Origin: Elusimicrobiota bacterium
Lineage (GTDB): Bacteria > Elusimicrobiota > Elusimicrobia > Elusimicrobiales > UBA9959
Direction of reading: 5' to 3'
DNA length: 64,000 nt
NCBI GenBank assembly: GCA_019135865.1
Contig: JAGVVD010000042.1
Span: 1-64,000 of the forward strand
Within the stretch, counting starts at the first letter, position 1, and every line of letters starts with the position of its first letter. This document shows, one piece after another, positions 1-64,000 of this stretch. A model generated the notes under the pieces. It was not told the DNA's origin, ran no database searches, and was given only the letters and a program-made list of their open reading frames with translations. The position numbers and the translations under genes are program-made.

Positions 1-181
1 GATGATAGACAAGCACTGGGACGGGATAGCGGCCTACTGCCGGCCGGAAAACAAGGTGTCGCTAGGGTTTGTGGAAGGCCTGAATAACAAGATCCGGGTA
101 ATCCAGCGGCGCAGCTATGGGCTACGGGATGAAGAGTATCTGCGGCTTAAAGTGCTGACCTGTACGCTGGAAGCTATATGA
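1..181 (+). CDS. ISL3-family transposase, C-terminal end (partial at window edge)
   Basis: The reading frame is open from the window edge and stops at 179-181, giving about 60 residues. The segment contains GFVEGLNNKIRVIQRRSYG followed by LRDEEYLRLKVLTC, the hallmark C-terminus of ISL3 (IS204/IS1001/IS1165) DDE transposases. The catalytic Glu and the helix after it are present; the upstream catalytic Asp residues lie outside the window. The enzyme would catalyse cut-and-paste transposition of its own element. Base composition is more AT-rich than the genes after 2.2 kb, fitting acquired DNA. Whether the element is intact cannot be judged. Confidence 0.85.
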   Translation, partial: MIDKHWDGIAAYCRPENKVSLGFVEGLNNKIRVIQRRSYGLRDEEYLRLKVLTCTLEAI

Positions 182-222
182 AATTAGGCAGAAAAGACCC
201 ACTCAAAACGGAGAAGACCCCC
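1..222 (+). mobile_element. ISL3-family insertion sequence, right end
   Basis: This covers the transposase 3' end plus the terminal repeat. After the stop codon, 196-222 reads ACCCACTCAAAACGGAGAAG then ACCC, matching the style of ISL3 right inverted repeats (on the other strand GGGTCTTCTCCGTTTTG). The left end and the 8-bp target duplication lie outside the window, so the boundary near 222 is an estimate. Confidence 0.65.
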
Positions 223-254
223 AAATAGATGTAGTGGCATCTTGGAAAGCCGTA

Positions 255-425
255 ATGTCAGTGGTTCTAACTTTGCTGGCAATTATCACTATAATGGGGA
301 TGTTGATAACTTATGGTCGGCTTCTAAACTACCATCCTAGTGCTGCTATCGCATTTGTTGGATTTACTGTTTTCGCTATCTCCTATAAGATATTTCAGAA
401 ATTAAAAAAAAGAAAAAGCGTGTGA
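255..425 (+). CDS. small membrane protein, unknown, possibly truncated by the ISL3 element
   Basis: The product is a 56-residue protein with two hydrophobic helices separated by a short loop (YGRLLNYHPSAA) and a Lys/Arg-rich tail (KLKKRKS). ATG at 255 follows GGAAAG at a usable distance. The frame is also open upstream through GTG 234 and into the ISL3 terminus, so the visible gene may be the 3' part of a longer gene cut by the insertion. No family is recognised. The AT-rich composition matches the surrounding accessory patch rather than the dcw genes. Confidence 0.4.
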   Translation: MSVVLTLLAIITIMGMLITYGRLLNYHPSAAIAFVGFTVFAISYKIFQKLKKRKSV

Positions 426-531
426 GGCTTCTTGTGGGTAAGGTTCTGTCTCGACTTTGCGTGAGGGATGTCCGTAGTGGAATATCAATGGGGTCAGGTC
501 TTGAAACTTATTTTTTTTGGGAGCGAATGAT

Positions 532-683
532 ATGATCTGGGTGAAAGCTATATTTTCGCTTGCATTCCTGACTATTTTGGCTGCTTGCGGCCCAAAAATC
601 AACAAATCCGAGACAGAGAGTCAAAAGCAGTGTCGGATTTTCGTGCAGCAATTCTACGATTGGTACGTCCCCAAAGCTTTGAA
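532..683 (+). pseudogene. lipoprotein gene, 5' fragment interrupted by the IS3 element
   Basis: ATG 532 follows GGGAG at 519-523. The protein starts MIWVKAIFSLAFLTILAAC, a lipoprotein signal with lipobox LAAC, and continues with FVQQFYDWYVPKALN, which resembles the start of DUF3828-type domains. The frame then runs into the left terminal repeat of the IS3 element and ends at 718-720 inside it. Joining base 683 directly to base 1908 keeps the frame into the 1908-2019 fragment, consistent with one split gene. The joined product would be only about 87 residues, so some coding sequence may also have been lost. Confidence 0.6.
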
Positions 684-725
684 TGACGTCCCCCCGTTTA
701 CTGGAGCACTTGTAAGTTAGCTCCT
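684..725 (+). repeat. IS3 element terminal inverted repeat (OrfB end)
   Basis: Begins TGACGTCC and contains ACTGGAGC at 700-707 and TTAGCTCCT at 717-725. It pairs imperfectly with 1865-1907. Confidence 0.75.
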
Positions 726-1579
726 GCGGTCACGTCTCTTTTTACCTTTTCCATCTCCTTCCATGCAAATTCCATCGGCGTCATATCGTTAAGCGAGCCA
801 TGCGGCCGTTTCTCGTTATAATCTTGCCGCCACCCCTCGATTGTATTCCGCGCCTCCTGTAGCGAGCAGAATTCGTGACTGTTCAGGCATTCGTCCCGGA
901 GCCGCCCGTTGAAGCTTTCGATATAAGCGTTTTCAACCGGCTTGCCGGGCCGGATAAAATCCAGCCGCACCTTGTTGTTGTAGGCCCAGGTGTCGAGCGC
1001 TCTGCCGGCGAATTCCGGGCCGTTATCAACCGTTATCCCTTTGGGTTTCCCGCGAAGCATCAGCAGCCGATCTAAAACCCGAGCGACCCGCAATCCACTT
1101 ATCGAAGTGTCCACCTCCACCGCAAGGCATTCCCTCGTATAGTCGTCCACTATGGCCAGTATCCTGACCCGGCGGCCATGAGAGGTCGCGTCCATCACGA
1201 AGTCCATGGACCATCTTTCGTCGGCAGTCGTCGGAGCGGATAAGGGAACCCGAACGCCAGAGGTCATCTTCTTCCTGCGCTTCTTTCTGACCTGAAGATG
1301 TTCTTCCCTGTAGATGCGCGATACGCGCTTATGATTTACCAGGCAGCCTTCCCGGCGCAGCATAACGTATATCCTGTGCTGCCCAAAGCGCTTTCGTTGT
1401 TCGGCAAGTTCAAGAATCCGCTCGCGCAGGGCCGATTCGTCCTTGCGACGATCCTGGTAATAATAACTCGACTGCCGCAGAGATAATACGCGGCAGGCGC
1501 GGCGTTTGGATAGCCCAAGGCTTTCTACTACATGACTGACGGCTTTTCGCTTAGCCTTGGGCTTTACCAGTTTTTTGAG
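698..1579 (-). CDS. IS3-family transposase OrfB, DDE integrase domain (made by -1 frameshift from OrfA)
   Basis: This is the catalytic part of the OrfAB transposase. The frame opens inside OrfA and has no convincing start codon of its own before ATG 1363, so expression should come from -1 frameshifting at 1570-1576; the fusion would be about 378 residues, normal for the family. The N-terminal part has the HTH_21-like segment (SKRRACRVLSLRQSSYYY). The rve domain shows the triad: Asp in WSMDF, Asp in TVDNGPEF, Glu in NAYIESFNGRLRDE, with Arg seven residues after the Glu. No frameshift or stop disrupts the domain. Confidence 0.88.
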   Translation of the reverse strand, partial: LKKLVKPKAKRKAVSHVVESLGLSKRRACRVLSLRQSSYYYQDRRKDESALRERILELAEQRKRFGQHRIYVMLRREGCLVNHKRVSRIYREEHLQVRKKRRKKMTSGVRVPLSAPTTADERWSMDFVMDATSHGRRVRILAIVDDYTRECLAVEVDTSISGLRVARVLDRLLMLRGKPKGITVDNGPEFAGRALDTWAYNNKVRLDFIRPGKPVENAYIESFNGRLRDECLNSHEFCSLQEARNTIEGWRQDYNEKRPHGSLNDMTPMEFAWKEMEKVKRDVTAGANLQVLQ

Positions 1580-1833
1580 TTTATTTCCTTGAGCGCCAGA
1601 ATATCCAGGGCCTGATCGGCCACCAGCCGCTTCAACTTGCGGTTTTCTTCCTCAAGCGCCTTGAGCCGGCGCAGTTCGCTGAGCTCCAAGCCGCCGTATT
1701 TGGCGCGCCAGTTGTAGAAAGTGGCGTCACTGATACCGTGTTTGCGGCAGAGTTCAGGGGTGCCCACCCCGGCCTGCGCTTCTTTCAATACCGCGATTAT
1801 CTGTTCTTCCGTGTAGCGTTTTCTTGCAGCCAT
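1564..1833 (-). CDS. IS3-family transposase OrfA, helix-turn-helix protein
   Basis: An 89-residue protein with an N-terminal HTH_8/IS3 helix-turn-helix (YTEEQIIAVLKEAQAG then CRKHGISDATFYNWRAKYGG), followed by a leucine-rich coiled segment (LRRLKALEEENRKLKRLVA) used for multimerisation. It binds the element ends and, alone, commonly regulates transposition. A strong AGGAGG lies 8 bases before the ATG. The gene ends just after the slippery heptamer, so most ribosomes make OrfA and a fraction shift into OrfB. Confidence 0.88.
   Translation of the reverse strand: MAARKRYTEEQIIAVLKEAQAGVGTPELCRKHGISDATFYNWRAKYGGLELSELRRLKALEEENRKLKRLVADQALDILALKEINSKNW
1570..1576 (-). other. programmed -1 ribosomal frameshift site A AAA AAC
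   Basis: On the minus strand the OrfA codons read TCA AAA AAC TGG TAA. The heptamer A AAA AAC is in the correct phase for simultaneous slippage, after which CTG GTA AAG continues in the OrfB frame. This is the classical IS3-family mechanism. I did not model a stimulatory downstream structure. Confidence 0.85.
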
Positions 1834-1864
1834 TTTGAGGCCTCCTAAGTGTATTGTACAACCT

Positions 1865-1907
1865 AGGAACTAAGCTGAAAACGCTCCAGTTTTATGGGTG
1901 GACGTCA
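1865..1907 (+). repeat. IS3 element terminal inverted repeat (OrfA end)
   Basis: On the minus strand this end begins TGACGTCC and contains ACTGGAGC and TTAGTTCCT, pairing with 684-725. Confidence 0.75.
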
Positions 1908-2019
1908 CCGATTGATTAGAATTTTGGATGATAATTATGAAACTATCGCTGAATTCATGAGAACCCGGTTTTCCTCTAATGAGTTTTTGGATTTTATTAA
2001 GAAAGGGAATCCCCGGTGA
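1908..2019 (+). pseudogene. 3' fragment of the interrupted lipoprotein gene
   Basis: An open frame without a start codon encodes RLIRILDDNYETIAEFM, TRFSSNEFLDFIKKGNPR and a stop at 2017-2019. It starts directly at the right end of the IS3 element and is in frame with the lipoprotein fragment ending at 683. AT-rich composition matches that fragment. No domain is recognised, so the link rests on position, frame and composition. Confidence 0.45.
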
Positions 2020-2116
2020 CCTTCTCTCTGTAATTCAGGCCATTTGAAATGGTTTGAGACCGCCAATTTGACCTTTCCCCGTGAGCCGGGCCGGCGCCCG
2101 CGCTCTTATTAATAAG

Positions 2117-2122
2117 TATAAT
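2117..2122 (+). promoter_or_regulatory. possible -10 box upstream of murF
   Basis: TATAAT lies 94 bases before the murF start, in the only AT-rich part of the IS-murF gap. No convincing -35 is present at 16-18 bases. The remainder of 2020-2216 shows no gene. The normal upstream partner murE is not in the window, so murF may have acquired this promoter after the accessory patch was inserted. Confidence 0.3.
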
Positions 2123-2216
2123 CTCTAATAATGGTTCTCGTCGGCGGGATGCCGGCACTTTTTCAGATGAAAAATAAACTGTTTTTCAGTTTCTCAATTG
2201 CGCAGAGCGGAAGGCA

Positions 2217-3563
2217 ATGAAACTTGCGATTGACCTGAAAACTTTGGTCCGGGCGGTCGAAGGGAAACTTATCAGCGGCGACACGCGCGCGCCATTCGAT
2301 TCTTTCGTCATCGACAGCCGGGCCGTAAAGGCCGGCGGCTATTTCTGGGCGCTGGCCGGCGAGAAGCACGACGCGCACGATTTCCTGGCCGCCACGCTCA
2401 AGGCCTCGCCCGCAGGCTGGATCTGCCGGGAGGACCGGCTGCCGCCGGGGCCGAGGCCGCCGGCCATAGTGGCGGTCGAGGACACGCTCAAGGCCCTGCA
2501 GTCGCTGGCCGCTTTCCACCGCCGCAGGTTCGCGCTGCCCGTGGCGGCCGTGACCGGCTCCAACGGCAAGAGCACGGTCAAGGAGATGCTTTTCTCCGCG
2601 CTGTCGCAGGCCGGCCCGGCCTGCTCCAACAAGGGCAATCTCAATAACCAGTTCGGGCTGCCTCTTTCGCTGCTGGAACTTTCGGCGGAGCACCGCCACG
2701 CCGTCTTCGAGCTGGGCGCTTCGCGGCGGGGGGACATAGCCGAGATAGCGCCGCTGGCGGCCCCCGCCGTCGGCGTCATAACCAATATCGGGCCTTCGCA
2801 CCTGGAGAAGTTCGGGGACATGGAAACCGTGTTCCTGACCAAGACGGAACTGGCGGACTCGCTGGCTCCGGGCGGGACGCTGGTCTATAACGCCGACGAC
2901 GATATGCTGCGCCGGCTGAACGGCCGCCCCCGCTGCGTCACTTTCGGCCGCGCCGACGGCGCTCATTACAGGGTCGTCGAGCGTGGAGGGACTTTCTCGA
3001 TAGCGGAGAAGGCCGGCGAGTTCGCCATAGCCCTGCCGCAGGACTGCCCGCATAACCGGCTCAACGCGGCCGCCGCCTGGGCGGCGGCGCGCGCGCTGGG
3101 GCTGGGACCGGAGCTCATAAAGAAAGGGCTCGAGAATTTCAAACCTCCGCCGATGCGCATGCAGCGGCTGGAAATACGCGGCTCGCGCGTCCTGCTCGAC
3201 GCCTATAACGCCAATCCCCAGTCGATGGCCGCCGCTCTCGCGGCCGCGGCGCGCGCCGACGGGCCCAGGTACCTGGCGCTGGGAGACATGAAGGAACTGG
3301 GCCGCTATTCGGAGAAGTACCACCGCGAACTGGCGGCCGCCATAGCCGCCGCGCGGCCGGAGAAGGTCTTCCTGGCCGGGCCCGAGATGCGCGCCGCCGC
3401 CGACGGACTGGCCGCAGGTTTCCCGTCGGTAAAGGCGGTCTACGCCGCCGACCCGGCGCAATGGCGGGAAGAGTTCCGGGCTTTGGTCTCGGCCGGCGCG
3501 GGCTTCTTCCTGGTGAAAGCCTCTCGCTCGATGAAATTTGAGAATCTCATAGAAGGACTTTGA
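2217..3563 (+). CDS. murF: UDP-N-acetylmuramoyl-tripeptide--D-alanyl-D-alanine ligase
   Basis: Adds D-Ala-D-Ala to the UDP-MurNAc-tripeptide in the cytoplasm, the last soluble step of the peptidoglycan precursor. The 448-residue length is typical. Visible landmarks are the ATP loop TGSNGKST at residues 113-120, GNLNNQFGLPLSLL at 140-153, the ELGAS metal region at 165-169, TNIGPSHLEKFGD at 189-201 and DAYNANPQSM at 328-337. ATG 2217 has GGAAGG just upstream. It leads a same-strand run with mraY only 4 bases away. The usual partner murE is absent upstream, where IS elements sit instead. Confidence 0.95.
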   Translation: MKLAIDLKTLVRAVEGKLISGDTRAPFDSFVIDSRAVKAGGYFWALAGEKHDAHDFLAATLKASPAGWICREDRLPPGPRPPAIVAVEDTLKALQSLAAFHRRRFALPVAAVTGSNGKSTVKEMLFSALSQAGPACSNKGNLNNQFGLPLSLLELSAEHRHAVFELGASRRGDIAEIAPLAAPAVGVITNIGPSHLEKFGDMETVFLTKTELADSLAPGGTLVYNADDDMLRRLNGRPRCVTFGRADGAHYRVVERGGTFSIAEKAGEFAIALPQDCPHNRLNAAAAWAAARALGLGPELIKKGLENFKPPPMRMQRLEIRGSRVLLDAYNANPQSMAAALAAAARADGPRYLALGDMKELGRYSEKYHRELAAAIAAARPEKVFLAGPEMRAAADGLAAGFPSVKAVYAADPAQWREEFRALVSAGAGFFLVKASRSMKFENLIEGL

Positions 3564-3567
3564 AAAC

Positions 3568-4653
3568 ATGCTCTACTACCTCCACGAATTCCGCGACTTC
3601 TTCAGCCCGCTCAACGTCTTCCAGTACATCACCTTCCGCGCCGGCGGGGCCGTGATCACCTCGTTCCTGCTCAGCCTGGCCTTCGGGCCCTGGCTCATCA
3701 GGAAGCTCAGGTCCTACAAGATAGCCCAGGTCCAGCGCACCGACGGACCGCAGACGCACCTGGCCAAGCAGGGCACCACCACGATGGGCGGCCTGCTGAT
3801 CTTCCTGACCATGATGGCCGGGACCCTGCTCTGGGCCAGGCCCGACAACCGCTTCATCCTGCTGCTGACCTTCGTCAGCGTCGTGCTGGCCTTCACCGGC
3901 TGGATGGACGATTATAAGAAACTGGTCCGCAAGGACCCGAAGGGGGCCTCCTCCGCTTTCAAGTTCTCGCTGCAGCTGTTCACGGCCGTCGCGGCCGCCG
4001 TTTACCTGGCCGTCAGCCCGCCGAACCCGCAGTTCGCCAACCATCTTTTCGTCCCCTACACCAAGGGGCTGATGCTGGACCTGGGGCTCCTCTACGCCGC
4101 CCTGGTGATGCTCATCATAATCGGCTCCTCCAACGCCGTCAACCTCACCGACGGACAGGACGGCCTGGCGGCGGGCACGATAGTTTTCGCGGCCCTCACC
4201 TTCGCCATCATCGCCTACGCCTCCGGCAATATCAAGATAGCCTCCTACCTCAAGATAATCTACGTCGAGGGCGCCGGCGAGATAGCGGTCTTCCTGGCCG
4301 CGCTGATAGGGTCCTGCCTGGGCTTCCTCTGGTTCAACGCCTACCCGGCCGAGGTTTTCATGGGCGACACCAGCTCGCTTTTCCTCGGCGGCGCGATAGG
4401 CGTCTCCGCCATCGCCGTGAAGCAGGAACTGCTGCTGCCCGTCGCGGGCGGCATCTTCCTGGCCGAGACGCTCTCGGTCATACTGCAGATGGGCTCGTAT
4501 AAACTGCGCAATAAGAAGCGCCTCTTCCGCATGGCCCCGCTGCACCATCATTTCGAACTGGGGGGGGTCGCCGAGTCAAAGGTCACGATACGCTTCTGGA
4601 TAGCGGGCATCATGCTGATGCTCATAGCCCTCTCGTCTCTGAAGATAAGGTAG
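3568..4653 (+). CDS. mraY: phospho-N-acetylmuramoyl-pentapeptide-transferase
   Basis: Integral membrane enzyme that links UDP-MurNAc-pentapeptide to undecaprenyl phosphate to form lipid I. The protein has 361 residues and about ten membrane helices. Family motifs are GTTTMGG (69-75), DDYKK (114-118) with the catalytic Asp pair, NLTDGQDGLA (192-201) and PLHHHFE (324-330). Two motifs deviate: the usual NLTDGLDGLA has Gln for Leu, and the usual MGDTGSLALGG reads MGDTSSLFLGG (265-275). All charged catalytic residues remain, so activity is expected. It is followed 4 bases later by cydA, an unusual neighbour. Confidence 0.95.
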   Translation: MLYYLHEFRDFFSPLNVFQYITFRAGGAVITSFLLSLAFGPWLIRKLRSYKIAQVQRTDGPQTHLAKQGTTTMGGLLIFLTMMAGTLLWARPDNRFILLLTFVSVVLAFTGWMDDYKKLVRKDPKGASSAFKFSLQLFTAVAAAVYLAVSPPNPQFANHLFVPYTKGLMLDLGLLYAALVMLIIIGSSNAVNLTDGQDGLAAGTIVFAALTFAIIAYASGNIKIASYLKIIYVEGAGEIAVFLAALIGSCLGFLWFNAYPAEVFMGDTSSLFLGGAIGVSAIAVKQELLLPVAGGIFLAETLSVILQMGSYKLRNKKRLFRMAPLHHHFELGGVAESKVTIRFWIAGIMLMLIALSSLKIR

Positions 4654-4657
4654 GACC

Positions 4658-5974
4658 ATGGACGCGCTCACTCTAAGCAGGCTGCAGTTCGCCGTAACGG
4701 CGGGCTTCCACTTCCTCTTCGTACCGCTGACGATAGGCCTGGCGGTGCTCATAGCCTCGATGGAAACGCTGGGCTTCATAACGAAGGACGACCGCTGGCT
4801 GGACCAGGCGAAGTTCTGGGGCAAGCTCTTCCTGATAAACTTCGCGGTCGGCGTGGTGACCGGCATTACGCTGGAGTTCCAGTTCGGCATGAACTGGGCG
4901 GCCTACTCGGCCTATGTCGGCGACGTCTTCGGCGCGCCGCTGGCCATAGAGGCGACCACCTCTTTCTTCCTGGAGTCCACCTTCATCGGCGTATGGATGT
5001 TCGGCTGGAAGAGGGTGTCCCGCGGCCTGCACCTGCTCTCCATCTGGCTGGTGGCCGTAGGGACCAACCTCTCGGCCCTCTGGATCATACTGGCCAACGG
5101 CTGGATGCAGAATCCCGTCGGCTACGCGGTGCGCAACGGACGAGCCGAGATGACTGACTTCGCCGCCCTGCTGACCAATCCCTACGGCTGGACGATGTTC
5201 CTGCACACCGTGCTGGCGGCCTGGACCGTGGCGGGCTTCTTCGTCATGGGCGTCTCGGCCTGGCACCTGCTCAAGAAGAACTCCCCGCAATTCTTCGGGC
5301 GCTCGTTCAGGCTCGGCGCCTTAATGGCCCTGGTCGCCTCGCTGGGCGTGCTGGGCGCCGGCGACCTCAACGGCATGATGTCGGCCAGGCTCCAGCCCGC
5401 CAAGTTCGCGGCGATGGAGGCGGTCTGGGAGACGGAAAAGGGCGTCCCCTACAACCTCGTCGTCCTGCCCGACCCGGCCAATGAGCGCAACCGCATCGAA
5501 GCGCTGGGTATACCGAAGCTGCTGAGCTTCATGGCGTTCAAGAAGGCCGACGCCGAGATAAAGGGCCTCAAGGACTTCCATCCGGCGGACAGGCCGCCGT
5601 TCTGGCCGGTGTTCATAAGCTTCAAACTGATGGTTGCGCTGGGCATGTTCTTCATCGCCTTCTCGGCCGCCGCCGCGGCGCTTTCGCTGCTGGGCTGGAC
5701 GGGGAAATACCCCCTGTTCCTGAAGGCGGCGGTGGCCGTCATACCGCTGCCGTACCTCGCCAACGAGCTCGGCTGGATAGTCACCGAGATGGGCCGCCAG
5801 CCGTGGATAGTGCACGAGCTGATGCGCACGGCCGAGGGCGCCTCGCCCAATGTCGGCGCGGGGATGGTGGCGTTCTCGCTGGTCTCGCTGACGCTGGTCT
5901 ACGCGGCGCTGGGCGCGCTGGGAGTATTCCTGATGTTCAAATACGCGGCGAAGGCCCCCGCGGAGGCCGCATGA
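4658..5974 (+). CDS. cydA: cytochrome bd ubiquinol oxidase subunit I
   Basis: Quinol-oxidising, haem-bearing subunit of the bd-type terminal oxidase in the cytoplasmic membrane, active at low oxygen. At 438 residues it is a short form with a compact Q-loop. Ligand regions are recognisable: GFHFLF with His18, the LAIEATTSFFLESTF segment with the two conserved glutamates, FLHTVLAAW with the second haem His, FKLMVALG with the b558 methionine, and GRQPW. ATG 4658 is 4 bases after mraY, and its stop overlaps the cydB start (ATGA). Being embedded between mraY and murD is exceptional. Confidence 0.95.
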   Translation: MDALTLSRLQFAVTAGFHFLFVPLTIGLAVLIASMETLGFITKDDRWLDQAKFWGKLFLINFAVGVVTGITLEFQFGMNWAAYSAYVGDVFGAPLAIEATTSFFLESTFIGVWMFGWKRVSRGLHLLSIWLVAVGTNLSALWIILANGWMQNPVGYAVRNGRAEMTDFAALLTNPYGWTMFLHTVLAAWTVAGFFVMGVSAWHLLKKNSPQFFGRSFRLGALMALVASLGVLGAGDLNGMMSARLQPAKFAAMEAVWETEKGVPYNLVVLPDPANERNRIEALGIPKLLSFMAFKKADAEIKGLKDFHPADRPPFWPVFISFKLMVALGMFFIAFSAAAAALSLLGWTGKYPLFLKAAVAVIPLPYLANELGWIVTEMGRQPWIVHELMRTAEGASPNVGAGMVAFSLVSLTLVYAALGALGVFLMFKYAAKAPAEAA

Positions 5975-6999
5975 ACGAACTCAACGCCTTCTGGTTCCTG
6001 GCCTGGGGCCTGCTCTGGGCGGTATACCTGGCGCTCGACGGCTTCGACTTCGGCGCCTGCATGGCGCATAACTTCATAGCGCGCACGCCCGACGAGCGGC
6101 GCGTGGTGATAAACACGATAGGCCCGGTCTGGGACGGCAACGAGGTCTGGCTGGTAACCGCCGGCGGCGTCACCTTCGCCGCCTTCCCGCCGGTCTACGC
6201 CGCGCTTTTCAGCGGCCTGTATATCGCCATGTTCCTGCTCCTGCTCTCGCTCATCTTCCGCGGCGTGGCCTTCGAGTTCCGCGGCAAGGTGGAGGGGGAA
6301 CGTTGGCCCCGTTTCTGGGATATGGCGATAGCCGCGGGCGGCTTCCTGCCCGCGCTGCTGCTGGGCGTCTTCTTCGGCAACCTCTTCCGCGGCTTCCCGC
6401 TGGAGAACGGGACGATAATGTCCGGCTTCTTCGACCTGCTCAACCCCTACGCGCTGCTGACGGCGGTATTCTTCATGGTGGCCTTCCTGCATCACGGCCT
6501 GCTCTGGCTGGCTCTGCGCGCCGGCGGGCCGCTGGCCGACCGGGCCGCGGCGGCCGCGGGCCGGGCCTGGTACCTGGTCGCCGCCCTGTTGCTGGCCTTC
6601 GTCGCGGCCTCGCGCTACGGCACGCCGCTCTTCGAAAATTACGCCGCCAAACCGCTCCTCTATCTGCTGCCGCTGGCCGCCGCCGCGGGACTTATCCGCT
6701 CCAAGGCCGCCTTCTCGGGCTCGCCGCGCGGCGCTTTCACCGGCTCGCTGGTCTTCATACTGGCGCTGGTCTTCACCGGCCTGGCCGGCATGTTCCCCGA
6801 CCTGGTGCCTGCGCTGGGACAGCGCGGCGCGGGCCTGACCGCCTACAACTCCGCCTCGGGCCCTTACACGCTTAAAGTCATGACAGTCGTGGTCGGCATA
6901 TTCCTGCCCGCCGTCATCGCCTACCAGTTCTGGGTGTACAGGACTTTCAGTCCCAGGATCACCACGGAAAATCTAAAGGACCTGGGACACTATTACTGA
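5971..6999 (+). CDS. cydB: cytochrome bd ubiquinol oxidase subunit II
   Basis: Second core subunit of the bd oxidase, structural partner of CydA. The protein has 342 residues and about nine membrane helices. Diagnostic N-terminal motifs are LDGFDFGACM and GPVWDGNEVWLVTAGG; the C-terminal part keeps the SGPYTLKVM segment. ATG 5971 forms an ATGA overlap with cydA; the frame is open further upstream but that extension is cydA in another frame and lacks CydB homology. No cydX or cydCD follows. murD begins one base after the stop, so co-transcription with cell-wall genes is likely. Confidence 0.95.
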   Translation: MNELNAFWFLAWGLLWAVYLALDGFDFGACMAHNFIARTPDERRVVINTIGPVWDGNEVWLVTAGGVTFAAFPPVYAALFSGLYIAMFLLLLSLIFRGVAFEFRGKVEGERWPRFWDMAIAAGGFLPALLLGVFFGNLFRGFPLENGTIMSGFFDLLNPYALLTAVFFMVAFLHHGLLWLALRAGGPLADRAAAAAGRAWYLVAALLLAFVAASRYGTPLFENYAAKPLLYLLPLAAAAGLIRSKAAFSGSPRGAFTGSLVFILALVFTGLAGMFPDLVPALGQRGAGLTAYNSASGPYTLKVMTVVVGIFLPAVIAYQFWVYRTFSPRITTENLKDLGHYY

Positions 7000-7000
7000 T

Positions 7001-8371
7001 ATGTTCAGGCCGTCCGAATTCAAAGGCGAACGGGCCCTCGTCATAGGAGCGGGCCGCTCAGGACTGGCGGCCGCGCGGCTGCTGGCGGGTAAAGGTTTCC
7101 GGGTACTGCTCAGCGACTCGGCGCCGATAAAGGACCTGAAGCCGAAATTCAAGGGCCTGCCCGGGTCCGTAGAGATCGAGGCGGGAGGGCACAGCGACAG
7201 GATATTATCCTGCGGCTTCGCGGTGAAGAGCCCCGGCCTTCCGTCGCACGCGCCGGTCTTCAAAAAGCTGAAGTCCGCTGGTATTCCCGTTTTCAGCGAG
7301 ATAGAGGTCGCGCTGGCTTTCTCTAAAGCCGGCAAGGTCCTGGCCGTGACCGGCACCAACGGCAAGACGACCACGACGGAACTGCTGGGCCTGCTGATGA
7401 AGTCGGCGGCCAAAAGACGCGGGTCCCGGGCTTTCGTCTGCGGCAATCTCGGCGTGCCGGCCGCGCTGACGGCGCCCGAGGCCGGCCCCAAGGACGCGCT
7501 GGTGATGGAACTGTCCAGCTACCAGCTCGAGGACAGCACGGCGCTCTCTCCCGACGCCGCCTGCGTGCTCAATATCACCCCCGACCACCTGGACCATCAC
7601 GGCGGGCTGTCCGCCTATGTCGCGGCCAAGGCGAAGGTCTTCGCCGGCCAGCGCAAGTCCGCCGCCTGCGTTTTCAACTACGAGGACGCCGCCTGCCGGC
7701 GCCTCGCGCGCCGCTGCCCGTCGCGGACCCTGTTCTTCTCCTCCGTCGGGCGCGGGGGAAAACTGAACGCCTGGGCGGAGGACGGCCGGCTGGCTTTCAG
7801 GACCGGGAGCCTGTCCTTTACCGTCGAACCGCCGCGGCTGCCGGGACGCCACAACCTGGAGAACGCGATGTGCGCCGGGCTGATGGCCCTGTCCTGCGGC
7901 GCGGGCCCGGCGGACCTGCGGGAGGTCTTCGCCGCCTTCGAGGGCGTAGAGCACCGCATAGAGACCGCCCGCGTCCTGCGCGGCGTGACCTACATAAACG
8001 ATTCCAAGGCGACCAATGTCGATTCCACGGCGACGGCGCTGCGTGCGCTGGCCGGAAAGAAGAACATCTGGCTCATACTCGGCGGCCTGGACAAGGGCGT
8101 GCCCTACGCTCCGCTCAAGCCGCTCATAAAAGCGTCGGTGAAAAAGGTCCTGACCATCGGCAGGGCGGCGCCCCTTATAGAGAGGCAGTTGCGCGGCGCG
8201 GCGCCGATGGAGAGGACGGTCACGCTGGAAGCGGCCCTTAAAAAAGCGTCGGCGGCGGTCCGGACCGGCGACATCGTTCTTCTCTCGCCCGCCTGCGCCT
8301 CGTTCGACCAGTTCCGCGACTTCGAGCACCGCGGCGCGGAATTCAAGCGCCTGGCCGGGAGGCTGAAATGA
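7001..8371 (+). CDS. murD: UDP-N-acetylmuramoylalanine--D-glutamate ligase
   Basis: Adds D-Glu to UDP-MurNAc-L-Ala in the cytoplasm. The 456-residue protein has an N-terminal Rossmann-like UDP-binding domain (VIGAGRSGLAAARLL), the ATP loop TGTNGKTTTTELLG from residue 117, the ELSSYQLE motif, NITPDHLDHHG, LPGRHNLENAMCA and the C-terminal YINDSKATNVDSTATAL motif. All Mur ligase motifs look intact. The start lies one base after the cydB stop and the end overlaps ftsW by ATGA, so the gene is translationally coupled within the dcw-cyd run. Confidence 0.95.
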   Translation: MFRPSEFKGERALVIGAGRSGLAAARLLAGKGFRVLLSDSAPIKDLKPKFKGLPGSVEIEAGGHSDRILSCGFAVKSPGLPSHAPVFKKLKSAGIPVFSEIEVALAFSKAGKVLAVTGTNGKTTTTELLGLLMKSAAKRRGSRAFVCGNLGVPAALTAPEAGPKDALVMELSSYQLEDSTALSPDAACVLNITPDHLDHHGGLSAYVAAKAKVFAGQRKSAACVFNYEDAACRRLARRCPSRTLFFSSVGRGGKLNAWAEDGRLAFRTGSLSFTVEPPRLPGRHNLENAMCAGLMALSCGAGPADLREVFAAFEGVEHRIETARVLRGVTYINDSKATNVDSTATALRALAGKKNIWLILGGLDKGVPYAPLKPLIKASVKKVLTIGRAAPLIERQLRGAAPMERTVTLEAALKKASAAVRTGDIVLLSPACASFDQFRDFEHRGAEFKRLAGRLK

Positions 8372-9534
8372 GGCGCCGCTGCTCCGTTTCCCGGCGCGGG
8401 GGGAGGGGCGGCCCCGGCCTCTTCGCCGGGCTTTTCACCTCGCGCAGCCTGCGCTACGCCGACTATCATTTCCTCATCGCGGTGGCCGCGCTGCTGCTTA
8501 TCGGCCTGGTCTCGCTCTATTCCGCCAGCGCCATCTACGCCGAGAACAAAGGCCTGTCCTCCTTCTTCTACGTCAAGCGCCAGCTCGTCTGGACCTTCGC
8601 CGGGCTGGCGGGGATGTGGGCGGTCATGAACCTGGAACTGGAGAAGTTCAGGAAATTCATAAAGCCGCTCATGCTGGCCACGCTGGCCCTGCTGCTGGTC
8701 ACGCTCTTCATGCCGCCGGTGGCCCATGTGCGCCGCTGGATACCTCTGGGCTTCATGAACCTGCAGGTCAGCGAGTTCGCCAAGCTGGCCGTAGTGCTCT
8801 ACCTCGCCGACTATTTCGACAAGAACATCAGCCGCATACTCAAGGACTGGCGGCAGCTGGTCCGGCCCCTTATCGTGACGCTGCTGGCCCTGGCGCTGAT
8901 CGCCATGCAGCCCGACCTGGGCACCCCCGCGCTCATCTTCGCCGTGGCGCTGACGATGCTGTTCTGCTCCGGCGTGCGCCTGCGCTACATACTGACGCCG
9001 CTGGGTTTCGGCCTGCTCGTCTTTATCGAGGAGCTAATACGCAAGCCTTACCGCATAGCGCGTTTCAAGAACTTCCTCTCGCCGTGGGACGACGCGTCGG
9101 GCACGGGCTATCAGCTTGTGCAGTCGCTGCTGGCGATAGGGTCCGGCGGCTGGTTCGGCGTCGGGCTGGGCGCCTCCAAGCTCAAGCTCATGTACCTGCC
9201 GGAACCGCATACCGACTTCATCTTTCCCGTCGTCGCCGAGGAGCTGGGCCTTTTCGGGTCGCTGTTCATAGCGGGGCTTTTCGGCTACCTGCTGCTGCGC
9301 GGCCTCAGGCTGGCGCGCAACGCGACCTCTTTCTTCTCGGCCATAGCGGCGTCGGGGATGGTGCTTGTCATCTGCCTGCAGGCCTTCTTCAACATGGCCA
9401 TGACGCTGGGCCTGACCCCGACCAAGGGGATACCCCTGCCTTTCTTCTCCTACGGAGGCTCGTCCATGATGACGATGCTGCTCGCGGCGGGTTTCGTGCT
9501 CAATATCTCGGCGCACAGGAAGGCCGTGCTATGA
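8368..9534 (+). CDS. ftsW: peptidoglycan glycosyltransferase FtsW (SEDS family)
   Basis: Polytopic SEDS glycosyltransferase that polymerises lipid II at the division septum. The 388-residue protein starts with an Arg/Gly-rich cytoplasmic tail, then about ten membrane helices. SEDS motifs include SLYSASAIYA, YQLVQSLLAIGSGGWFG, EPHTDFIFPVVAEELGL and PTKGIPLPFFSYGGSSMM. The position between murD and murG, with ATGA overlaps on both sides, argues for FtsW rather than RodA. The partner transpeptidase (ftsI) is not in the window. Confidence 0.93.
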   Translation: MRRRCSVSRRGGRGGPGLFAGLFTSRSLRYADYHFLIAVAALLLIGLVSLYSASAIYAENKGLSSFFYVKRQLVWTFAGLAGMWAVMNLELEKFRKFIKPLMLATLALLLVTLFMPPVAHVRRWIPLGFMNLQVSEFAKLAVVLYLADYFDKNISRILKDWRQLVRPLIVTLLALALIAMQPDLGTPALIFAVALTMLFCSGVRLRYILTPLGFGLLVFIEELIRKPYRIARFKNFLSPWDDASGTGYQLVQSLLAIGSGGWFGVGLGASKLKLMYLPEPHTDFIFPVVAEELGLFGSLFIAGLFGYLLLRGLRLARNATSFFSAIAASGMVLVICLQAFFNMAMTLGLTPTKGIPLPFFSYGGSSMMTMLLAAGFVLNISAHRKAVL

Positions 9535-10688
9535 ACGTCGTCAGGAAAAGACGCGCCCTGATCGCGGCCGGCGGCACCGGCGGTCATTTCTACCCAGGTC
9601 TGGCCCTGGGGCGGGAACTGGCGCGGCGCGGCTGGCAGGTCCTTTTCATCGTGAAGGAAGGGGACATCTCCGCCCACGCGCTGGACGCGGAAGGCCTTCC
9701 TTACGCGGAAATACCGGCGGCGGCCCTGCCGCGCTCGCTGAACCCGCTGCGCCACCTGCGTTTCCTTTTAAAGTTCTTCGCCGGGCTGCGCGCCGCCTGG
9801 CGCATACTGGCCGACTATTCTCCCGACTCGGTGTTCGGCGCCGGCAGCTACGTTTCCTTCCCGGCGGTGATCCTGGCCTGGCTGCGCGGCGTGCCGCGCC
9901 TGATACACGAATCCAACGCCGTCTTCGGCCTCGGCAACCGGATAGCCGGCGCCGTCTGTCCCGCGGTGGCGCTGGGCCTGCCCGTAGAGACGGACCCTTT
10001 CGCCGGCAAGACGGTCATGACCGGCACCCCGGTGCGCGAATTCATCCCGCCGAAAGTCTCCCGCGAAGAAGCGCGGGAGCGGCTGGGCCTGAAGCTCTCC
10101 GCGCCGGTGATAGCGGCCTTCGGCGGCAGCCAGGGCGCCGCGGCGCTCAATTCCGCGCTGGCGGCCGCCGCCGGAGAACTGAAAGCCGAGGGGCTCTCTT
10201 TCCAGGTGCTCCACGTCGCCGGCAAAGGCAACGCGGAAAAGACACGGCTGGCCTATGCGGCGGCCGGACTCGCCGCCGACCCGGACTTAAAGCTGCTCGA
10301 TTACTGCGCGGAGATGGACCTGCTGTACGCCGCGGCCGACATAATAGTCTCGCGCTCCGGGGCCAGCACCGTGGCCGAGCTGGCCGCCGTGCGCAAACCC
10401 GCCTTACTGGTGCCGCTGCCGACCTCGGCGGGGGGACATCAGGCGGCCAATGCCGCCGTCCTGGCCCGGGCCGGGGCGGCGCTCAGCCTGACCCAGGGGC
10501 CGGACCTGCCGGCCGCGCTGGCCCGCGAACTGCGCCGGCTGCTCTCCGACGGGGGCGCGGCGGCCGCGATGTCGGCGGCCTACGACAAAGCCGGGGTGCC
10601 CGACCCCGCCGGGGCCGCGTCCGCGCTGGCCGATATCATCGAAGGCCGAAAATCTGCGATCAACTCCACGGAGGTCTCATGGAAATAG
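9531..10688 (+). CDS. murG: UDP-GlcNAc:lipid I N-acetylglucosaminyltransferase
   Basis: Membrane-associated GT28 enzyme that converts lipid I to lipid II. The 385-residue protein has the N-terminal glycine-rich loop GGTGGHFYPGLAL, FGAGSYVSFPAV, HESNAVFGLGNR (a variant of the usual HEQN motif), FGGSQGAAALN, and SRSGASTVAELAA for donor binding. ATG 9531 overlaps the ftsW stop; the same frame is open far upstream, but that is ftsW in another frame. Its end overlaps the next gene by 10 bases. The expected murC, murB and ftsQAZ do not follow. Confidence 0.94.
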   Translation: MNVVRKRRALIAAGGTGGHFYPGLALGRELARRGWQVLFIVKEGDISAHALDAEGLPYAEIPAAALPRSLNPLRHLRFLLKFFAGLRAAWRILADYSPDSVFGAGSYVSFPAVILAWLRGVPRLIHESNAVFGLGNRIAGAVCPAVALGLPVETDPFAGKTVMTGTPVREFIPPKVSREEARERLGLKLSAPVIAAFGGSQGAAALNSALAAAAGELKAEGLSFQVLHVAGKGNAEKTRLAYAAAGLAADPDLKLLDYCAEMDLLYAAADIIVSRSGASTVAELAAVRKPALLVPLPTSAGGHQAANAAVLARAGAALSLTQGPDLPAALARELRRLLSDGGAAAAMSAAYDKAGVPDPAGAASALADIIEGRKSAINSTEVSWK

Positions 10689-11794
10689 AGAAAGGTGCCA
10701 AGTGGGTGAAGTTCGACCTGATGGAGCGCTTCATGCGCGACGTCTTCAAGGGGATAGGCGTGCCCGCGGCCGACGCGTCCGTCTGCGCCGAGGTCCTGAT
10801 AACCGCCGACAAGCTGGGCATAGACTCTCACGGCGTATCGCGGCTCAAGCCGATCTACTACGACCGGATAAAGCAGGGGATACAGCTGGCGAAGACGAAG
10901 TTCGAGATCGTGAAGGAGACCCCTACGACGGCGGTCATCGACGGCCACAACGGCATGGGCCACGTCATAGCCAAGCGCGCCATGGAGATAGCGATAAAGA
11001 AAGCGAAGCGGTACGGTCTCGGCATGACGGCCGTGCGCAACTCGACCCATTACGGCATAGCGGGCTATCACACTCTGCTGGCGGCCAAGGCCGGCATGAT
11101 AGGGATAACCGGCACCAACGCCCGCCCGTCGGTCGCGCCGACCTTCGGCGTCGAGAACATGATGGGGACCAACCCGCTGACCTTCGCGCTGCCGACGGAC
11201 GAGAAGTTCCCGTTCATGCTCGACTGCGCCACTTCCATAACGCAGCGCGGTAAGATCGAGGTCTACGCCAAGCTGGGCAAGCGGATGCCCAAGGGCTGGG
11301 TCATAGACGAGAAGGGGGGCAGCAAGACCGACTCGCGCGCCGTACTGACCGACCTGATAAAGGGCACGGCGGCCCTCGCGCCGCTGGGCGGCGTCGGCGA
11401 GGACCTGGGGGGCTACAAGGGCTACGGCTACTGCGCCGTCGTCGAGATACTCTCGGCCGCGCTGCAGGACGGGGCCTACATGAAGCAGCTGCTGGGCTAC
11501 GATAAAAAGGGCAACAAAGTCCCTTACCCGCTCGGCCATTTCTTCCTCGCCATCGACATCGGGCATTTCGTGCCGCTGGCCTCGTTCAAGCGCACGGCCG
11601 GCAACATACTGCGCGAACTCCGCGCCTCGAAGAAGATGCCCGGAGCGAAGCGCATCTATACCGCCGGCGAGAAGGAATACCTCGCCTGGCAGTACCGGAA
11701 GAACAAGGGCGTTCCCGTCAATAAGGAGACCCAGCGGGAAGTCCTGGCGATGCGCGAGGAACTGGGGCTTGAGCGCTACAAGTTCCCGTTCTGA
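10679..11794 (+). CDS. Ldh2/malate-L-lactate dehydrogenase family oxidoreductase
   Basis: NAD(P)-dependent dehydrogenase of the Ldh2 family (PF02615), which reduces 2-oxo acids such as oxaloacetate, pyruvate or ureidoglycolate-type substrates. The 371-residue protein shows family blocks: DKLGIDSHGVSRL, NGMGHVIAKRAMEIAI, VRNSTHYGIAGYHTLLA, GTNARPSVAPTFG, GTNPLTFALPT and GGYKGYGYCAVVEILS. The catalytic His is in NSTHYG. A clear GGAGG sits before the ATG, which lies inside the end of murG, indicating co-transcription. The exact substrate cannot be told from sequence. Confidence 0.88.
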   Translation: MEIEKGAKWVKFDLMERFMRDVFKGIGVPAADASVCAEVLITADKLGIDSHGVSRLKPIYYDRIKQGIQLAKTKFEIVKETPTTAVIDGHNGMGHVIAKRAMEIAIKKAKRYGLGMTAVRNSTHYGIAGYHTLLAAKAGMIGITGTNARPSVAPTFGVENMMGTNPLTFALPTDEKFPFMLDCATSITQRGKIEVYAKLGKRMPKGWVIDEKGGSKTDSRAVLTDLIKGTAALAPLGGVGEDLGGYKGYGYCAVVEILSAALQDGAYMKQLLGYDKKGNKVPYPLGHFFLAIDIGHFVPLASFKRTAGNILRELRASKKMPGAKRIYTAGEKEYLAWQYRKNKGVPVNKETQREVLAMREELGLERYKFPF

Positions 11795-11821
11795 CCGTTT
11801 CCGCGGGATTTTGTACAATTT

Positions 11822-11847
11822 GATCCGGAACGTTCGTTCGGATCTTT
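11822..11847 (+). terminator. possible terminator after the dcw operon
   Basis: GATCCGGAAC and GTTCGGATC pair with one bulged G around a four-base loop, followed by only TTTC. The weak U-tract makes this tentative. Confidence 0.35.
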
Positions 11848-11893
11848 CGCCGCCGTCCGCGCCGAAGCGGACTGATAAGACCTGTATCTGATC

Positions 11894-12769
11894 ATGGGCT
11901 ATTCAAAAGCCGCTCTTCAACTGCTGGTAAGGGCATTCAAGGACAAGGAATGCTCGGGGAAGGTGCTTACATTCGGCAGGAACGGCGTGGACGCCGATCA
12001 TGACGGTCTTCTCAGGATATTCCGGCGGGAGGGCCGCCCGCCCAGGGTACTGCCCGGGTCCGAAGTGAAATACGATCCGCTCACCCAGTTCGGCAAGTCC
12101 ATACATCAGGACGTTTTCTTCAAAATGCTGGGGTTCGACGAAATTCACAGCGTCGATTACTTCGATAACGAGAAGCCGACTTTCACTCTGGACCTGAACA
12201 AAAGGATACCGCGGGAACTGGAAGGGCAGTACGACCTGGTCTCGGACGCGGGAACGCTGGAGCATTGCTTCGACGTCAAGGAAGTGCTGTTCAATACCGT
12301 AAGGTTATTGAAGCCCGGAGGCCATGTAGCCTTTTTCTCACCGATGTCCGGAATGGTCGACCACGGTTTCTACAGTTTTTCTCCGACGCTTTTCCGGGAT
12401 TTTTTCAAGATCAACGGCTTTGACGGTATGCATATAAGCATACTGCGGGCTCGCGGGGGTTGTTTCAGGACCGCTAGACGGCGGTACGATTACACCCCCG
12501 GTACCGCGGAGGTCATAAGCGATCTGTTCGGGAAGAGCGACATATTCTTCACGGCCAGGAAAGCTGCGGCCGGCCCGGAACTATTAGTGCCGATACAGGG
12601 CTACTATCTGACGCAGTTCGGCGATGAAAAGAGCAAAGCGGGGAAAACCCCCTGGAAAGAAGCGGTCAAACGCCTGCTGGGCCTGAAGCTGGCGTACTTC
12701 CTCTACAGGCTGTCGCTCCCGGTCAGACGCTTCGTCATACTCAATTTCCGCTTCGAGAGAATGCTCTAA
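11894..12769 (+). CDS. class I SAM-dependent methyltransferase
   Basis: The 291-residue protein has a compact Rossmann methyltransferase core: SVDYFDNEKPTFTLDLN (acidic cofactor loop region), YDLVSDAGTLEHCFD (motif equivalent to post-II/III) and LLKPGGHVAFFSP. Flanking N- and C-terminal segments do not match a specific substrate class to my eye; the C-terminus has hydrophobic and basic stretches. Composition is less GC-rich than the neighbours and it stands alone between the dcw operon and the next cluster, which could reflect transfer. ATG 11894 has only a weak ribosome site. Confidence 0.75.
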   Translation: MGYSKAALQLLVRAFKDKECSGKVLTFGRNGVDADHDGLLRIFRREGRPPRVLPGSEVKYDPLTQFGKSIHQDVFFKMLGFDEIHSVDYFDNEKPTFTLDLNKRIPRELEGQYDLVSDAGTLEHCFDVKEVLFNTVRLLKPGGHVAFFSPMSGMVDHGFYSFSPTLFRDFFKINGFDGMHISILRARGGCFRTARRRYDYTPGTAEVISDLFGKSDIFFTARKAAAGPELLVPIQGYYLTQFGDEKSKAGKTPWKEAVKRLLGLKLAYFLYRLSLPVRRFVILNFRFERML

Positions 12770-12883
12770 CAGCCGGAATTGTCACGTTTTTTCCGTGGCG
12801 CGGGGCCGCCGCGACCAGCAAGGGCCCCCCGCCATTTCGACCGGATTCACAGACGCGGCGCAAGTTTGTTATCATAGCACCTT

Positions 12884-12919
12884 CCCGGGGCGGGCGGCCG
12901 CCCGGGGAGGATTTTTTTT
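12884..12919 (+). promoter_or_regulatory. GC-rich hairpin and T8 tract at the ribosome site of the deacetylase-like gene
   Basis: A perfect 14-bp palindrome CGGGCGGCCGCCCG (12891-12904), extendable by CCC/GGG, is followed by GGAGGA and eight T residues ending exactly at ATG 12920. It looks like an intrinsic terminator but contains the Shine-Dalgarno sequence. It could attenuate transcription or mask the ribosome site. The rest of 12770-12883 shows no gene. Confidence 0.5.
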
Positions 12920-13732
12920 ATGGCCCTCAACTTCGTTTTCACCATAGACGGCGACTGGGACCAGTACTTCTCCACCCGCCTGGGGCAGGAGGGACGCCGT
13001 CCCCTGCCGGAGCGCGAGCTCCCTCTCGTGGAAGCGGAGCTGGATATGGCGGCGGCCGTCGGCGGCAAATTCGTCCATTTCGTCCACACCTCGCCGCTTA
13101 CCCGCGATTTCTTCCTGCGCCCCGAGTTCGTCGCCCTCTGGCGCCGCGCCGAGGCCGGGGGGGGAGAAGTGGGCGTGCATTGCCACGAGGAGGACCTCTA
13201 CTCGGCCTGGCATTACGCCGACCCCGGGCGCATGGAGCCGGCCATAGGGGACCTGGTCCGGGGTCTGCGCGCGGCCGGTCTCTCGCCCATCTCCTACCGC
13301 GGCGGCTTCATGGCCTTCGGCCCGGCGGTCATCCCGCTTCTCGAAAAGAACGGCCTCGCCCTCGATTTCTCCTGCGACCCGGGCCGCCACCTGGTCACCA
13401 ACGGCGCCCTGGTCTCCGACTGGCGCGGAGCGCCGTCCAACGCCTACCGCATGGACAGCGCCGACCACAGGCGCCCCGGCGGCAGCGGCGTCTTCGAGAT
13501 CCCCCTGGGCATATACATAGAGCGCCAGTCGCTGTGGGCCATATGGAAGAAGTGCCGCGCGCTGGCGGCCTCCGGTGAAGATGTCTTCGTCACCGTCCTG
13601 GCGCACACCTACGACTTCGCCTCCTGGAAAATGAGGCTCAAGATCCGCGCGGCGCTGGAGATCTGCAAGGCTTACGGCGTCTTCCTCTCTCCCGCCGAGG
13701 CGCTGAACAAACTGAAAGGGGCTGGCCTGTGA
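12920..13732 (+). CDS. polysaccharide deacetylase-like (CE4/NodB-type) protein
   Basis: The 270-residue protein resembles the metal-dependent CE4 barrel that removes acetyl groups from N-acetylated sugars. Motif 1 is FTIDGDWD with the catalytic/metal Asp, motif 2 is VGVHCHEED carrying two His, motif 3 is SYRGGFMAFG with the conserved Arg. A later DFSCDPG and VLAHTYDF may supply further active-site residues. No signal peptide is evident, so the substrate may be a cytoplasmic sugar intermediate. It is translationally coupled (GTGA) to the first of two alanine-dehydrogenase-like genes. Confidence 0.72.
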   Translation: MALNFVFTIDGDWDQYFSTRLGQEGRRPLPERELPLVEAELDMAAAVGGKFVHFVHTSPLTRDFFLRPEFVALWRRAEAGGGEVGVHCHEEDLYSAWHYADPGRMEPAIGDLVRGLRAAGLSPISYRGGFMAFGPAVIPLLEKNGLALDFSCDPGRHLVTNGALVSDWRGAPSNAYRMDSADHRRPGGSGVFEIPLGIYIERQSLWAIWKKCRALAASGEDVFVTVLAHTYDFASWKMRLKIRAALEICKAYGVFLSPAEALNKLKGAGL

Positions 13733-14670
13733 AGATAGGCCTGGCCAGGGACGAAAGGAACCTGGAGAAGCGCGTCGCGCTGCGTCCGGAGGAACTGGCC
13801 CCGCTGGCCCGCCGCCACCAGGTGCTGGTGGAACGCGGCGCCGGGCTGGGAGTGGGCATAACAGACGAGGACTACGCCCGCTCCGGCGCGGCGGTGGTCA
13901 GCAAGGAGAAGGTCTACGCCTGCCCGCTGGTGGTCAAGCTCCGCGAGCCCAACGAGGCGGAACTGCGCCTTATGCGCCCGGGCTCCGCCGTGTTCTCCAT
14001 GCTCCACCTTTTCAACCGGCTGCCGCTGGCCAAACGGCTCCGCCGCCACCGCGTGAACGGCATAGCGATGGAGAAGATAAAGGACCGGCTCGGCGAGCGG
14101 ATGATAGAGGACCTGCACGAGCTGGGCTACGCCGGCATGATGAAGGCCTTCGAGCTCTGGGGCGGCCGGCCGGAGCGGGCAACGGTGAAGATAATGGGCA
14201 GCGGCAGGATAGCCCTGGGCGCCGTGCAGGCGGCCTCGCGCCGCGAGGCCCGCGTGCTGCTGCTCAACCGCCGGGATATAAACGAGATGGAACACCACCT
14301 GCCCGGCACCGACATACTCGTCGACGGGCTCACCTGGCCGCAGGAACTGCGCGGTAAGGTCTACCTGGTCACGCGCGGCATGCTCAAACTGATGAACCGG
14401 GGCGCGGCCATCATCGGCCTGGTCTCCAACCCCTCTTCCAAATACCCCGTAGAGACGATGCACCCCACCTCCCTCTCGCATATCTCCTACCGGACCGCGG
14501 GCGTACTGCACGCGGCCTGCTGGGGCTGGAGCGGCCTTGACCCGATAAACGTGACGCGCCGCTACAGCATACAGATCGCCCCCGTCTTCGCCGACATAGC
14601 CGCCGCTGGCGGGAACTATCACCGCCTGCCGGAGAATATCAGGGCCGCCTGGTTCGAGGGGGGAAAGTGA
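13729..14670 (+). CDS. alanine dehydrogenase/transhydrogenase-like protein, copy 1
   Basis: A 313-residue member of the AlaDh/PNT family, which includes alanine dehydrogenase, carboxyethyl-ornithine synthase and saccharopine dehydrogenases. The N-terminal domain begins MKIGLARDERNLEKRVALRP and has the VERGAGLGVGITDEDYARSG block; the cofactor loop is KIMGSGRIALGA around residues 150-165. GTG 13729 overlaps the previous stop. It is clearly paralogous to the next gene, with matching motifs throughout (MEK/LEN-IKD, GTDILVDG/A, HAACWGWSGLDPINVTRRYS). It is shorter than true alanine dehydrogenase (about 370), so the substrate is open. Confidence 0.75.
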   Translation: MKIGLARDERNLEKRVALRPEELAPLARRHQVLVERGAGLGVGITDEDYARSGAAVVSKEKVYACPLVVKLREPNEAELRLMRPGSAVFSMLHLFNRLPLAKRLRRHRVNGIAMEKIKDRLGERMIEDLHELGYAGMMKAFELWGGRPERATVKIMGSGRIALGAVQAASRREARVLLLNRRDINEMEHHLPGTDILVDGLTWPQELRGKVYLVTRGMLKLMNRGAAIIGLVSNPSSKYPVETMHPTSLSHISYRTAGVLHAACWGWSGLDPINVTRRYSIQIAPVFADIAAAGGNYHRLPENIRAAWFEGGK

Positions 14671-15623
14671 AGATCGGAGTGCCCGCCGAGAATCGCCCCC
14701 TGGAGAAACGGGTCATACTGCACCCGTCCGAACTCAAGGACATAGCCCGCCGCCACGAGGTACTGGTGGAGGAGGGCGCCGGCGTCGGGGTAGGGATACT
14801 CGACGCGGAGTACCGCGCCGCCGGCTGCCGGATCGCGCGCCGGGAGAAAGTGTACGCCGCCGATCTGGTGGTCCGGATAAAAGAACCCCGGGAAGACGAA
14901 ATACGGCTCATGAGGCACGGCGCCATACTGATGAGCATGATGCACCTGCGCTGCGCTCCGCTGCTGGAGAGCGCGCTGGTCCGCCAGAAAGTGATCGCCG
15001 TTCCTCTGGAGAACATAAAGGACGCGCTCGACCGCCGCATGGTCGAGGCCGTGCAGGATACCGGCCGCATCGGCATGGAATACGCCTTCAAGCTCTGGGG
15101 GCGCGACCCGGCCACGGCGACGGTGAAGATAATGGGCTACGGCAACGTGGCGCAGGGCGCCATACGCGCCGCCGTGGACAAGCTGGCGACGGTGGAGATA
15201 CTCAACCGCCGTCATTACCCCGAGATGGAGAAGCATATCCCGGGCACGGACATACTGGTGGACGCCGTCAACAGACCCTACCGCCGCGACGTGGCCAAGG
15301 AACCGCCCTTCGTCACTTTCGAGATGCTCAAGCTTTTCAAGCCGATGTCGGTCCTGGTGGACCTGGTCGCCAACCCGGAGCATCACGCCCCTATAGAGAG
15401 CATGAAACCGACCTATATGAACGAGCCCTATTACATGTTCGCGGGGCTCTACCATACCGCGCTCTGGGGCTGGCCGGCCATGGACCCTGTGAACGTCTCC
15501 AAACGCTACAGCCTGCAGGTGGCGCCTTTCGTGCGCGCAATAGCGGACAAAGGGCTGGACCACGCCCCCCGGCCGGTGAAAAGAGCGCTCATCCGCCTGG
15601 ACGCGGGAGAGCGGGTCTCATAA
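14667..15623 (+). CDS. alanine dehydrogenase/transhydrogenase-like protein, copy 2
   Basis: A 318-residue paralogue of the preceding protein. It begins MKIGVPAENRPLEKRVILHP, has VEEGAGVGVGILDAEY, the nucleotide loop KIMGYGNVAQGAIRAA, GTDILVDAVNRPYRR and a C-terminal HTALWGWPAMDPVNVSKRYS. The GTG start overlaps the stop of copy 1 (GTGA). Equal gene sizes and coupled translation suggest a heteromeric enzyme or two successive reductions on related substrates. Neither copy has an obvious defect in the Rossmann loop. The reaction is unknown. Confidence 0.75.
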   Translation: MKIGVPAENRPLEKRVILHPSELKDIARRHEVLVEEGAGVGVGILDAEYRAAGCRIARREKVYAADLVVRIKEPREDEIRLMRHGAILMSMMHLRCAPLLESALVRQKVIAVPLENIKDALDRRMVEAVQDTGRIGMEYAFKLWGRDPATATVKIMGYGNVAQGAIRAAVDKLATVEILNRRHYPEMEKHIPGTDILVDAVNRPYRRDVAKEPPFVTFEMLKLFKPMSVLVDLVANPEHHAPIESMKPTYMNEPYYMFAGLYHTALWGWPAMDPVNVSKRYSLQVAPFVRAIADKGLDHAPRPVKRALIRLDAGERVS

Positions 15624-15637
15624 AGAGAGTTACAGGA

Positions 15638-16603
15638 ATGGGAAACGCGAAATCCATCGCGGCCCTATATTCGGGCTTCCTCCTTGCGCTGACCGGCCTG
15701 GGAGGGATTTTTACCGGAATAGAGCCCCTTCACGCCTTCTCCGCCCCGCTGCTCTGGTGGGCTTACGTCGCGCTTTCAGACAGCCTTATTTTCTCGCTGA
15801 AAGGCGAATCCCTTATCGCTACCCGTACCGACGATTTCATCTGGATGACGTTCTGCTCCTGCGCCGTCTGGCTCGTCTTCGAGGCGGCGAATATCAGGCT
15901 GGGGCTCTGGAAATACTCCGGGCTGCCTTATTCCCGGTCCTACAGGTGGGCCTGGTACTTCCTTTACGGCGCGGCCCTTCTGCCCGCCCTGCATCAGTCC
16001 GCGGCCTTTCTTCTGCCGGGAAAGGCGCGTCCCCAGCGCCCGGACAAGCTCTCCCGCCCCTCCGGCGGGGCTTCCAGGGCGGCGCTGGCGGCGGGAACGG
16101 CTGCGCTCCTGTTATCTTCGGCTTTCCCGTCCCTCCTCTTCCCGCTGGCCGCGCCCGGGCTGCTGATAACGGCCGAATGGCTGACCCTGAGAGCGGGACT
16201 CCCTTCTCTCTGGAGAAGCTGGCTCTCCGGCGAGCGGAAAGGCGCCGCGGCTATCGCCGCCGCCGGACTGTTCTGCGGCATCATGGGAGAGATCTGGAAC
16301 CTGGCGGGCGGGCCTTCGCGGATATACTCGTTCCCTTTCGCCGACGGACCGGACCTGCTGGGAATGCCCCTTGCCGGTTACGCGTTCTTTCCTTTGCTGG
16401 CCCTTGCCGCCTTCCCGCTGCATTCGCTCTCCCTGGCGGCAAGGGGGGAGGGGCGAGACCTGCTCGGGAGCGAGAACGACCGCTCTTTAAATACGCCGTC
16501 CTGGCTCCCGCCCGCCGCATACCCGGCGCTTTTCCTCCTCTACTACGCCGCCTTCAGACTGCTGGACTCCTTTTCCGTGGAAATGTTCCTGGGCTGGCTT
16601 TAA
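15638..16603 (+). CDS. polytopic membrane protein, unknown (lycopene-cyclase-domain-like?)
   Basis: The 321-residue product has about eight hydrophobic helices in two halves joined by a basic cytoplasmic loop (about residues 128-145). Each half carries a Trp-rich motif: FEAANIRLGLWKYSGLPYS in the first and GEIWNLAGGPSRIYSFP followed by GMPLAGYAFFPLLALAAF in the second. This internal symmetry and the P-L-x-x-Y-x-F-F pattern recall lycopene cyclase domain proteins (PLEEYLFF), but the key acidic pair is missing. It lies 14 bases after the paralogue pair and is probably in the same operon. Confidence 0.5.
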   Translation: MGNAKSIAALYSGFLLALTGLGGIFTGIEPLHAFSAPLLWWAYVALSDSLIFSLKGESLIATRTDDFIWMTFCSCAVWLVFEAANIRLGLWKYSGLPYSRSYRWAWYFLYGAALLPALHQSAAFLLPGKARPQRPDKLSRPSGGASRAALAAGTAALLLSSAFPSLLFPLAAPGLLITAEWLTLRAGLPSLWRSWLSGERKGAAAIAAAGLFCGIMGEIWNLAGGPSRIYSFPFADGPDLLGMPLAGYAFFPLLALAAFPLHSLSLAARGEGRDLLGSENDRSLNTPSWLPPAAYPALFLLYYAAFRLLDSFSVEMFLGWL

Positions 16604-16681
16604 GACCGCCGGCCGCTCCGCCTCCAACGCCTCTCACGCTCGCCGGAATACTCCGGGCACTTGTATTACATTTTCTAATAT

Positions 16682-16720
16682 AGGCCTTTGGACCTATTAA
16701 AAACCGGGACCTTTGGCCTT
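16682..16720 (+). promoter_or_regulatory. GGNCC octamer array, region A
   Basis: AGGCCTTTGGACCTA at 16682-16696 and GGGACCTTTGGCCTT at 16706-16720 are two copies of a GGNCC-TTT-GGNCC unit upstream of the secreted protease. The same type of array occurs at 36867-36918 and 56028-56097. 16604-16681 shows nothing else beyond an AT-rich TTCTAATATA. Confidence 0.5.
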
Positions 16721-16733
16721 TGATTATAATCAA
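16720..16733 (+). promoter_or_regulatory. palindrome TTGATTATAATCAA with -10-like TATAAT
   Basis: A perfect 14-bp palindrome directly after the octamer array contains TATAAT at 16725-16730. It ends 43 bases before the protease start codon. No -35 match is seen at 16-18 bases, so activation by a bound protein is possible. Confidence 0.4.
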
Positions 16734-16776
16734 GGGGAGGGGTACAAAGTATATGCAACACGATCACGGAGGCTTA

Positions 16777-17787
16777 ATGAACAACATCGCGCTGACAACA
16801 CTGTTCCTCGCCGTATCCGTTCTTCCCTCTCCGCTGAAAGCCGAAAACAAGGTCATCTACGGTAATGATGACCGCCTCGAATATTTCCAGGCGCCGGCCG
16901 ACCAGAGAAGGCTGGCCGACTCGGTCGTCTCCCTGTGGCAGACCTGGGACCTGAAGAAGGAAGGCGACAATTACTCCCTGCGCACCGCCAGGTTCGCCGA
17001 CGCCGTGGGCGTCTGCGCCTCCGAACCCTTCTCCCAGCAGCCCCTGGGCGCTTTCTGCTCGGGCACGCTGGTGGGGGAGGACCTGATAATGACCGCCGGC
17101 CACTGTGTGAGGACGCAGGAGGACTGCGATAACACCATGTTCGTTTTCGGCTTCAGGAACGACGGGTCCGGTACCGCCCCGTCCGTCGTGCCGGCCTCCC
17201 AGGTCTATTCCTGCAGGAGCATAGAGAAATGGGCGCTGCAGATGGGGGGACCGGCTCCCGAGGAACCCGGCGCGGCCGGGCTCGGGGCGGACTACGCGCT
17301 GCTGCGCATAGACCGCGCGGCGGAAGGCAGGCAACCCCTGGCCGTCAACCGGGGGGCCTCTCCCGCCAAGGGGACCCCGCTCTTCGTGATAGGCCACCCG
17401 GTGGGGCTGCCCCTGAAGGTGGCGGGAGGCGCCGCGGTGCGCGATCCCGGCCAGCCCGGCTACTTCGTGGCCAACCTCGACACTTACGGCGGCAATTCCG
17501 GCTCCCCGGTCTTCAACCTCGGGACGAACCTCATCGAAGGGATCCTGGTGCGCGGCGAGACCGATTTCGTCTACGAGGGCGATTGCCGCGTCTCTTACCG
17601 CGTGGAGGACGAAGGCGGCCGCGGCGAGGACGTGACCAAGATCTCGGAGCTCGCCGCGTTCATCCCCGTTTCCAAGGGAGAGACCGCCTACCTCGGCCTG
17701 ACGGCCTCCCTGCCGGCCGCGCGCGAACCGGACCTGGCAGGGCTCGAGTCCGTAAGGACGGCTTTCTCCCGCGGCTTCCCGCAGTGA
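16777..17787 (+). CDS. secreted trypsin-like serine protease
   Basis: The 336-residue protein starts with a signal peptide (ALTTLFLAVSVLPSPLKAEN) and has the S1-type chymotrypsin fold. The triad is visible: His in MTAGHCV, Asp in GADYALLRID and Ser in YGGNSGSPVFN. Several cysteines (CASEPF, CSGTL, GHCV, EDCD, YSCRS, GDCRVSY) suggest disulphides in the periplasm or outside the cell. ATG 16777 follows CGGAGG; an upstream in-frame start lacks a ribosome site. The V8-like GNSGSP motif fits bacterial glutamyl or general endopeptidases. Preceded by an octamer array, followed by a strong terminator. Confidence 0.85.
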   Translation: MNNIALTTLFLAVSVLPSPLKAENKVIYGNDDRLEYFQAPADQRRLADSVVSLWQTWDLKKEGDNYSLRTARFADAVGVCASEPFSQQPLGAFCSGTLVGEDLIMTAGHCVRTQEDCDNTMFVFGFRNDGSGTAPSVVPASQVYSCRSIEKWALQMGGPAPEEPGAAGLGADYALLRIDRAAEGRQPLAVNRGASPAKGTPLFVIGHPVGLPLKVAGGAAVRDPGQPGYFVANLDTYGGNSGSPVFNLGTNLIEGILVRGETDFVYEGDCRVSYRVEDEGGRGEDVTKISELAAFIPVSKGETAYLGLTASLPAAREPDLAGLESVRTAFSRGFPQ

Positions 17788-17801
17788 ACAGGTGCCCCCG
17801 G

Positions 17802-17840
17802 ACAGCCCTCCCTTAAAAAAAGGGGGGCTGTTCTTATTTT
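17802..17840 (+). terminator. intrinsic terminator after the serine protease
   Basis: ACAGCCCTCCC and GGGGGGCTGT form a long stem around an A-rich loop, followed by TCTTATTTT. Confidence 0.85.
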
Positions 17841-17844
17841 ACAC

Positions 17845-17873
17845 TTGAAAAAAACGCCGCAGCCGTATACAAT
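17845..17873 (+). promoter_or_regulatory. promoter for a leaderless ankyrin lipoprotein mRNA
   Basis: TTGAAA (17845-17850), a 17-base spacer and TACAAT (17868-17873) form a good sigma-70-type promoter. Only six bases (TGACGG) separate the -10 from ATG 17880, so transcription should start at or next to the start codon, and no ribosome site exists. Confidence 0.75.
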
Positions 17874-17879
17874 TGACGG

Positions 17880-18551
17880 ATGACGTCATCCGGGCCGGTC
17901 GGGGGTCCCCCGGCGCTTTACGCCAGAACGGCGGCGATAGCGGCCGCGCTGTTCCTGGCCGCCTGTTCGCTCCCCGACGGCCAGCAGTCGCTGCTCGAAG
18001 CGGTACGGCGCGGCGACCGTGAGGAAGTGCTGCGCATGCTCGACGCCGGCGTGCCCGTGAACCCCGAAAAACCCAGGGCCTTCACCCCCTTGATGATGGC
18101 CGTGATGCGCGATAACGCCGGGATAGCCGCTCTTCTGCTGGACAGGGGCGCGGACATAAGGGCCAGGGAAGCCAGGGCCCAGACGCCGCTCCATCTCGCG
18201 GCCCGCTGGAACAAACCCGCCGCGCTGAAGCTGCTGCTGGCCCGCGGCGCGCCGGTCGAGGACAGGGACAGGATAACCTGGACGCCCCTCATGTGGGCCG
18301 CGCTGCGCGGTCATACGGAGGTCTGCGAAGCGCTGGTGAAGGCCGGTGCCGACGTGAACGCGAGGGATTATGACAACAATACCCCTCTCATCCTGGCGGC
18401 CTGGCGGGGAAAAACGGGAACGGCCCTGAAACTGGTCTCGCTCGGCGCCGGGACGCAGGCCCGCAACAAGGACGGGCTCACCGCCGCGGGAGTGGCCCGC
18501 AGGAACGAGTTTCACGCCACGGCGGCCGCATTATCCGATGAACCCCGGTGA
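17880..18551 (+). CDS. ankyrin-repeat lipoprotein
   Basis: The 223-residue protein has a lipoprotein signal with lipobox LAAC near residue 30, then about five ankyrin repeats, for example FTPLMMAVMRDNAGIAALLL, TPLHLAARWNKPAALKLLLA, WTPLMWAALRGHTEVCEALV and TPLILAAWRGKTGTALKLV. Such repeats bind other proteins; here the location should be the outer or inner membrane facing the periplasm. The promoter abuts the start codon, so the mRNA is probably leaderless. Its end overlaps or abuts the DUF3750 gene, suggesting co-expression. Binding partner unknown. Confidence 0.82.
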   Translation: MTSSGPVGGPPALYARTAAIAAALFLAACSLPDGQQSLLEAVRRGDREEVLRMLDAGVPVNPEKPRAFTPLMMAVMRDNAGIAALLLDRGADIRAREARAQTPLHLAARWNKPAALKLLLARGAPVEDRDRITWTPLMWAALRGHTEVCEALVKAGADVNARDYDNNTPLILAAWRGKTGTALKLVSLGAGTQARNKDGLTAAGVARRNEFHATAAALSDEPR

Positions 18552-18555
18552 ACGC

Positions 18556-19314
18556 ATGGGAAAAAGGCTGCTTTCGCTTATAGCGGCCGGCGCGGCGGCC
18601 ATAATTCTGGCGGCGGTCATGCAGGCCCGCCCCTGGTCGAATACCGACTGGCGCACGGCCGACAGGGGCAGCGCGGGCATCTCGCCGCTGCCGGCGGAGC
18701 ACCCGGAAGCCGTCGTGCAGGGATTCGCGGCGAGGGCCGTGCGCTGGCGCGGGGTCTTCGCGGTGCACTGCTGGATCTCGGTCAAGGAGAAGGACGCGCC
18801 CGACTACCGGCTCTACCATCTCGTGGGCTGGCGCCTCCGCCGCTCCACCAGCGCCGTGGTCATAGAGACCGGCGTTCCGGACGGGAAATGGTACGGCAGG
18901 AGCCCGAAACTCCTTTTCGACGTACGGGGAGAGCGGGCGGAAAGCCTCATCCCGAAGATCGACGAAGCGGCGCGCACCTATCCTTACGCCTCCGTTTACA
19001 GGGCCTGGCCCGGCCCCAACAGCAACACCTTCGTCTCGCACATACTCCGCAATGTCCCCGAAATAGGAGTGGAACTGCCCGCGAACGCCGTGGGCAGGGA
19101 CTGGCTGGGCGGGGCCCGGCTGGTCTCGGTCTCCGAAAGCGGCACCGGTGTGCAGCTGTCCATCTACGGCCTGGCCGGCGTCACGGCCGGGCTGTCGGAC
19201 GGCATAGAGGCGAACGTGCTGGGTCTGAACTTCGGCATCGATCTCCTCCGCCCGGCCATAAAGCTGCCGCTGCTCGGGCGGGTCGGAATGCGCGACAAGG
19301 CTTTAAAACGGTAA
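18556..19314 (+). CDS. DUF3750 family protein
   Basis: The protein of about 252 residues has one N-terminal membrane helix (LLSLIAAGAAAIILAAVM) and the DUF3750 core (PF12570): VHCWISVKEKDAPDYRLYHLVGW, PDGKWYGRSPKLL, YPYASVYRAWPGPNSNTFVSHI and ELPANAVGRDW. The PGPNSNTF segment and conserved His/Asn residues hint at an enzyme-like pocket, but no activity is known to me. ATG 18538 is an alternative start inside the ankyrin gene. It is placed between the ankyrin lipoprotein and the permease with spacing that suggests one transcript. Confidence 0.8.
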   Translation: MGKRLLSLIAAGAAAIILAAVMQARPWSNTDWRTADRGSAGISPLPAEHPEAVVQGFAARAVRWRGVFAVHCWISVKEKDAPDYRLYHLVGWRLRRSTSAVVIETGVPDGKWYGRSPKLLFDVRGERAESLIPKIDEAARTYPYASVYRAWPGPNSNTFVSHILRNVPEIGVELPANAVGRDWLGGARLVSVSESGTGVQLSIYGLAGVTAGLSDGIEANVLGLNFGIDLLRPAIKLPLLGRVGMRDKALKR

Positions 19315-19327
19315 ACGCGGCGCTCAT

Positions 19328-20248
19328 ATGCTCATGGCGTTCCTTCGCGACTTCGTCCTCGAGTTCGTCCGCCTGACCTGGGACGTGCTCCCCTGGTTCC
19401 TGGGCGGGGCGGCCTTCGGCGCGGCGCTCGACGTCTGGCTGAAACCTGAATTCGCCCTCAGGCATCTGCGCGGCGGCTGGCTCTCTATGGTCAAGGCTTC
19501 CGTGCTCGGCATGATAATGCCCGGCTGCGCCTGCGCCACGATGCCGATGGCCGAAGGGCTGCGGCGCAAGGGCGCCGGCCTTGGCACGGTTACGAGCTTC
19601 CTTCTGGCCTCTCCACTGGCGAGTCCCCAGACGCTGATACTTACCTGGGCCATGCTCGGCTGGCGATTCACCGCGGCCAGGGTCCTGGCGTGCCTTATCG
19701 GCGGCGTGGCCATCGGGTCGCTCTTCCTGCGCCTGGAGAACGCGTCCTGGTTGACCGTCCCGGCCCGGCTCCCGGAAGAGGGACGGGGAGAATGCCGCTC
19801 CGGCTGCGCCTGCTCCTCCGGGGAGGAGGGGACGGGGAAAAAAAAGAAGTTCTGGCCCGTCTTCCTGGACATACTAAAGGAACTGGGTAAATATTTCGCC
19901 ATAGGCATGGCCATAGCCAGCGCGCTCGTCGTCGCCATCCCGCAGGACTTCATAGCCGCCCGCCTGGGCTCTTCCGGGCCCCTGGCCTACCTGGCGGCCG
20001 CGCTGGCCGGCGTCCCGCTCTACGTCTGCGAGGGGGAGGAGATACCGCTCACGCTCTCCTTCCTGAAGCTGGGCCTCGGCCCGGGCCCGGCCTTCACCTT
20101 CCTGCTGGGCTCGGTAGGGACGTGCATACCTACGATGATAATGTCGCAGAAACTGATAGGGCGCCGGGGGCTCGCGGTCTACGCCGCTTTCTGGGTGGTC
20201 TTCGCGCTGGCGGCGGGACTGCTGTTCGGTCTTTCTTCCGGCCTGTAA
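19328..20248 (+). CDS. ArsP/DUF318-type permease with Cys-rich cytoplasmic loop
   Basis: The 306-residue protein has about eight membrane helices and the PF03773 permease signature, MPGCACATMPMAEGLRRKGAG, with conserved cysteines in the membrane, plus SFLLASPLASPQTLIL. Relatives export trivalent organoarsenicals, copper or zinc. The middle loop holds ECRSGCACSSGEEG, a likely metal or metalloid binding patch, before a Lys stretch. The last half repeats the first with GVPLYVCEGEEIPLTLSF in place of the Cys motif. It ends the ankyrin-DUF3750-permease run and is followed by a strong terminator. The substrate is inferred only from the family. Confidence 0.75.
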   Translation: MLMAFLRDFVLEFVRLTWDVLPWFLGGAAFGAALDVWLKPEFALRHLRGGWLSMVKASVLGMIMPGCACATMPMAEGLRRKGAGLGTVTSFLLASPLASPQTLILTWAMLGWRFTAARVLACLIGGVAIGSLFLRLENASWLTVPARLPEEGRGECRSGCACSSGEEGTGKKKKFWPVFLDILKELGKYFAIGMAIASALVVAIPQDFIAARLGSSGPLAYLAAALAGVPLYVCEGEEIPLTLSFLKLGLGPGPAFTFLLGSVGTCIPTMIMSQKLIGRRGLAVYAAFWVVFALAAGLLFGLSSGL

Positions 20249-20265
20249 CGGGCTCCGTGCGGCAC

Positions 20266-20297
20266 GAAAAAGCCCCGCCGCGGCGGGGCTTTTCTTT
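20266..20297 (+). terminator. bidirectional intrinsic terminator between convergent genes
   Basis: AAAAAGCCCCGCCGC and GGCGGGGCTTTTCTTT form a stem with A- and T-tracts on the two sides, serving the permease gene and the convergent secreted-protein gene. Confidence 0.9.
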
Positions 20298-20315
20298 CCA
20301 GGGGAGCGGACGGGA

Positions 20316-21254
20316 TCAATCGTCGGTGGTGCGGCCGTCGAAAAAGAGCTTGTCCAGTACGGTCTCCTGCGCCGCGGCCGGGCCCGGCGAGGGGAGGATC
20401 CCGGTCCAGCGGCCGGGCATCAGCATCGTGCCGGTGTTGAGATACTCCTGCTTCTGCGAATAGATGACATTGCAGTCGCGCTTGTACGGCATCTCCGGGC
20501 AGCCGAACTTGCTGAAGACGGCGTAGCGGTAATCGAAACCGCCGGCGCCCGCCTCGCGCCCGCCCTGCGAGGAGAAATACTTGAAACCGACCACCGAGTC
20601 GTCGTACTCCGGCCGCGCGCGGCCCTGTATGTCGATATAGTTGATGAAGACCACCGCGTGGCCGGTCCTGGTGGTGCGGTTGATATTGACGAAGTCTCCG
20701 GGCCGCAGCCGCTCGAAGAGCCTGCGCTCGCCCATGCCGAAGTTTATCAGCGCGTCCGCCGTGCCGTAGGCCTTGAAATCATGGTTGACCCAGATATGGC
20801 CTTTAAGGTCGGTTATGGCGAGCCCCTCGTAGCTGCGCTGGGGGAGATAGGTGAACACGGAATAGTCTCCGGTCTCGGCGGCGTAGATATCGTAGGCCGT
20901 CAGCAGCACCTCCATCATGGCGGCCACGCACATGGTCAGCGGGGGCCGGCGCGCTTTTATCACGCCGTAGGTGTGGTAGGGGATGTCGTGGGTCAGTATC
21001 GAATTGATGTCGTAGCCCAGCAGGCCGTACTCGGCGTAAAGGCGGTCGACGGCCTTGAGGATATAGCGGTTGAAATAGCCGTCGTCGGCGGCTTCCGGGA
21101 CCCTGAGAGGCGAGAGGAAATGCGCCGGGGCGGGCAAGGCCGTCCCGACGGCCGCCACGTCGGCGGCCGAAAGGCGGTCGAGCGCGAATTCCGAGGCGGA
21201 GGAAGGGGACGGGGCAAAGAAAGCGAGCGCGAGGAAAAGCGATGTTCTTGCCAT
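20316..21254 (-). CDS. secreted protein, possible papain/NlpC-like cysteine hydrolase
   Basis: The product has 312 residues from ATG 21254 (an in-frame TTG at 21272 is less likely). A signal peptide (SLFLALAFFAPSPSSAS) precedes EFALDRLSAADVAAVGTALP, a segment closely matching the start of the mature protein at 36978. Further on are MCVAAMMEVLLTAYDIY, with one Cys at a helix start, and LRPGDFVNINRTTRTGHAVVFINYID, a GDF...GHAVVF pattern typical of NlpC/P60 or CHAP amidases. Two later cysteines (GCPEM, RDCNV) may form a disulphide. A cell-wall hydrolase role is a guess. It stands alone on this strand. Confidence 0.55.
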   Translation of the reverse strand: MARTSLFLALAFFAPSPSSASEFALDRLSAADVAAVGTALPAPAHFLSPLRVPEAADDGYFNRYILKAVDRLYAEYGLLGYDINSILTHDIPYHTYGVIKARRPPLTMCVAAMMEVLLTAYDIYAAETGDYSVFTYLPQRSYEGLAITDLKGHIWVNHDFKAYGTADALINFGMGERRLFERLRPGDFVNINRTTRTGHAVVFINYIDIQGRARPEYDDSVVGFKYFSSQGGREAGAGGFDYRYAVFSKFGCPEMPYKRDCNVIYSQKQEYLNTGTMLMPGRWTGILPSPGPAAAQETVLDKLFFDGRTTDD

Positions 21255-21321
21255 ACGATTGATATTAGTCAATCATGAAGCCCGAGTCAACCCTTTTGAA
21301 AAAATAGTATCCTGTCGGGGT

Positions 21322-22041
21322 ATGGACGCGCTCAAAATATCCGGGCTTGTGAAGAAATATGGGGATTTCGAGGCCGTGGCCGGCCTGGACTTCTCCGTCC
21401 GCGAGGGGGAGATCTTCGCCCTCGTCGGGCCCAACGGCGTCGGGAAATCCACCACGCTCAAGATGATCTCGACCATCCTGACCCCGACCGCCGGGGCCAT
21501 ATCGGTGTTCGGCCTCGACACCGTGCGGGACGCCCACGCCGTGCGCGGGATGATAAGCTACCTCCCCGAGGAGGCCGGGGCCTACAAGAACCTCTCCGGC
21601 CACGAGTACCTCGATTTCATGGCCATGGTCTTCCTGCGCGACTCGCGCAAGGCCGCCGAGGCGGCGGCTTACGGCGCGCGGCTCTCGGGCCTCGGCCCCC
21701 GGCTCGGAGATAAAATAAAGACCTACAGCAAAGGCATGGCGCGCAAGCTGCTGCTGGCCCGCGCGGTCATGATACGCCCGCGGCTGGCCATACTGGACGA
21801 ACCCACCAGCGGCCTGGACATAGTCAACGGCTACGAGATCCGCAAGACGATAAAAGAACTGGCCGCCGGCGGAATGACGTTCCTCATTTCCAGCCACAAT
21901 ATGACCGAGATAGAGTTCCTCTCCGGCCGCATCGGGGTGATAAACAAGGGGAGACTGCTGGCCTGCGCCGCCCCGGCGGCGCTCAAAGCCCAGTTCTCGA
22001 CGGAAGACCTCGAAGAGGTCTTCGTGAGGCTGACGCAATGA
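21322..22041 (+). CDS. ABC transporter ATP-binding protein, NatA/CcmA-type
   Basis: The 239-residue ATPase of an ABC-2 type exporter has Walker A GPNGVGKST, Q-loop near PEEAGAYKNL, signature YSKGMARKL, Walker B LAILDEPTSGLD and the SSHNM switch His. ATG 21322 is used because the upstream 63 bases lack homology. The stop overlaps the permease start (ATGA), so the two form one complex in the cytoplasmic membrane. Relatives export sodium, drugs or lipids; the substrate is not evident. A possible -10 (TAGTAT) lies just upstream. Confidence 0.88.
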   Translation: MDALKISGLVKKYGDFEAVAGLDFSVREGEIFALVGPNGVGKSTTLKMISTILTPTAGAISVFGLDTVRDAHAVRGMISYLPEEAGAYKNLSGHEYLDFMAMVFLRDSRKAAEAAAYGARLSGLGPRLGDKIKTYSKGMARKLLLARAVMIRPRLAILDEPTSGLDIVNGYEIRKTIKELAAGGMTFLISSHNMTEIEFLSGRIGVINKGRLLACAAPAALKAQFSTEDLEEVFVRLTQ

Positions 22042-23348
22042 ACATCTTCGCCGTCCTGCTCAGAAAGGAGATCAAGGAACTGCTGACCCGGCAGCTGGTC
22101 ATCTCCATAGCGGCGATGATCTTCGTTTTCTACGTCATCGGCAAGTCCGTCGGCAGCCACAGCAGGGCCTCGGGCGCGTCCAACTCGATAGTGGTGATGG
22201 ACCTGGACCGTTCGGAGCTCTCGGCCCGCCTGCTCAAGGCCATGGGCGGGGGCAAGACCCCGATAAAGCCCTCGGCCTTCACCGACATAGCGCCCGCCAT
22301 GGCCGCGCCGGAGCATGCCGCCGAGAACTCCTTCCTGGTCATACCGGTCGGCCTGGCCCGGTCGGTGGAGGAAGGCCGTCCGTCGCGGCTCGAGTTCTAT
22401 TCCCGCTTCCGCAAGGACGCCTCGGGCATGGGCCCGGCCATGGCCGCCTCGCGCATACGCAAGGTCTCGGCGCTAGCGGCCGCCGAGGCCAGCGCCTACG
22501 CCCTGGAGCGCAAGGCCCCCGGCCTGCCGCCCGCCTTCCTGCGCGATCCGGCCCCGGCCGAGGAATACGTGGTCATAGACGGCAGGACCGAGAAAGTGCC
22601 GCTGGGCCAGGTCGTCGGCTTCATACAGTCGCAGTCCTATTTCTTCCCGATAGCCGTGTTCTTCATCGTCATACTCTCCGCGCAGATGATCATGACGGCC
22701 GTCGCCACGGAGAAAGAGAACAAGACCCTGGAGACCCTGCTCAGTTCCCCGGTGGACCGAAGGCTCCTGGTCCTTTCCAAACTGACGGCCTCGTCGATAA
22801 TAGCCGCCGCGCTCTCGGTGGCCTATATGCTGGGCATGCGTTCTTTCATGGGCGGGATAACCGGCGCGGCCGAAAGCGCCTCCGCGTCCGCGGCGGCGGC
22901 CGGACCGGCCCTGGCCAAGCTGGGCCTGGTCATAACCACGCAGGGTTACCTGGTGATAGGGCTGTCGGTGCTCTTCTGCATACTCTGCGCGCTGTCGATG
23001 GCCTTCATCCTCGGCATACTGTCGGAGGACGTGAAAAGCATACAGGCGATGCTGATGCCGCTGATGATGCCGCTGATGATCTCGTACCTGATGCCGATCT
23101 TCATCGACCTCAGCACCGCCGGGTGGGGGATAAAGGCGCTGCTCTACGCCATACCGTTCACGCACGCTTTCATGGCGCCGCAGAACGTGATGATGGGCAA
23201 TTTCGCGCGGGCGGGGTGGGGGATAGCCTACCAGGCGGCGGTCTTCGCCGTGTTCGTGACGCTGGCGGCGCGGCTGTTCTCCGGCGACGCGCTGCTGACG
23301 CTGCGCCTGAGGCTGCCGGGAGCCCGGAAGAAGGCGGCGGCTCAGTAA
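22038..23348 (+). CDS. ABC-2 type exporter permease, NatB-like
   Basis: The 436-residue protein has the NatB layout: one N-terminal membrane helix (around residues 18-35), a large extracytoplasmic domain to about residue 190, then five or six helices with SAQMIMTAVATEKENKTLETLLSSPVDRRLLVLSKL, the conserved cytoplasmic coupling segment of ABC-2 permeases. It pairs with the ATPase immediately upstream. A PLMMPLMISYLMPIF stretch marks a late helix. Its last 7 bases overlap the 3' end of the convergent cupin gene. Substrate unknown. Confidence 0.85.
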   Translation: MNIFAVLLRKEIKELLTRQLVISIAAMIFVFYVIGKSVGSHSRASGASNSIVVMDLDRSELSARLLKAMGGGKTPIKPSAFTDIAPAMAAPEHAAENSFLVIPVGLARSVEEGRPSRLEFYSRFRKDASGMGPAMAASRIRKVSALAAAEASAYALERKAPGLPPAFLRDPAPAEEYVVIDGRTEKVPLGQVVGFIQSQSYFFPIAVFFIVILSAQMIMTAVATEKENKTLETLLSSPVDRRLLVLSKLTASSIIAAALSVAYMLGMRSFMGGITGAAESASASAAAAGPALAKLGLVITTQGYLVIGLSVLFCILCALSMAFILGILSEDVKSIQAMLMPLMMPLMISYLMPIFIDLSTAGWGIKALLYAIPFTHAFMAPQNVMMGNFARAGWGIAYQAAVFAVFVTLAARLFSGDALLTLRLRLPGARKKAAAQ

Positions 23349-23728
23349 GGCTTTTCGGTCTCGCCTTCGCGGTGGACCGTCTCGAAAGAGAAGGCCGGCA
23401 GGCAGATGGCGATGTATTCCGCGCCCTCCGGCTCCGGCGTCGAGTAACGGACCCGCTCTTCCGGCTGCATGATTATCGCCTGGCCGCCGCGCACGTCGAA
23501 AGTCCCGTCCTTCGTCTCCACGCGCAGCAGTCCTTTGAGCACCAGCGTATATTCGGTGAAGAGCGGGTGCTGCTCCGGCTCCTCCCAGCCGCCGGGGCTG
23601 ACCATGCGGGCCACGCTTATCGTGCTGGTGCCCGAATTGGCGCGGCCGATGAATTCCTCTATGACCTTGGGCTTGTTGCCGGCGGCTTTGACCAGCTTGG
23701 GTTTTTCGATGAACTGGGGCATGGGCAC
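23342..23728 (-). CDS. cupin-domain protein
   Basis: The 128-residue single-domain cupin has motif 1 around EQHPLFTEYTLVLKGLLRVE (His and Glu as metal ligands) and motif 2 around GGQAIIMQPEERVRYSTPE, where the usual His is Arg/Tyr, so metal binding may be altered. Such small cupins are often sugar isomerase-like or regulatory ligand-binding proteins. It is convergent with the NatB-like gene and divergent from the TSCPD gene. No specific pathway is indicated by context. Confidence 0.78.
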   Translation of the reverse strand: MPMPQFIEKPKLVKAAGNKPKVIEEFIGRANSGTSTISVARMVSPGGWEEPEQHPLFTEYTLVLKGLLRVETKDGTFDVRGGQAIIMQPEERVRYSTPEPEGAEYIAICLPAFSFETVHREGETEKPY

Positions 23729-23778
23729 CTCCGAAAAATCGTATACTTGGATTTTATAATATCGCGGCGGGAGGAAGT

Positions 23779-24057
23779 TTGACCAAAGGCATGGAACACG
23801 AGCTCGAAGGCGTCTGCGCCAAGTCGGTATCTTTCCGCGTCGTCGGGGGGAAGCTCAAAGGCGTGAAGTTCTACAAGGGCTGCCCCGGCAATCTCCAGGC
23901 CCTGGCCCTGCTGCTCGAAGGCATGCCGGTCAGGGAAGCGGTACGCAAGCTCAAGGGGATAAAGTGCGGCTCCAAGAAGACCTCCTGCTCGGACCAGCTG
24001 GCCCGCGTCCTGGAGAAACTCGCCCGGGCCGATAAGACGGCGGCCGTCAGGCCCTAG
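23779..24057 (+). CDS. TSCPD-domain protein (TIGR03905-like)
   Basis: The 92-residue protein matches the small family sharing the TSCPD motif with the C-terminus of class II ribonucleotide reductases. Visible are GVCAKSVSFRV, the cysteine in YKGCPGNLQALALLLEGM, LKGIKCGSKKTSCSDQLA and further conserved Gly/Leu. Three to four cysteines suggest metal binding. The TTG at 23779 lies 4 bases after GGAGG; ATG 23791 is the alternative but is about 16 bases from it. TATAAT just upstream may be the -10. Its end overlaps the convergent ABC ATPase gene by 4 bases. Confidence 0.8.
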   Translation: MTKGMEHELEGVCAKSVSFRVVGGKLKGVKFYKGCPGNLQALALLLEGMPVREAVRKLKGIKCGSKKTSCSDQLARVLEKLARADKTAAVRP

Positions 24058-24731
24058 TGCATCCTCCCGTCGCGTATCTCCAGCACCCGGTCGGCGGCTT
24101 TGGCGAGTTCCAGGTTGTGGGTCACCATAAGCACCGCGACGCCCCTTGAGACCAGCCCTTTCAGTATCTCTTTTATCTCTTCGGAACGGCGGCTGTCCAG
24201 GTTGCCCGTCGGCTCGTCGGCCAGCAGCACCTTGGGGCCGTTGATGAGCGCGCGGGCTATGGCCACGCGCTGCATCTCGCCGCCGGAAAGCTCGCCCGGG
24301 AGATGGTCCTCCCGGCGGTCTATGCCGAGCAGTTTCATGACCTCGCGCGGGTTCCAGCCGCCCTCGCCGCGGTAGAAGGTCCCCGGCAGCATGATGTTCT
24401 CCAGCACCGTGAGCGTCGGCACCAGGTAGAACTTCTGGAAGACATAGCCGTAGAAGCGCCGGCGCACCAGCGTCAGTTCGCCCTCGGGCAGCTCGCGGTG
24501 GCCGCCGAAGACCAGCTCGCCGCCGACGCGCAGCGTGCCGGAGGTGGGGTTGTCCAGGCAGCCCAGCATGTTGAGCAGCGTCGTCTTGCCCGAGCCCGAC
24601 GGACCGATGATGGCCGTCATCTCTCCCGCCTTGATGTCGAGGGAGACGCCGTCTACGGCGCGCACCTCCTCCGAGCCGCGGCGGTAGGTCTTGCGCAGGT
24701 CCTTCGCCGAGATCAGTATATCCTTGGTCAT
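24054..24731 (-). CDS. ABC transporter ATP-binding protein, MacB/LolD type
   Basis: The 225-residue ATPase has Walker A GPSGSGKTTLLN, Q-loop FQKFYLVPTLTVLEN, signature LSGGEMQRVAIARAL, Walker B VLLADEPTGNLD and the THN switch. This class works with FtsX-type permeases to drive periplasmic mechanical work rather than classic substrate transport. It is the last gene of the Fur-led minus-strand operon and lies one base after the permease stop. The partner permease, barrel and lipoprotein upstream point to an envelope-spanning machine. Confidence 0.9.
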   Translation of the reverse strand: MTKDILISAKDLRKTYRRGSEEVRAVDGVSLDIKAGEMTAIIGPSGSGKTTLLNMLGCLDNPTSGTLRVGGELVFGGHRELPEGELTLVRRRFYGYVFQKFYLVPTLTVLENIMLPGTFYRGEGGWNPREVMKLLGIDRREDHLPGELSGGEMQRVAIARALINGPKVLLADEPTGNLDSRRSEEIKEILKGLVSRGVAVLMVTHNLELAKAADRVLEIRDGRMH

Positions 24732-24732
24732 A

Positions 24733-25923
24733 TCACTGCTCCCCTTCGATGCGTATGGCTTCCAGCGGCCGCACGCGGGCGGCGCGCCAGGCCGGGTAGA
24801 GACCGCTGAGCAGGCCGCCGGCCGTTATGAGAACGAAGGCGAAGCCCGTGATGGCCGGGTCCAGGGCGATGAGCGCGCCGTTGGGCGCGTAGGGCAGGAA
24901 GTAGCGCACGGCCGCCTCGCTCAGGCCGGCCGTGACGAAGGCCAGGCCTATGCCCGCCGCGCCGCCCAGGCCGCAGAGTATCGCGGTCTCCGTCCAGATC
25001 AGGCGGAAGACGTCGAAGGGCATGGCGCCCATGCTCTTTAGAATGCCGATCTCCGCGTAGCGCTCCATCACCGACATCAGCACGGTGTTGATCACGCCGG
25101 CCATCGCGATTATCAGCGCTATGCCCGCGATGCCCATCACGATGACGCGCGCGCTGTTGACCAGGTTCATGATGGTCGCCTTGACCTGCGCCATCGAGAC
25201 CACCTGCACGTCTGGCAGGTCGTAAAGCTTGTTCTCGAAGGCCGGGATATCGGCCTCCTTTTTCACTTTTATCCCGAGACCGGTAAGCTTGCCCTTGCGG
25301 CCGAACATTTCGCGCACGGCGCCCAGCGGCATGAATATCGTGCCGTCGTCCTGGGTGCCCGAGCGCTTGAGCACGCCGACGACCTTGACCGGTTTGTCGA
25401 CCCCGATCACCAGCATCAGGTCCCCGGCCTCGCGCGTCTCGAGCTCCGCCGCCTCGTAGCCCAGCACGGCCTCGTAGGCCTCGTCGTCCGTGAACCAGGC
25501 GCCCTGCTTGAACTCCAGGTACGGCTTCATCGCGGGAAAGGTCGCCGGGTCCACGCCCAGGTAGGCGGCTATCGCGCCGCTCTCGCCCTTATCCGGGTCG
25601 AAGACGCCGTGCATCAGCATCGGGGTTATTTTGTCCACCTCGGGATACTTGTAGACGTCCTTGAGGATGGATTCGTCCATGTAGCGCAGGCCGGTGCCGC
25701 CCTTGAGCATCAGCGTGGCGGCCTCGTAGGGGCAGCCCTTGGCCGTCAGCAGGACCTGGAAGCCCATATTGTCTATGTCGCGGTTGAGGCCCTGCTGGTA
25801 GCCCTTGTTGAAGCCCAGCAGCGTGGCCAGCACCCAGGCCGACAGCATGATGCCGCCGGCGGTGAGCGCGGTGCGCGTCTTCTTGCGCAGGAGGTTCTTA
25901 TAGGCTATGGAATATACGGTCAT
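24733..25923 (-). CDS. FtsX/MacB-type ABC transporter permease
   Basis: The 396-residue protein has the four-helix MacB/LolC layout: helix 1 near residues 20-40, a large periplasmic domain to about residue 265, then three helices with the FtsX core (GIAGIALIIAMAGVINTVLMS, ERYAEIGILKSMGAMPFDVFRLI). The ERYAEIGILKS coupling segment is diagnostic. The C-terminus ends PAWRAARVRPLEAIRIE, also typical. ATG 25923 overlaps the preceding gene stop. It should act with the ATPase downstream and the periplasmic FMN-binding-like protein upstream. Confidence 0.88.
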   Translation of the reverse strand: MTVYSIAYKNLLRKKTRTALTAGGIMLSAWVLATLLGFNKGYQQGLNRDIDNMGFQVLLTAKGCPYEAATLMLKGGTGLRYMDESILKDVYKYPEVDKITPMLMHGVFDPDKGESGAIAAYLGVDPATFPAMKPYLEFKQGAWFTDDEAYEAVLGYEAAELETREAGDLMLVIGVDKPVKVVGVLKRSGTQDDGTIFMPLGAVREMFGRKGKLTGLGIKVKKEADIPAFENKLYDLPDVQVVSMAQVKATIMNLVNSARVIVMGIAGIALIIAMAGVINTVLMSVMERYAEIGILKSMGAMPFDVFRLIWTETAILCGLGGAAGIGLAFVTAGLSEAAVRYFLPYAPNGALIALDPAITGFAFVLITAGGLLSGLYPAWRAARVRPLEAIRIEGEQ

Positions 25924-26537
25924 TTTTTCTTCTCCGTGAACACGAGCTCGTCCATGAGTATGAGGTTCTTCTTGACGGCGCGCATGACGTTGGGGAAATC
26001 CGCGGCGGCTCTCTCCGGCGCTTTGAGGGAGGCGGCGGGAGTGCCGGGCTTCGCGGACGCCTTGACCGGGTCGTAGCCGGAGAAGTCGGGCAGCGCGAGA
26101 CCCTCGAACTGGGCGCCGAATTCTTTCGAGCGCAGGTCCTTCGCCGCGCGCGAGGTGAGCTTCTGTATATAGAAAGACCTTATCGTCCCGGACTTATCCA
26201 GGGCGAGAAAGACCTGTATGCCGCCGAACTGTCCTTTCTGGTTCACGCCGTGGATGTGGCCGAGCGGCTCGGTGCCGCGGTAGATATCGTAGACCGTATA
26301 CGGCACGTCGATCGTCTCGTAGAGACCCTTGAACTTGTCGCCCAACCGCTTCTCGATGCGGGCCAGCATCGCCTCGCCGCCGGCGCCCTTGACCGTCAGG
26401 TAGCGGACCTTGTAACCGGTGGAGGAGGGGAAAAGCCGCTCCACGTCCCGGTCGGGGTCGTTGAGGTCGCAGCCGACCGCCGCGAAGGCCGGCGCGGCCC
26501 AGGCGGAGAGAAGGAGGGAGAAAAATATTCCTTTCAT
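25920..26537 (-). CDS. periplasmic protein, remote FMN-binding-domain-like
   Basis: The 205-residue protein has a signal peptide (FFSLLLSAWAAPAFA). Its middle reads GHIHGVNQKGQFGGIQVFLALDKSGTI followed by FYIQKLTSRAAKDL and FGAQFEGLALPDF. This order (G-x-V/F strand, a Thr/Ser loop, then F-x-x-Q-F-x-G) recalls FMN_bind domains of RnfG/NosR proteins, where a Thr carries flavin. The match is remote. Being coupled to an FtsX-type permease and under a Fur-controlled promoter, it may handle electrons or metal ions in the periplasm. Confidence 0.5.
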   Translation of the reverse strand: MKGIFFSLLLSAWAAPAFAAVGCDLNDPDRDVERLFPSSTGYKVRYLTVKGAGGEAMLARIEKRLGDKFKGLYETIDVPYTVYDIYRGTEPLGHIHGVNQKGQFGGIQVFLALDKSGTIRSFYIQKLTSRAAKDLRSKEFGAQFEGLALPDFSGYDPVKASAKPGTPAASLKAPERAAADFPNVMRAVKKNLILMDELVFTEKKK

Positions 26538-26546
26538 GGAACCCCC

Positions 26547-27515
26547 TTATATCGGGATATAGTAATAGACCTGGGCGACGGCGCGGCGGCCGCCCATCAT
26601 CTCGTCGTACTCGAACATGGCGCGCAGCGTGAGATACGGAGTGGCGGCGCAGGAGGCGCCGGCCGCCAGCGCCCAGCCCTCCAGCCCTTCCATGCCGTCG
26701 TAAACCGCCTGGCCCTCCAGCTTCAGCCGGCTCTCCTCCAGGAGGTTGAGCCCCAGCCGCGCCAGGCCGGCGGCGTAATCCATACCGGATCTTTTGCCGG
26801 CGCGCAGGTCCGCGCGCAGCTCCCAGCGGTCCCAGAGCAGAGCGTAGTCGGCGCCGAAAGCGGAATAAGACCCCTCGGCGCCGTTCATAAGTTCATAGCC
26901 CATAACGGCCGGCACTTCGCCGGCGGAGGCGTACAGGCCGAACGTCCTGTTATCGCGGTTCAGCACGCCGAGCCCGGCGCGGGCCGAAGCCAGCCAGCCG
27001 CCGGCGCCGCGCAGGCGCATGCCCGAGCCGGTCGTGAGCGACAGAGCGGCGTCGCCCCAGTCATAGTCGCGCGAGCCGCCCAGGCCCCAGTCGCGGTCGA
27101 AACCGTAGCCGTACATAGGCAGCGTCTGCAGCAGGGCGCCGTGCGTGTCGAAATAGGATTCCAGCCCCGCCGCGGTCCTGTTATGCCCCGCCCAGGCGTA
27201 GCCGCCCCGGGGCGCGCGCGCGCGGTAATAAGCGTTATAGACCTGCGGACGGGTGCGCTCGGGCGCGTCGGGGTCGTGGGCGAGCCGCGCCTGCAGGGCC
27301 AGCGTTGAACCGCCGCCCGGGCGGTGCACCAAGTCGAAGCCGGCGGAGGTCTTCTGCATCGCCTCGCGCGCGTCCATGGAATGCCAGATCTCCGACTTTT
27401 CGGCGGAGGAATAGCCTCCTACGCCCTGAAGCTCCAGGAAAAGGAGCGAGCTGCCGGCCGCGGCCGGCAGGGGGGAGAAGATCAGGCTAGATAGTAAGAA
27501 GCTTGCGGCCTTCAT
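26547..27515 (-). CDS. putative outer-membrane beta-barrel protein
   Basis: The 322-residue protein has a signal peptide ending near PLPAAAG, then a pattern of alternating hydrophobic/polar strands rich in Gly, Tyr and Trp, with many short turns. It ends VAQVYYYIPI, with aromatic residues in the last strand as in barrel proteins. No cork or plug domain is evident, so it looks like a simple barrel rather than a TonB receptor. It lies in the Fur-led operon and overlaps the upstream lipoprotein gene by 29 bases. Transport role is inferred from context. Confidence 0.6.
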   Translation of the reverse strand: MKAASFLLSSLIFSPLPAAAGSSLLFLELQGVGGYSSAEKSEIWHSMDAREAMQKTSAGFDLVHRPGGGSTLALQARLAHDPDAPERTRPQVYNAYYRARAPRGGYAWAGHNRTAAGLESYFDTHGALLQTLPMYGYGFDRDWGLGGSRDYDWGDAALSLTTGSGMRLRGAGGWLASARAGLGVLNRDNRTFGLYASAGEVPAVMGYELMNGAEGSYSAFGADYALLWDRWELRADLRAGKRSGMDYAAGLARLGLNLLEESRLKLEGQAVYDGMEGLEGWALAAGASCAATPYLTLRAMFEYDEMMGGRRAVAQVYYYIPI

Positions 27516-27924
27516 AGAGCGCCTTCCCGTCGCGCGATACGCGCACGACTATCTCCCACTCGCCGGCCATGCTGAACTCCACCGGGAACAGGTAATGACC
27601 CTTCCTGTTGAGGATGAAAGGCCTGGGCCCGGAATCGTGATAAGGCATCGAGGGCATGCCGTATTCTCCCTCCAGGGCATAGCCGGTATCAGGCTTGCCG
27701 TCCGGGCCGAAGGCCTGCAGGTTGACGATAATGACGCCCAGCTTGGGCTTCTCGCTGAACTTCCAGGAGAAGCGCCCTCCGTCGGAGAGGGGGATATCGG
27801 CCCCCTCTCTAAGCTCCGGGACTTCCGTCGTCCCCTCCGTGTTCACGGCTACCCCGGTGTCGGAAGTCTTGGAACAGGCCGAAAGCGCGGCGAAAAATAC
27901 CGCCGCGGCCAGGATCCTCTTCAT
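27487..27924 (-). CDS. small lipoprotein, FixH-like beta domain
   Basis: The product has 145 residues from ATG 27924, which follows AGGAGG at 7 bases. It carries a lipoprotein signal, FFAALSACSK, with the acylated Cys. The rest is beta-rich: FSWKFSEKPKLGVIIVNLQAF, GEYGMPSMPYHDSGPRPFIL, KGHYLFPVEFSMAGEWEIVVRV. The MPSMPYHDSG stretch has Met and His residues suited to copper or iron, and the GEWEIVVRV ending resembles FixH/YtkA-type domains. ATGA overlap with fur shows co-transcription. Function unknown beyond likely metal handling. Confidence 0.62.
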   Translation of the reverse strand: MKRILAAAVFFAALSACSKTSDTGVAVNTEGTTEVPELREGADIPLSDGGRFSWKFSEKPKLGVIIVNLQAFGPDGKPDTGYALEGEYGMPSMPYHDSGPRPFILNRKGHYLFPVEFSMAGEWEIVVRVSRDGKALYEGRKLLTI

Positions 27925-28367
27925 AAAGTGTCCTCCTTCAGACATCCCTTACAGGTACCATATATCTCCACCCGGCTTCCAGTAGGGAAAAAACCCGTTC
28001 CGGCCGACAGGCGGCGGAGTATTTTCTCCGGCCCCCGCAGGGGGACCTCCGTTACGGAACCGCATTTCCGGCAGAGCAGGTGGGCGTGCCCCGTCCGCGC
28101 CCCGGCCAGCTCATAGACCGAAGGCTTCTTCCCTCTCTTGAACTCTACGACCTTGCCGCAGCCGCAAAGACACTTGAGAGAACGGTATACCGTCGCTATG
28201 CCGATACCGGGCAGGGAGCCCTCGGCGAGGCGCCGTATTTCCTCCGCGGTACGGTGTCCGGAGACCGAGGCCACCGCCTTGAGCACCGCCTCTCTGCGGC
28301 GGCTGCGCCGGGGCTCCGGTTTCGGGCAGTCGCACATTCCTCCGCGGGGACATCCTTCAGGTTTCAT
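27921..28367 (-). CDS. Fur-family metalloregulator
   Basis: The 148-residue repressor has a winged-helix domain (SGHRTAEEIRRLAEGSLPGIGIATVYRSLKCL) and a metal/dimer domain with GHAHLLCRKCG and a C-terminal GTCKGCLKE pair of CxxC motifs for structural zinc. An unusual Cys-rich N-terminal extension (CPRGGMCDCPKP) could add a further site. A near-consensus Fur box overlaps its own promoter, so it is probably autorepressed and controls the five genes behind it, implying iron as the signal. Zur or PerR-like sensing cannot be excluded. Confidence 0.88.
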   Translation of the reverse strand: MKPEGCPRGGMCDCPKPEPRRSRRREAVLKAVASVSGHRTAEEIRRLAEGSLPGIGIATVYRSLKCLCGCGKVVEFKRGKKPSVYELAGARTGHAHLLCRKCGSVTEVPLRGPEKILRRLSAGTGFFPTGSRVEIYGTCKGCLKEDTL

Positions 28368-28371
28368 ATTT

Positions 28372-28413
28372 GATAATGATTATCATTATTCCACATATAT
28401 GCCGGAGAGTCAA
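28372..28413 (-). promoter_or_regulatory. Fur box overlapping the fur operon promoter
   Basis: 28372-28390 reads GATAATGATTATCATTATT, a 19-bp inverted repeat differing from the classical Fur box at the last base and the neutral centre. On the minus strand TTGACT (28413-28408), a 17-base spacer and AATAAT (28390-28385) form a promoter whose -10 lies inside the box. Binding would block polymerase directly. Confidence 0.88.
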
Positions 28414-28449
28414 CCGCCGCGGGCGATATGTTCTATTTTTAAAAAGTTA

Positions 28450-28455
28450 TATAAT
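28450..28455 (+). promoter_or_regulatory. -10 box for the Cys/His-rich protein gene
   Basis: TATAAT lies in a locally AT-rich stretch, 59 bases before ATG 28515. No good -35 is visible. The Fur box is about 60 bases upstream, so Fur control of this side is uncertain. Confidence 0.45.
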
Positions 28456-28514
28456 AATGCCGCGGCTCTTGCCGCCGATAGAGCATTCTACAGTTGCCTT
28501 CAGGGAGAACTACG

Positions 28515-29096
28515 ATGAAAAAAGACCTGCTTGCCGGTATCATATTTTTCGCGGTGACGATGGCCGCCTACGCCCATTGCGGCAAATGCCCGGACGACAA
28601 GAAAGCGGAAGGCGTCAAGGACGGCCCCAAGGTGGAGTGCCCCATGGCCGCCAAGGAAGCGGGCGCGAAGGGCCACGACTGTCCGCACGCCAAAGCGGCC
28701 GAAGGCAAGAAGCACGACTGCCCCGGGATGAAAGGCGAAAAGGGCCACGACTGCGGCAAGCACAAGGACGGCAAGTCCGCCGCCTGCCCCAAACAGATGG
28801 AAGGCGTCGAGAAGACCGTTAAGAACACCAAGGACGGGGTCGAGCTAACGCTGGCCGCCAAGGGCAAGGAGATGATAGCCAAACTTCAGGAACTGACCGC
28901 CGTCCACTACGCCGGCGGCAACTGCTCCTGTCTGCCCAAGGACGCCACCGCCAAGTACGAGAACACCGAGACCGGCGTCAAGATATACCTGGCCTCCGCT
29001 AACGCCGCGACCGTCAAGGCCATGCAGGCCCGGTACGCGGACGGCGGCCACAAGTGCGGCATGGAGCACGGCAAGGAAGAGAAGGCCAAAAAATGA
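28515..29096 (+). CDS. periplasmic Cys/His-rich metal-binding protein
   Basis: The 193-residue protein has a signal peptide (LLAGIIFFAVTMAAYAHCG). Residues about 20-100 hold repeated Cys/His/Lys units: HCGKCPDDK, VECPMAAK, GHDCPHAK, KHDCPGMK, GHDCGKHK, AACPKQ. A second domain follows (VEKTVKNTKDGVELTLAAK, NCSCLPKDATAKYE, VKIYLASANAATVKAMQ) and a last KCGMEHGKE. The repeats look like a metal sponge or chaperone. It is divergent from the Fur operon and overlaps the Crp-type regulator gene by 4 bases. The metal is not identified. Confidence 0.65.
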   Translation: MKKDLLAGIIFFAVTMAAYAHCGKCPDDKKAEGVKDGPKVECPMAAKEAGAKGHDCPHAKAAEGKKHDCPGMKGEKGHDCGKHKDGKSAACPKQMEGVEKTVKNTKDGVELTLAAKGKEMIAKLQELTAVHYAGGNCSCLPKDATAKYENTETGVKIYLASANAATVKAMQARYADGGHKCGMEHGKEEKAKK

Positions 29097-29770
29097 CCCT
29101 GCACAAGGCGCTCGAGAAAGTAACCTTCCTCAAAGGGCTGGGCAAGGCCGACCTTAACCATATCGTGAAGATCGCCTCCGTCCGCCGCTACAAGGCGGGG
29201 GACATGGTCTTCAACAAGGAAGAGGTGGGGAAGAACTTTTTCATCGTCAACGCCGGGAAGATCAAGATCTTCACCTCGCTCGGCGGCGGCAAGCGCAAGA
29301 CCTTCGCCTTCCTGGGCAAAGGGGACTTCTTCGGCGAGATGTCCCTGCTCGGCGGCAAGATACGCTCCGCCTCGGCCCAGGCCGCGGAGGACACCGAGCT
29401 GCTGGTCATCTCCAAGCTGAACTTCGGCAGACTGGTGATGCGCCACGCCGACTTCAGCATGAAGATAATCCGCACCCTGGTGGAACGCCTGAACAAGGCC
29501 GACAAGGAGATCGAGTCCATGTTGTTCCACAATATACTGGGACGGCTGGCCTCGGCCATACTCGACCTCGAGGCCAAGTCGAAGACCGGTCCGCTCACCG
29601 TGGAGATAGGCCAGGGCGAACTGGCCGAGTACCTGGGCACCACGCGCGTCCCCGTCTGCCGGGCGGTCAACTCGCTCAAGCGCAGCGGGATAATCGACTA
29701 TAAGCGCGGACGCATACTCGTCAAGAGCAAGGCCAGACTGCAGTCGATGGCCGCCAGGGCGCGCGGATGA
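29093..29770 (+). CDS. Crp/Fnr-family transcriptional regulator
   Basis: The 225-residue regulator has an N-terminal cyclic-nucleotide-type barrel (FFIVNAGKIKIFTSL, FAFLGKGDFFGEMSLLGG) and a C-terminal winged helix (GQGELAEYLGTTRVPVCRAVNSLKRSGIIDYKRGRILVKSK). The Fnr-type cysteines are missing, so oxygen sensing by an iron-sulphur cluster is unlikely. The ligand pocket lacks a clear cAMP RxSA match. ATG 29093 overlaps the stop of the Cys/His-rich gene; hisS overlaps its end by ATGA. The neighbours suggest a stress or metal response role, but this is inference. Confidence 0.88.
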   Translation: MTLHKALEKVTFLKGLGKADLNHIVKIASVRRYKAGDMVFNKEEVGKNFFIVNAGKIKIFTSLGGGKRKTFAFLGKGDFFGEMSLLGGKIRSASAQAAEDTELLVISKLNFGRLVMRHADFSMKIIRTLVERLNKADKEIESMLFHNILGRLASAILDLEAKSKTGPLTVEIGQGELAEYLGTTRVPVCRAVNSLKRSGIIDYKRGRILVKSKARLQSMAARARG

Positions 29771-31017
29771 GCCGCACGCTGCGCGGCTTCCGGGACATAC
29801 TGCCGCCCGACTCCGAGCTCTTCGCCGCGATAGAGACGGCGGCGCGGGAAGTTTTCCGCCTGCACGGCTACCGGGAGATACGCATCCCCACGCTGGAGAC
29901 CCGGGAGCTCTTCGTAAAGTCCACCGGCGACACCACCGACATCGTCGAGAAGGAGATGTACGCCTTCACCGACGGCGGCGGGCGCGAAGTGGCGATGCGC
30001 CCGGAAGGCACGCCCGGCGTGGCGCGGGCCTATATCGACCAGAACCTCTCCCAGGGCGGCCGCAACGCGAAGCTTTTCTACATAGGCCCCATGTTCCGCG
30101 CCGAGCGGCCGCAGGCCGGCCGCTTCCGCGAGTTCACGCAGATAGGCGTGGAATGCATCGGCAACCCTTCGCCTTCGGCCGACGCGGAATCCATCTCGCT
30201 GCTGGTGAAGGTGCTGGAGAAGGCCGGCGCCCCTGGCTGCGCCGTGGAACTCAACACTCTCGGCTGCGCGGAGTGCCGCAAAGCCTACCGCGCGCAGCTC
30301 CTCTCCTATCTCAAGCTCAATACCGAGGCGCTCTGCGAGGCCTGCCGGCGCCGCGTCGACCGCAACCCGCTGCGCGCGCTGGACTGCAAGGTTGACGGCC
30401 CCTGGCTGGCCGACAAGGCGCCGCACATAGAGCTCTGTCCCGGCTGCGTCGAGCACTTCGACCGGGTACAGGCCCTGCTCAAGGCCGCTGGCGTGGACTA
30501 CAAGGTCGACCGTACCATGGTCCGCGGGCTGGACTATTACACCCGCACCGTTTTCGAGGTGAAGGCCGGGGCGCTGGGGGCACAGGACGCGGTGGCCGGC
30601 GGCGGCCGCTACGACGACCTGATCAAATCGATGGGCGGGCCCGCCGCCCCGTCGGTGGGCTGGGCCATGGGGCTCGACCGCGCGGCCCTGGTGATAAAAG
30701 CGGCGGGGGCCGCGCCGGAGGAAAAGGGTCCGGCGGCCTTCCTCGTCGCAGCCGGCAAAGAGGCCGCCATTGAAGCCTTCCGCCTGATGTCGGACCTGCG
30801 CGCGATCGGCATAGCCGCCGATTACGCTAATTTCGACCTCAGCCTCAAGTCCCAGATGCGCTCCGCCGACAGGAGCGGGGCCGATTACGCCGTCATCATA
30901 GGCGAGGACGAACTCAAGTCCGGGACCTGCTCCCTGAAACCTCTCAAAGGCCGGGCGGGACAGGAGAGCGTCCCCTTAGCGGACCTCCCTTCGCGGCTGA
31001 CGGTCAGACCCGTCTGA
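29767..31017 (+). CDS. hisS: histidyl-tRNA synthetase
   Basis: Class II synthetase charging tRNA-His. The 416-residue length is typical. Motif 2 region [26 protein letters not shown], the earlier [13 protein letters not shown], the histidine-specific block [19 protein letters not shown] and GGGRYDDLI are all present; motif 3 is [14 protein letters not shown]-terminal anticodon-binding domain with [16 protein letters not shown] follows. The gene overlaps the regulator by 4 bases and precedes aspS by 31 bases, a common bacterial pair. Confidence 0.95.
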
Positions 31018-31048
31018 TACCGGCGCCGCGCCGCTCCCCAGGAAAAGT

Positions 31049-32830
31049 ATGACCAGCGCAACTGACAACAACAAGACCGAATTCCGCACCCACGACTGCG
31101 GCGCCCTGCGCGGCGCCGACGCCGGCAGGACCGTCACCCTGTGCGGCTGGATGGACTCCAAGCGAAATCACGGCGGCGTACTTTTCATAAGCCTGCGCGA
31201 CCTCTACGGCGTGACGCAGGTGGTCGCCAACCCCGGCACGGCGGCCTTTCAGGCCGCGGAGGAATCGAAGGCGGAATATGTCCTGCGCGTCACGGGGAAA
31301 GTGACCCCTCGCCCCCGGGGCATGGTCAACCCGAAGATGCCGACGGGCGAGATAGAGCTCGTCGCCGAAAAAATAGAGACGCTCAACGTTTCCCAGCCGC
31401 TGCCTTTCGACCTCGGCGAGCACGCCGGGGTGCTCGAGGACACGCGTCTGAAGTACCGATACCTCGACCTGCGGAGGCCGAAGGTGGCGAAGAACCTGGT
31501 GCTGCGCAGCAAAGTGGCCGGCCTGGTCCGCGCCAACCTCCTCGCGAAAGGTTTCAACGAGATAGAGACCCCGATGCTGACCCGTTCCACGCCCGAGGGC
31601 GCGCGCGACTTCGTGGTACCCTCGCGCATGAGCCCGGGCCAGTTCTACGCGCTGCCCCAATCGCCGCAGGTGTTCAAGCAGCTGCTGATGGTCGCCGGCA
31701 TGGACCGTTACTTCCAGCTCGCCCGCGCGCTGCGCGACGAGGACCTGCGCGCCGACCGCCAGCCCGAGCACACGCAGATAGACGTGGAGATGTCGTTCGT
31801 CACCGAGCGGGACGTGGCCGCCGTAGTGGAGGACATGCTGCGCTCCGTCTTCGAAGGCCTGGGCGAGAAGATGGAGACCCCTTTCATGGAAATGGAGTTC
31901 GCCGACGCGATGCTGCGCTACGGCTCGGACAAGCCGGACCTGCGCTACGAGCTCGAGATACGGGACTGCTCGCATCTCTTCAAGGCCTCCGGCTTCAAGG
32001 TCTTCGCCGAGGCGCTGGCCTCGGGCGGCGTCGTGCGCGGCATAAAGGGCGGGGGCGGCGCGGCCGCCTATTCCCGCGGCGAGATAGACAAGCTCACCGA
32101 GACCGTGAAAAAGGCCGGCGCGAAAGGACTGCTCTGGTTCAAGTTCAAGGACGGCAAGCTGGAATCCCCTGCGCTCAAGTTCCTTTCCGAGGCCGAGACT
32201 TCGTCGGTGAAGGACTTCTTCGGCATGAAGGAGGGGGACATCGTCTTCATGGTGACCGGCCCCGCGGCCCAGGCCGCGCCGCAGCTGGGCCTGGTGCGCA
32301 GCGAGCTCATAAAGAAACTCAAGCCCGCGCAGACGAGGAAATGGGCCTTCCTCTGGGTGCGCCATTTCCCGCTGCTGGAGAAGGACCCCGAGAGCGGCCA
32401 CTGGACCTTCACGCACAACCCTTTCACGGCGCCGCTGCCGGAAGAGCTGCCGATGCTCGACACCGACCCCGGCGGCATGCGCTCCTGCCAGTACGACCTG
32501 GTGCTCAACGGCGTGGAGCTGGGCTCCGGCTCCGTGCGCAACCACAGCCGGGCCGTGCAGGAGAAGATCTTCGGCCTGATGGGCTATTCCAAGGACGAGG
32601 TGCAGCGCCGCTTCGGCATGATAGTCAACGCGCTGGACTTCGGCGCGCCGCCGCACGGCGGCATCGGCATCGGCTTCGACCGGCTCATCGGCATACTCTG
32701 CGGCACGGATTCGATACGCGACGTCATCGCCTTCCCCAAGACGACCAGCGGCTCGTGCCTGATGAGCGACGCGCCCTCGACGATAGACGAGCGCCAGCTC
32801 AAAGAACTGCACCTCAAGATAGCGGAATAA
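31049..32830 (+). CDS. aspS: aspartyl-tRNA synthetase (bacterial type)
   Basis: Class II synthetase of 593 residues, the long bacterial form. An N-terminal OB-fold anticodon domain ([23 protein letters not shown]) is followed by the catalytic core with [40 protein letters not shown], the GAD insertion, and motif 3 region [16 protein letters not shown]. An asparaginyl-tRNA synthetase gene at 41487 suggests direct Asn-tRNA charging, although indirect amidation cannot be excluded. A ribosome site (AGGAAA) precedes ATG 31049. Confidence 0.95.
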
Positions 32831-32831
32831 G

Positions 32832-33707
32832 ATGGGCGTCTATCCCGACTGGATCGTCGCGGAAGTCCGGAAGAACAAGGCCGGGCTCCGCGGCGCGCCG
32901 GCGCGCGACACCGCCGGCGACCTGGCCGGCGCGCGGCTCCACACCGTCTGCGACGAGGCGCTGTGCCCCAACAAAGGGAAGTGCTTCGCCGAAGGCGAGG
33001 CCACCTTCCTGATACTCGGGGATATCTGCACGCGCGCCTGCTCTTTCTGCGCGGTCTCCAAGAAAAAACCGCTGCCGCCGGACCCCGGCGAGCCGGCCCG
33101 GGTGGGGGAACTCTCCCGCCGCTGGAACCTTAAATACGTGGTCTTCACTTCTCCCACGCGCGACGACCTGCCCGACGGCGGGGCCGCTCATTTCGCGGAT
33201 ACACTCCGCGCCCTGCGGAAGTCCTGCCCCGGGATAAAGACCGAGCCGCTGATACCGGACTTCGGCGGCGACGGGGCGGCGCTGCGCGCCGTCATGGACG
33301 CGGAGCCCGACGTGCTGGGCCACAACCTGGAGACCGTGCCTTCGCTCTACGCCGTGCGCAAGGGCGCGGATTACCGCCGTTCGCTGAAAGTCCTGGAGAA
33401 CGCGAAAAAATACCGGCCGGCCTCGCTGGTAAAGACCGGCTTCATGCTGGGGCTGGGGGAGACGGAGGCGGAACTGGAGACGGCGCTCAGGGACGCGGTC
33501 TCCGCCGGCTGCGACCTGGTGACGCTGGGCCAGTACCTGGCTCCGTCGAAGGGACATTTCGAGGTTAAGCGGTACTACACGCCCAAAGAGTTCGAGGCCT
33601 GGGAACGCCGGGCCCTGGAGCTCGGCTTCAAGGCCGCCCTGGCCGGCCCGCTGGTCCGCAGTTCCTTCCGCGCCGGCCGGCTCTACTCCCAGGTTTTCAC
33701 GAAATAG
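32832..33707 (+). CDS. lipA: lipoyl synthase
   Basis: Radical SAM enzyme that inserts two sulphur atoms into octanoyl groups on 2-oxoacid dehydrogenases and the glycine cleavage H protein. The 291-residue protein carries the auxiliary cluster motif CDEALCPNKGKC and the SAM cluster motif CTRACSFC, with the C-terminal RSSFRAG serine ligand. Other blocks are FLILGDICTR, NLETVPSLY, GLGETEAELE and LGQYLAPSKGH. It starts one base after aspS and is followed by the repeat-rich gap, so it probably ends this transcript. Confidence 0.95.
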   Translation: MGVYPDWIVAEVRKNKAGLRGAPARDTAGDLAGARLHTVCDEALCPNKGKCFAEGEATFLILGDICTRACSFCAVSKKKPLPPDPGEPARVGELSRRWNLKYVVFTSPTRDDLPDGGAAHFADTLRALRKSCPGIKTEPLIPDFGGDGAALRAVMDAEPDVLGHNLETVPSLYAVRKGADYRRSLKVLENAKKYRPASLVKTGFMLGLGETEAELETALRDAVSAGCDLVTLGQYLAPSKGHFEVKRYYTPKEFEAWERRALELGFKAALAGPLVRSSFRAGRLYSQVFTK

Positions 33708-33776
33708 GCTCCCCCGGCGGGCCTTCGCTCCGCCACGGGTTCGGCTTTCTAAAATACACCCGGCGCTGCGCTCGGC

Positions 33777-33832
33777 CGACCAAGAACTCGGCCCGGGCGC
33801 ATAGCGCCTCGGGCCTCAGACATTCTTGGTCG
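33777..33832. repeat. 56-bp near-perfect hairpin
   Basis: CGACCAAGAA (33777-33786) pairs with TTCTTGGTCG (33823-33832). Inside, GGCCCGGGCGC (33790-33800) pairs with GCGCCTCGGGCC (33804-33815) around a short ATA loop, with one bulged T. Confidence 0.8.
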
Positions 33833-33938
33833 TCCGGCAGTGCCGGTTCCCTCGCTCCGCTTGGGGAAAGCCTCCGATGTGGCTTCGGAAGGCCCGACGG
33901 GGGAGCCTCACCCGTCAAGCGCCTTAATAAGGAGACAA

Positions 33939-34076
33939 CCGGGGGAGGCGTGCCCTCACCGGAGCAAAACCCTTCGGAGCCGCGAGCTTGCATAAGCGCG
34001 AGCGGCGAGAACGGGAAGGGCACGCACGGTGTGCGCGACCCTGGTTTTGCGAGGTGAGGGCACGACATGCCCCCGG
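33939..34076. repeat. long inverted repeat, arms of about 35 bp
   Basis: The left arm (33939-33972) carries CCGGGGG, CGTGCCCTCACC and GCAAAACCC. The right arm (34039-34076), read on the other strand, carries CCGGGGG, CGTGCCCTCACC and GCAAAACC in the same order. The 66-bp centre has its own GC-rich helix elements (GCGCGAGC, GCACGCACGGTGTGCGC). Confidence 0.8.
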
Positions 34077-34089
34077 ATATAGTTATTCC

Positions 34090-34830
34090 TTACTTTTCAA
34101 TCAGGGGGTAGTAGAGGTCGCGGATGCGGGCTTTGGCGGTCTCGGGCATCCCCTCGAAATAGGTCATGTAATAACCGCGCGGGCCCTCGCCCGGCTGGAA
34201 CTTCCTGGTGTCCAGCGGGCGGGAATGTATGGCGGCGCTGAGCCGCTCGCCGTCGAAGATAAGTATCACCCTGGGCCCCGGCGCCGGCCGCCCCATCCAG
34301 TGGTCCTTCAGCATCCAGCTGCGCAGCGGCCCCCGGCCCGTCCAGGCCTCGTAAGGGAACTCCTCGAAATGGCGCCGGAAATCCCCCTGCGTGAGCCCTC
34401 GCCGCGCGCCTTCGGCCAGTCGCGACAGCGCGTACTCGACCCGGGAATCCCGGCGTATCTCGCTCTCCTTCAGGAAGCCCGTGAAACTCATCCTGGCCCG
34501 GCCGCTCTCCTCTTCTATCAGCCAGGCCCTGATATCGGATAACACCTCGCCTATCTTCGCCCCGGCTTCGTCATAGAGGGGGCTCTTCGCGCGTATGATC
34601 CCGGTGAAAGGATTATAATCCCCTTTGTCTATCAGCGAGATCAGTCCGGCGAGGTGCCAGCCGCCGGAAGCCGGGGCGCACTCTACGAAGGTCTTCTTCC
34701 CGATCCTGACGATGACCTTGCCGCCCGGCTCGGCGCGGAGCTTTACCCCGCCGGAAGTCATCTCGGCCGCCGCGGGCGCGGCGGCGGAAAGCAGCGTCGC
34801 GGAAAGGAGGACGATCGTCATTGTTCTCAT
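34090..34830 (-). CDS. secreted protein, unknown
   Basis: The 246-residue protein has a signal peptide (TIVLLSATLLSAAAPAAAE). The following VKLRAEPGGKVIVRIGKKTFVECAP and GWHLAGLISLIDKGDYNPF region looks like an SH3-type beta domain, with a second part rich in charged residues (LKESEIRRDSRVEYALSRLAEGARRG) and a C-terminal beta section (GPRVILIFDGERLSAAIHSRPL). No catalytic motif is recognised. It is divergent from the DUF975-like gene and lies next to the inverted-repeat block. Confidence 0.55.
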   Translation of the reverse strand: MRTMTIVLLSATLLSAAAPAAAEMTSGGVKLRAEPGGKVIVRIGKKTFVECAPASGGWHLAGLISLIDKGDYNPFTGIIRAKSPLYDEAGAKIGEVLSDIRAWLIEEESGRARMSFTGFLKESEIRRDSRVEYALSRLAEGARRGLTQGDFRRHFEEFPYEAWTGRGPLRSWMLKDHWMGRPAPGPRVILIFDGERLSAAIHSRPLDTRKFQPGEGPRGYYMTYFEGMPETAKARIRDLYYPLIEK

Positions 34831-34882
34831 GCCTCCATTCTAGTTATTCCTGCGCCCGCTGTCACGGCCGTTCCGTATTTAT

Positions 34883-34888
34883 TAGAAT
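34883..34888 (+). promoter_or_regulatory. -10 box of a probable leaderless transcript
   Basis: TAGAAT ends 8 bases before ATG 34897, in an AT-rich island (TATTTATTAGAATTA). No ribosome site fits between the -10 and the start codon. A weak CTGTCA lies 18 bases upstream. Confidence 0.55.
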
Positions 34889-34896
34889 TATCCTCC

Positions 34897-35664
34897 ATGG
34901 AAAGGACCGTAACCCTCCCGGCGGAGCGCGGCCGCGGCAACAGCGGCCTGGCCTGGCTGACCGACGGCTGGGACTTCTACACGGGAATGCTGCCGCGGCT
35001 GCTGCCGGCCATACTGGCCGTGCCGCTGCTCTCCGTACCGGTCTATTTCCTCGCCGACAGGTACGCCAGCGTCTGGCCGGGCTACGTGTGGATGGCGGCG
35101 GTCATCATCCCCCTGGAGGCCGGCGTCACACTTTTCTACATAAGGACCGCCAGGGGCCGGGGATCGCTGCGCGATCTCTTCTACGGCTTCTCCATCTATT
35201 TCAGGGCAGTCGCCCTGACGCTCATATTCTCGATGATGCTGCTGGGCGGCTTCACGCTCCTGATAGTGCCCGGCATACTCATCATGCTCGCCTACTCTTT
35301 CGGCGAATACGCGCTGGTGGACGAGGACCTGCCGGTCAGGGACTGCTTCCTGCGCAGCGCCGCGATAACGCAGGGGCACCGGACGGACCTCTTCCCCGTG
35401 CTCGGGCTGATGGTGCTCATAGAGGTGTTCGCCCCGTCCATGATAGACATCGGCTCCGTCAAGGCGCCGTCGGTGACGCTCAAGACCGGTTTCTGGGACG
35501 TGGCGGGACACGCGCTCAAGAATTTCGTCTTCATCCCCTGGCTCAACTGCTCCGCGGCCATCGCCTATTGCAGGCTCAAGGACAGGGCGGACCGGCGCCG
35601 CCGGACGGCGCGCGACGGGACCGGGGATGAGCCCGCGGACCGGGAACCGCCGGCGGAAGGATGA
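34897..35664 (+). CDS. DUF975-like integral membrane protein
   Basis: The 255-residue protein has five to six membrane helices. The segment GGFTLLIVPGILIMLAYSFGEYALVDE followed by CFLRSAAITQGHRTDLFPVLGLM matches the pattern of DUF975 and related glycerophosphodiesterase membrane domains (IPGI, then GHR). The C-terminus is a charged cytoplasmic tail. Its ATG is only 8 bases after a -10, so its message is likely leaderless. The stop overlaps the radical SAM gene (ATGA). Function of the family is unknown to me. Confidence 0.65.
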   Translation: MERTVTLPAERGRGNSGLAWLTDGWDFYTGMLPRLLPAILAVPLLSVPVYFLADRYASVWPGYVWMAAVIIPLEAGVTLFYIRTARGRGSLRDLFYGFSIYFRAVALTLIFSMMLLGGFTLLIVPGILIMLAYSFGEYALVDEDLPVRDCFLRSAAITQGHRTDLFPVLGLMVLIEVFAPSMIDIGSVKAPSVTLKTGFWDVAGHALKNFVFIPWLNCSAAIAYCRLKDRADRRRRTARDGTGDEPADREPPAEG

Positions 35665-36866
35665 AACCGGTCACGCTCGTCTTCCTTTCGACCAGGGAGA
35701 ATATCTACAGCCTGGCGGCGCTGGCGGGAGCCCTCGAGGGGCTGCCGGAGGAGAACTTCGGCCTGCGCTTCGCCGAAGACGTGCCCTCGCTGCTCTTCGA
35801 GACCGCCGCCGCGCTGGCGGCCGGCGAGACCGCCGTCGCCGCCCTTTCCTTTTCCAGCATGTCCGCCCCCGCGGCGGCCTCGGCGGCCGCGGCGATGAGC
35901 GGGACCTTCGGCAGGAAAGCCCTGCTGATCGCCGGAGGCCCGCACCCTTCGGGCGACCCTTCCGGCACTCTCGGGATGGGCTTCGACTTCGCCTTCAGGG
36001 GGGAAGCGGAGGACACTCTGCCCGCTTTCATCCTCTCGCTGTCGCGGGGAGATATCCCCGACGGCAGGGTCATCTCGCCGGCCGCGCCGGCCGACCTGGA
36101 CGCCTTTCCGCCCGGCTCGCTGCGCCGCAACCGTTTCGCCCCGGTGGAGATAACGCGGGGCTGCCCCTACGCCTGCGCGTACTGCCAGACCTCCTTCCTT
36201 TTCGGGGCCAGGCAGCGCCACCGCTCGGTCGGCAAGGTCCGCGACTGGCTGGAAAAGATGAGCGCTCTCGGGATGCGCGACCACCGCTTTATAAGCCCCG
36301 ACGCCTTCTCGTACGGGTCTCCCGACGGCAGGAAGCCCGACCTGACGGCCCTGGAGGACCTGCTCCGGGCGGCGCGCGAAGCGGCGGGCCCGGGCGGCAG
36401 GTTATTCCTGGGCTCTTTCCCTTCCGAGGTGCGCCCCGACCATGTCACGCGGGAGACCCTCGGCCTGCTCAAGGCCTACGCCGACAACCGCGCGCTGATC
36501 ATAGGCGCCCAGACGGGCAGCGACCGCCTGCTGGAGGAACTCGGCCGCGGCCATGACGCCGCCGCCGTACTGCGGGCCGCCCGCCTCTGCGCCTCCAGCG
36601 GCATAAAACCCGTGGTGGATTTCATTTTCGGCCTGCCTGGAGAGGTCCCGGCCGACGAAGAAGCGACCATGGCCCTCATCGAAGACCTGCTGCCGCTGGG
36701 AGCCAGGATCCACGCCCATTCGTTCATGCCGCTGCCCGGGACGCCGCTGGCCGGCGCCGAACCGCCGGCCATCACCCCGCGCGTCAGGAAGTTCATAAGT
36801 TCCCTCTCTTCGACCGGGCGGGCGTTCGGCCCCTGGGAGAACCAGGAGCGTACCGCCAGGGACTGA
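35661..36866 (+). CDS. B12-binding/radical SAM protein (TIGR04013/MJ_1487-like)
   Basis: The 401-residue protein has an N-terminal cobalamin-binding-like Rossmann region (AALSFSSMSAPAA, LLIAGGPHPSGDP, though the DxHxxG cobalamin motif is absent), then a radical SAM core with ITRGCPYACAYCQTSFLFG (Cx3Cx2C) and RHRS. A GAQTGSDRLLEELGRGH segment and FIFGLPGE match the usual core. TIGR04013 members share the ITRGCP...YCQT...RHRS pattern. The reaction is unknown. Translational coupling to the DUF975-like membrane protein hints at a membrane-lipid or cofactor substrate. Confidence 0.78.
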   Translation: MKPVTLVFLSTRENIYSLAALAGALEGLPEENFGLRFAEDVPSLLFETAAALAAGETAVAALSFSSMSAPAAASAAAAMSGTFGRKALLIAGGPHPSGDPSGTLGMGFDFAFRGEAEDTLPAFILSLSRGDIPDGRVISPAAPADLDAFPPGSLRRNRFAPVEITRGCPYACAYCQTSFLFGARQRHRSVGKVRDWLEKMSALGMRDHRFISPDAFSYGSPDGRKPDLTALEDLLRAAREAAGPGGRLFLGSFPSEVRPDHVTRETLGLLKAYADNRALIIGAQTGSDRLLEELGRGHDAAAVLRAARLCASSGIKPVVDFIFGLPGEVPADEEATMALIEDLLPLGARIHAHSFMPLPGTPLAGAEPPAITPRVRKFISSLSSTGRAFGPWENQERTARD

Positions 36867-36918
36867 GGTCCCTTATGGGCCTTTAGTCCCGCCCGGAGCC
36901 TGGGCCCTAAAGCCCTTA
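36867..36918 (+). promoter_or_regulatory. GGNCC octamer array, region B
   Basis: GGTCCCTTATGGGCCTTTAG and TCCC (36867-36890), then GGGCCCTAAAGCCCTTA (36902-36918), immediately upstream of the promoter for the secreted protein at 36978. Same motif style as at 16682-16720 and 56028-56097. Confidence 0.5.
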
Positions 36919-36944
36919 ACCGGCCGCCGCCTTTAATGTAGAAT
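36916..36944 (+). promoter_or_regulatory. promoter for the secreted protein gene at 36978
   Basis: TTAACC (36916-36921), a 17-base spacer and TAGAAT (36939-36944). The -35 overlaps the end of the octamer array, so a bound factor would touch polymerase. The -10 context ATGTAGAATATA is nearly identical to that at 56167. Confidence 0.6.
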
Positions 36945-36977
36945 ATACCCGTAAGCCAAAGTCACGGAGGGGAATAA

Positions 36978-37832
36978 ATGTTCAAACTAGCAGCCGCTAT
37001 AGCACTGTTTTCCGCGCCGCTTCAGGCCGCCAACTTCCAGCTCGACGCCGTCACCGCCAATGACTTGACCGCCGCCGAGGTTTCGCTGCCGCAAGCGCAG
37101 GAGCCGGAGGCCGCCCTGGACAAGGCCGGCGTCCTCACCAGCCTTCACCTCATGCCCCAGGCCGTCAGGAGCCGCCTGCTCTCCTTCGGGACCCCGGCCC
37201 AGTTCGCCGAGTTCACCGCCGTATGGAACCCGATACTGCAGGAAGCGGGGATGGTCATCGGCGAGGTCACCTACGAGGCCGACATACAGCTGGGCATCGT
37301 CAACTACTCCTCAGCCGACGGACTGGTACTGCGCCGCCTCATAGCCGACAGGCTCAACTACGACGCGCTCAACCCCACCGAGATGCACAACCTCAAAACG
37401 GAGATGGAAACCGCCCTCGCGAAGAACGGCCTGCCCGTGAAGGCCTCCTTCTACGTCAAGTCCGACGCGCTGCGCCCCACCTTCGTCATCTACTACGTCA
37501 CGAAGGGCGACGAGAACGACGACCACGAGAAACAGATGCGCATACTCAAGAAGGGCGAGGACATAGACTACGACCTGCTCGAGAGCGCCGGCGTCAACAT
37601 AATCCGCAGGGACAATTCCTTCACGATGCTCTACATCGGCAAAGAGCTCGGCTTCAAGTCCAAGGTCGCGACCGACGAGGCCTCCGCCGCGCAGAAGCTC
37701 GAGGACTACAAGAAGTTCCTCGCCGAGAACGACAAGGAGTTCCTCGGCTCCAGGACCCACAAGCTGACCGAGCCCTTCACCGTCGGGGAGACGACCTACA
37801 ACTACCTCCTCAACATGTACTTCTACCAGTAA
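36978..37832 (+). CDS. secreted protein, unknown, with FxLDxxxAxD N-terminal motif
   Basis: The 284-residue protein starts with a signal peptide (FKLAAAIALFSAPLQAAN), and the mature part begins FQLDAVTANDLTAAEVSLP, strongly resembling the start of the mature protein encoded at 20316-21254 (EFALDRLSAADVAAVGTALP). The rest is alpha/beta without a known motif; a charged region KGDENDDHEKQMRILKKGED lies near residue 180. No cysteine is present. It has its own promoter with an octamer array and is closed by a strong terminator, so it is a single-gene unit. Confidence 0.6.
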   Translation: MFKLAAAIALFSAPLQAANFQLDAVTANDLTAAEVSLPQAQEPEAALDKAGVLTSLHLMPQAVRSRLLSFGTPAQFAEFTAVWNPILQEAGMVIGEVTYEADIQLGIVNYSSADGLVLRRLIADRLNYDALNPTEMHNLKTEMETALAKNGLPVKASFYVKSDALRPTFVIYYVTKGDENDDHEKQMRILKKGEDIDYDLLESAGVNIIRRDNSFTMLYIGKELGFKSKVATDEASAAQKLEDYKKFLAENDKEFLGSRTHKLTEPFTVGETTYNYLLNMYFYQ

Positions 37833-37848
37833 GACGGGCGTCCGTCCG

Positions 37849-37888
37849 AAAAAAAGGCCCGCCGGTCGCCCGGCGGGCCTTTTCATTT
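37849..37888 (+). terminator. bidirectional intrinsic terminator
   Basis: An A-tract, GGCCCGCCGG, a short loop, CCGGCGGGCC and TTTTCATTT form a strong stem between the secreted protein gene and the convergent nucleotidase gene. Confidence 0.9.
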
Positions 37889-37903
37889 GCCGGGGTCCTC
37901 CGG

Positions 37904-39454
37904 CTATTCCAGGCGCCGTATCCTGCCGCCGGCCGGGGCCTTCAGGGGGCCGGCCGCCAGCGCGTCCTCTATGACGCCGCGCACGGGTCTCATCGTGTCC
38001 CGGACGTCGCGTCCGGCGGAAAACCCGGCGGAGTGATCCCCGCCGCCGGCGAGGTAGCTGTTGGTGGCGACAAGGAAGTCGTCGCCGTCGTTGATCTCTC
38101 GGCCGCCGCGCAGCAGGCGCAGCGCCGCGGGGCGCGGCCCGCCGCCCGGAAGGAACTCGGCTTCGAAACCGGAAACCTGCATGAAACTGCGGCCGTGTAT
38201 GATATTGTCGGCCATGATGCGCTTGAGGTCCGAGCCGTAAAGGCGCATCGTGACTATAGTGTTCTCGAACGGCAGCGACTGATGCAGGTCGCGCAGGCGG
38301 ACTTTCCCTTTGCGGAGGGGGGCCCTTATCCCCTTGGTATTATGCAGCGCGATATCGGCGCCCGCGGCCTCGCGCGTCAGGTCGCACAGGAGATTGCCGA
38401 TCGGGGAATCCAGCCAGCCGGGGTCCTGCGGCAGGTCGTCCGCCGCGCGGCCCAGCACGCGGCTCATCCCGCGTTCCACCTCCGCCCGGAACCCGGCTAT
38501 CAGCTTCAGGACGGCCGGGTCCTCGCCGGTCTCGTCCGTCCAGAGCGGCACCAGTTCCGCCGTCACGTCCTTCAATTCGCCGGTGGTCCCGTCGAAGTCG
38601 AGCTCGACCCTGGTCGTATAGGAAAGGCCGTAGCCGCTCTCGCCGAGCACCGCGCCGGAGACGGGGTCCCGGTATCCCCGCAGGAGGGCCGTGTGATTAT
38701 GGCCGCCCAGGACCAGGTCGAAGCCGGGCGCCGCGCGCGCCACGCGCAGCGTGCCGGGAGGCGCTTCGGCGAAGGTCCAGGTGGAGACGTCGAGCCGCCC
38801 GCGGCTGAGCCGTTCGTCGAGCCCGAGATGGATCAGCAGGACGACGGCGGAGGGACTGCTGCGGCGGATCTCCGCCAGCCAGCGGGAGGCTTCGGCGGCC
38901 TCGTCGCGGAAATCGAGGGCCGCGACGTTCTGCGGCAGCGTCGAAGTGGCGGTATGACGGCCGGCTATCCCGAGCACCGCTATCCTTTTGCCGCCGCGCT
39001 CCGCCACCGTATAAGGTTTCAGGTAAGATGGGGCCGTCCCCGTTCCCTTGAGGTAGACATTGGCGCCGAGCACGGGGAAGGCCGCGCTGGAGGCGATGAC
39101 CTCGAGGGCCCGCTCGCCGTAATCGTACTCGTGGTTCCCGGGAACGGTCGCGGCGTAGCCCAGCGCGTTCATCAGGGCCGCGCTGGCCAGGCCGCGGGTC
39201 AGTATGCCTTCGGGCGTGCCCTGGAACATATCCCCCGAATCCAGCAGGAGCACGGGGTCCTTTTCCTTACTGATCCGCGCCGACAGGGCGGCGAAACCGC
39301 CGATGAGGCGCGAAGGCTGGTCGTTGTCCCATTCGGCCGGCCGGGCGGAATACCAGCCGTGCGCGTCGCTGGTATGGTAGACGACGACCTTCTCCGCGGC
39401 CGCGTAGGACGGCGGCAGGAAGAGCAGCGGCAGGAAGAGGCGGCGGGCTTTCAT
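37904..39454 (-). CDS. 5'-nucleotidase/2',3'-cyclic phosphodiesterase (UshA family)
   Basis: The 516-residue periplasmic phosphoesterase has a signal peptide (LFLPLLFLPPSYAAAE) and an N-terminal dimetal metallophosphatase domain: HTSDAHGW, LLDSGDMFQGTP, VPGNHEYDYG and VLGGHNHTAL. The C-terminal 5_nucleotid_C domain holds the substrate pocket (RLYGSDLKRIM, QVSGFEAEF). It hydrolyses extracellular nucleotides to recover nucleosides and phosphate. It is followed on the same strand by nothing and preceded by an HD hydrolase gene 7 bases upstream, a plausible nucleotide-salvage pair. Confidence 0.88.
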   Translation of the reverse strand: MKARRLFLPLLFLPPSYAAAEKVVVYHTSDAHGWYSARPAEWDNDQPSRLIGGFAALSARISKEKDPVLLLDSGDMFQGTPEGILTRGLASAALMNALGYAATVPGNHEYDYGERALEVIASSAAFPVLGANVYLKGTGTAPSYLKPYTVAERGGKRIAVLGIAGRHTATSTLPQNVAALDFRDEAAEASRWLAEIRRSSPSAVVLLIHLGLDERLSRGRLDVSTWTFAEAPPGTLRVARAAPGFDLVLGGHNHTALLRGYRDPVSGAVLGESGYGLSYTTRVELDFDGTTGELKDVTAELVPLWTDETGEDPAVLKLIAGFRAEVERGMSRVLGRAADDLPQDPGWLDSPIGNLLCDLTREAAGADIALHNTKGIRAPLRKGKVRLRDLHQSLPFENTIVTMRLYGSDLKRIMADNIIHGRSFMQVSGFEAEFLPGGGPRPAALRLLRGGREINDGDDFLVATNSYLAGGGDHSAGFSAGRDVRDTMRPVRGVIEDALAAGPLKAPAGGRIRRLE

Positions 39455-39461
39455 GCGGCGC

Positions 39462-40019
39462 TCAAAGCCCCAGCTCGGCCGAGACGCCCTTCATGGCGTC
39501 CAGGGAGAGTTCCACGAACTGCTCGAGCGTAAGCCCCAGCTTCTCGCATTCGCGTATGGTGTCGCGGTTGACGGAGGCGGCGAAGCGCTTGTCCTTCATC
39601 CTCTTTATGACGGAGGACGGCTTCACCGAAGCCACCTTCTTATCGGGGTAGACCATCGCCGTGGCCATTATCAGGCCGGTCACCGTCTCGCCGGCGGCCA
39701 GCGCGGTATGGAAAGCGTCGGTGCGCGACCGGCCGGGATGGGCGGCTTCGTTGTGCAGCAGCACGGCCTCCACCAGGTCCTCGGGCAGGCCCTTCTCCCG
39801 GAGCAGGCGCGCGGCCTCGTGCGTGTGGCGCAGCATGTCGCCGCCGGTCAGCTCCGCGTCTATATCGTGCAGCAGGCCCGCCAGGGCCCATTTCTCCGGG
39901 TCCCGGCCGAGCCGCGCGGCCAGGGCGCGCAGCACGGCCTCCGAGGCCAGGCAGTGCTTTATCATGTTCTCGTTCTTCACGTGCTCGCGGAGGAGCGCGA
40001 GGGCTTCGTCCCTGTTCAT
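39462..40019 (-). CDS. HD-domain phosphohydrolase
   Basis: The 185-residue HD-superfamily protein has an early His in NMIKHCLASEAVLRALA, the HD pair in LAGLLHDIDAELTGGD, a further His in MLRHTHEAARLL and VLLHNEAAHPG, and an Asp in PDKKVASV. This matches the compact YqeK-like/HDIG metal-dependent hydrolases that act on nucleotides. The ATG at 40019 has a GGAGAGAC-type ribosome site. It is divergent from the MFS gene with a 42-base gap, so the two promoters overlap. Confidence 0.82.
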   Translation of the reverse strand: MNRDEALALLREHVKNENMIKHCLASEAVLRALAARLGRDPEKWALAGLLHDIDAELTGGDMLRHTHEAARLLREKGLPEDLVEAVLLHNEAAHPGRSRTDAFHTALAAGETVTGLIMATAMVYPDKKVASVKPSSVIKRMKDKRFAASVNRDTIRECEKLGLTLEQFVELSLDAMKGVSAELGL

Positions 40020-40048
40020 GGTCTCTCCTTAGTACCGACGATAAATTA

Positions 40049-40054
40049 TAAAAT
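40049..40054 (+). promoter_or_regulatory. -10 box of a probable leaderless MFS transcript
   Basis: TAAAAT (within TATAAAAT) ends 7 bases before ATG 40062. No ribosome site lies between. The short divergent gap with the HD gene leaves little room for a leader. Confidence 0.5.
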
Positions 40055-40061
40055 ATATGCG

Positions 40062-41447
40062 ATGAGCGGTCACAGCCCCGACGCGCGCCGAGGAGTACTC
40101 GCCATGACGATGATGGCGTCCTTCGCCACGCCCTTCACGCTGGGCGCCATCAACATAGCCCTGCCCGCCATGGCGGCCGACCTCGGCCTGAGCCCGGCGC
40201 AGATGGGCTGGGTCTCCCTGTCCTTCCTGCTGGCCGCCTGCGCCCTGCTGATCCCGGCGGGCCGCGCCGCGGATATCTACGGCCGCCGCCGCGTCTTCAT
40301 CATCGGCTATTACGTCTTCACCGTCGCCTCCGTCCTGTGCGCCCTCTCGGCGACGGGGCCGCTGCTGCTGGCCGCGCGCGTGCTGCAGGGCCTGGGCAGC
40401 GCGCTCTTCTTCGGCACCAGCGTCGCCATACTGACGGCGGTGACGCCCAAAGAGAGCCGCGGGCGGGCCCTGGGCTGGGTGGCGGCCTCCGTCTACACCG
40501 GCCTGACGGCCGGGCCTTTCCTCGGCGGGCTGCTTTCGGCCGCGCTCGGCTGGCGCGCCGTGTTCTGGGCCAATGTCCCGCTGGGGCTCGTCGTGCTCTT
40601 CCTGGCGGCGCGGCTCCGCGCGGAGTGGAAAGGGCCCGAGGGGGAAAAACTCGATCTGCCGTCGTCCGCCCTTTACGCCGTCTCTATAGTCCTGCTGATG
40701 CTGGGTTTCTCGGGAGCCCTCAAGGCCCTGTCGGCGCCGCTGGCGGCGGCCGGCGCCGCCGGATCGTGGTATTTCATGAAGCGCGAGGCCCGGGCCGCCC
40801 ACCCCGTCTTCCACTCGGAGCTCCTGTTCGACAACCCCGTCTACGCCTGGGCCTCGTTCACGGCCCTGCTCAATTACTCCGCCAGTTTCGCCGTCGGCTT
40901 CATACTGAGCCTCTACCTCCAGTACGCCCGGGGTCTGAGCCCGGTGCAGGCGGGACTGCTGCTGGCCGTGCAGCCGGTCTTCATGGCCGTCTTCTCGCCG
41001 CTGGCGGGCCGGCTCTCCGACCGGCGCGACCCGGGGGAACTGGCCTCGGCCGGCATGGGAGTTACCGCCGCCGGCATACTCATGTTCGTGATCGCCGGGC
41101 CGTCCACGCCGGTGCCTTACCTGGCGCTGGCCCTGGCCGTGCTGGGCTTCGGGCTGGCGCTCTTTTCCTCGCCCAACACCAACGCGGCGATGAGCGCGGT
41201 GGAACCGCGGCGCTACTCCGTGGCCTACGCCGCGCTGTCCACCATGCGCCTCACCGGCCAGATGTTCAGCATGGCGCTGGTACTGCTCATTTTCTCGATG
41301 GTGCTGGGCAAGACGCGCCTGGGACCCGGCGACGCGGCGGGACTGCTGACCTCCATGCGCCTGGCCGTAGTACTTTTCTCCGTAATGGCCGCGGCCGGGA
41401 TCTTCACCTCCCTGCGCCGGAAGCGCGCGGCGCCGGCCCGGGTCTGA
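40062..41447 (+). CDS. MFS drug/H+ antiporter, DHA2 (EmrB/QacA) type
   Basis: The 461-residue protein has about 14 membrane helices. Motif A is GRAADIYGRRRVFIIG; motif C is GLTAGPFLGGLLSAALGWRAVFWANVPLG, typical of exporters. The early NIALPAMAADLGLS and late LFSSPNTNAAMSAVEP segments match DHA2 proteins. Start ATG 40062 is chosen because homology begins there; the frame is open far upstream through the antisense of the HD gene. It exports small toxic molecules by proton exchange; the substrate is not predictable. Confidence 0.9.
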   Translation: MSGHSPDARRGVLAMTMMASFATPFTLGAINIALPAMAADLGLSPAQMGWVSLSFLLAACALLIPAGRAADIYGRRRVFIIGYYVFTVASVLCALSATGPLLLAARVLQGLGSALFFGTSVAILTAVTPKESRGRALGWVAASVYTGLTAGPFLGGLLSAALGWRAVFWANVPLGLVVLFLAARLRAEWKGPEGEKLDLPSSALYAVSIVLLMLGFSGALKALSAPLAAAGAAGSWYFMKREARAAHPVFHSELLFDNPVYAWASFTALLNYSASFAVGFILSLYLQYARGLSPVQAGLLLAVQPVFMAVFSPLAGRLSDRRDPGELASAGMGVTAAGILMFVIAGPSTPVPYLALALAVLGFGLALFSSPNTNAAMSAVEPRRYSVAYAALSTMRLTGQMFSMALVLLIFSMVLGKTRLGPGDAAGLLTSMRLAVVLFSVMAAAGIFTSLRRKRAAPARV

Positions 41448-41486
41448 ACCCGGACCTGAGGAAAAAACGCACGGGGAGGGCCGCCG

Positions 41487-42887
41487 CTAGAATTCGGCGT
41501 AGCCGGGAACGCGCGGGTAGGCGGTCACGTCGCGGATATTGGCTATGCCGGTGACCAGCATCATCATCCGCTCGAAACCCAGACCGAAGCCGGAGTGCGG
41601 CACGCTGCCGAACCTGCGCAGGTCCAGGTACCACCAGTAATCCTCTTTCTTTATCCCGGCGTCGTCCATCTTGCGTTCCAGGACGTCCAGCCGGTTCTCG
41701 CGCTCGCTGCCGCCGATGAGCTCGCCTATGCGCGGGACCAGGAGGTCCATGCCGCGCACGGTCCTCTCGTCGTCGTTGAGCTTCATGTAGAAGGCGGCCA
41801 CGGTCCGGGGCTTATTGTAGAGGATGACGGGCTTCTTGAAATGTTTTTCGACCAGGAAGCGCTCGTGTTCGGAGGCCAGGTCGACGCCCCAGCCGACCTT
41901 GTTCTCGAAGCGCGCGTTCTCGGGCTCGAGTATCTTCACGGCGTCGGTGTAGGCCAGGCGCTCGTAGGAGTTCTCCGTCACGCTGCGCAGGTTGTCCATC
42001 AGCGCCGGCTCGACGAACCTGGCGAAAAGCTCCAGGTCGGAGGCGCAGTGCTCCAGCACGTGTCGCGTGATGCTCTTCACGAAGTCCTCGGCCAGGTCCA
42101 TATCGTCGTGCAGGTCGTAGAAGGCCATCTCCGGCTCGACCATCCAGAATTCGGCGGCGTGACGGTAGGTGTTGGAGTTCTCGGCGCGGAAGGTCGGGCC
42201 GAAGGTGTAGATCTTGCCCAGCGCGGTCGCGAGCGTCTCGCCCTCCATCTGGCCGGAAACGGTAAGCGCGGTCTTGCGGCCGAAGAGGTCCCTGGAAAAA
42301 TCTATCTCGCCCTGCGGCGTGCGGGGGAGCTCCGCGGCCTTCGTCAGGTCCAGGCTCGTCACCGAGAACATCTGGCCCGCGCCCTCGCAATCCGAAGCCG
42401 TGATGACCGGGGTGTGCACGTAGAAGAAGCCGTTGCGACGGAAATAGTCATGTATGGCGAAGGAGAGTTCGGCGCGGACGCGCAGCATGGCCGCGTACTT
42501 GTTGGTGCGCGGGCGCAGATGCGCGACGGTGCGCAGGAACTCGTCGGAGGTCTTCTTCTTCTGTATCGGGTACTTCTCGGCGTCGCAGTCGCCGTAGATC
42601 TCGAGCTTCGAGACCTTGAGCTCGTACTTCTGGCCGGCGCCGGGGGAAGCGACCAGGTCTCCCTCGGCCCGCACGGCGGCGCCCACGGTCAGGCGGGGCA
42701 GCAGCTCCGCCAGGCCCGGCGCCGACGGCTCGATGAGCAGCTGCAGGCTGGCGCGGCAGGAGCCGTCGTTGAGTTCGGCGAAGGAGAGCGCCTTGGAATC
42801 GCGCCGGGTCTTTATCCAGCCCTGGGCGGCCGCGCCCGGGCGGGGGGAACCGGAGGAGAGCAGTTCTTTTACGGTGGGGGTCTTCAT
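41487..42887 (-). CDS. asnS: asparaginyl-tRNA synthetase
   Basis: Class IIb synthetase of 466 residues. An N-terminal OB-fold (AQGWIKTRRDSKALSFAELNDGS) is followed by the core with FFYVHTPVITASDCEGAGQMF, GQMEGETLATALGKIYTFGPTFRAENS and the C-terminal GFGLGFERMMMLVTG. The TFRAENSNT motif 2 favours AsnRS over AspRS. ATG 42887 is 6 bases past the preceding gene stop; longer in-frame extensions overlap that gene and lack homology. A weak ribosome site precedes it. Confidence 0.94.
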   Translation of the reverse strand: MKTPTVKELLSSGSPRPGAAAQGWIKTRRDSKALSFAELNDGSCRASLQLLIEPSAPGLAELLPRLTVGAAVRAEGDLVASPGAGQKYELKVSKLEIYGDCDAEKYPIQKKKTSDEFLRTVAHLRPRTNKYAAMLRVRAELSFAIHDYFRRNGFFYVHTPVITASDCEGAGQMFSVTSLDLTKAAELPRTPQGEIDFSRDLFGRKTALTVSGQMEGETLATALGKIYTFGPTFRAENSNTYRHAAEFWMVEPEMAFYDLHDDMDLAEDFVKSITRHVLEHCASDLELFARFVEPALMDNLRSVTENSYERLAYTDAVKILEPENARFENKVGWGVDLASEHERFLVEKHFKKPVILYNKPRTVAAFYMKLNDDERTVRGMDLLVPRIGELIGGSERENRLDVLERKMDDAGIKKEDYWWYLDLRRFGSVPHSGFGLGFERMMMLVTGIANIRDVTAYPRVPGYAEF

Positions 42888-42892
42888 CCCGG

Positions 42893-43420
42893 TCACTTCT
42901 TCTTCTTTTGCGGCGGCGGCGGGACCTTGCCCACCGAGACCAGCTCCAGCTCGCAGGTCTTGTCCTCGGCGGAGTACTCCTCCAGGATATACCCGGTGCC
43001 GGGGGCGTAGTAGCGCACGGCCTTGCCGGAATCGCCGCCCGAGAGCTGCGAGACCACCTTCATGCACTTGTTGAATTTGCCGGCCTTTATCGAGACCTTG
43101 TCGGAGAGAGAAACTATCTCGTTGGCGTCGGGATGCTCGTCCCATTTGGCGCCCTCTTTGGGCGGCAGGGGGAACTCGCGGCGGCCGCCGATTATGACGC
43201 CGTCGGCCGTGGTCAGCCACTTGGCGTCGCGGGTGATATTGTACTCGGTGACGTGGGTGTCGCGCAGTTCGAAGGTCATGCGGGCCTGGGCGACGGTCTT
43301 GCCGGCTTTTTTGGCCACCTTGAGTATGTCTATGAAGACTTTGGCCGCGCCTTCGAACTCGGTGCTCTTGTAACGGTACTCGTAGCGGACGTTCTCTTTG
43401 AGGGGGAAATAATCGGCCAT
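42893..43420 (-). CDS. conserved hypothetical protein, beta-rich
   Basis: The 175-residue cytoplasmic-looking protein begins MADYFPLKENVRYEYRYKS and alternates short strands (VFIDILKVAKKAGKTVAQA, WLTTADGVIIGGRREFPL, KVSIKAGKFNKCMKVVSQL, VRYYAPGTGYILEEYSAE), ending in a PPPPQKKKK tail. The order resembles DUF3108/LolA-like beta sheets that bind lipids, but no signal peptide is present. Located just upstream of asnS with 5 bases between, so probably co-transcribed. No function can be assigned. Confidence 0.6.
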   Translation of the reverse strand: MADYFPLKENVRYEYRYKSTEFEGAAKVFIDILKVAKKAGKTVAQARMTFELRDTHVTEYNITRDAKWLTTADGVIIGGRREFPLPPKEGAKWDEHPDANEIVSLSDKVSIKAGKFNKCMKVVSQLSGGDSGKAVRYYAPGTGYILEEYSAEDKTCELELVSVGKVPPPPQKKKK

Positions 43421-43544
43421 AAGATCTCCTGTGCGCGGCTTTTTTTCTCCGCGTATAATTTTACAAATTATGAGGGGGGAAATTACCTGAAAACCGCGGC
43501 GCGGCCCGCTGGCCGCCAGCGCCTCGTTCGAGGCTTTTCAAATC

Positions 43545-43620
<76 letters not shown>

Positions 43621-43631
43621 GTGATAGGGTA

Positions 43632-44582
43632 CTACCAGTCTATGCCGGCCTCTTTGGCCGCGGCCTCCACGCGCTTCTTGGCCTTGAGATGCTCTTTGAA
43701 ACTGACATTGAACACGTGCTTGCCCTGCCTGTCGGCCACGAAATAGAGCGCGTCTATATTGGCCGGCCTGAGCACGGCTTCCACCGAGGCCTTGCCCGGA
43801 CTGCATATCGGTCCCGGAGGAAGGCCCTTGGCGTAATACGTATTGTACGGCGAAGGGGTACGGAGGTCCTTGTAGGAGAGCCTCTTCTTCCAGTAGCCCA
43901 GCGCGTACTGCGTGGTCGGGTCGGCCTCCAGCGGCATCCTCTTCTTTATGCGGTTCAGGTACACCGCGGCTATCAGGGGACGTTCGCTGGTCACCACCGC
44001 CTCGCGCTCCACGATGGAGGCGATGATCAGGACTTTCTTTTCGTCCAGACCCGGCGGGAACCCTTCAGAGAACAAAGGCCTTATCTGCCTGTCGAATTCA
44101 GATTTTAGCAAATTTAACACGTCCTGCGCAGGCTGCCCCTTCTTTAAGCTGTAGGTCGAAGGGAAAAGATAGCCCTCCAGTTCCCGGGCTTTGGCCAGCT
44201 TTACGAACTCTTCCCCGGAGGTGACGCCGTTGGCCTCCAGGCGCTCGGCGACCTGCTCCAGGCGCCAGCCTTCGGGGATCACTATCTTCACGTCGGAGAT
44301 ATAGGGCGTGTTGATCAGCCGCCAGAGCACCTCTTCCGACGAGGCGCCGCGGCGGAACGAGTATTCGCCCGGCATTATACGCTTGTCGGTGCCGGTAAGG
44401 CGGACCAGGACCTTGAACCAGGTCGAACTGCGGATGGCGCCCGCGGACCTCAGCTGTTCCGCTATCTGCGAGGCGCCGGAACCCTCTTTGATGACCACCT
44501 CGACCTGGTTCCCCGGCCAGAAAAAGTAAAGGGCCAGGAGCAGCAGGAACGCGGCCGCGGCGGGGAATATTCTCTTTGCCAT
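43632..44582 (-). CDS. mltG: endolytic murein transglycosylase MltG (YceG)
   Basis: The 316-residue inner-membrane enzyme cleaves nascent glycan strands and helps set their length. It has one N-terminal helix ([17 protein letters not shown]), a LysM-like subdomain ([20 protein letters not shown]), and the YceG core with [25 protein letters not shown] (catalytic Glu), [39 protein letters not shown]. All family motifs are intact. It precedes the tRNA-Ala gene and follows thpR by 8 bases on the minus strand. Confidence 0.93.
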
Positions 44583-44590
44583 GTCGTTCT

Positions 44591-45145
44591 TCAGAGATCC
44601 GCTCTTTTAAGTTCCGAATACCTGGGACCGGCGGACGAAAGTTCGCTCGAAAAAAGGACCGCCCCGGTCACCGGAAAACTCTTCCCGCGCCACAGGGCTT
44701 CGGCGGCCTCCGCGGCCCTCCGGGCGGCCGCGGGAGGGACCGGTCCCCTGAGGCGGGCCAGCGTGAGATGCGGGACGAAAGGCCGGTCCTCGAGAACGAA
44801 CCCCTCGCGGCGCAGCGCGGCCGAAAATCCCGCGGAGAGCTCCGCCAGGCGCCCGCCGCCGGCGCCGAATCCCATCCAGAATATCCTCGGCCTGTCCGTG
44901 GAGGGGAAAAATCCCGCCTCGCCAGGGACCGCCGCAAAAGGCCCGGAGCCGGAAAGCGTTTCCAGGCATCGCCCGGCCGCCTCTGCCCGCCCGGGCGGCA
45001 CCTCGCCCAGGAAAGCCAGGGTCAGGTGCAGCGCGTCCGGGTCCACGGGGCGGGCCGCCGTCCCGAGTTCCGCGCGCGCCGACCGCGCCAGCGCTTCCGG
45101 CAGGCCGCGGGGGAGGGCCATCGCCGCGGCCGCGAAGAGCCTCAT
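44591..45145 (-). CDS. thpR: RNA 2',3'-cyclic phosphodiesterase (2H family)
   Basis: The 184-residue 2H phosphoesterase has two HxTx motifs, LHLTLAFLG near residue 42 and PHLTLARL near residue 130, that form the active site. The expected role is opening 2',3'-cyclic phosphates or RNA ligation in the cytoplasm. The length matches LigT/ThpR. It sits between the FecR-domain gene and mltG, 4 and 8 bases away, within the minus-strand run. Confidence 0.88.
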   Translation of the reverse strand: MRLFAAAAMALPRGLPEALARSARAELGTAARPVDPDALHLTLAFLGEVPPGRAEAAGRCLETLSGSGPFAAVPGEAGFFPSTDRPRIFWMGFGAGGGRLAELSAGFSAALRREGFVLEDRPFVPHLTLARLRGPVPPAAARRAAEAAEALWRGKSFPVTGAVLFSSELSSAGPRYSELKRADL

Positions 45146-45149
45146 CGGC

Positions 45150-46016
45150 TCAGGAGCCCTTCCGCGAGGACTTCCTCCGCACCCTGGACGGGCGCTTTTT
45201 TTTCTTAGGCGGCCCCTCCAGCTCCGTCCGCTTGATCTCCCCGCGCAGCGCGGCGCGCCGGACGGCGTCGCGCCGCTCCATGGAAAGAGGCTTCCAGCTC
45301 CTGCGCAGGGCGCGCACGCGCTCCCTGTTCTTCGCCATCTGGCCGCGGTGCTTCAGCATGCGCGCGAGGCGCACGGCCTTGTGGCGCTTTATCTGGGCCG
45401 AGGCGAATATCTCGGTGTCGGGTTCGAGGATATACTCGCCCAGTTCCTTGCCGTCCTTGTCCAGCGGCATGAAAGAGACGCTGCCCTCCTCGAAAACGGC
45501 CGCGGCGGTCTCGTTGTTGAAACGGGAGTGCTCCACCGCGAACTCGGTGCCCCTCACGGCGCAGACCGCCGACGGGGTGCGCACCGAGAACTTGCGCTTC
45601 TTCATCGCGACCTTCTCGAGCTTGGCGATGATGGCGCCCAGGAGCAGCTTCAGTTCGGAATCCTCTTTCTCCAGGGTCCCGACCTCGAGTTCGGTGTTGC
45701 GGGAGACCGCTATCACCCCCTGGTTCTCCAGGTAAACCTCGGCGGAACCGGAGGAACCGGTCTTTATCGAGTCGTCGGGGTCCAGCGGGACCTCGGCCGC
45801 GCCCACGGAGGTCCACTCGGCCGCCTCCGAGGACTTGAGGAAGACCTCTCCGGATATCTTTTTCAGGCGGGCGTCCCACTGCGGCGGCTGGCCGGCGGAC
45901 GCGCCTCCCGACTTCATCATCTCGTCGAGCATCTTCCTGTACTCCTCCGCGTCCTGCGCCCCGCACGGGGCCGCGGCGGCGATGAAAGCGATAAGACAGA
46001 CCTGGACGAGACGCAT
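45150..46016 (-). CDS. FecR-domain secreted protein
   Basis: The product has 288 residues from ATG 46014-46016, which follows GAGGGGG. A signal peptide (LVQVCLIAFIAAAAPCGAQ) is followed by a FecR beta domain: KISGEVFLKSSEAAEWTSVG, DSIKTGSSGSAEVYLENQGVIAV, LGAIIAKLEKV, FSVRTPSAVCAVRGTEFAVE. The segment TPSAVCAVRGTEF is the FecR hallmark. The C-terminal 60 residues are very Arg/Lys-rich (KKKKRPSRVRRKSSRKGS) and may bind LPS or nucleic acid. Not a sigma regulator, since no sigma factor gene is nearby. Confidence 0.8.
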   Translation of the reverse strand: MRLVQVCLIAFIAAAAPCGAQDAEEYRKMLDEMMKSGGASAGQPPQWDARLKKISGEVFLKSSEAAEWTSVGAAEVPLDPDDSIKTGSSGSAEVYLENQGVIAVSRNTELEVGTLEKEDSELKLLLGAIIAKLEKVAMKKRKFSVRTPSAVCAVRGTEFAVEHSRFNNETAAAVFEEGSVSFMPLDKDGKELGEYILEPDTEIFASAQIKRHKAVRLARMLKHRGQMAKNRERVRALRRSWKPLSMERRDAVRRAALRGEIKRTELEGPPKKKKRPSRVRRKSSRKGS

Positions 46017-46027
46017 TATGCCCCCTC

Positions 46028-47200
46028 TCAGACGACGAGTTTCCTGAATTGGCGCCTGCCCACCTGCAGCACGCATTCCCTGGGGTCGAAAACGATGTCG
46101 TCCTTCACGGTCTCGCCGTCGAGGCGGACCGCGCCCTGGGCCAGCATGCGGCGGGCCTCGTTGGTGCCCTTGCAGAGCCCGGCGGCGACGAGCAGGTAGG
46201 AGAGGCGCCCGGCCTTTTCCACTTTGTGGGTCTCCATTTCCGACGGCATTTCCTTTTTGGAGAAGACCGTCTCGAAATGCTGGCGCGCCAGGCTGGCCTC
46301 GTCCTCGCTGTGGAACCTGGCCACGATGAGCCCGGCCAGGCGCTTCTTGGCCTCCATCGGGTGCTGCGCGCGCACCTCCGCCGCGTTCTCTTCGGTGAGG
46401 AGGCCGTAATAGGCGTACATCAGCTCGTCCGGCACCGACATCATCTTGCCGAACATGTCGTTGGGGTGGTCGTTGAAAGCGACGTAGTTGCCGTAGGACT
46501 TGGACATCTTCTTCTCGCCGTCGGTGCCGACCAGGAGCGGTACGGTCATTACGACCTGCGGCTCCTGGCCGTAGCCTTTCTGCAGGTCGCGGCCCATCAG
46601 GAGGTTGAAGATCTGGTCCTGGCCGCCGATCTCGATGTCGGCCTTAACGGCCACGGAATCGTAGCCCTGGAACACCGGGTAAAGGAGTTCGAGCAGGCTG
46701 ACCGGGCTGCCGGCTTGCATCCGGGACTTGAAATCCTCGCGCTCGAGCAGGCGCGAGACCGTCACGTTCTTGGCCGTGGTTATCAGCTCGGCCACGCCGT
46801 CGGCGGGCGCCGCGGTGAAAGGCTTGAGCCATTCGCCGTTGAAGCGGACCTCGGTCCTGGCCCTGTCGAGGATCTTGAAGGCCTGCGTCGTGTAGGTCTC
46901 GGCGTTCTTTTTGACCGTATCGTGGTCTATGACGGGGCGGGTGGCGTCGCGGCCGGAGGGATCGCCGACCTGGGCGGTAAAATCGCCTATGATGAGGACG
47001 GCCGTGTGCCCCAGGTCCTGGAAACGGCGCAGGAGGCCCAGCACCACGCTGTGGCCCAGGTGCAGGTCGCGGCTGGTGGGGTCCACGCCGAGCTTTACCC
47101 TCAGCTTCTTTCCCGACGAGATCTTCCTGATAAGTTCCTCTTCGCTGACGAGGTCGACTATGCCGCGCTTGAGGGTCTGCATTATGGTGTTGGTGTTCAT
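46028..47200 (-). CDS. tyrS: tyrosyl-tRNA synthetase
   Basis: Class Ic synthetase, 390 residues, charging tRNA-Tyr. It has the GVDPTSRDLHLGHSV stretch (HIGH motif as HLGH), the QVGDPSGRD block, GGQDQIFNL, and KMSKS in EKKMSKSYGNYV. A C-terminal S4-type RNA-binding domain (NEARRMLAQGAVRLDGE) is present. This is the TyrRS type with the GDFTAQVGDPSG signature. It lies between priA and the FecR-domain gene on the minus strand. Confidence 0.95.
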   Translation of the reverse strand: MNTNTIMQTLKRGIVDLVSEEELIRKISSGKKLRVKLGVDPTSRDLHLGHSVVLGLLRRFQDLGHTAVLIIGDFTAQVGDPSGRDATRPVIDHDTVKKNAETYTTQAFKILDRARTEVRFNGEWLKPFTAAPADGVAELITTAKNVTVSRLLEREDFKSRMQAGSPVSLLELLYPVFQGYDSVAVKADIEIGGQDQIFNLLMGRDLQKGYGQEPQVVMTVPLLVGTDGEKKMSKSYGNYVAFNDHPNDMFGKMMSVPDELMYAYYGLLTEENAAEVRAQHPMEAKKRLAGLIVARFHSEDEASLARQHFETVFSKKEMPSEMETHKVEKAGRLSYLLVAAGLCKGTNEARRMLAQGAVRLDGETVKDDIVFDPRECVLQVGRRQFRKLVV

Positions 47201-47267
47201 AGTTTTTCTTCGCGAAAGCGTAATTTTATTAATTTTACCGGCCCTGATTAAAGGGAAAAATCGGCCT

Positions 47268-49235
47268 TCAGCGGAAAGTGTAGGGGTCGGCCTCCACTTC
47301 CAGGTCCACCCCGGCCGGCAGGCGCATGGCCCTGATCCTGTCGCCGGCCGGGCCGGCCAGGCTGTCCGGCGGCATCTTCACTATGAAATAGGCCGAGAGC
47401 CTCTTGCGGCCCTGGGCGGGCGGACGCTCGACGGGACCGAGGGCCTGCGAGCCGGGGCCGCAGGCTTCCTCCAGGCGCGCGTCCATGTCGCGCAGCGCCT
47501 CGTCCAGCGCGCGGCGGTCGAACGAGGAGAAATTGACGCGCAGGAGGTAGACGAAAGGGGGATAGGCGAAGGTGCGGCGCGAGACCTCCTCGTCGGCGGC
47601 GAAGGCCGGCGGGTCCCACTGGCGGGCGCGCTCGAAGGCGTGGTGGCCGGGCTGGCGGGTCTGTATGACCAGGCGGCGCGGACCGGAGGGGTCCAGGCAG
47701 TCGGCGGCGGCTACGAACATCCGGAAGACCTCCTCCGACGAGCGGAAATCCTCGGGGGAGAGGTCGTAATCCGCGTCCGCGAAGCCGGCCAGGGCCAGCC
47801 CGGGGAAATCGTGGCCGCGCAGAGCGAGCCTGGTGCTTACCAGTATGGCCGGGCCCGGTTTCGCGAATTCGCCGAGCGCGTCCATCGTCCTGTTCAGGGA
47901 AGAGCGGACCAGGTCGCCGTCGAAGACGTGCACGGGCACCGACGGCAGCTCGCGGCGGGCGGCGCCCGCCAGCTTCTGCGTGCCGACGCCCTTGTCGCGG
48001 AAGAGGCGGCCGCCGCAGGAAGGGCAGACGCCGCTGAAAGGTTCCTTTACGCCGCAGCCCTTGCAGAGGAACTGCAGACCTTCGCCGCCGGGGCCGGGCA
48101 CCGTGGCCATGGGTATCTCGCAGCGGCGGCAGCGCTTGGTCCAGCCGCACCTGGCGCAGATCTCCCGCAGCGAGACGCCGCGGCGGTTGACCACCAGCAG
48201 CGCCTTGCCGCCCGCGGCCACGGCCTCGCGCAGCCCGGAGAGCAGCGGCTCGGAGATGACGCCGGGCGTGGCGTTGAGGTCCACCAGTTGCACGCGGGGC
48301 GGCGGCGGGTCGGAAAGAAGCGCCGGGCGCTCCAGGAGGCGCAGGGCGCCGGCGGCGGCCCGGGCCCGGCTTTCGACGGAAGGCATGAGGCCGGCCAGGA
48401 CGGCGCGCGCGCCGCGCAGTTCCGCCAGCTTGAGCAGGGCCTCGCGCGCGTGGAAACGCGGTTCCTGCTCCTCCTGCTTGTAGAGGTCGTCCTCCTCCGA
48501 GTCCATCAGCGCGAATGCGAGATTACCGAAGGGCAGGAAAAGAGCCGAACGCGTGCCGACGACGATCCGGGCCGAGCCGGACCAGGCCCCCGTCCAGGCC
48601 TCGCGCCGCTGCTTGGGAGTGAGACGGCTGTGCCAGAGGGTCACCGTTCCCTCGGGGAGCAGCTCGCGCAGTCGCTTTATCAGCGAAGCGGCCAGCGCCA
48701 GGTCGGGCAGAAGGAGCAGCGCCTGTCCGCCGGAAGAGGCCCTGGCGAGGACATGGGCGTAGAAAGCGTCGCGCTCCCCCGAGCGCAGGCCCGCGATCAG
48801 CGCGGGGCCGGGGGGCGCGGACGCGCCGAGCAGCGAATCGGCCAGCACGTCCAGGCCTTCCGGGGGCGCCGGAGGCAGAACGGCGGGCTCGGGAGGGGCG
48901 GGGGAGGGCAGCGGGAAATCCCTGCCCGGGACCGTGAACAGACCGAGGGCCGCTCCCAGCGGGGCGTCCCAGCGGGCGGCCATCCAGCGGCAGAAATTCA
49001 TCAGGGCGGGGTCGAGCAGCGGGAAAGGGTCCAGCGCGGCCTCGACGGTCTTCAGTTTCGCGAATCCCGTCAGGTCGGCGTCCTTCTCCTCCAGTCGGCC
49101 GATCACCACCCCGACGCGGCGGCTGGCGCCGAAAGGGGCGAGCACCCGGGTGCCGGGCTGTATGGGCGGACCCGCGGGCTCCGCGTAGTAAAAAGTGCGG
49201 CGCAGTGGGACCGGGAAAGCTACGTCGAGTATCAT
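47268..49235 (-). CDS. priA: PriA-like replication restart protein with degenerate ATPase motifs
   Basis: The 655-residue protein has the PriA layout: an N-terminal fork-binding domain (VPLRRTFYYAE, GTRVLAPFGASRRVGVVIG), helicase lobes and a zinc region with CARCGWTKRCRRCEIP, CKGCG and CPSCGG. Walker A, usually GSGKT, reads GLRSGERDAFY, with no catalytic Lys, and the DEEH box reads DSEEDD. The ARPG/GHDFP elements remain. It should bind forks and act structurally in restart but not unwind DNA by ATP hydrolysis, as in actinobacterial PriA. It is downstream of gmk-rpoZ-udg. Confidence 0.88.
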   Translation of the reverse strand: MILDVAFPVPLRRTFYYAEPAGPPIQPGTRVLAPFGASRRVGVVIGRLEEKDADLTGFAKLKTVEAALDPFPLLDPALMNFCRWMAARWDAPLGAALGLFTVPGRDFPLPSPAPPEPAVLPPAPPEGLDVLADSLLGASAPPGPALIAGLRSGERDAFYAHVLARASSGGQALLLLPDLALAASLIKRLRELLPEGTVTLWHSRLTPKQRREAWTGAWSGSARIVVGTRSALFLPFGNLAFALMDSEEDDLYKQEEQEPRFHAREALLKLAELRGARAVLAGLMPSVESRARAAAGALRLLERPALLSDPPPPRVQLVDLNATPGVISEPLLSGLREAVAAGGKALLVVNRRGVSLREICARCGWTKRCRRCEIPMATVPGPGGEGLQFLCKGCGVKEPFSGVCPSCGGRLFRDKGVGTQKLAGAARRELPSVPVHVFDGDLVRSSLNRTMDALGEFAKPGPAILVSTRLALRGHDFPGLALAGFADADYDLSPEDFRSSEEVFRMFVAAADCLDPSGPRRLVIQTRQPGHHAFERARQWDPPAFAADEEVSRRTFAYPPFVYLLRVNFSSFDRRALDEALRDMDARLEEACGPGSQALGPVERPPAQGRKRLSAYFIVKMPPDSLAGPAGDRIRAMRLPAGVDLEVEADPYTFR

Positions 49236-49263
49236 AGGCGGGCCGCCGGAGAGGTCCCGCCGT

Positions 49264-50148
49264 TCAGGAGGCTTCGCCCTCGAGGAAAGCCTTGAGCATC
49301 TTCATGTCCTCCCAGGTGTCGAGCTTGAGCTTCGGGTTCCTGAGAAGGGCGGCGGGATGATAGGTCGGCAGCAGCTGAATGTCGGAGTCGCCGCCGAAAA
49401 GGGTCCTGGGATAGACGTACCATTTGCCGCGCGTCCTGGAGACGCCTTCCTCCGTGCCGAGCAGGACCTTGGTGGCGACCGAGCCGAGGGTCACTATGCA
49501 GCGCGGCTTGATCAGGGCGATCTGCCTCTCGAGATAAGGACGGCACACGGCGATCTCCTCGGGCGACGGCGGCCTGTCGTTGCCGCGCGACTCCGGGTTG
49601 TCCGGGTTGACCATCGGATGGCACTTGACGATGTTGGCGATGTAGACTTCGGAGCGCTTCAGTCCGAGGACGGTGTCGAGGATCTTGTCGAGCAGCTGGC
49701 CGGAGCGGCCGACGAAAGGCTCGCCCTGGTGGTCCTCCTGGAAGCCGGGTCCCTCGCCCACGAACATCACTTTCGCCGAGGGGGAGCCCACGCCGAAAAC
49801 GGCGTTGAGACGGTGGCTGCCCAGCGGGCAGCGGCGGCAGCTCTTCACCAGGGCCTCCAGCTCGGCCAGTCCCGCGGCGGGACCGCCGTCCCGCGGGGCC
49901 GGGCCGGGGACCGGGGCGGACGAAGAACGGCCGGGCGCGGGGCGGCTCGGGGCGGCGGACGGAACGGCGGCGCGCGGCGCCCTGACGACGGGCGCCGGGC
50001 GGGCGGGGCCGCCGGGCAGTTCGTGCGGAGAGATATGCAGGTCCTCGTCGAGCCGCCTGATATGGGCGGCGAGGTCCCGGATCAGGGCGGCTTTGTCCGC
50101 GGTCGGCGCCGGGAGCTCCGAGACCGGCCGGATCAGTGCCCGCTTCAT
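49264..50148 (-). CDS. family 4 uracil-DNA glycosylase (Fe-S)
   Basis: The 294-residue base-excision enzyme removes uracil from DNA. The core has SCRRCPLG (cluster Cys pair), FVGEGPGFQEDHQGEPFVGRSGQLLD, VYIANIVKCHPM with a third Cys, and TYHPAALLRNP. A fourth cluster Cys lies in EEIAVCRPY. The first 90 residues are Pro/Ala/Arg-rich and probably disordered, an extension typical of this family in high-GC bacteria. It is 6 bases after rpoZ and upstream of priA, a DNA-maintenance group. Confidence 0.92.
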   Translation of the reverse strand: MKRALIRPVSELPAPTADKAALIRDLAAHIRRLDEDLHISPHELPGGPARPAPVVRAPRAAVPSAAPSRPAPGRSSSAPVPGPAPRDGGPAAGLAELEALVKSCRRCPLGSHRLNAVFGVGSPSAKVMFVGEGPGFQEDHQGEPFVGRSGQLLDKILDTVLGLKRSEVYIANIVKCHPMVNPDNPESRGNDRPPSPEEIAVCRPYLERQIALIKPRCIVTLGSVATKVLLGTEEGVSRTRGKWYVYPRTLFGGDSDIQLLPTYHPAALLRNPKLKLDTWEDMKMLKAFLEGEAS

Positions 50149-50154
50149 CGGATC

Positions 50155-50448
50155 TTACTCGGCCGCGGCGGACGCGCGGGGGCGCCTGGGGGCGGCTTCG
50201 CGCGCGGCGGCCTCGGCGGCCAGCTTGGCGGCGGCCTCTTCGACCTGCTCGCGGGCGACGCGGCCGTCGACGATGTCGAGCAGGGCCTTATCGATGAGCT
50301 GGGCCATAGGGAGGGAGCGGTTCTCCTCCTGGCGCTTTATCACGCGCGCCCATTTCATGGCGACCACCAGGTCCTTGTACTTGGAGGCTCCGTAATCGCA
50401 GATCTTCTTCTCCAGGAGCTCGGTCTCGGCGTTCTTTTCAGCGGTCAT
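50155..50448 (-). CDS. rpoZ: RNA polymerase omega subunit
   Basis: A 97-residue subunit that aids assembly of RNA polymerase beta'. SKYKDLVVAMKWARVIK matches the conserved SKYxLVxxAAKRAxxL segment and LIDKALLDIVDGRV the second helix. A C-terminal Ala/Arg-rich tail (AAREAAPRRPRASAAAE) is added. The ATG overlaps the gmk stop (ATGA), the standard gmk-rpoZ arrangement, which supports the call despite the small size. Confidence 0.85.
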   Translation of the reverse strand: MTAEKNAETELLEKKICDYGASKYKDLVVAMKWARVIKRQEENRSLPMAQLIDKALLDIVDGRVAREQVEEAAAKLAAEAAAREAAPRRPRASAAAE

Positions 50449-51095
50449 TTTTTCCTCCGTCGCGGGGAATTAAGTCTCTTCAGGTCTCTTTCGAATCTTC
50501 TCACGGCGTCGAGGTTGAGACGGGCCCGGCGGCATTCGGCGTCGGTTATCCCTATCACGTCCTCCACGGCCCGCTCCAGCGTGTCGTTGTAGACGATGTA
50601 GCCGAAACTGTCGGCTTCCCTGAGCTCCGCCGCTGCCGTGCGCATGCGCACGCTGATGCTCTCCGGGGCCTCGCCTCGGCCCGCCAGGCGGCGGCGCAGG
50701 GTATCCAGCGAAGGCGGCAGCAGGAAGACGGTCACGGCCTCCGGGAAAAGCCTGCGCACGGAACGCGCGCCCTTGACGTCTATGGTCATGACCGGTATGC
50801 GTCCGGCGTCCAGCACGTCGCGCACCGACTTGACCGGGGTGCCGTAGAGGTTGCCGTGCACGTTGGCCCACTCCAGCAGTTTCCCGTCCCGCCTGAGGTC
50901 GTCGAACTCGCGGGACGTGACGAAATAGTAGTCCCGGCCGTGCTTCTCTCCCGGGCGCGGGGCGCGGGTGGTGCAGGTGATGCTGAAGCCGAAGCGGGGA
51001 TCGCGCTTGAGCAGCTCCGCCCTGACCGTGGACTTGCCGCCGCCCGAAGGGGAGGAGACCACGAGGGGGAAATAGCGCTGCGTCTTTTTTTTCAC
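50445..51095 (-). CDS. gmk: guanylate kinase
   Basis: The 216-residue enzyme phosphorylates GMP to GDP. P-loop SSPSGGGKSTV near residue 14, TRAPRPGEKHGRDYYFV for GMP binding, GNLYGTPVKSV and the VMTIDVKGA segment are present. The length is standard. It heads the gmk-rpoZ-udg-priA run, with the ppdK terminator upstream. Confidence 0.94.
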   Translation of the reverse strand: MKKKTQRYFPLVVSSPSGGGKSTVRAELLKRDPRFGFSITCTTRAPRPGEKHGRDYYFVTSREFDDLRRDGKLLEWANVHGNLYGTPVKSVRDVLDAGRIPVMTIDVKGARSVRRLFPEAVTVFLLPPSLDTLRRRLAGRGEAPESISVRMRTAAAELREADSFGYIVYNDTLERAVEDVIGITDAECRRARLNLDAVRRFERDLKRLNSPRRRKK

Positions 51096-51113
51096 TAAGT
51101 GTCCGGTATTTAA

Positions 51114-51146
51114 GGGGCCGGCCGCCAGTTATGGCCGGCCGGCCCC
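51114..51146 (-). terminator. GC-rich hairpin after ppdK
   Basis: GGGGCCGGCC and GGCCGGCCCC pair between ppdK and gmk. On the minus strand it is followed by TTAAATACC rather than a T-run, so termination may be partial. Confidence 0.5.
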
Positions 51147-51165
51147 GCACTTTACCGCCCGGAGC

Positions 51166-53952
51166 TTACTTGTTCTTCCGGGGAGCTTTCAGCTGCGCCT
51201 GCGCCGCCGACAGTATGGCTATCGGCACGCGGAACGGGGAGCAGCTGACGTAGTTGAGGCCGGCCTTGTGGCAGAACTCCACCGAGGCCGGTTCGCCGCC
51301 CTGCTCTCCGCAGATGCCGATCTTGAGGTCCTTGCGGGTCCTGCGGCCACGCTCGACGGTGATCTTGATCAGCTCGCCCACGCCGTCCTGGTCTATCGTC
51401 TGGAACGGGTCGACCGGGATGATCTTGTGCTCGACGTACTCCTTGAGGAAGTACCCCGAGTCGTCGCGGGAGTAGCCGAACGTCATCTGCGTCAGGTCGT
51501 TGGTGCCGAAGGAGAAGAACTCCATGGCCTCGGCCAGTTTGCCGGCCATCAGGCAGGCGCGCGGGATCTCTATCATCGTGCCGACCATGTAGTTCACCTT
51601 CACGCCGTGCTTCTTGTACACCTCGGCGTAGACGCGGTGGATGATGGCGGTCTGGTGCTTCACCTCGTTCTCGAGCGAGACGACGGGGATCATGATGTCC
51701 GGGTACACCTTGACGCCTTCCTTGACCAGTTCGGCGGCGGCCTCGAGTATGGCGCGGGCCTGCGTCTCGGTGATCTCGGGATAGGTGACGCCGAGGCGCA
51801 CGCCGCGGTGGCCCATCATCGGGTTGGACTCGCGCAGCGCGGAGGCGCGGGCCTCCAGCTCCTCGTAGGAGATGCCCAGCGCCTGGCCGAGCTCCTGCAG
51901 CTTGTCCTTCTGGTGGGGGACGAACTCATGGAGCGGCGGGTCCATCAGGCGGATGGTGACGTGCAGGCCTTCCATGACCTTGAGCGTCGCCTTGATGTCG
52001 TTCTTCATGAACGGGAAGAGGCCGTCGAGGGCGGCCTTGCGCTCCGCCTCGGTCTTGGACATGATCATCTTGCGCAGCTGGAACAGCGCCTGGTCCGAGC
52101 CCTTGCCGTAGAACATGTGCTCGATGCGGAACAGGCCGATGCCCTCGGCGCCGAACTTGCGGGCGACCATGGAGTCGGCCGGGGTGTCGGCGTTGGTCCA
52201 GACCTTGAGCGCGCGGACCTGGTTGCAGAGCTTGAGGAACTCGCCCAGCATCGGGGACTCGCTGGCGTCGATCATCCCGAGCTTGTCCTTGTAGGCCAGG
52301 CCCTTGGAGCCGTTGAGGGAGATCCAGTCGCCCTCCTTGATCGTCTCGCCGGCGATGCGGAACTGCCTGGCCCCGTGCTCGATCTCGACGGCGGCGCAGC
52401 CGACGACGCAGCACTTGCCCCAGCCGCGGGCGACGAGCGCCGCGTGGGAGGTCATGCCGCCGCGGGCGGTCAGGATGGCCTCGGCGGCCCTCATGCCCTC
52501 GACGTCCTCGGGGTTGGTCTCCTCGCGGACGAGGATGACCTTTTTACCTTCCTTATGCCACTTCACGGCGTCCGCGGCGGTGAACACCACCTGGCCGACG
52601 GCGCCGCCGGGGCCGGCGGGCAGGCCCTTGCCGAGGACATGCGCTTTCGCTTCGGCCTTGGGGTCGATGATGGGGTGCAGCAGCTCGTCGAGCTGGGCCG
52701 GGGTGACGCGGTTGACCGCTTCGTCGCGGCTGATCAGCTTCTCCCTGTACATGTCGAGCGCCATGCGGACGGCGGCCGGGCCGTTGCGCTTGCCGACGCG
52801 GCACTGCAGCATCCACAGGCGGCCGTTCTCGACGGTGAACTCGATGTCGAGCATGTTGCGGTAATGCTTCTCGAGCTTGGCGCGTATCGCGGCCAGTTCC
52901 TTGTAGCAGGCGGGCGCGAGCTGCTCCATGGACTTGAGGTGCTTGGACTGCTCGGAGCGGCTGGGCTCGTTTATGGGGTGCGGGGTGCGGATGCCGGCCA
53001 CGACGTCCTCGCCCTGCGCGTTCTCGAGGAACTCGCCGTAGAAGTAGTTCTCGCCGGTGCCGGGATTGCGGGTGAAGGCCACGCCGGTGGAGGAGGAGTC
53101 GCCCATATTGCCGAACACCATGCTCTGCACGTTGACGGCGGTGCCCCACTCGGCGGGGATCTTCTCGATCTCGCGGTACTTGACGGCCTTGTTGCCCATC
53201 CAGGAGGCGAACACGGCGCCGATGGAGCCCCAGAGCTGGTCCATGTGGTTGTCCGGGAATTCCTTGCCGAGCTGCTCCTTGATCTTCGCCTTGAAGAGGC
53301 GGGAGAGCTCCTTCAGGTCGTCGGCGGACAGGTCGGTGTCGGACTTGGCGCCGCGCTTCTGCTTCATGTCCTCCATGATATGCTCGAGCTGCTTGCGGAT
53401 GCCCTTGTTGTCGGCGACCTCGATGCCGGCGGCCTTCTCCATGACGACGTCGGAGTACATCATGATCAGGCGGCGGTAGGAGTCGTAGACGAAGCGGGGG
53501 TTATTGGTCAGTTTGACCAGGCCGGGAATGGTGGCCTCGGTCAGGCCGCAGTTGAGGATGGTCTCCATCATGCCGGGCATGGAGCTGCGGGCGCCGGAGC
53601 GCACGGATACGAGCAGCGGGTTGGCCGGGTCGCCGAATTTCTTGCCGGTCAGTTCCTCGACGCGGCGGAGGTTCTTCTCGACATCGAGCCTGAGCTGCTT
53701 GGGATAGGTCCGCTTGTTGGCCCAGTAGTAGGTGCAGATCTCGGTGGTGATGGTGAAGCCCGGGGGGACGGGGAGCTTCAGGGCCGGGTGGCCGGCCATC
53801 TCGGCGAGGTTGGCGCCCTTGCCGCCGAGCAGGTTCTTCATGGACTCTTTGCCGTCGGCCTTGCCGCCGCCGAAAAAGTACACGAGTTTCTTGGAAAGTT
53901 TGGCTTTGCTGATCTTCTGCGCAGGTTTCTTCATAACGGCCGTCTTAGGCAT
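51166..53952 (-). CDS. ppdK: pyruvate, phosphate dikinase
   Basis: Interconverts pyruvate, ATP and phosphate with PEP, AMP and PPi, for glycolysis or gluconeogenesis. The 928-residue protein has the N-terminal ATP-grasp region (GGKGANLAEMAGHP, VPPGFTITTE, SVRSGARSSMPGMMETILN), the swivelling His domain with GGMTSHAALVARGWGKCCVVG (phospho-His) and the C-terminal PEP/pyruvate barrel (GLFRIEHMFYG, GHRGVRLGVTYPE, FSFGTNDLTQMTFGYSRDD). ATG 53952 follows AGGAG at 10 bases. A Lys-rich N-terminal extension of about 25 residues precedes the family core. Confidence 0.95.
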   Translation of the reverse strand: MPKTAVMKKPAQKISKAKLSKKLVYFFGGGKADGKESMKNLLGGKGANLAEMAGHPALKLPVPPGFTITTEICTYYWANKRTYPKQLRLDVEKNLRRVEELTGKKFGDPANPLLVSVRSGARSSMPGMMETILNCGLTEATIPGLVKLTNNPRFVYDSYRRLIMMYSDVVMEKAAGIEVADNKGIRKQLEHIMEDMKQKRGAKSDTDLSADDLKELSRLFKAKIKEQLGKEFPDNHMDQLWGSIGAVFASWMGNKAVKYREIEKIPAEWGTAVNVQSMVFGNMGDSSSTGVAFTRNPGTGENYFYGEFLENAQGEDVVAGIRTPHPINEPSRSEQSKHLKSMEQLAPACYKELAAIRAKLEKHYRNMLDIEFTVENGRLWMLQCRVGKRNGPAAVRMALDMYREKLISRDEAVNRVTPAQLDELLHPIIDPKAEAKAHVLGKGLPAGPGGAVGQVVFTAADAVKWHKEGKKVILVREETNPEDVEGMRAAEAILTARGGMTSHAALVARGWGKCCVVGCAAVEIEHGARQFRIAGETIKEGDWISLNGSKGLAYKDKLGMIDASESPMLGEFLKLCNQVRALKVWTNADTPADSMVARKFGAEGIGLFRIEHMFYGKGSDQALFQLRKMIMSKTEAERKAALDGLFPFMKNDIKATLKVMEGLHVTIRLMDPPLHEFVPHQKDKLQELGQALGISYEELEARASALRESNPMMGHRGVRLGVTYPEITETQARAILEAAAELVKEGVKVYPDIMIPVVSLENEVKHQTAIIHRVYAEVYKKHGVKVNYMVGTMIEIPRACLMAGKLAEAMEFFSFGTNDLTQMTFGYSRDDSGYFLKEYVEHKIIPVDPFQTIDQDGVGELIKITVERGRRTRKDLKIGICGEQGGEPASVEFCHKAGLNYVSCSPFRVPIAILSAAQAQLKAPRKNK

Positions 53953-54046
53953 GTTCGGTGTGCTCCTGGATACTCTGGATTGGCCGGTTTGGCCGGCCCG
54001 GTCCTTTGGGAGACCGTGCCCATATGATACTAAATCCTTATAGCGG

Positions 54047-54076
54047 TGGACAATCGCGGCGCCGGGGGGGTATAAT
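54047..54076 (+). promoter_or_regulatory. promoter for the EEP-family gene
   Basis: TGGACA (54047-54052), an 18-base GC-rich spacer and TATAAT (54071-54076) lie 17 bases before ATG 54094, which also has a purine-rich ribosome site. The ppdK promoter must lie in the same gap on the other strand. Confidence 0.65.
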
Positions 54077-54093
54077 CTGGTCGGGAGAGGGAA

Positions 54094-54846
54094 ATGCGCG
54101 TTAAATTCCTGACCATAAACCTGCACAAAGGCTTCTCGCCGCTCAACCGCCGTTTCTCGCTGCCGGCGCTGGGGGAACGCATCCACGCCACGGGCGCGGA
54201 CGTTATCTTCCTGCAGGAGGCGGTGGGGGAGAACGTGCGGAAGGCGGCGAAATACGCGCACTGGCCCTCCCGTCCCCAGCACGAGTACCTGGCCGGGACC
54301 TCCGGTTTCGACCATGTTTACGGCCGCAACGCCGTCTACGCGGCCGGACATCACGGCAACGCGATCGTCTCCAGGTTCCCGATACTGCTGACCGAAAGGA
54401 CCGACATCTCCACCAACCAGGTGGAGAAACGCGGGGCCCTGTACGCGGCGCTGGGCTTGCCGGGCGGCCGGACGCTGCACGCGCTCTGCCTGCACCTGGG
54501 ACTGCTCCGCGTTTCCCGCCGCAAACAGCTCTCGATGATAGCTGACTACCTTGAAAAACATGTCCCCGCCGGCGAGCCGCTGGTGGTCGCGGGCGACTTC
54601 AACGAATGGCGGCGGCGCGAACGGGACGAGCTGGAGGTCCGGCTGGGGATGCGGGACGCGGGCCACGAACTGCACGGGGGGAAACTGCGCACTTTTCCCT
54701 GCGCCTTCCCCTGTTTCCCGCTGGACAGGATATACCTGCGGGGTTTCCGTGTGCTGCGGGCGAAGGCGCTGCACGCCGGGGCCTGGCGCAATCTCTCAGA
54801 CCACGCCGCCTTCTACGCCGAGGCGGAGACCGTGGACCCCCTCTAA
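54094..54846 (+). CDS. endonuclease/exonuclease/phosphatase family protein
   Basis: The 250-residue EEP-superfamily protein has no signal peptide. Metal and catalytic residues are seen in FLTINLHKGF (Asn), VIFLQEAVG (Glu), GHHGNAIVS, LHLGLL (His), VVAGDFNEW (Asp, Asn) and LSDHAAFYAE (terminal Asp-His). This fold includes DNases, phosphoinositide phosphatases and cardiolipin-related enzymes; relatives in bacteria often sit next to cardiolipin synthases, but none is here. The substrate is unresolved. Confidence 0.85.
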   Translation: MRVKFLTINLHKGFSPLNRRFSLPALGERIHATGADVIFLQEAVGENVRKAAKYAHWPSRPQHEYLAGTSGFDHVYGRNAVYAAGHHGNAIVSRFPILLTERTDISTNQVEKRGALYAALGLPGGRTLHALCLHLGLLRVSRRKQLSMIADYLEKHVPAGEPLVVAGDFNEWRRRERDELEVRLGMRDAGHELHGGKLRTFPCAFPCFPLDRIYLRGFRVLRAKALHAGAWRNLSDHAAFYAEAETVDPL

Positions 54847-54865
54847 AACATCCGGTAAAAGCGCA

Positions 54866-54900
54866 AGGGGGGCGCGACATCACGTTGTCGCGCCCCCCTT
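54866..54900 (+). terminator. strong hairpin between convergent genes
   Basis: AAGGGGGGCGCGACA and TGTCGCGCCCCCCTT are perfect complements around a short loop, located between the EEP gene and the convergent ComEC-like gene. It can serve both directions, with A- and T-ends. Confidence 0.8.
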
Positions 54901-54925
54901 CTACGCTTTATATATGAACGCTCGG

Positions 54926-55909
54926 TTATTCGGCCGCGGCCATGCAGAGCAGGGGCGCGGCGGCCCTGAATTCCTGCGTACCGGAGAGGTCGGTGCGGAA
55001 GATCTCCGCGCCGGCCTCCAGCAGGCGGGAGACGGCCTCGGGATGCGGGTGCCCGTAGTTGTTGGCGCCGACCTCTATGTAGGCCCTCGCGGGACGGACG
55101 GCCGCCAGGAAAGGCGAGGTGGAGGAATACCTGCTGCCGTGATGGCCCACTTTGAGTATGTCGGAGCGGAGACCGGCGCCGTACTCCTTCACCAGCCGGG
55201 CCTCGACGTCCTCTCCCGCGTCGCCGGTGAAAAGCAGGGACGCGCCCGCGTGCTCGAGGCGCAGCGTGATGGAGCAGTTGTTGAGGGTCTCGCTGTTCTT
55301 GCTCGCGAAAGGCTCGTGGCAGGAACTGAGGACTTTCACTTCCACGCCGGCGGACCAGTCGAGCGAGTCGCCGGGAGCGGGATAAGCGGTCGTCACGCCC
55401 AGTTCCGCCGCCTTCGCCCTGACGGCGTCGTCGCCGGTGGCGGCGGAATTGTCCACGCGGGTGTCGTAGAAGGCGCCCACCGCGTAATTGGCGAAGACGT
55501 GCTGGAGCCCTTTGTAATGGTCGGAGTGGGGATGGGTCAGCACCACATGGTCTATGGAAGAGATCCCCCGTTCCTTCAGGAACAGCGCCAGCGGCCCGGA
55601 GGAGGACGAGGAGGGGCCCCCGTCTATGAGGGCGTTCCTGCCGTCCGGGAACTCCATGTAGATCGCGTCGCCCTGGCCGACGCTCACGAAATAGACGCTG
55701 AGGCCGGGGGCGGGGCGCAGCAGCGTCGCCTCCGGCGGCTCGGCGGCCGGCAGGGGCGCCAGGAAGGCGGCGGCGCTCTCCGCCAGGGAGGCCAGGGAAT
55801 CGAAGGCCTCCCCGGCGCGCGCCGGGGCGTAAAGAGAGACGGAAAGGAGGAACGCCGCGAATACGGACTTCAGGACGGCTGCGACATTATTCGACGCTGA
55901 ACGGGCCAT
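54926..55909 (-). CDS. secreted ComEC/Rec2-like metallo-beta-lactamase-fold hydrolase
   Basis: The product has 327 residues from ATG 55909, just after GAGGTGG. A signal peptide (VFAAFLLSVSLYAPARAGE) precedes the MBL domain: VYFVSVGQGDAIYMEFP, LIDGGPSSSSSG, LTHPHSDHYKGL (HxHxDH zinc motif), LLFTGDAGEDVE and LKVGHHGSRYSS. This is the stand-alone hydrolase found in ComEC, here without the transmembrane channel. It may be an extracellular nuclease or phosphodiesterase. Its upstream region holds the third GGNCC octamer array. Confidence 0.85.
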   Translation of the reverse strand: MARSASNNVAAVLKSVFAAFLLSVSLYAPARAGEAFDSLASLAESAAAFLAPLPAAEPPEATLLRPAPGLSVYFVSVGQGDAIYMEFPDGRNALIDGGPSSSSSGPLALFLKERGISSIDHVVLTHPHSDHYKGLQHVFANYAVGAFYDTRVDNSAATGDDAVRAKAAELGVTTAYPAPGDSLDWSAGVEVKVLSSCHEPFASKNSETLNNCSITLRLEHAGASLLFTGDAGEDVEARLVKEYGAGLRSDILKVGHHGSRYSSTSPFLAAVRPARAYIEVGANNYGHPHPEAVSRLLEAGAEIFRTDLSGTQEFRAAAPLLCMAAAE

Positions 55910-56027
55910 AGTATCCACCTCAGCAAGACTTACAACGCCTGGTATTCCGCGCCGAGTGGTGAATCCGGATTAAGGTCCGGAGGTGGATACTCCCCGGCCT
56001 ATCCCGGGGATTACACAGCGGCAGATA

Positions 56028-56097
56028 TAACCTATGGACAAAAGACCCTCCGGGCAAGGACCAAAGGGCCTATGTGTCCATAGGACCTTAGGCCTAT
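56028..56097 (-). promoter_or_regulatory. GGNCC octamer array and inverted repeat, region C
   Basis: On the minus strand the array reads GGCCTAA, GGTCCTAT, GGACACAT, AGGCCCTTT, GGTCCTTG in succession. CCTATGGACA (56031-56040) and TGTCCATAGG (56075-56084) form a 10-bp inverted repeat. It lies in the divergent gap between the secreted ComEC-like gene and trmJ; orientation is ambiguous because the motif is near-palindromic. Confidence 0.55.
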
Positions 56098-56168
56098 CGT
56101 CAAGTGCCGGGGCGTCCGGCCGGACGCCGCCCGGGGAGTACGCGCCCGCCGGCGGCGTTCCGTTTATG

Positions 56169-56174
56169 TAGAAT
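56169..56174 (+). promoter_or_regulatory. -10 box of a probable leaderless trmJ transcript
   Basis: TAGAAT is six bases before ATG 56181. The context TTTATGTAGAATATAGG nearly equals the -10 region at 36933-36950. No ribosome site fits. Confidence 0.6.
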
Positions 56175-56180
56175 ATAGGC

Positions 56181-56900
56181 ATGGCCGAAGAAACGACCCC
56201 GCCTTTAAGGATAGTCCTGGCCCGTCCGCGAAACCCCGTGAACATCGGGGCGGCGGCAAGAGCCATGGCCAACTTCGGCCTCTCGGACCTGGCGGCCGCC
56301 GCCCCTCACCCTCCGGTCTGGAAAGAAGCGCTGACCGAGAACCGGGCGGCCGTGGGGGCCGGGCACCTGCTGGACAGGGCGGCGGTATGCGGGTCCATCC
56401 CGGCCGCGGCGGAGGGCTGCTCCCTGGTCCTGGGCACTTCAGCGCTGAACAGGCGCAGCCCCGACAGGGAGGTCATACCCCTGCCGCTGGCCGCCGAATA
56501 TATAAGGAAGAACTCCGGCGGCGGACGCGCCGCGATAGTCTTCGGACCGGAAAAGCACGGCCTTACGGAGGAGGATCTCTCCCATTGCCGGGCCATCATA
56601 GCGGTGCCGACCGCCGACGCGCAGCCCTCCATGAACCTGGGGCACGCCGTGGCCGTGGTCTGCTATGAACTGGCGGGCAGGGCCGGTCCCGCGGGAGGCG
56701 GAAGGACGGCGCGGCCGGCCAGAGCGGCGGCTTCCCCGGGGGAACTGGATTCCACCGCGGCGGAGATCATCGGTTTTATAGAAAGGACCGGGGGCGGAAA
56801 ATCGCCGGCGCAGATACGGCGCGCCGTACAGGACCTGGCGGGGGAAAAAGAGGCCCTTTCGCTGCTGCGGCTGCTCGTCCGCAGGGCGTCGGATCCGTAG
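56181..56900 (+). CDS. TrmJ/SpoU-family RNA 2'-O-methyltransferase
   Basis: The 239-residue SPOUT-fold methyltransferase has VLARPRNPVNIGAAARAMANFG (motif 1), VIFGPEKHGLTEEDLSHC in the form AAIVFGPEKHGLT (motif 2) and VPTADAQPSMNLGHAVAVVCYEL (motif 3), forming the knotted SAM site. TrmJ modifies position 32 of tRNAs. The C-terminal 60 residues are an added helical domain as in TrmJ. Its start is 6 bases from a -10, so the transcript is likely leaderless. Confidence 0.88.
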   Translation: MAEETTPPLRIVLARPRNPVNIGAAARAMANFGLSDLAAAAPHPPVWKEALTENRAAVGAGHLLDRAAVCGSIPAAAEGCSLVLGTSALNRRSPDREVIPLPLAAEYIRKNSGGGRAAIVFGPEKHGLTEEDLSHCRAIIAVPTADAQPSMNLGHAVAVVCYELAGRAGPAGGGRTARPARAAASPGELDSTAAEIIGFIERTGGGKSPAQIRRAVQDLAGEKEALSLLRLLVRRASDP

Positions 56901-56940
56901 AACGGGGATCCCGGGCGCGGGGCTTCCGCCCCGGGCCGGT

Positions 56941-59055
56941 TCACTTCCCTGTCCCCTCCAGCTCCAGCATGAAAGCGTATTCCAGCGCGACCAGTTTTAG
57001 AGCCTCGAAGCGCCCCGACTTGCCGCCGTGGCCTACCTCCATGTCGGTCTTCAGCACCAGCGTATTGGAGTCGGTCTTCAGGGCGCGGAGCTTCGCCGCC
57101 CATTTGGCAGGTTCCCAGTACTGCACCTGGGAGTCGTGCAGACCGGCCGTTATGAACATCGCCGGGTAGGACCTGGCCGAGACATTGTCGTAGGGGGAAT
57201 ACGAGAGCATGTACTCGTAGTCCTCTTTCACGTTCGGATCTCCCCATTCGTCGTATTCCCCGGTGGTCAGCGGGATGCTGTCGTCGAGCATGGTCGTCAC
57301 CACGTCCACGAAAGGGACCTCGGCCAGGATGGAGCGGTAAAGGCCTTCCGGCGCCAGGTTGGCGACGGCGCCCATCAGCAGGCCTCCGGCCGAGCCGCCC
57401 TCCGCGTGTACGCGGCCGCGGGCGGCGTAGCCTTCCTTCACCAGGTACTCGGTGGCGTCGATGAAGTCGTTGAAGGTGTTGATCTTCCTGCGCTGCCGGC
57501 CGTCCTCGTACCAGGCCCGGCCCAGTTCGGAACCGCCGCGGATATGCGCTATGGCGCAGACGAAGCCCCTGTCGAGCAGCGAAAGCCTGACGGAGCTGAA
57601 ATACGGATCGGAATTGGAGCCGTAGGAACCGTAGGAATAAATATGCAGCGGGGCCCCGGAACCCCGGCGGAAGTCCTTCCGGTAGACCAGCGAGACCGGG
57701 ATCTTCGCCCCGTCCCGGGCGGGCGCCCAGACGCGCTCCGAGACATAATCCTCCGGCCGGAAACCGCCCAGCACCTCCTGGCGCTTGAGAAGCGTCTTTT
57801 CACGCGAGGCCATATCGTAGTCGTAGACGGAATCCGGGGTGGTCAGCGATTCGTAGTTGAAGCGCAGCAGCCCGGAATCGTACTCCCTGTTGACGCCGGC
57901 GGAGGCCAGGTAGGCGGGATCGTCGAATTCCAGGTAATGCTCCCCGCCGCCGGACCGGCTCATGACGCGCAGCAGCGGCAGCCCGCCCCGCCTTTCCGAG
58001 ACCACCAGCCAGCCGCGGAAAACGTCGATGTCCTCGACGAGCGTATCCTCGCGGTGGGGGAGGAACTCTTTCCACGGGCCGGGGCCGCCCGGCAGGTCTT
58101 CGGCTTCCGAGACCATGAAATTCCTGGCGTTCCTGTTGTGCAGTACATAGAACCTGTCGCCCGCGTGCTCCGGCGCGTATTCCAGGCCGCGTTCGCGCGG
58201 CAGGAACAGCCGCCACTCCCCGGACGGCGCGGAGGCGTCGAGGTAGCGGTACTCGGTGGTCAGCGTGGCCTGCGAACCGATGAACAGGTATTTGCGGCTG
58301 CGCGACTTGGCGACGAAAGCGGTGAAGGTCTCGTCGGGTTCGTTATAGACCTCGGTATCCTCGGCGGAGCCCAGCTCATGCCTGAAGATCCTGTCCCAGC
58401 GGAGGGTCTCCGGGTGCTGCTTCGCGTAGAAGAGCGTCCTGCCGTCCTCCGCCCAGACCAGGTTGGGGGTCACGTTCTCCAGGCGGTCCGGCAGGACCTT
58501 GCCGGTACGCAGGTCCTTGAAGCGGACGGTATAGAAACGGCGGCCTTTGGTGTCCGCGGCCCAGGCCATTAGACCGTGGTCCGGGCTCATCACCGGGAAG
58601 CGGGCGTCGAAGAAGGCGTGGCCCCTGGCCTCCTTGTTGACGTCGAGGAGTATCTCCTCTTTCCCCGACGGGGAGCCGGCCCGGCGGCAGTAGAGCGGGT
58701 ATTCGCCGCCTTTTTTGTAGCGGGTGTAGTAATAGTAGGGCCCGTCCTTGTACGGCGGAGTGGAATCGTCCTTTTTTATCCTGGACTTCATCTCCGCGAA
58801 GAGCGAGGAGGAGAACTTCTTCACCGGGGCCAGGACGGCGTCGGCGTAGACGTTCTCGGCCTTCAGGTATTCCAGTACCTCCGGGTTATCCCGCTCGCGC
58901 AGCCAGAAATAATCGTCCGTCCTGACATGGCCGTGCTTCTCGAGACGGTGGGGGATCTTGGCGGCCCTGGGAGGGACCGGACGCTCTCCCCCGGCGTGAG
59001 CGACGCCCGCCGCGAAAACTCCCGCGAAGACCAGCACCCAGTCAAGGTTGTTCAT
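56941..59055 (-). CDS. oligopeptidase B (prolyl oligopeptidase family S9A), secreted
   Basis: The 704-residue serine peptidase has a signal peptide (WVLVFAGVFAAGVAHAG), then the S9A propeller (residues about 80-410) and an alpha/beta hydrolase domain. Catalytic Ser is in AEGGSAGGLLMGAV, Asp in GLHDSQVQYWEP and His in MEVGHGGKSGRFE. PtrB cleaves after Arg/Lys in short peptides and is usually cytoplasmic, so the export signal is notable. It overlaps the antiporter gene by 14 bases on the same strand. Confidence 0.9.
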   Translation of the reverse strand: MNNLDWVLVFAGVFAAGVAHAGGERPVPPRAAKIPHRLEKHGHVRTDDYFWLRERDNPEVLEYLKAENVYADAVLAPVKKFSSSLFAEMKSRIKKDDSTPPYKDGPYYYYTRYKKGGEYPLYCRRAGSPSGKEEILLDVNKEARGHAFFDARFPVMSPDHGLMAWAADTKGRRFYTVRFKDLRTGKVLPDRLENVTPNLVWAEDGRTLFYAKQHPETLRWDRIFRHELGSAEDTEVYNEPDETFTAFVAKSRSRKYLFIGSQATLTTEYRYLDASAPSGEWRLFLPRERGLEYAPEHAGDRFYVLHNRNARNFMVSEAEDLPGGPGPWKEFLPHREDTLVEDIDVFRGWLVVSERRGGLPLLRVMSRSGGGEHYLEFDDPAYLASAGVNREYDSGLLRFNYESLTTPDSVYDYDMASREKTLLKRQEVLGGFRPEDYVSERVWAPARDGAKIPVSLVYRKDFRRGSGAPLHIYSYGSYGSNSDPYFSSVRLSLLDRGFVCAIAHIRGGSELGRAWYEDGRQRRKINTFNDFIDATEYLVKEGYAARGRVHAEGGSAGGLLMGAVANLAPEGLYRSILAEVPFVDVVTTMLDDSIPLTTGEYDEWGDPNVKEDYEYMLSYSPYDNVSARSYPAMFITAGLHDSQVQYWEPAKWAAKLRALKTDSNTLVLKTDMEVGHGGKSGRFEALKLVALEYAFMLELEGTGK

Positions 59056-60265
59056 TGAAATCCCCCGATATTATCCTTTTGAGCCTGGCCTGCGCCGGCG
59101 TATCCGGCTTCATGACGCCCCAGGCCAGTATCAGGGCGGTAGCGAGTATGAGCAGCACGAGCGTCGCCCCGGGAATGCCCGGCATGTGCAGGGCGGGCGG
59201 GATGCTGAGATAGAGCAGGATGGTTATCAGGCCGCGCGGGGCGATATAGGCCAGCGAATGCGCCGCCTCGCCCGCGGCGCGGCGGAGGGGCAGCCAGCGT
59301 CCCAAGTAAATAAAACCCAGCACCGGCAGCGCGACGCGGAAAGCGTCCGGGGCGAAAAGCTCGCGGAGGTCCGTGGAGTAGCCGAGCAGGAGGAAGAAGA
59401 AGGTCTTTATGACGAAAGTGGTCTCGCGCACTATGCCGCCGAACTGGTCCATCTCCTCGCGTAGCCGGTCCACGTCGAAGTAGAAGCGCAGGTTGCCGCG
59501 GACGAACTTGCCTATATTATTGGCGAAAAGCCCGAAGACCAGGACCAGCACGAGCGGGGAGAAGTGCATCATCTTGGCCAGCGCGTAGACCAGCAGCAGC
59601 ACGGAAAAGACCGGCAGGTACTTTATCTTGTGGTCTATCCGCTCTATGAGGGCCGCCAGCGCCAGCGAAAAGACCAGCGACAGCAGTATGGTCGCGATTA
59701 TCTCGAAACCGAAGGAGAAATACGCCCCGAAGCCGAAGGTCTCGTTGAGCACCAGGAAGTTGAAGACGAGTATGCCCAGGATGTCCGAGAAGGAACTCTC
59801 GTAGACGATGAACTCCTTCCTGTCCGCCGGGAGATGGCTCACTCCCGGGATGGCGATGGCGCTGCTCATGACGGCCAGGGGCAGGGCGTTGACCAGGCAG
59901 AGGCGCAGCCCGGCGGAAGGGAACAGCAGTTTATAGAAGGCCGCGATGAGCCCCAGCGTGGCCAGGAGGGAAAAAAACGCGCTGAAGAGGCCGTTGCGTA
60001 TCACCCGCACCTTCTCCCGCCCGAGCTCCAGGTCCAGCCCGGCCTCCAGGACTATGAGTATCAGGCCGAGCGTACCGAGCGGAGGGAGTATGACGCCGAG
60101 ATAAGGGATATGCCAGCCGGCGCGGTCCATCAGGACCCGGATGACTATGCCGGAGAGTATCAGGAAGACCAGCTGCGGCACGCGGGTCCTGGACGAGAAA
60201 AAATCGAAAAGGTAGGAGACCAGGATCACGGAACTTATGGTTATCAGTATTATATCCGCCGACAT
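59042..60265 (-). CDS. cation/proton antiporter (CPA family)
   Basis: The product has 407 residues from ATG 60265, which follows GAGGAGC. About 12 membrane helices. LGLILIVLEAGLDLELG is the early charged helix, and MSSAIAIPGVSHLPADRKEFI with FSDILGILVFNFLVL fits the inverted repeat region of Na+/H+ or K+/H+ exchangers; an Asp in SFSDILG is the likely ion-binding residue. No cytoplasmic TrkA-N domain follows. It precedes the secreted oligopeptidase by overlap; the functional link is unclear. Confidence 0.83.
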   Translation of the reverse strand: MSADIILITISSVILVSYLFDFFSSRTRVPQLVFLILSGIVIRVLMDRAGWHIPYLGVILPPLGTLGLILIVLEAGLDLELGREKVRVIRNGLFSAFFSLLATLGLIAAFYKLLFPSAGLRLCLVNALPLAVMSSAIAIPGVSHLPADRKEFIVYESSFSDILGILVFNFLVLNETFGFGAYFSFGFEIIATILLSLVFSLALAALIERIDHKIKYLPVFSVLLLVYALAKMMHFSPLVLVLVFGLFANNIGKFVRGNLRFYFDVDRLREEMDQFGGIVRETTFVIKTFFFLLLGYSTDLRELFAPDAFRVALPVLGFIYLGRWLPLRRAAGEAAHSLAYIAPRGLITILLYLSIPPALHMPGIPGATLVLLILATALILAWGVMKPDTPAQARLKRIISGDFNEQP

Positions 60266-60386
60266 CAGGGGCTCCTCGCTCGTCCGCATTATTATACAAG
60301 TATTGCGGTTTTCCTTGCGCCGGCCCGGCTAAGTATTTATAATCTACCCGCGGGAGATCTATCCGCTGGAACGCCTGGAGGACGAT

Positions 60387-61865
<1,479 letters not shown>

Positions 61866-61899
61866 GGATGTACCTCGGAATGGCGGCCGGGAGGCCCCG

Positions 61900-62691
61900 A
61901 TGAAGCGCATAGTGCGCGAACTTTTCTCCCGCGCGGACGAGGCCCGCGGCCCGGGACGTCTCTGCCTGATGCTGGATTTCGACGGCACGCTTTCGGAGAT
62001 GGCGCCGACGCCGGAGGCGGCGCGCTTCTACCCTCCAGCCAGGCGCGCCCTGCTGCGCCTCTCCCGCCTGCCCGGGGTTACCGTGGCCCTGGTCAGCGGC
62101 AGGGACGTCTCCGACCTGCGCCGCAAGGCCGGCCTGACCCGGGCGGTCTACTGCGGCAATCACGGGCTCGAACTGCCCGGCTTCCGCCTGCCGGCACCGG
62201 TGGAGGCGTCCAAGCGCGCTTTCCGCCGCTCCTGCCGGCCGGCGCTGCGGCTGCTCCGCGGGATAAAGGACCGGTACCCCGGCGCCTGGATACAGGCGAA
62301 GCGCTTCTCCGTGACCCTGCATTACCGGGCGCTCCCGGACAAGGCGGCGGCCGCCATGGCCGCGGAACTGCGGAAAGCGGCCCGCGCGCTCTCCCGCATG
62401 CCCGGCCTGCGCGCGGTGGAAGGGAAAAAGGTCCTGGAGCTCCGGCCCCGGGCCGCTTTCCACAAGGGCGCCGCCTGCCTGCTCCTGCTCGCCCGCAGGG
62501 GGGGCGCGGGATTCTACATGGGCGACGATGTCACGGACGAGGACGCCTTCCGCGCGCTGCGCGGCAGGGCCGTGACCGTTTTCGTCGGGCCGCGCGGCAG
62601 GCCTACCGCGGCGGCGGCGAGGGTCCCGGACCACCGCGCCGCGGCGGCGCTGCTGGGGCGGATACTTAAGGCCGCGGGGGAGGAGGAATGA
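61900..62691 (+). CDS. otsB: trehalose-6-phosphate phosphatase (HAD)
   Basis: The 263-residue HAD phosphatase removes the phosphate from trehalose-6-phosphate. Motif I is MLDFDGTLSEMAPTPE with the nucleophile Asp; VALVSGRDVSDLR, YCGNHGLEL and motif IV GDDVTDEDAF are all present. It lies 34 bases after otsA and overlaps the next gene by 4 bases, forming the expected OtsA-OtsB pair. Confidence 0.95.
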   Translation: MKRIVRELFSRADEARGPGRLCLMLDFDGTLSEMAPTPEAARFYPPARRALLRLSRLPGVTVALVSGRDVSDLRRKAGLTRAVYCGNHGLELPGFRLPAPVEASKRAFRRSCRPALRLLRGIKDRYPGAWIQAKRFSVTLHYRALPDKAAAAMAAELRKAARALSRMPGLRAVEGKKVLELRPRAAFHKGAACLLLLARRGGAGFYMGDDVTDEDAFRALRGRAVTVFVGPRGRPTAAAARVPDHRAAAALLGRILKAAGEEE

Positions 62692-63353
62692 AGGAAGCGC
62701 GCGGGGCGACGGCGCCTTTCAGGTTCTATACCCGCCTGCAGATGACCGAACTGACGGGCCGCAGGGCCTCCAACCTGCAGGAGCTGACCGACACGCTCCG
62801 CGGCATCAGCGGTTCGTCCATATACCACCACACGCACCGGTTCCTGCAGCAGCACCAGTCCCTTTCGCCCGAACCGCCCAACGACTTCGCGTACTGGATA
62901 GCGGGGGAACTGGGCGAGGAGGCCCTGGCCGAACGCCTCTACAGCCTCGACATCATGCGTTTCGACTCGATACGGGCCCTGCGCGAGGCGATCGTGGCCA
63001 CCATCGAGGGCTACGTGCGGACCAATCCGCTGGCCTCGCTGAAATTCGCCGCGGAAGGGGGAGAGTTCCATTTCCTCAAATCCGTAAGCTTCATCATGCC
63101 GACCAGGTACGAGGCCCGCGACCTGCGGGAGTTCGCGGACATCCTCTCCAGGATCACGGTCGACTCGATCTATTACCACGTCTTCGAGTCCCGCCTGCGC
63201 CTGGAGAAAGGCAAGAACGATTTCTCGAAATGGTTCGAAGAATGCCTCGGCGACCGCGAACTGGCAGCGCTGGTGGAAAGGCTGGACCCCTATACCCAGA
63301 CCCTCGAGGACCTGCGCCGCAACCTGCTGCGCGGCATAGAAAGGAGTCTCTGA
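62688..63353 (+). CDS. DUF5752-like protein in trehalose operon
   Basis: The 221-residue helical protein has two repeats: the first contains LQELTDTLRGISGSSIYHHTHRF, the second LREFADILSRITVDSIYYHVFE, each with the pattern L-x-x-I-x-x-S-I-Y-x-H followed by an F-x-x-W segment (FAYWIAG; FSKWFEE). These conserved His/Arg/Trp residues suggest binding of sugar phosphates or a protein partner. The family is commonly next to trehalose genes. ATGA overlap with otsB, and a one-base overlap with the glycosyltransferase, imply tight coupling. Confidence 0.65.
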   Translation: MKEARGATAPFRFYTRLQMTELTGRRASNLQELTDTLRGISGSSIYHHTHRFLQQHQSLSPEPPNDFAYWIAGELGEEALAERLYSLDIMRFDSIRALREAIVATIEGYVRTNPLASLKFAAEGGEFHFLKSVSFIMPTRYEARDLREFADILSRITVDSIYYHVFESRLRLEKGKNDFSKWFEECLGDRELAALVERLDPYTQTLEDLRRNLLRGIERSL

Positions 63354-64000
63354 TGCCCCTCATCGAAGACTACGCGCCGATCATAGGGCAGAGCGTCATA
63401 GACGACATCAGGCTGCTCTCGGAACGCCTCAGGGGCAGGACCGTGAAGAACGTCAATTCCACCGCCGTAGGGGGCGGGGTGGCCGAGATACTCAACCGGA
63501 TGGTGCCGCTGCTAAGGCAGATGGGGATAGAGGCCTCCTGGGACGTCATCAAGGGAGGCGACGCCTTCTTCGCCGTGACCAAGAAGATACACAACGCCCT
63601 GCACGGCGGCGCGGAAACGCTGACCGCCCAGGACAAGGAGATCTTCATGGAGACCAGCCGGGCCAACATCGAGGCCGTGGACACCGGCGCGGAGATCATG
63701 TTCATACACGACCCGCAGCCGATGGGGCTGGTCGCGAAAAAGCGGGACAACAAATGGATCTGGCGCTGCCATGTCGACGTTTCCAGGCCCGAGCCCGGCA
63801 CCTGGGACTTCCTGATGGGCTTCATCGGCGGCTACGACGCCTCGGTATTCTCGGCCCCGCAGTTCTCGCGCGAACTGCCGCTGCGCCAGTTCCAGATAAC
63901 GCCCTCCATAGACCCGCTCAGCGACAAGAACCGCGACCTGGAGCCGGAGCGCATCGCCTCCGTCATGGAGAAATACTCCATACCACGCGACAAGCCGGTG
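63353..64000 (+). CDS. TreT-like trehalose synthase glycosyltransferase (partial at window edge)
   Basis: The first 216 residues of a GT4 protein. It has NSTAVGGGVAEILNRMVPLL (N-terminal donor/acceptor loop), MFIHDPQPMGL, WRCHVDVSRPEP and CHVDVS-type motifs that match trehalose glycosyltransferring synthase, which makes trehalose directly from NDP-glucose and glucose. The 3' part, with the ER motif region, is outside the window. It overlaps the DUF5752-like gene by one base. The presence of both OtsAB and a TreT-like gene implies two trehalose routes, or a phosphate-free recycling reaction. Confidence 0.85.
   Translation, partial: MPLIEDYAPIIGQSVIDDIRLLSERLRGRTVKNVNSTAVGGGVAEILNRMVPLLRQMGIEASWDVIKGGDAFFAVTKKIHNALHGGAETLTAQDKEIFMETSRANIEAVDTGAEIMFIHDPQPMGLVAKKRDNKWIWRCHVDVSRPEPGTWDFLMGFIGGYDASVFSAPQFSRELPLRQFQITPSIDPLSDKNRDLEPERIASVMEKYSIPRDKPV

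What the first reader, a model, noticed from the sequence alone, without database searches (positions are those of the whole stretch)
16682..16720. Repeated GGNCC octamers upstream of secreted-protein genes
Three intergenic regions (16682-16720, 36867-36918, 56028-56097) carry tandem, near-palindromic units of about 7-8 bp, such as GGCCTTT, GGACCTAT, GGACCTTT, GGGCCTTT and GGTCCTAT. All three adjoin genes whose products have signal peptides: a serine protease, the 36978 protein and a ComEC-like hydrolase. In region B the array runs into the -35. I infer an operator for a shared regulator of secretion genes, or an RNA element. Region C also contains a 10-bp inverted repeat (CCTATGGACA/TGTCCATAGG). 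A weaker GGTCCTTTGGG occurs near 54001.
Basis: partly seen in the sequence, partly recalled or inferred. Interest (0 to 1): 0.78.

Follow-up and report, generated by a model that had tools for sequence, protein, structure and literature searches.

The report
Shared promoter operator for secreted-protein genes
Across a whole class of little-studied bacteria (Elusimicrobia), genes for exported proteins carry the same set of short palindromic DNA boxes locked in place just upstream of their promoters, which looks like the binding site of one still unidentified regulator of the secretome.

Summary
The genome is from order Elusimicrobiales. Regions A, B and C share one architecture: RGNCY boxes (mostly GGNCC) at about -73, -65, -48 and -40 of a sigma-70-like promoter, the last box touching the -35. 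The unit is a 13-bp palindrome, GGNCC-N3-GGNCC, repeated about every 24-25 bp. In region C the array serves the minus-strand gene: its inferred start falls at the first base of a 2'-dG-II riboswitch, so the boxes are promoter DNA, not RNA. Spacings of 8, 16 and 24 bp are enriched in intergenic DNA over shuffles. Of 26 arrays in 1.12 Mb, 22 lie before a signal-peptide gene (77 of 312 for other intergenic regions). In the gut family f2, 21 of 21 intergenic pairs do (control 32 of 84). The pair is enriched in several families of class Elusimicrobia, not in other classes of the phylum. Best reading: operator of one unidentified activator of a secretome regulon. Four regulator families tested (RHH_1, Arc, MetJ, HTH_17/BldC) do not co-occur with the boxes. 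A second element, TTGAC-N4-GTCAA on the -35, is found with a fixed -10 only in the window's own family.

The parts
16682..16694 (+). Region A distal operator: boxes AGGCC (16682) and GGACC (16690), at -73/-65
   Evidence: kept in G001 and G002
16707..16719 (+). Region A proximal operator: boxes GGACC (16707) and GGCCT (16715), at -48/-40, abutting the -35
   Evidence: kept in G001 and G002
16720..16733 (+). Dyad TTGATTATAATCAA; its first 6 bases are the inferred -35 (spacer 17 to TACAAA at 16743-16748)
   Evidence: consensus TTGACNTTNGTCAA in 46 protease promoters
16777..17787 (+). Secreted trypsin-like serine protease
   Evidence: PF13365 E = 3.8e-16; signal peptide by crude rule
36877..36889 (+). 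Region B distal operator: boxes GGGCC/GGCCT (36877/36878) and AGTCC (36885), at about -74/-66
   Evidence: kept in G001-G003
36902..36915 (+). Region B proximal operator: boxes GGGCCC (36902) and AGCCC (36911), at -48/-40, abutting the inferred -35 TTAACC (36916-36921); -10 TAGAAT at 36939-36944
   Evidence: kept in G001-G003
36978..37832 (+). Secreted protein with no Pfam match
   Evidence: orthologs in f1
56083..56095 (-). Region C distal operator (minus strand): AGGCC and GGTCC at -73/-65
   Evidence: in G001-G003 the register is kept with some box changes
56058..56071 (-). Region C proximal operator (minus strand): AGGCCC and GGTCC at -48/-40, abutting the inferred -35 TTGCCC (56057-56052); -10 TAGGTT at 56034-56029
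55951..56021 (-). 2'-dG-II riboswitch aptamer at the start of the region C transcript
   Evidence: RF03165, 67.5 bits vs cut-off 60, full length
54926..55909 (-). Secreted ComEC-like metallo-beta-lactamase-fold hydrolase
   Evidence: PF00753 E = 4e-18; signal peptide by crude rule

Best explanation
The arrays are DNA operators for one sequence-specific, oligomerising DNA-binding protein that controls a secretome regulon in class Elusimicrobia. The operator unit is a 13-bp palindrome, GGNCC-N3-GGNCC. A dimer or tetramer on the proximal copy (-48/-40, centred near -42) would touch RNA polymerase at the -35, as class II activators do. Further copies about 24-25 bp upstream (centres near -67 and -91) would add co-operative or class I contacts. 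The geometry favours activation over repression, because the boxes do not cover the stretch from -35 to +1 and several of these promoters have poor -35 or -10 hexamers. Shown here: the boxes, their spacing, their register to consensus promoters, their conservation, their phylogenetic range and their link to signal-peptide genes. Inferred: that a protein binds them, that it activates, and that one regulator serves all.
For: Same register (-73, -65, -48, -40) in A, B and C. Spacing peaks at 8, 16 and 24 bp over shuffles. Box columns vary less than spacer columns in same-genus orthologs (4/48 vs 26/72, p = 4e-4). 46 protease promoters keep boxes at about -89, -73, -65, -49. 22/26 arrays precede a signal-peptide gene vs 77/312. 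In family f2, 21/21 intergenic pairs precede one vs 32/84, with the -35 directly after the last box in most. Pattern beats its reversed control in f2, f7 and f8 but not in other classes. In C the predicted +1 (about 56022) falls next to the 5' end of the riboswitch aptamer at 56021.
Against: No regulator identified; four candidate families do not co-occur. No transcript start or binding data. Promoter hexamers are consensus calls and some arrays in this genome (e.g. L025:4270-4461) do not fit the register. Some arrays (e.g. in L013) run at 8-9 bp without gaps. The signal-peptide rule is crude. f7 and f8 rest mostly on pattern counts.
Confidence: 0.74

Rival explanations
1. Same operator, but the protein represses: oligomers spreading over the boxes up to the -35 block RNA polymerase.
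For: The last box touches the -35, and MetJ, the nearest geometric analogue, is a repressor (PMC3274233).
Against: Boxes extend upstream to about -97, not downstream over the -10 or start; core promoters of B and C are weak.
Confidence: 0.15
2. The reader is a ribbon-helix-helix protein (MetJ, Mnt or omega-like), one dimer per GGNCC box, with tetramers on each 8-bp pair.
For: MetJ binds a tandemly repeated 8-bp palindrome (title cited in PMC3274233). From memory only, as a lead: the phage P22 Mnt operator has GGTCC/GGACC half-sites.
Against: MetJ: no match over cut-off in 100 genomes. RHH_1: absent from most f1 and f2 genomes. Arc: 6 of 120 genomes. Other RHH families were not tested. This is a sub-hypothesis of the best explanation, not exclusive with it.
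Confidence: 0.2
3. The palindromic boxes act in RNA, as hairpins in a leader or as terminators of upstream genes.
For: GGNCC-N3-GGNCC could fold as a short hairpin with a 3-nt loop.
Against: Boxes lie upstream of the inferred start; in C a complete riboswitch begins only after the -10. No array lies between convergent genes. Box pairs such as GGGCC/GGACC are often not complementary at the middle base.
Confidence: 0.03
4. A methylation switch: GGNCC is a site of known modification systems, and clustered sites control access of RNA polymerase.
For: GGNCC is the Sau96I-type recognition sequence (general knowledge).
Against: Many functional-looking boxes depart from GGNCC (AGACC, GGTCT, AGTCC) at the conserved positions, which a methylase would not recognise; fixed spacing would not be needed.
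Confidence: 0.04
5. Chance, base-composition artefact, or a dispersed repeat family.
For: The genome is 63-65% G+C, and single GGNCC sites are not enriched in intergenic DNA.
Against: Spacing peaks exceed first-order Markov shuffles; the pattern persists in relatives near 40% G+C; 21/21 link to signal-peptide genes; no shared sequence outside the boxes and promoter, as a repeat family would have.
Confidence: 0.02

Closest known systems
MetJ met-box arrays (E. coli methionine regulon)
   Same: 8-bp spaced palindromic units, two to five per promoter, in a multi-gene regulon
   Different: MetJ boxes have another sequence (AGACGTCT from memory) and form continuous runs for repression; here pairs recur every 24-25 bp upstream of the -35; no MetJ homologue over cut-off in 100 Elusimicrobiota genomes
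Class II/class I activator sites (for example CRP or FNR at -41.5 with upstream copies)
   Same: Palindromic site centred near -42, next to the -35, with helper sites at helical intervals upstream
   Different: Other sequence and a shorter unit made of two small palindromes; CRP/FNR proteins are nearly absent from family f2, which has the boxes
BldC arrays in Streptomyces (PMC5859096)
   Same: Promoter sites with a variable number of repeats bound by co-operative multimers in a large regulon
   Different: BldC units are direct AT-rich repeats AATTXXXX(C); here units are GC-rich palindromes; HTH_17 is missing in some box-carrying genomes and common where boxes are absent
Arc/Mnt ribbon-helix-helix operators
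   Same: Short palindromic subsites read by paired dimers; Mnt half-sites resemble GGNCC (from memory, not verified)
   Different: Mnt half-sites are about 10 bp apart (memory); Arc-family genes are sporadic in the phylum

Membership tests
MetJ/met-box system | Palindromic boxes 8 bp apart in tandem | tested here: met
   Peak at 8 bp; pairs in A, B and C
MetJ/met-box system | Continuous runs of boxes at 8 bp | tested here: inconclusive
   Third boxes lie mainly at 15-17 and 22-26 bp; a smaller excess at 8-9 bp (9 vs about 3) in G000; none at 8 bp in f2
MetJ/met-box system | A MetJ protein is encoded | tested here: not met
   0 of 100 genomes over the cut-off; control rings in E. coli
Arc/Mnt or RHH_1 regulator system | A detectable Arc or RHH_1 protein in all box-carrying genomes | tested here: not met
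   Arc in 6 of 120; RHH_1 in 6 of 25, not in G000
BldC system | HTH_17-type protein present wherever the boxes are | tested here: not met
   Absent in G032, G085 and G099, which have boxes; present in most genomes of other classes, which lack them
BldC system | AT-rich direct repeats | tested here: not met
   Units are GC-rich palindromes; BldC consensus from PMC5859096
Class II activator promoter | Site centred near -41.5, adjacent to the -35 | tested here: met
   Boxes at -48 and -40 in A, B, C and the same layout in f2; promoter positions are consensus calls
Class II activator promoter | Expression depends on an activator bound there | not testable with these tools
   No expression data
CRP/FNR-type dyad TTGAC-N4-GTCAA (f1 only) | A CRP/FNR protein conserved in the same genomes | tested here: inconclusive
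   15 of 16 f1 genomes have one; near the protease in G004, G008, G013, G015; but the helix TRVPVCR lacks the E..SR residues expected for FNR-type sites
2'-dG-II riboswitch (region C leader) | Match to the Rfam covariance model above its gathering score | tested here: met
   67.5 vs 60 bits, positions 1-71 of 71

The most novel reading that the evidence does not exclude
Class Elusimicrobia uses a dedicated, so far undescribed transcription factor, possibly of a new DNA-binding family, that recognises GGNCC-N3-GGNCC operators in fixed register with the -35 and switches on exported proteins as a group: a regulon defined by export rather than by pathway.
Probability: 0.4. Interest if true: 0.82.

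Novelty: new variant of a known kind. Interest (0 to 1): 0.72.

Why it matters
It gives a bacterial class with hardly any genetics a testable, class-wide regulatory code, read from sequence alone. It ties functionally unlike exported proteins (trypsin-like, papain-like, clostripain and carboxypeptidase proteases, phospholipase D, peptidyl-arginine deiminase, LolA-like and efflux proteins), and many without any Pfam match, to one likely control point, so unknown secreted proteins could be found by their promoters. It also poses a clear question: which protein reads the boxes, and what does it sense?

Tried and rejected
Strict pattern GGNCCTWTNGGNCC found only 5 hits and none of the three regions: the unit is degenerate. 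Regulator candidates: CRP/FNR (nearly absent from f2), RHH_1, Arc, HTH_17, MetJ. A local search for helix-turn-helix proteins in 400 kb of an f2 genome gave nothing useful. Pattern RGNCCNNNGGNCY was too loose to separate families by counts. Counts of GGNCCTTTGGNCC are uninformative in the GC-rich f1 genomes, where the reversed control is as common. A strict box-3-box-TTG-...-10 pattern is too narrow for G000 (3 promoters, all before signal-peptide genes, vs 0.2 in shuffles). Literature searches found no description of such boxes in Elusimicrobiota in the papers held.

Full report
WHAT WAS CHECKED. The three regions were read directly. The window lies in a 2.95-Mb, 59-contig genome. Its nearest named relatives are Elusimicrobiales metagenome-assembled genomes, so this is phylum Elusimicrobiota. 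About 1.12 Mb of the genome (38%) was taken as stretches and genes were called with a simple codon-usage script.

IS IT MORE THAN CHANCE? Single GGNCC sites are no commoner between genes than inside them (8.3 vs 9.1 per kb). Their spacing is special: intergenic pairs peak at 8 bp (25 vs 6.8 in first-order Markov shuffles), 16 bp (26 vs 8.3) and 23-25 bp (54 vs about 19.5). Coding DNA shows only codon periodicity. A chain score finds 26 intergenic arrays at 4 or more, where shuffles give 3.4 (max 7), and 9 at 6 or more against 0.35.

ANATOMY. When promoters are assigned by consensus with a 17-bp spacer, all three regions have boxes in the same places: A at -73, -65, -48, -40; B at -74/-73, -66, -49/-48, -40; C, on the minus strand, at -73/-72, -65, -49/-48, -40. 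The last box touches the -35 hexamer. The unit is therefore GGNCC-N3-GGNCC, a 13-bp palindrome made of two 5-bp palindromes, repeated about every 24-25 bp. Around such pairs, third boxes in this genome lie at 15-17 bp (25 vs about 3.8 expected), 22-26 bp (19 vs about 4.6) and 38-39 bp (10 vs about 2). Some arrays, such as the one in L013, run at 8-9 bp without a gap, so unbroken runs occur but are the minority.

REGION C. The array belongs to the minus-strand gene. Between it and that gene lies a full-length 2'-dG-II riboswitch aptamer (RF03165, 55951-56021). The promoter deduced from the box register predicts +1 at about 56022, one base upstream of the aptamer. This agreement supports the promoter assignment and places the boxes outside the RNA. 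Array and riboswitch leader are both kept in relatives.

TARGETS. Of genes downstream of arrays, 24 of 36 have a signal peptide by a crude rule, against 78 of 395 for other intergenic regions (p = 1e-8). By intergenic region it is 22 of 26 against 77 of 312, and no array lies between convergent genes, against 58 of the others. Pfam matches among ten targets: peptidyl-arginine deiminase-like, phospholipase D, clostripain, papain, zinc carboxypeptidase, LolA-like, outer-membrane efflux protein and two with Lnb domains; one had no match. Region A's gene is trypsin-like and C's a metallo-beta-lactamase-fold, ComEC-like hydrolase.

CONSERVATION. In same-genus orthologs of A, B and C, box columns vary at 4 of 48 positions and spacer columns at 26 of 72 (p = 4e-4). 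Upstream of 79 relatives of the region A protease, 46 share a composite promoter: boxes near -89, -73, -65 and -49, then TTGACNTTNGTCAA (the -35 with an inverted half in the spacer), then N8 and GTATAACAT. That core, with at most one mismatch, was found in 29 of 295 genomes of the phylum, all in family f1.

RANGE. The spaced pair GGNCCTTTGGNCC, compared with the same pattern read backwards, is enriched in f2 (373 vs 76 in 79 genomes of the sister family with 1.1-2.3-Mb genomes), f7 (309 vs 121) and f8 (71 vs 33), and not in 106 genomes outside the class (11 vs 58, summed by hand from the table; the others). Of 30 fetched loci, 21 are clearly intergenic, and all 21 are followed by a signal-peptide gene; the same permissive test on random intergenic midpoints gives 32 of 84. 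In these loci further boxes fall on the 15-17, 22-24 and 38-40 bp positions (34 of 50 on lattice vs 29% expected, p = 1e-8), and the -35 follows the last box directly in most. The same promoter rule thus holds in two families of very different base composition.

HOW IT PROBABLY WORKS. A palindromic site centred near -42 against the -35, with copies near -67 and -91, is the layout of a class II activator with upstream helpers. The weak core hexamers of B and C fit a need for activation. I infer an oligomeric protein that recognises GGNCC pairs. That it activates is inferred from position only. That it is one protein is inferred from the shared register.

WHICH PROTEIN? Not found. MetJ, the closest geometric analogue (8-bp tandem palindromes), has no homologue over cut-off in 100 genomes. 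Arc-type and RHH_1 proteins are sporadic. BldC-type HTH_17 proteins are widespread where the boxes are absent and missing in some genomes that have them. CRP/FNR proteins are nearly absent from f2, so they do not read the GGNCC boxes there. A CRP/FNR protein with the recognition-helix stretch TRVPVCR was read in 10 of 12 fetched f1 loci, is followed by hisS in those inspected, and lies within about 2 kb of the protease in G004, G008, G013 and G015. It is a candidate for the f1-only TTGAC-N4-GTCAA dyad, not for the boxes.

LIMITS. Signal peptides, genes and promoters were called with simple rules. 38% of the home genome was sampled. Family labels f1-f28 are anonymous. No transcript data exist here. 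Families f7 and f8 rest mainly on counts, apart from a few arrays read in one f8 genome.

VERDICT. The finding is a class-wide operator of a secretome regulon with an unidentified regulator: a new variant of a known kind of thing (a regulon operator), unusual in its palindrome-of-palindromes unit, its fixed register and the breadth of its targets.

Noticed in passing
window 55951-56021 (-): 2'-dG-II riboswitch upstream of a secreted ComEC-like hydrolase; leader kept in relatives, and paralogous copies of gene plus leader seem to exist (e.g. L117).
   Followed up: partly
window 16720-16733 and L131-L209: Protease promoter with dyad TTGAC-N4-GTCAA on the -35 and a strongly conserved GTATAACAT -10; only in family f1.
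   Followed up: partly
window 29093-29770 (+): CRP/FNR-family regulator with unusual recognition helix TRVPVCR, family-wide in f1, just before hisS, next to protease genes in some genomes.
   Followed up: partly
window 28515-29096 (+): Small His/Cys-rich exported protein (CGKCPDDKK..., CGKHKDGK), possible metal binder, directly before the CRP/FNR gene.
   Followed up: no
window 37020-37100 and other targets (L015, L014, L006): Mature N-termini of many target proteins look alike: a short amphipathic stretch and then a Pro/Ala-rich piece (e.g. FQLDAVTANDLTAAEVSLPQAQEPEAA, FDLDSMTLSEVTAIEVPEAAAG); could be a sorting or pro-peptide signal.
   Followed up: no
window 56031-56040 and 56075-56084: Inverted repeat CCTATGGACA/TGTCCATAGG: on the minus strand one arm overlaps the inferred -10, the other lies between the two operators; partly kept in G001-G003.
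   Followed up: partly
window 56160-56185: SpoU-like methylase gene has a TAGAATAT -10 only about 10 bp before its ATG: probably a leaderless transcript.
   Followed up: no
L242:5604-5729 (genome G014): A run of TTCAGTC/TTCAGCC direct repeats just before a gene start scores as an array but differs from the operator; probably a separate tandem repeat.
   Followed up: no
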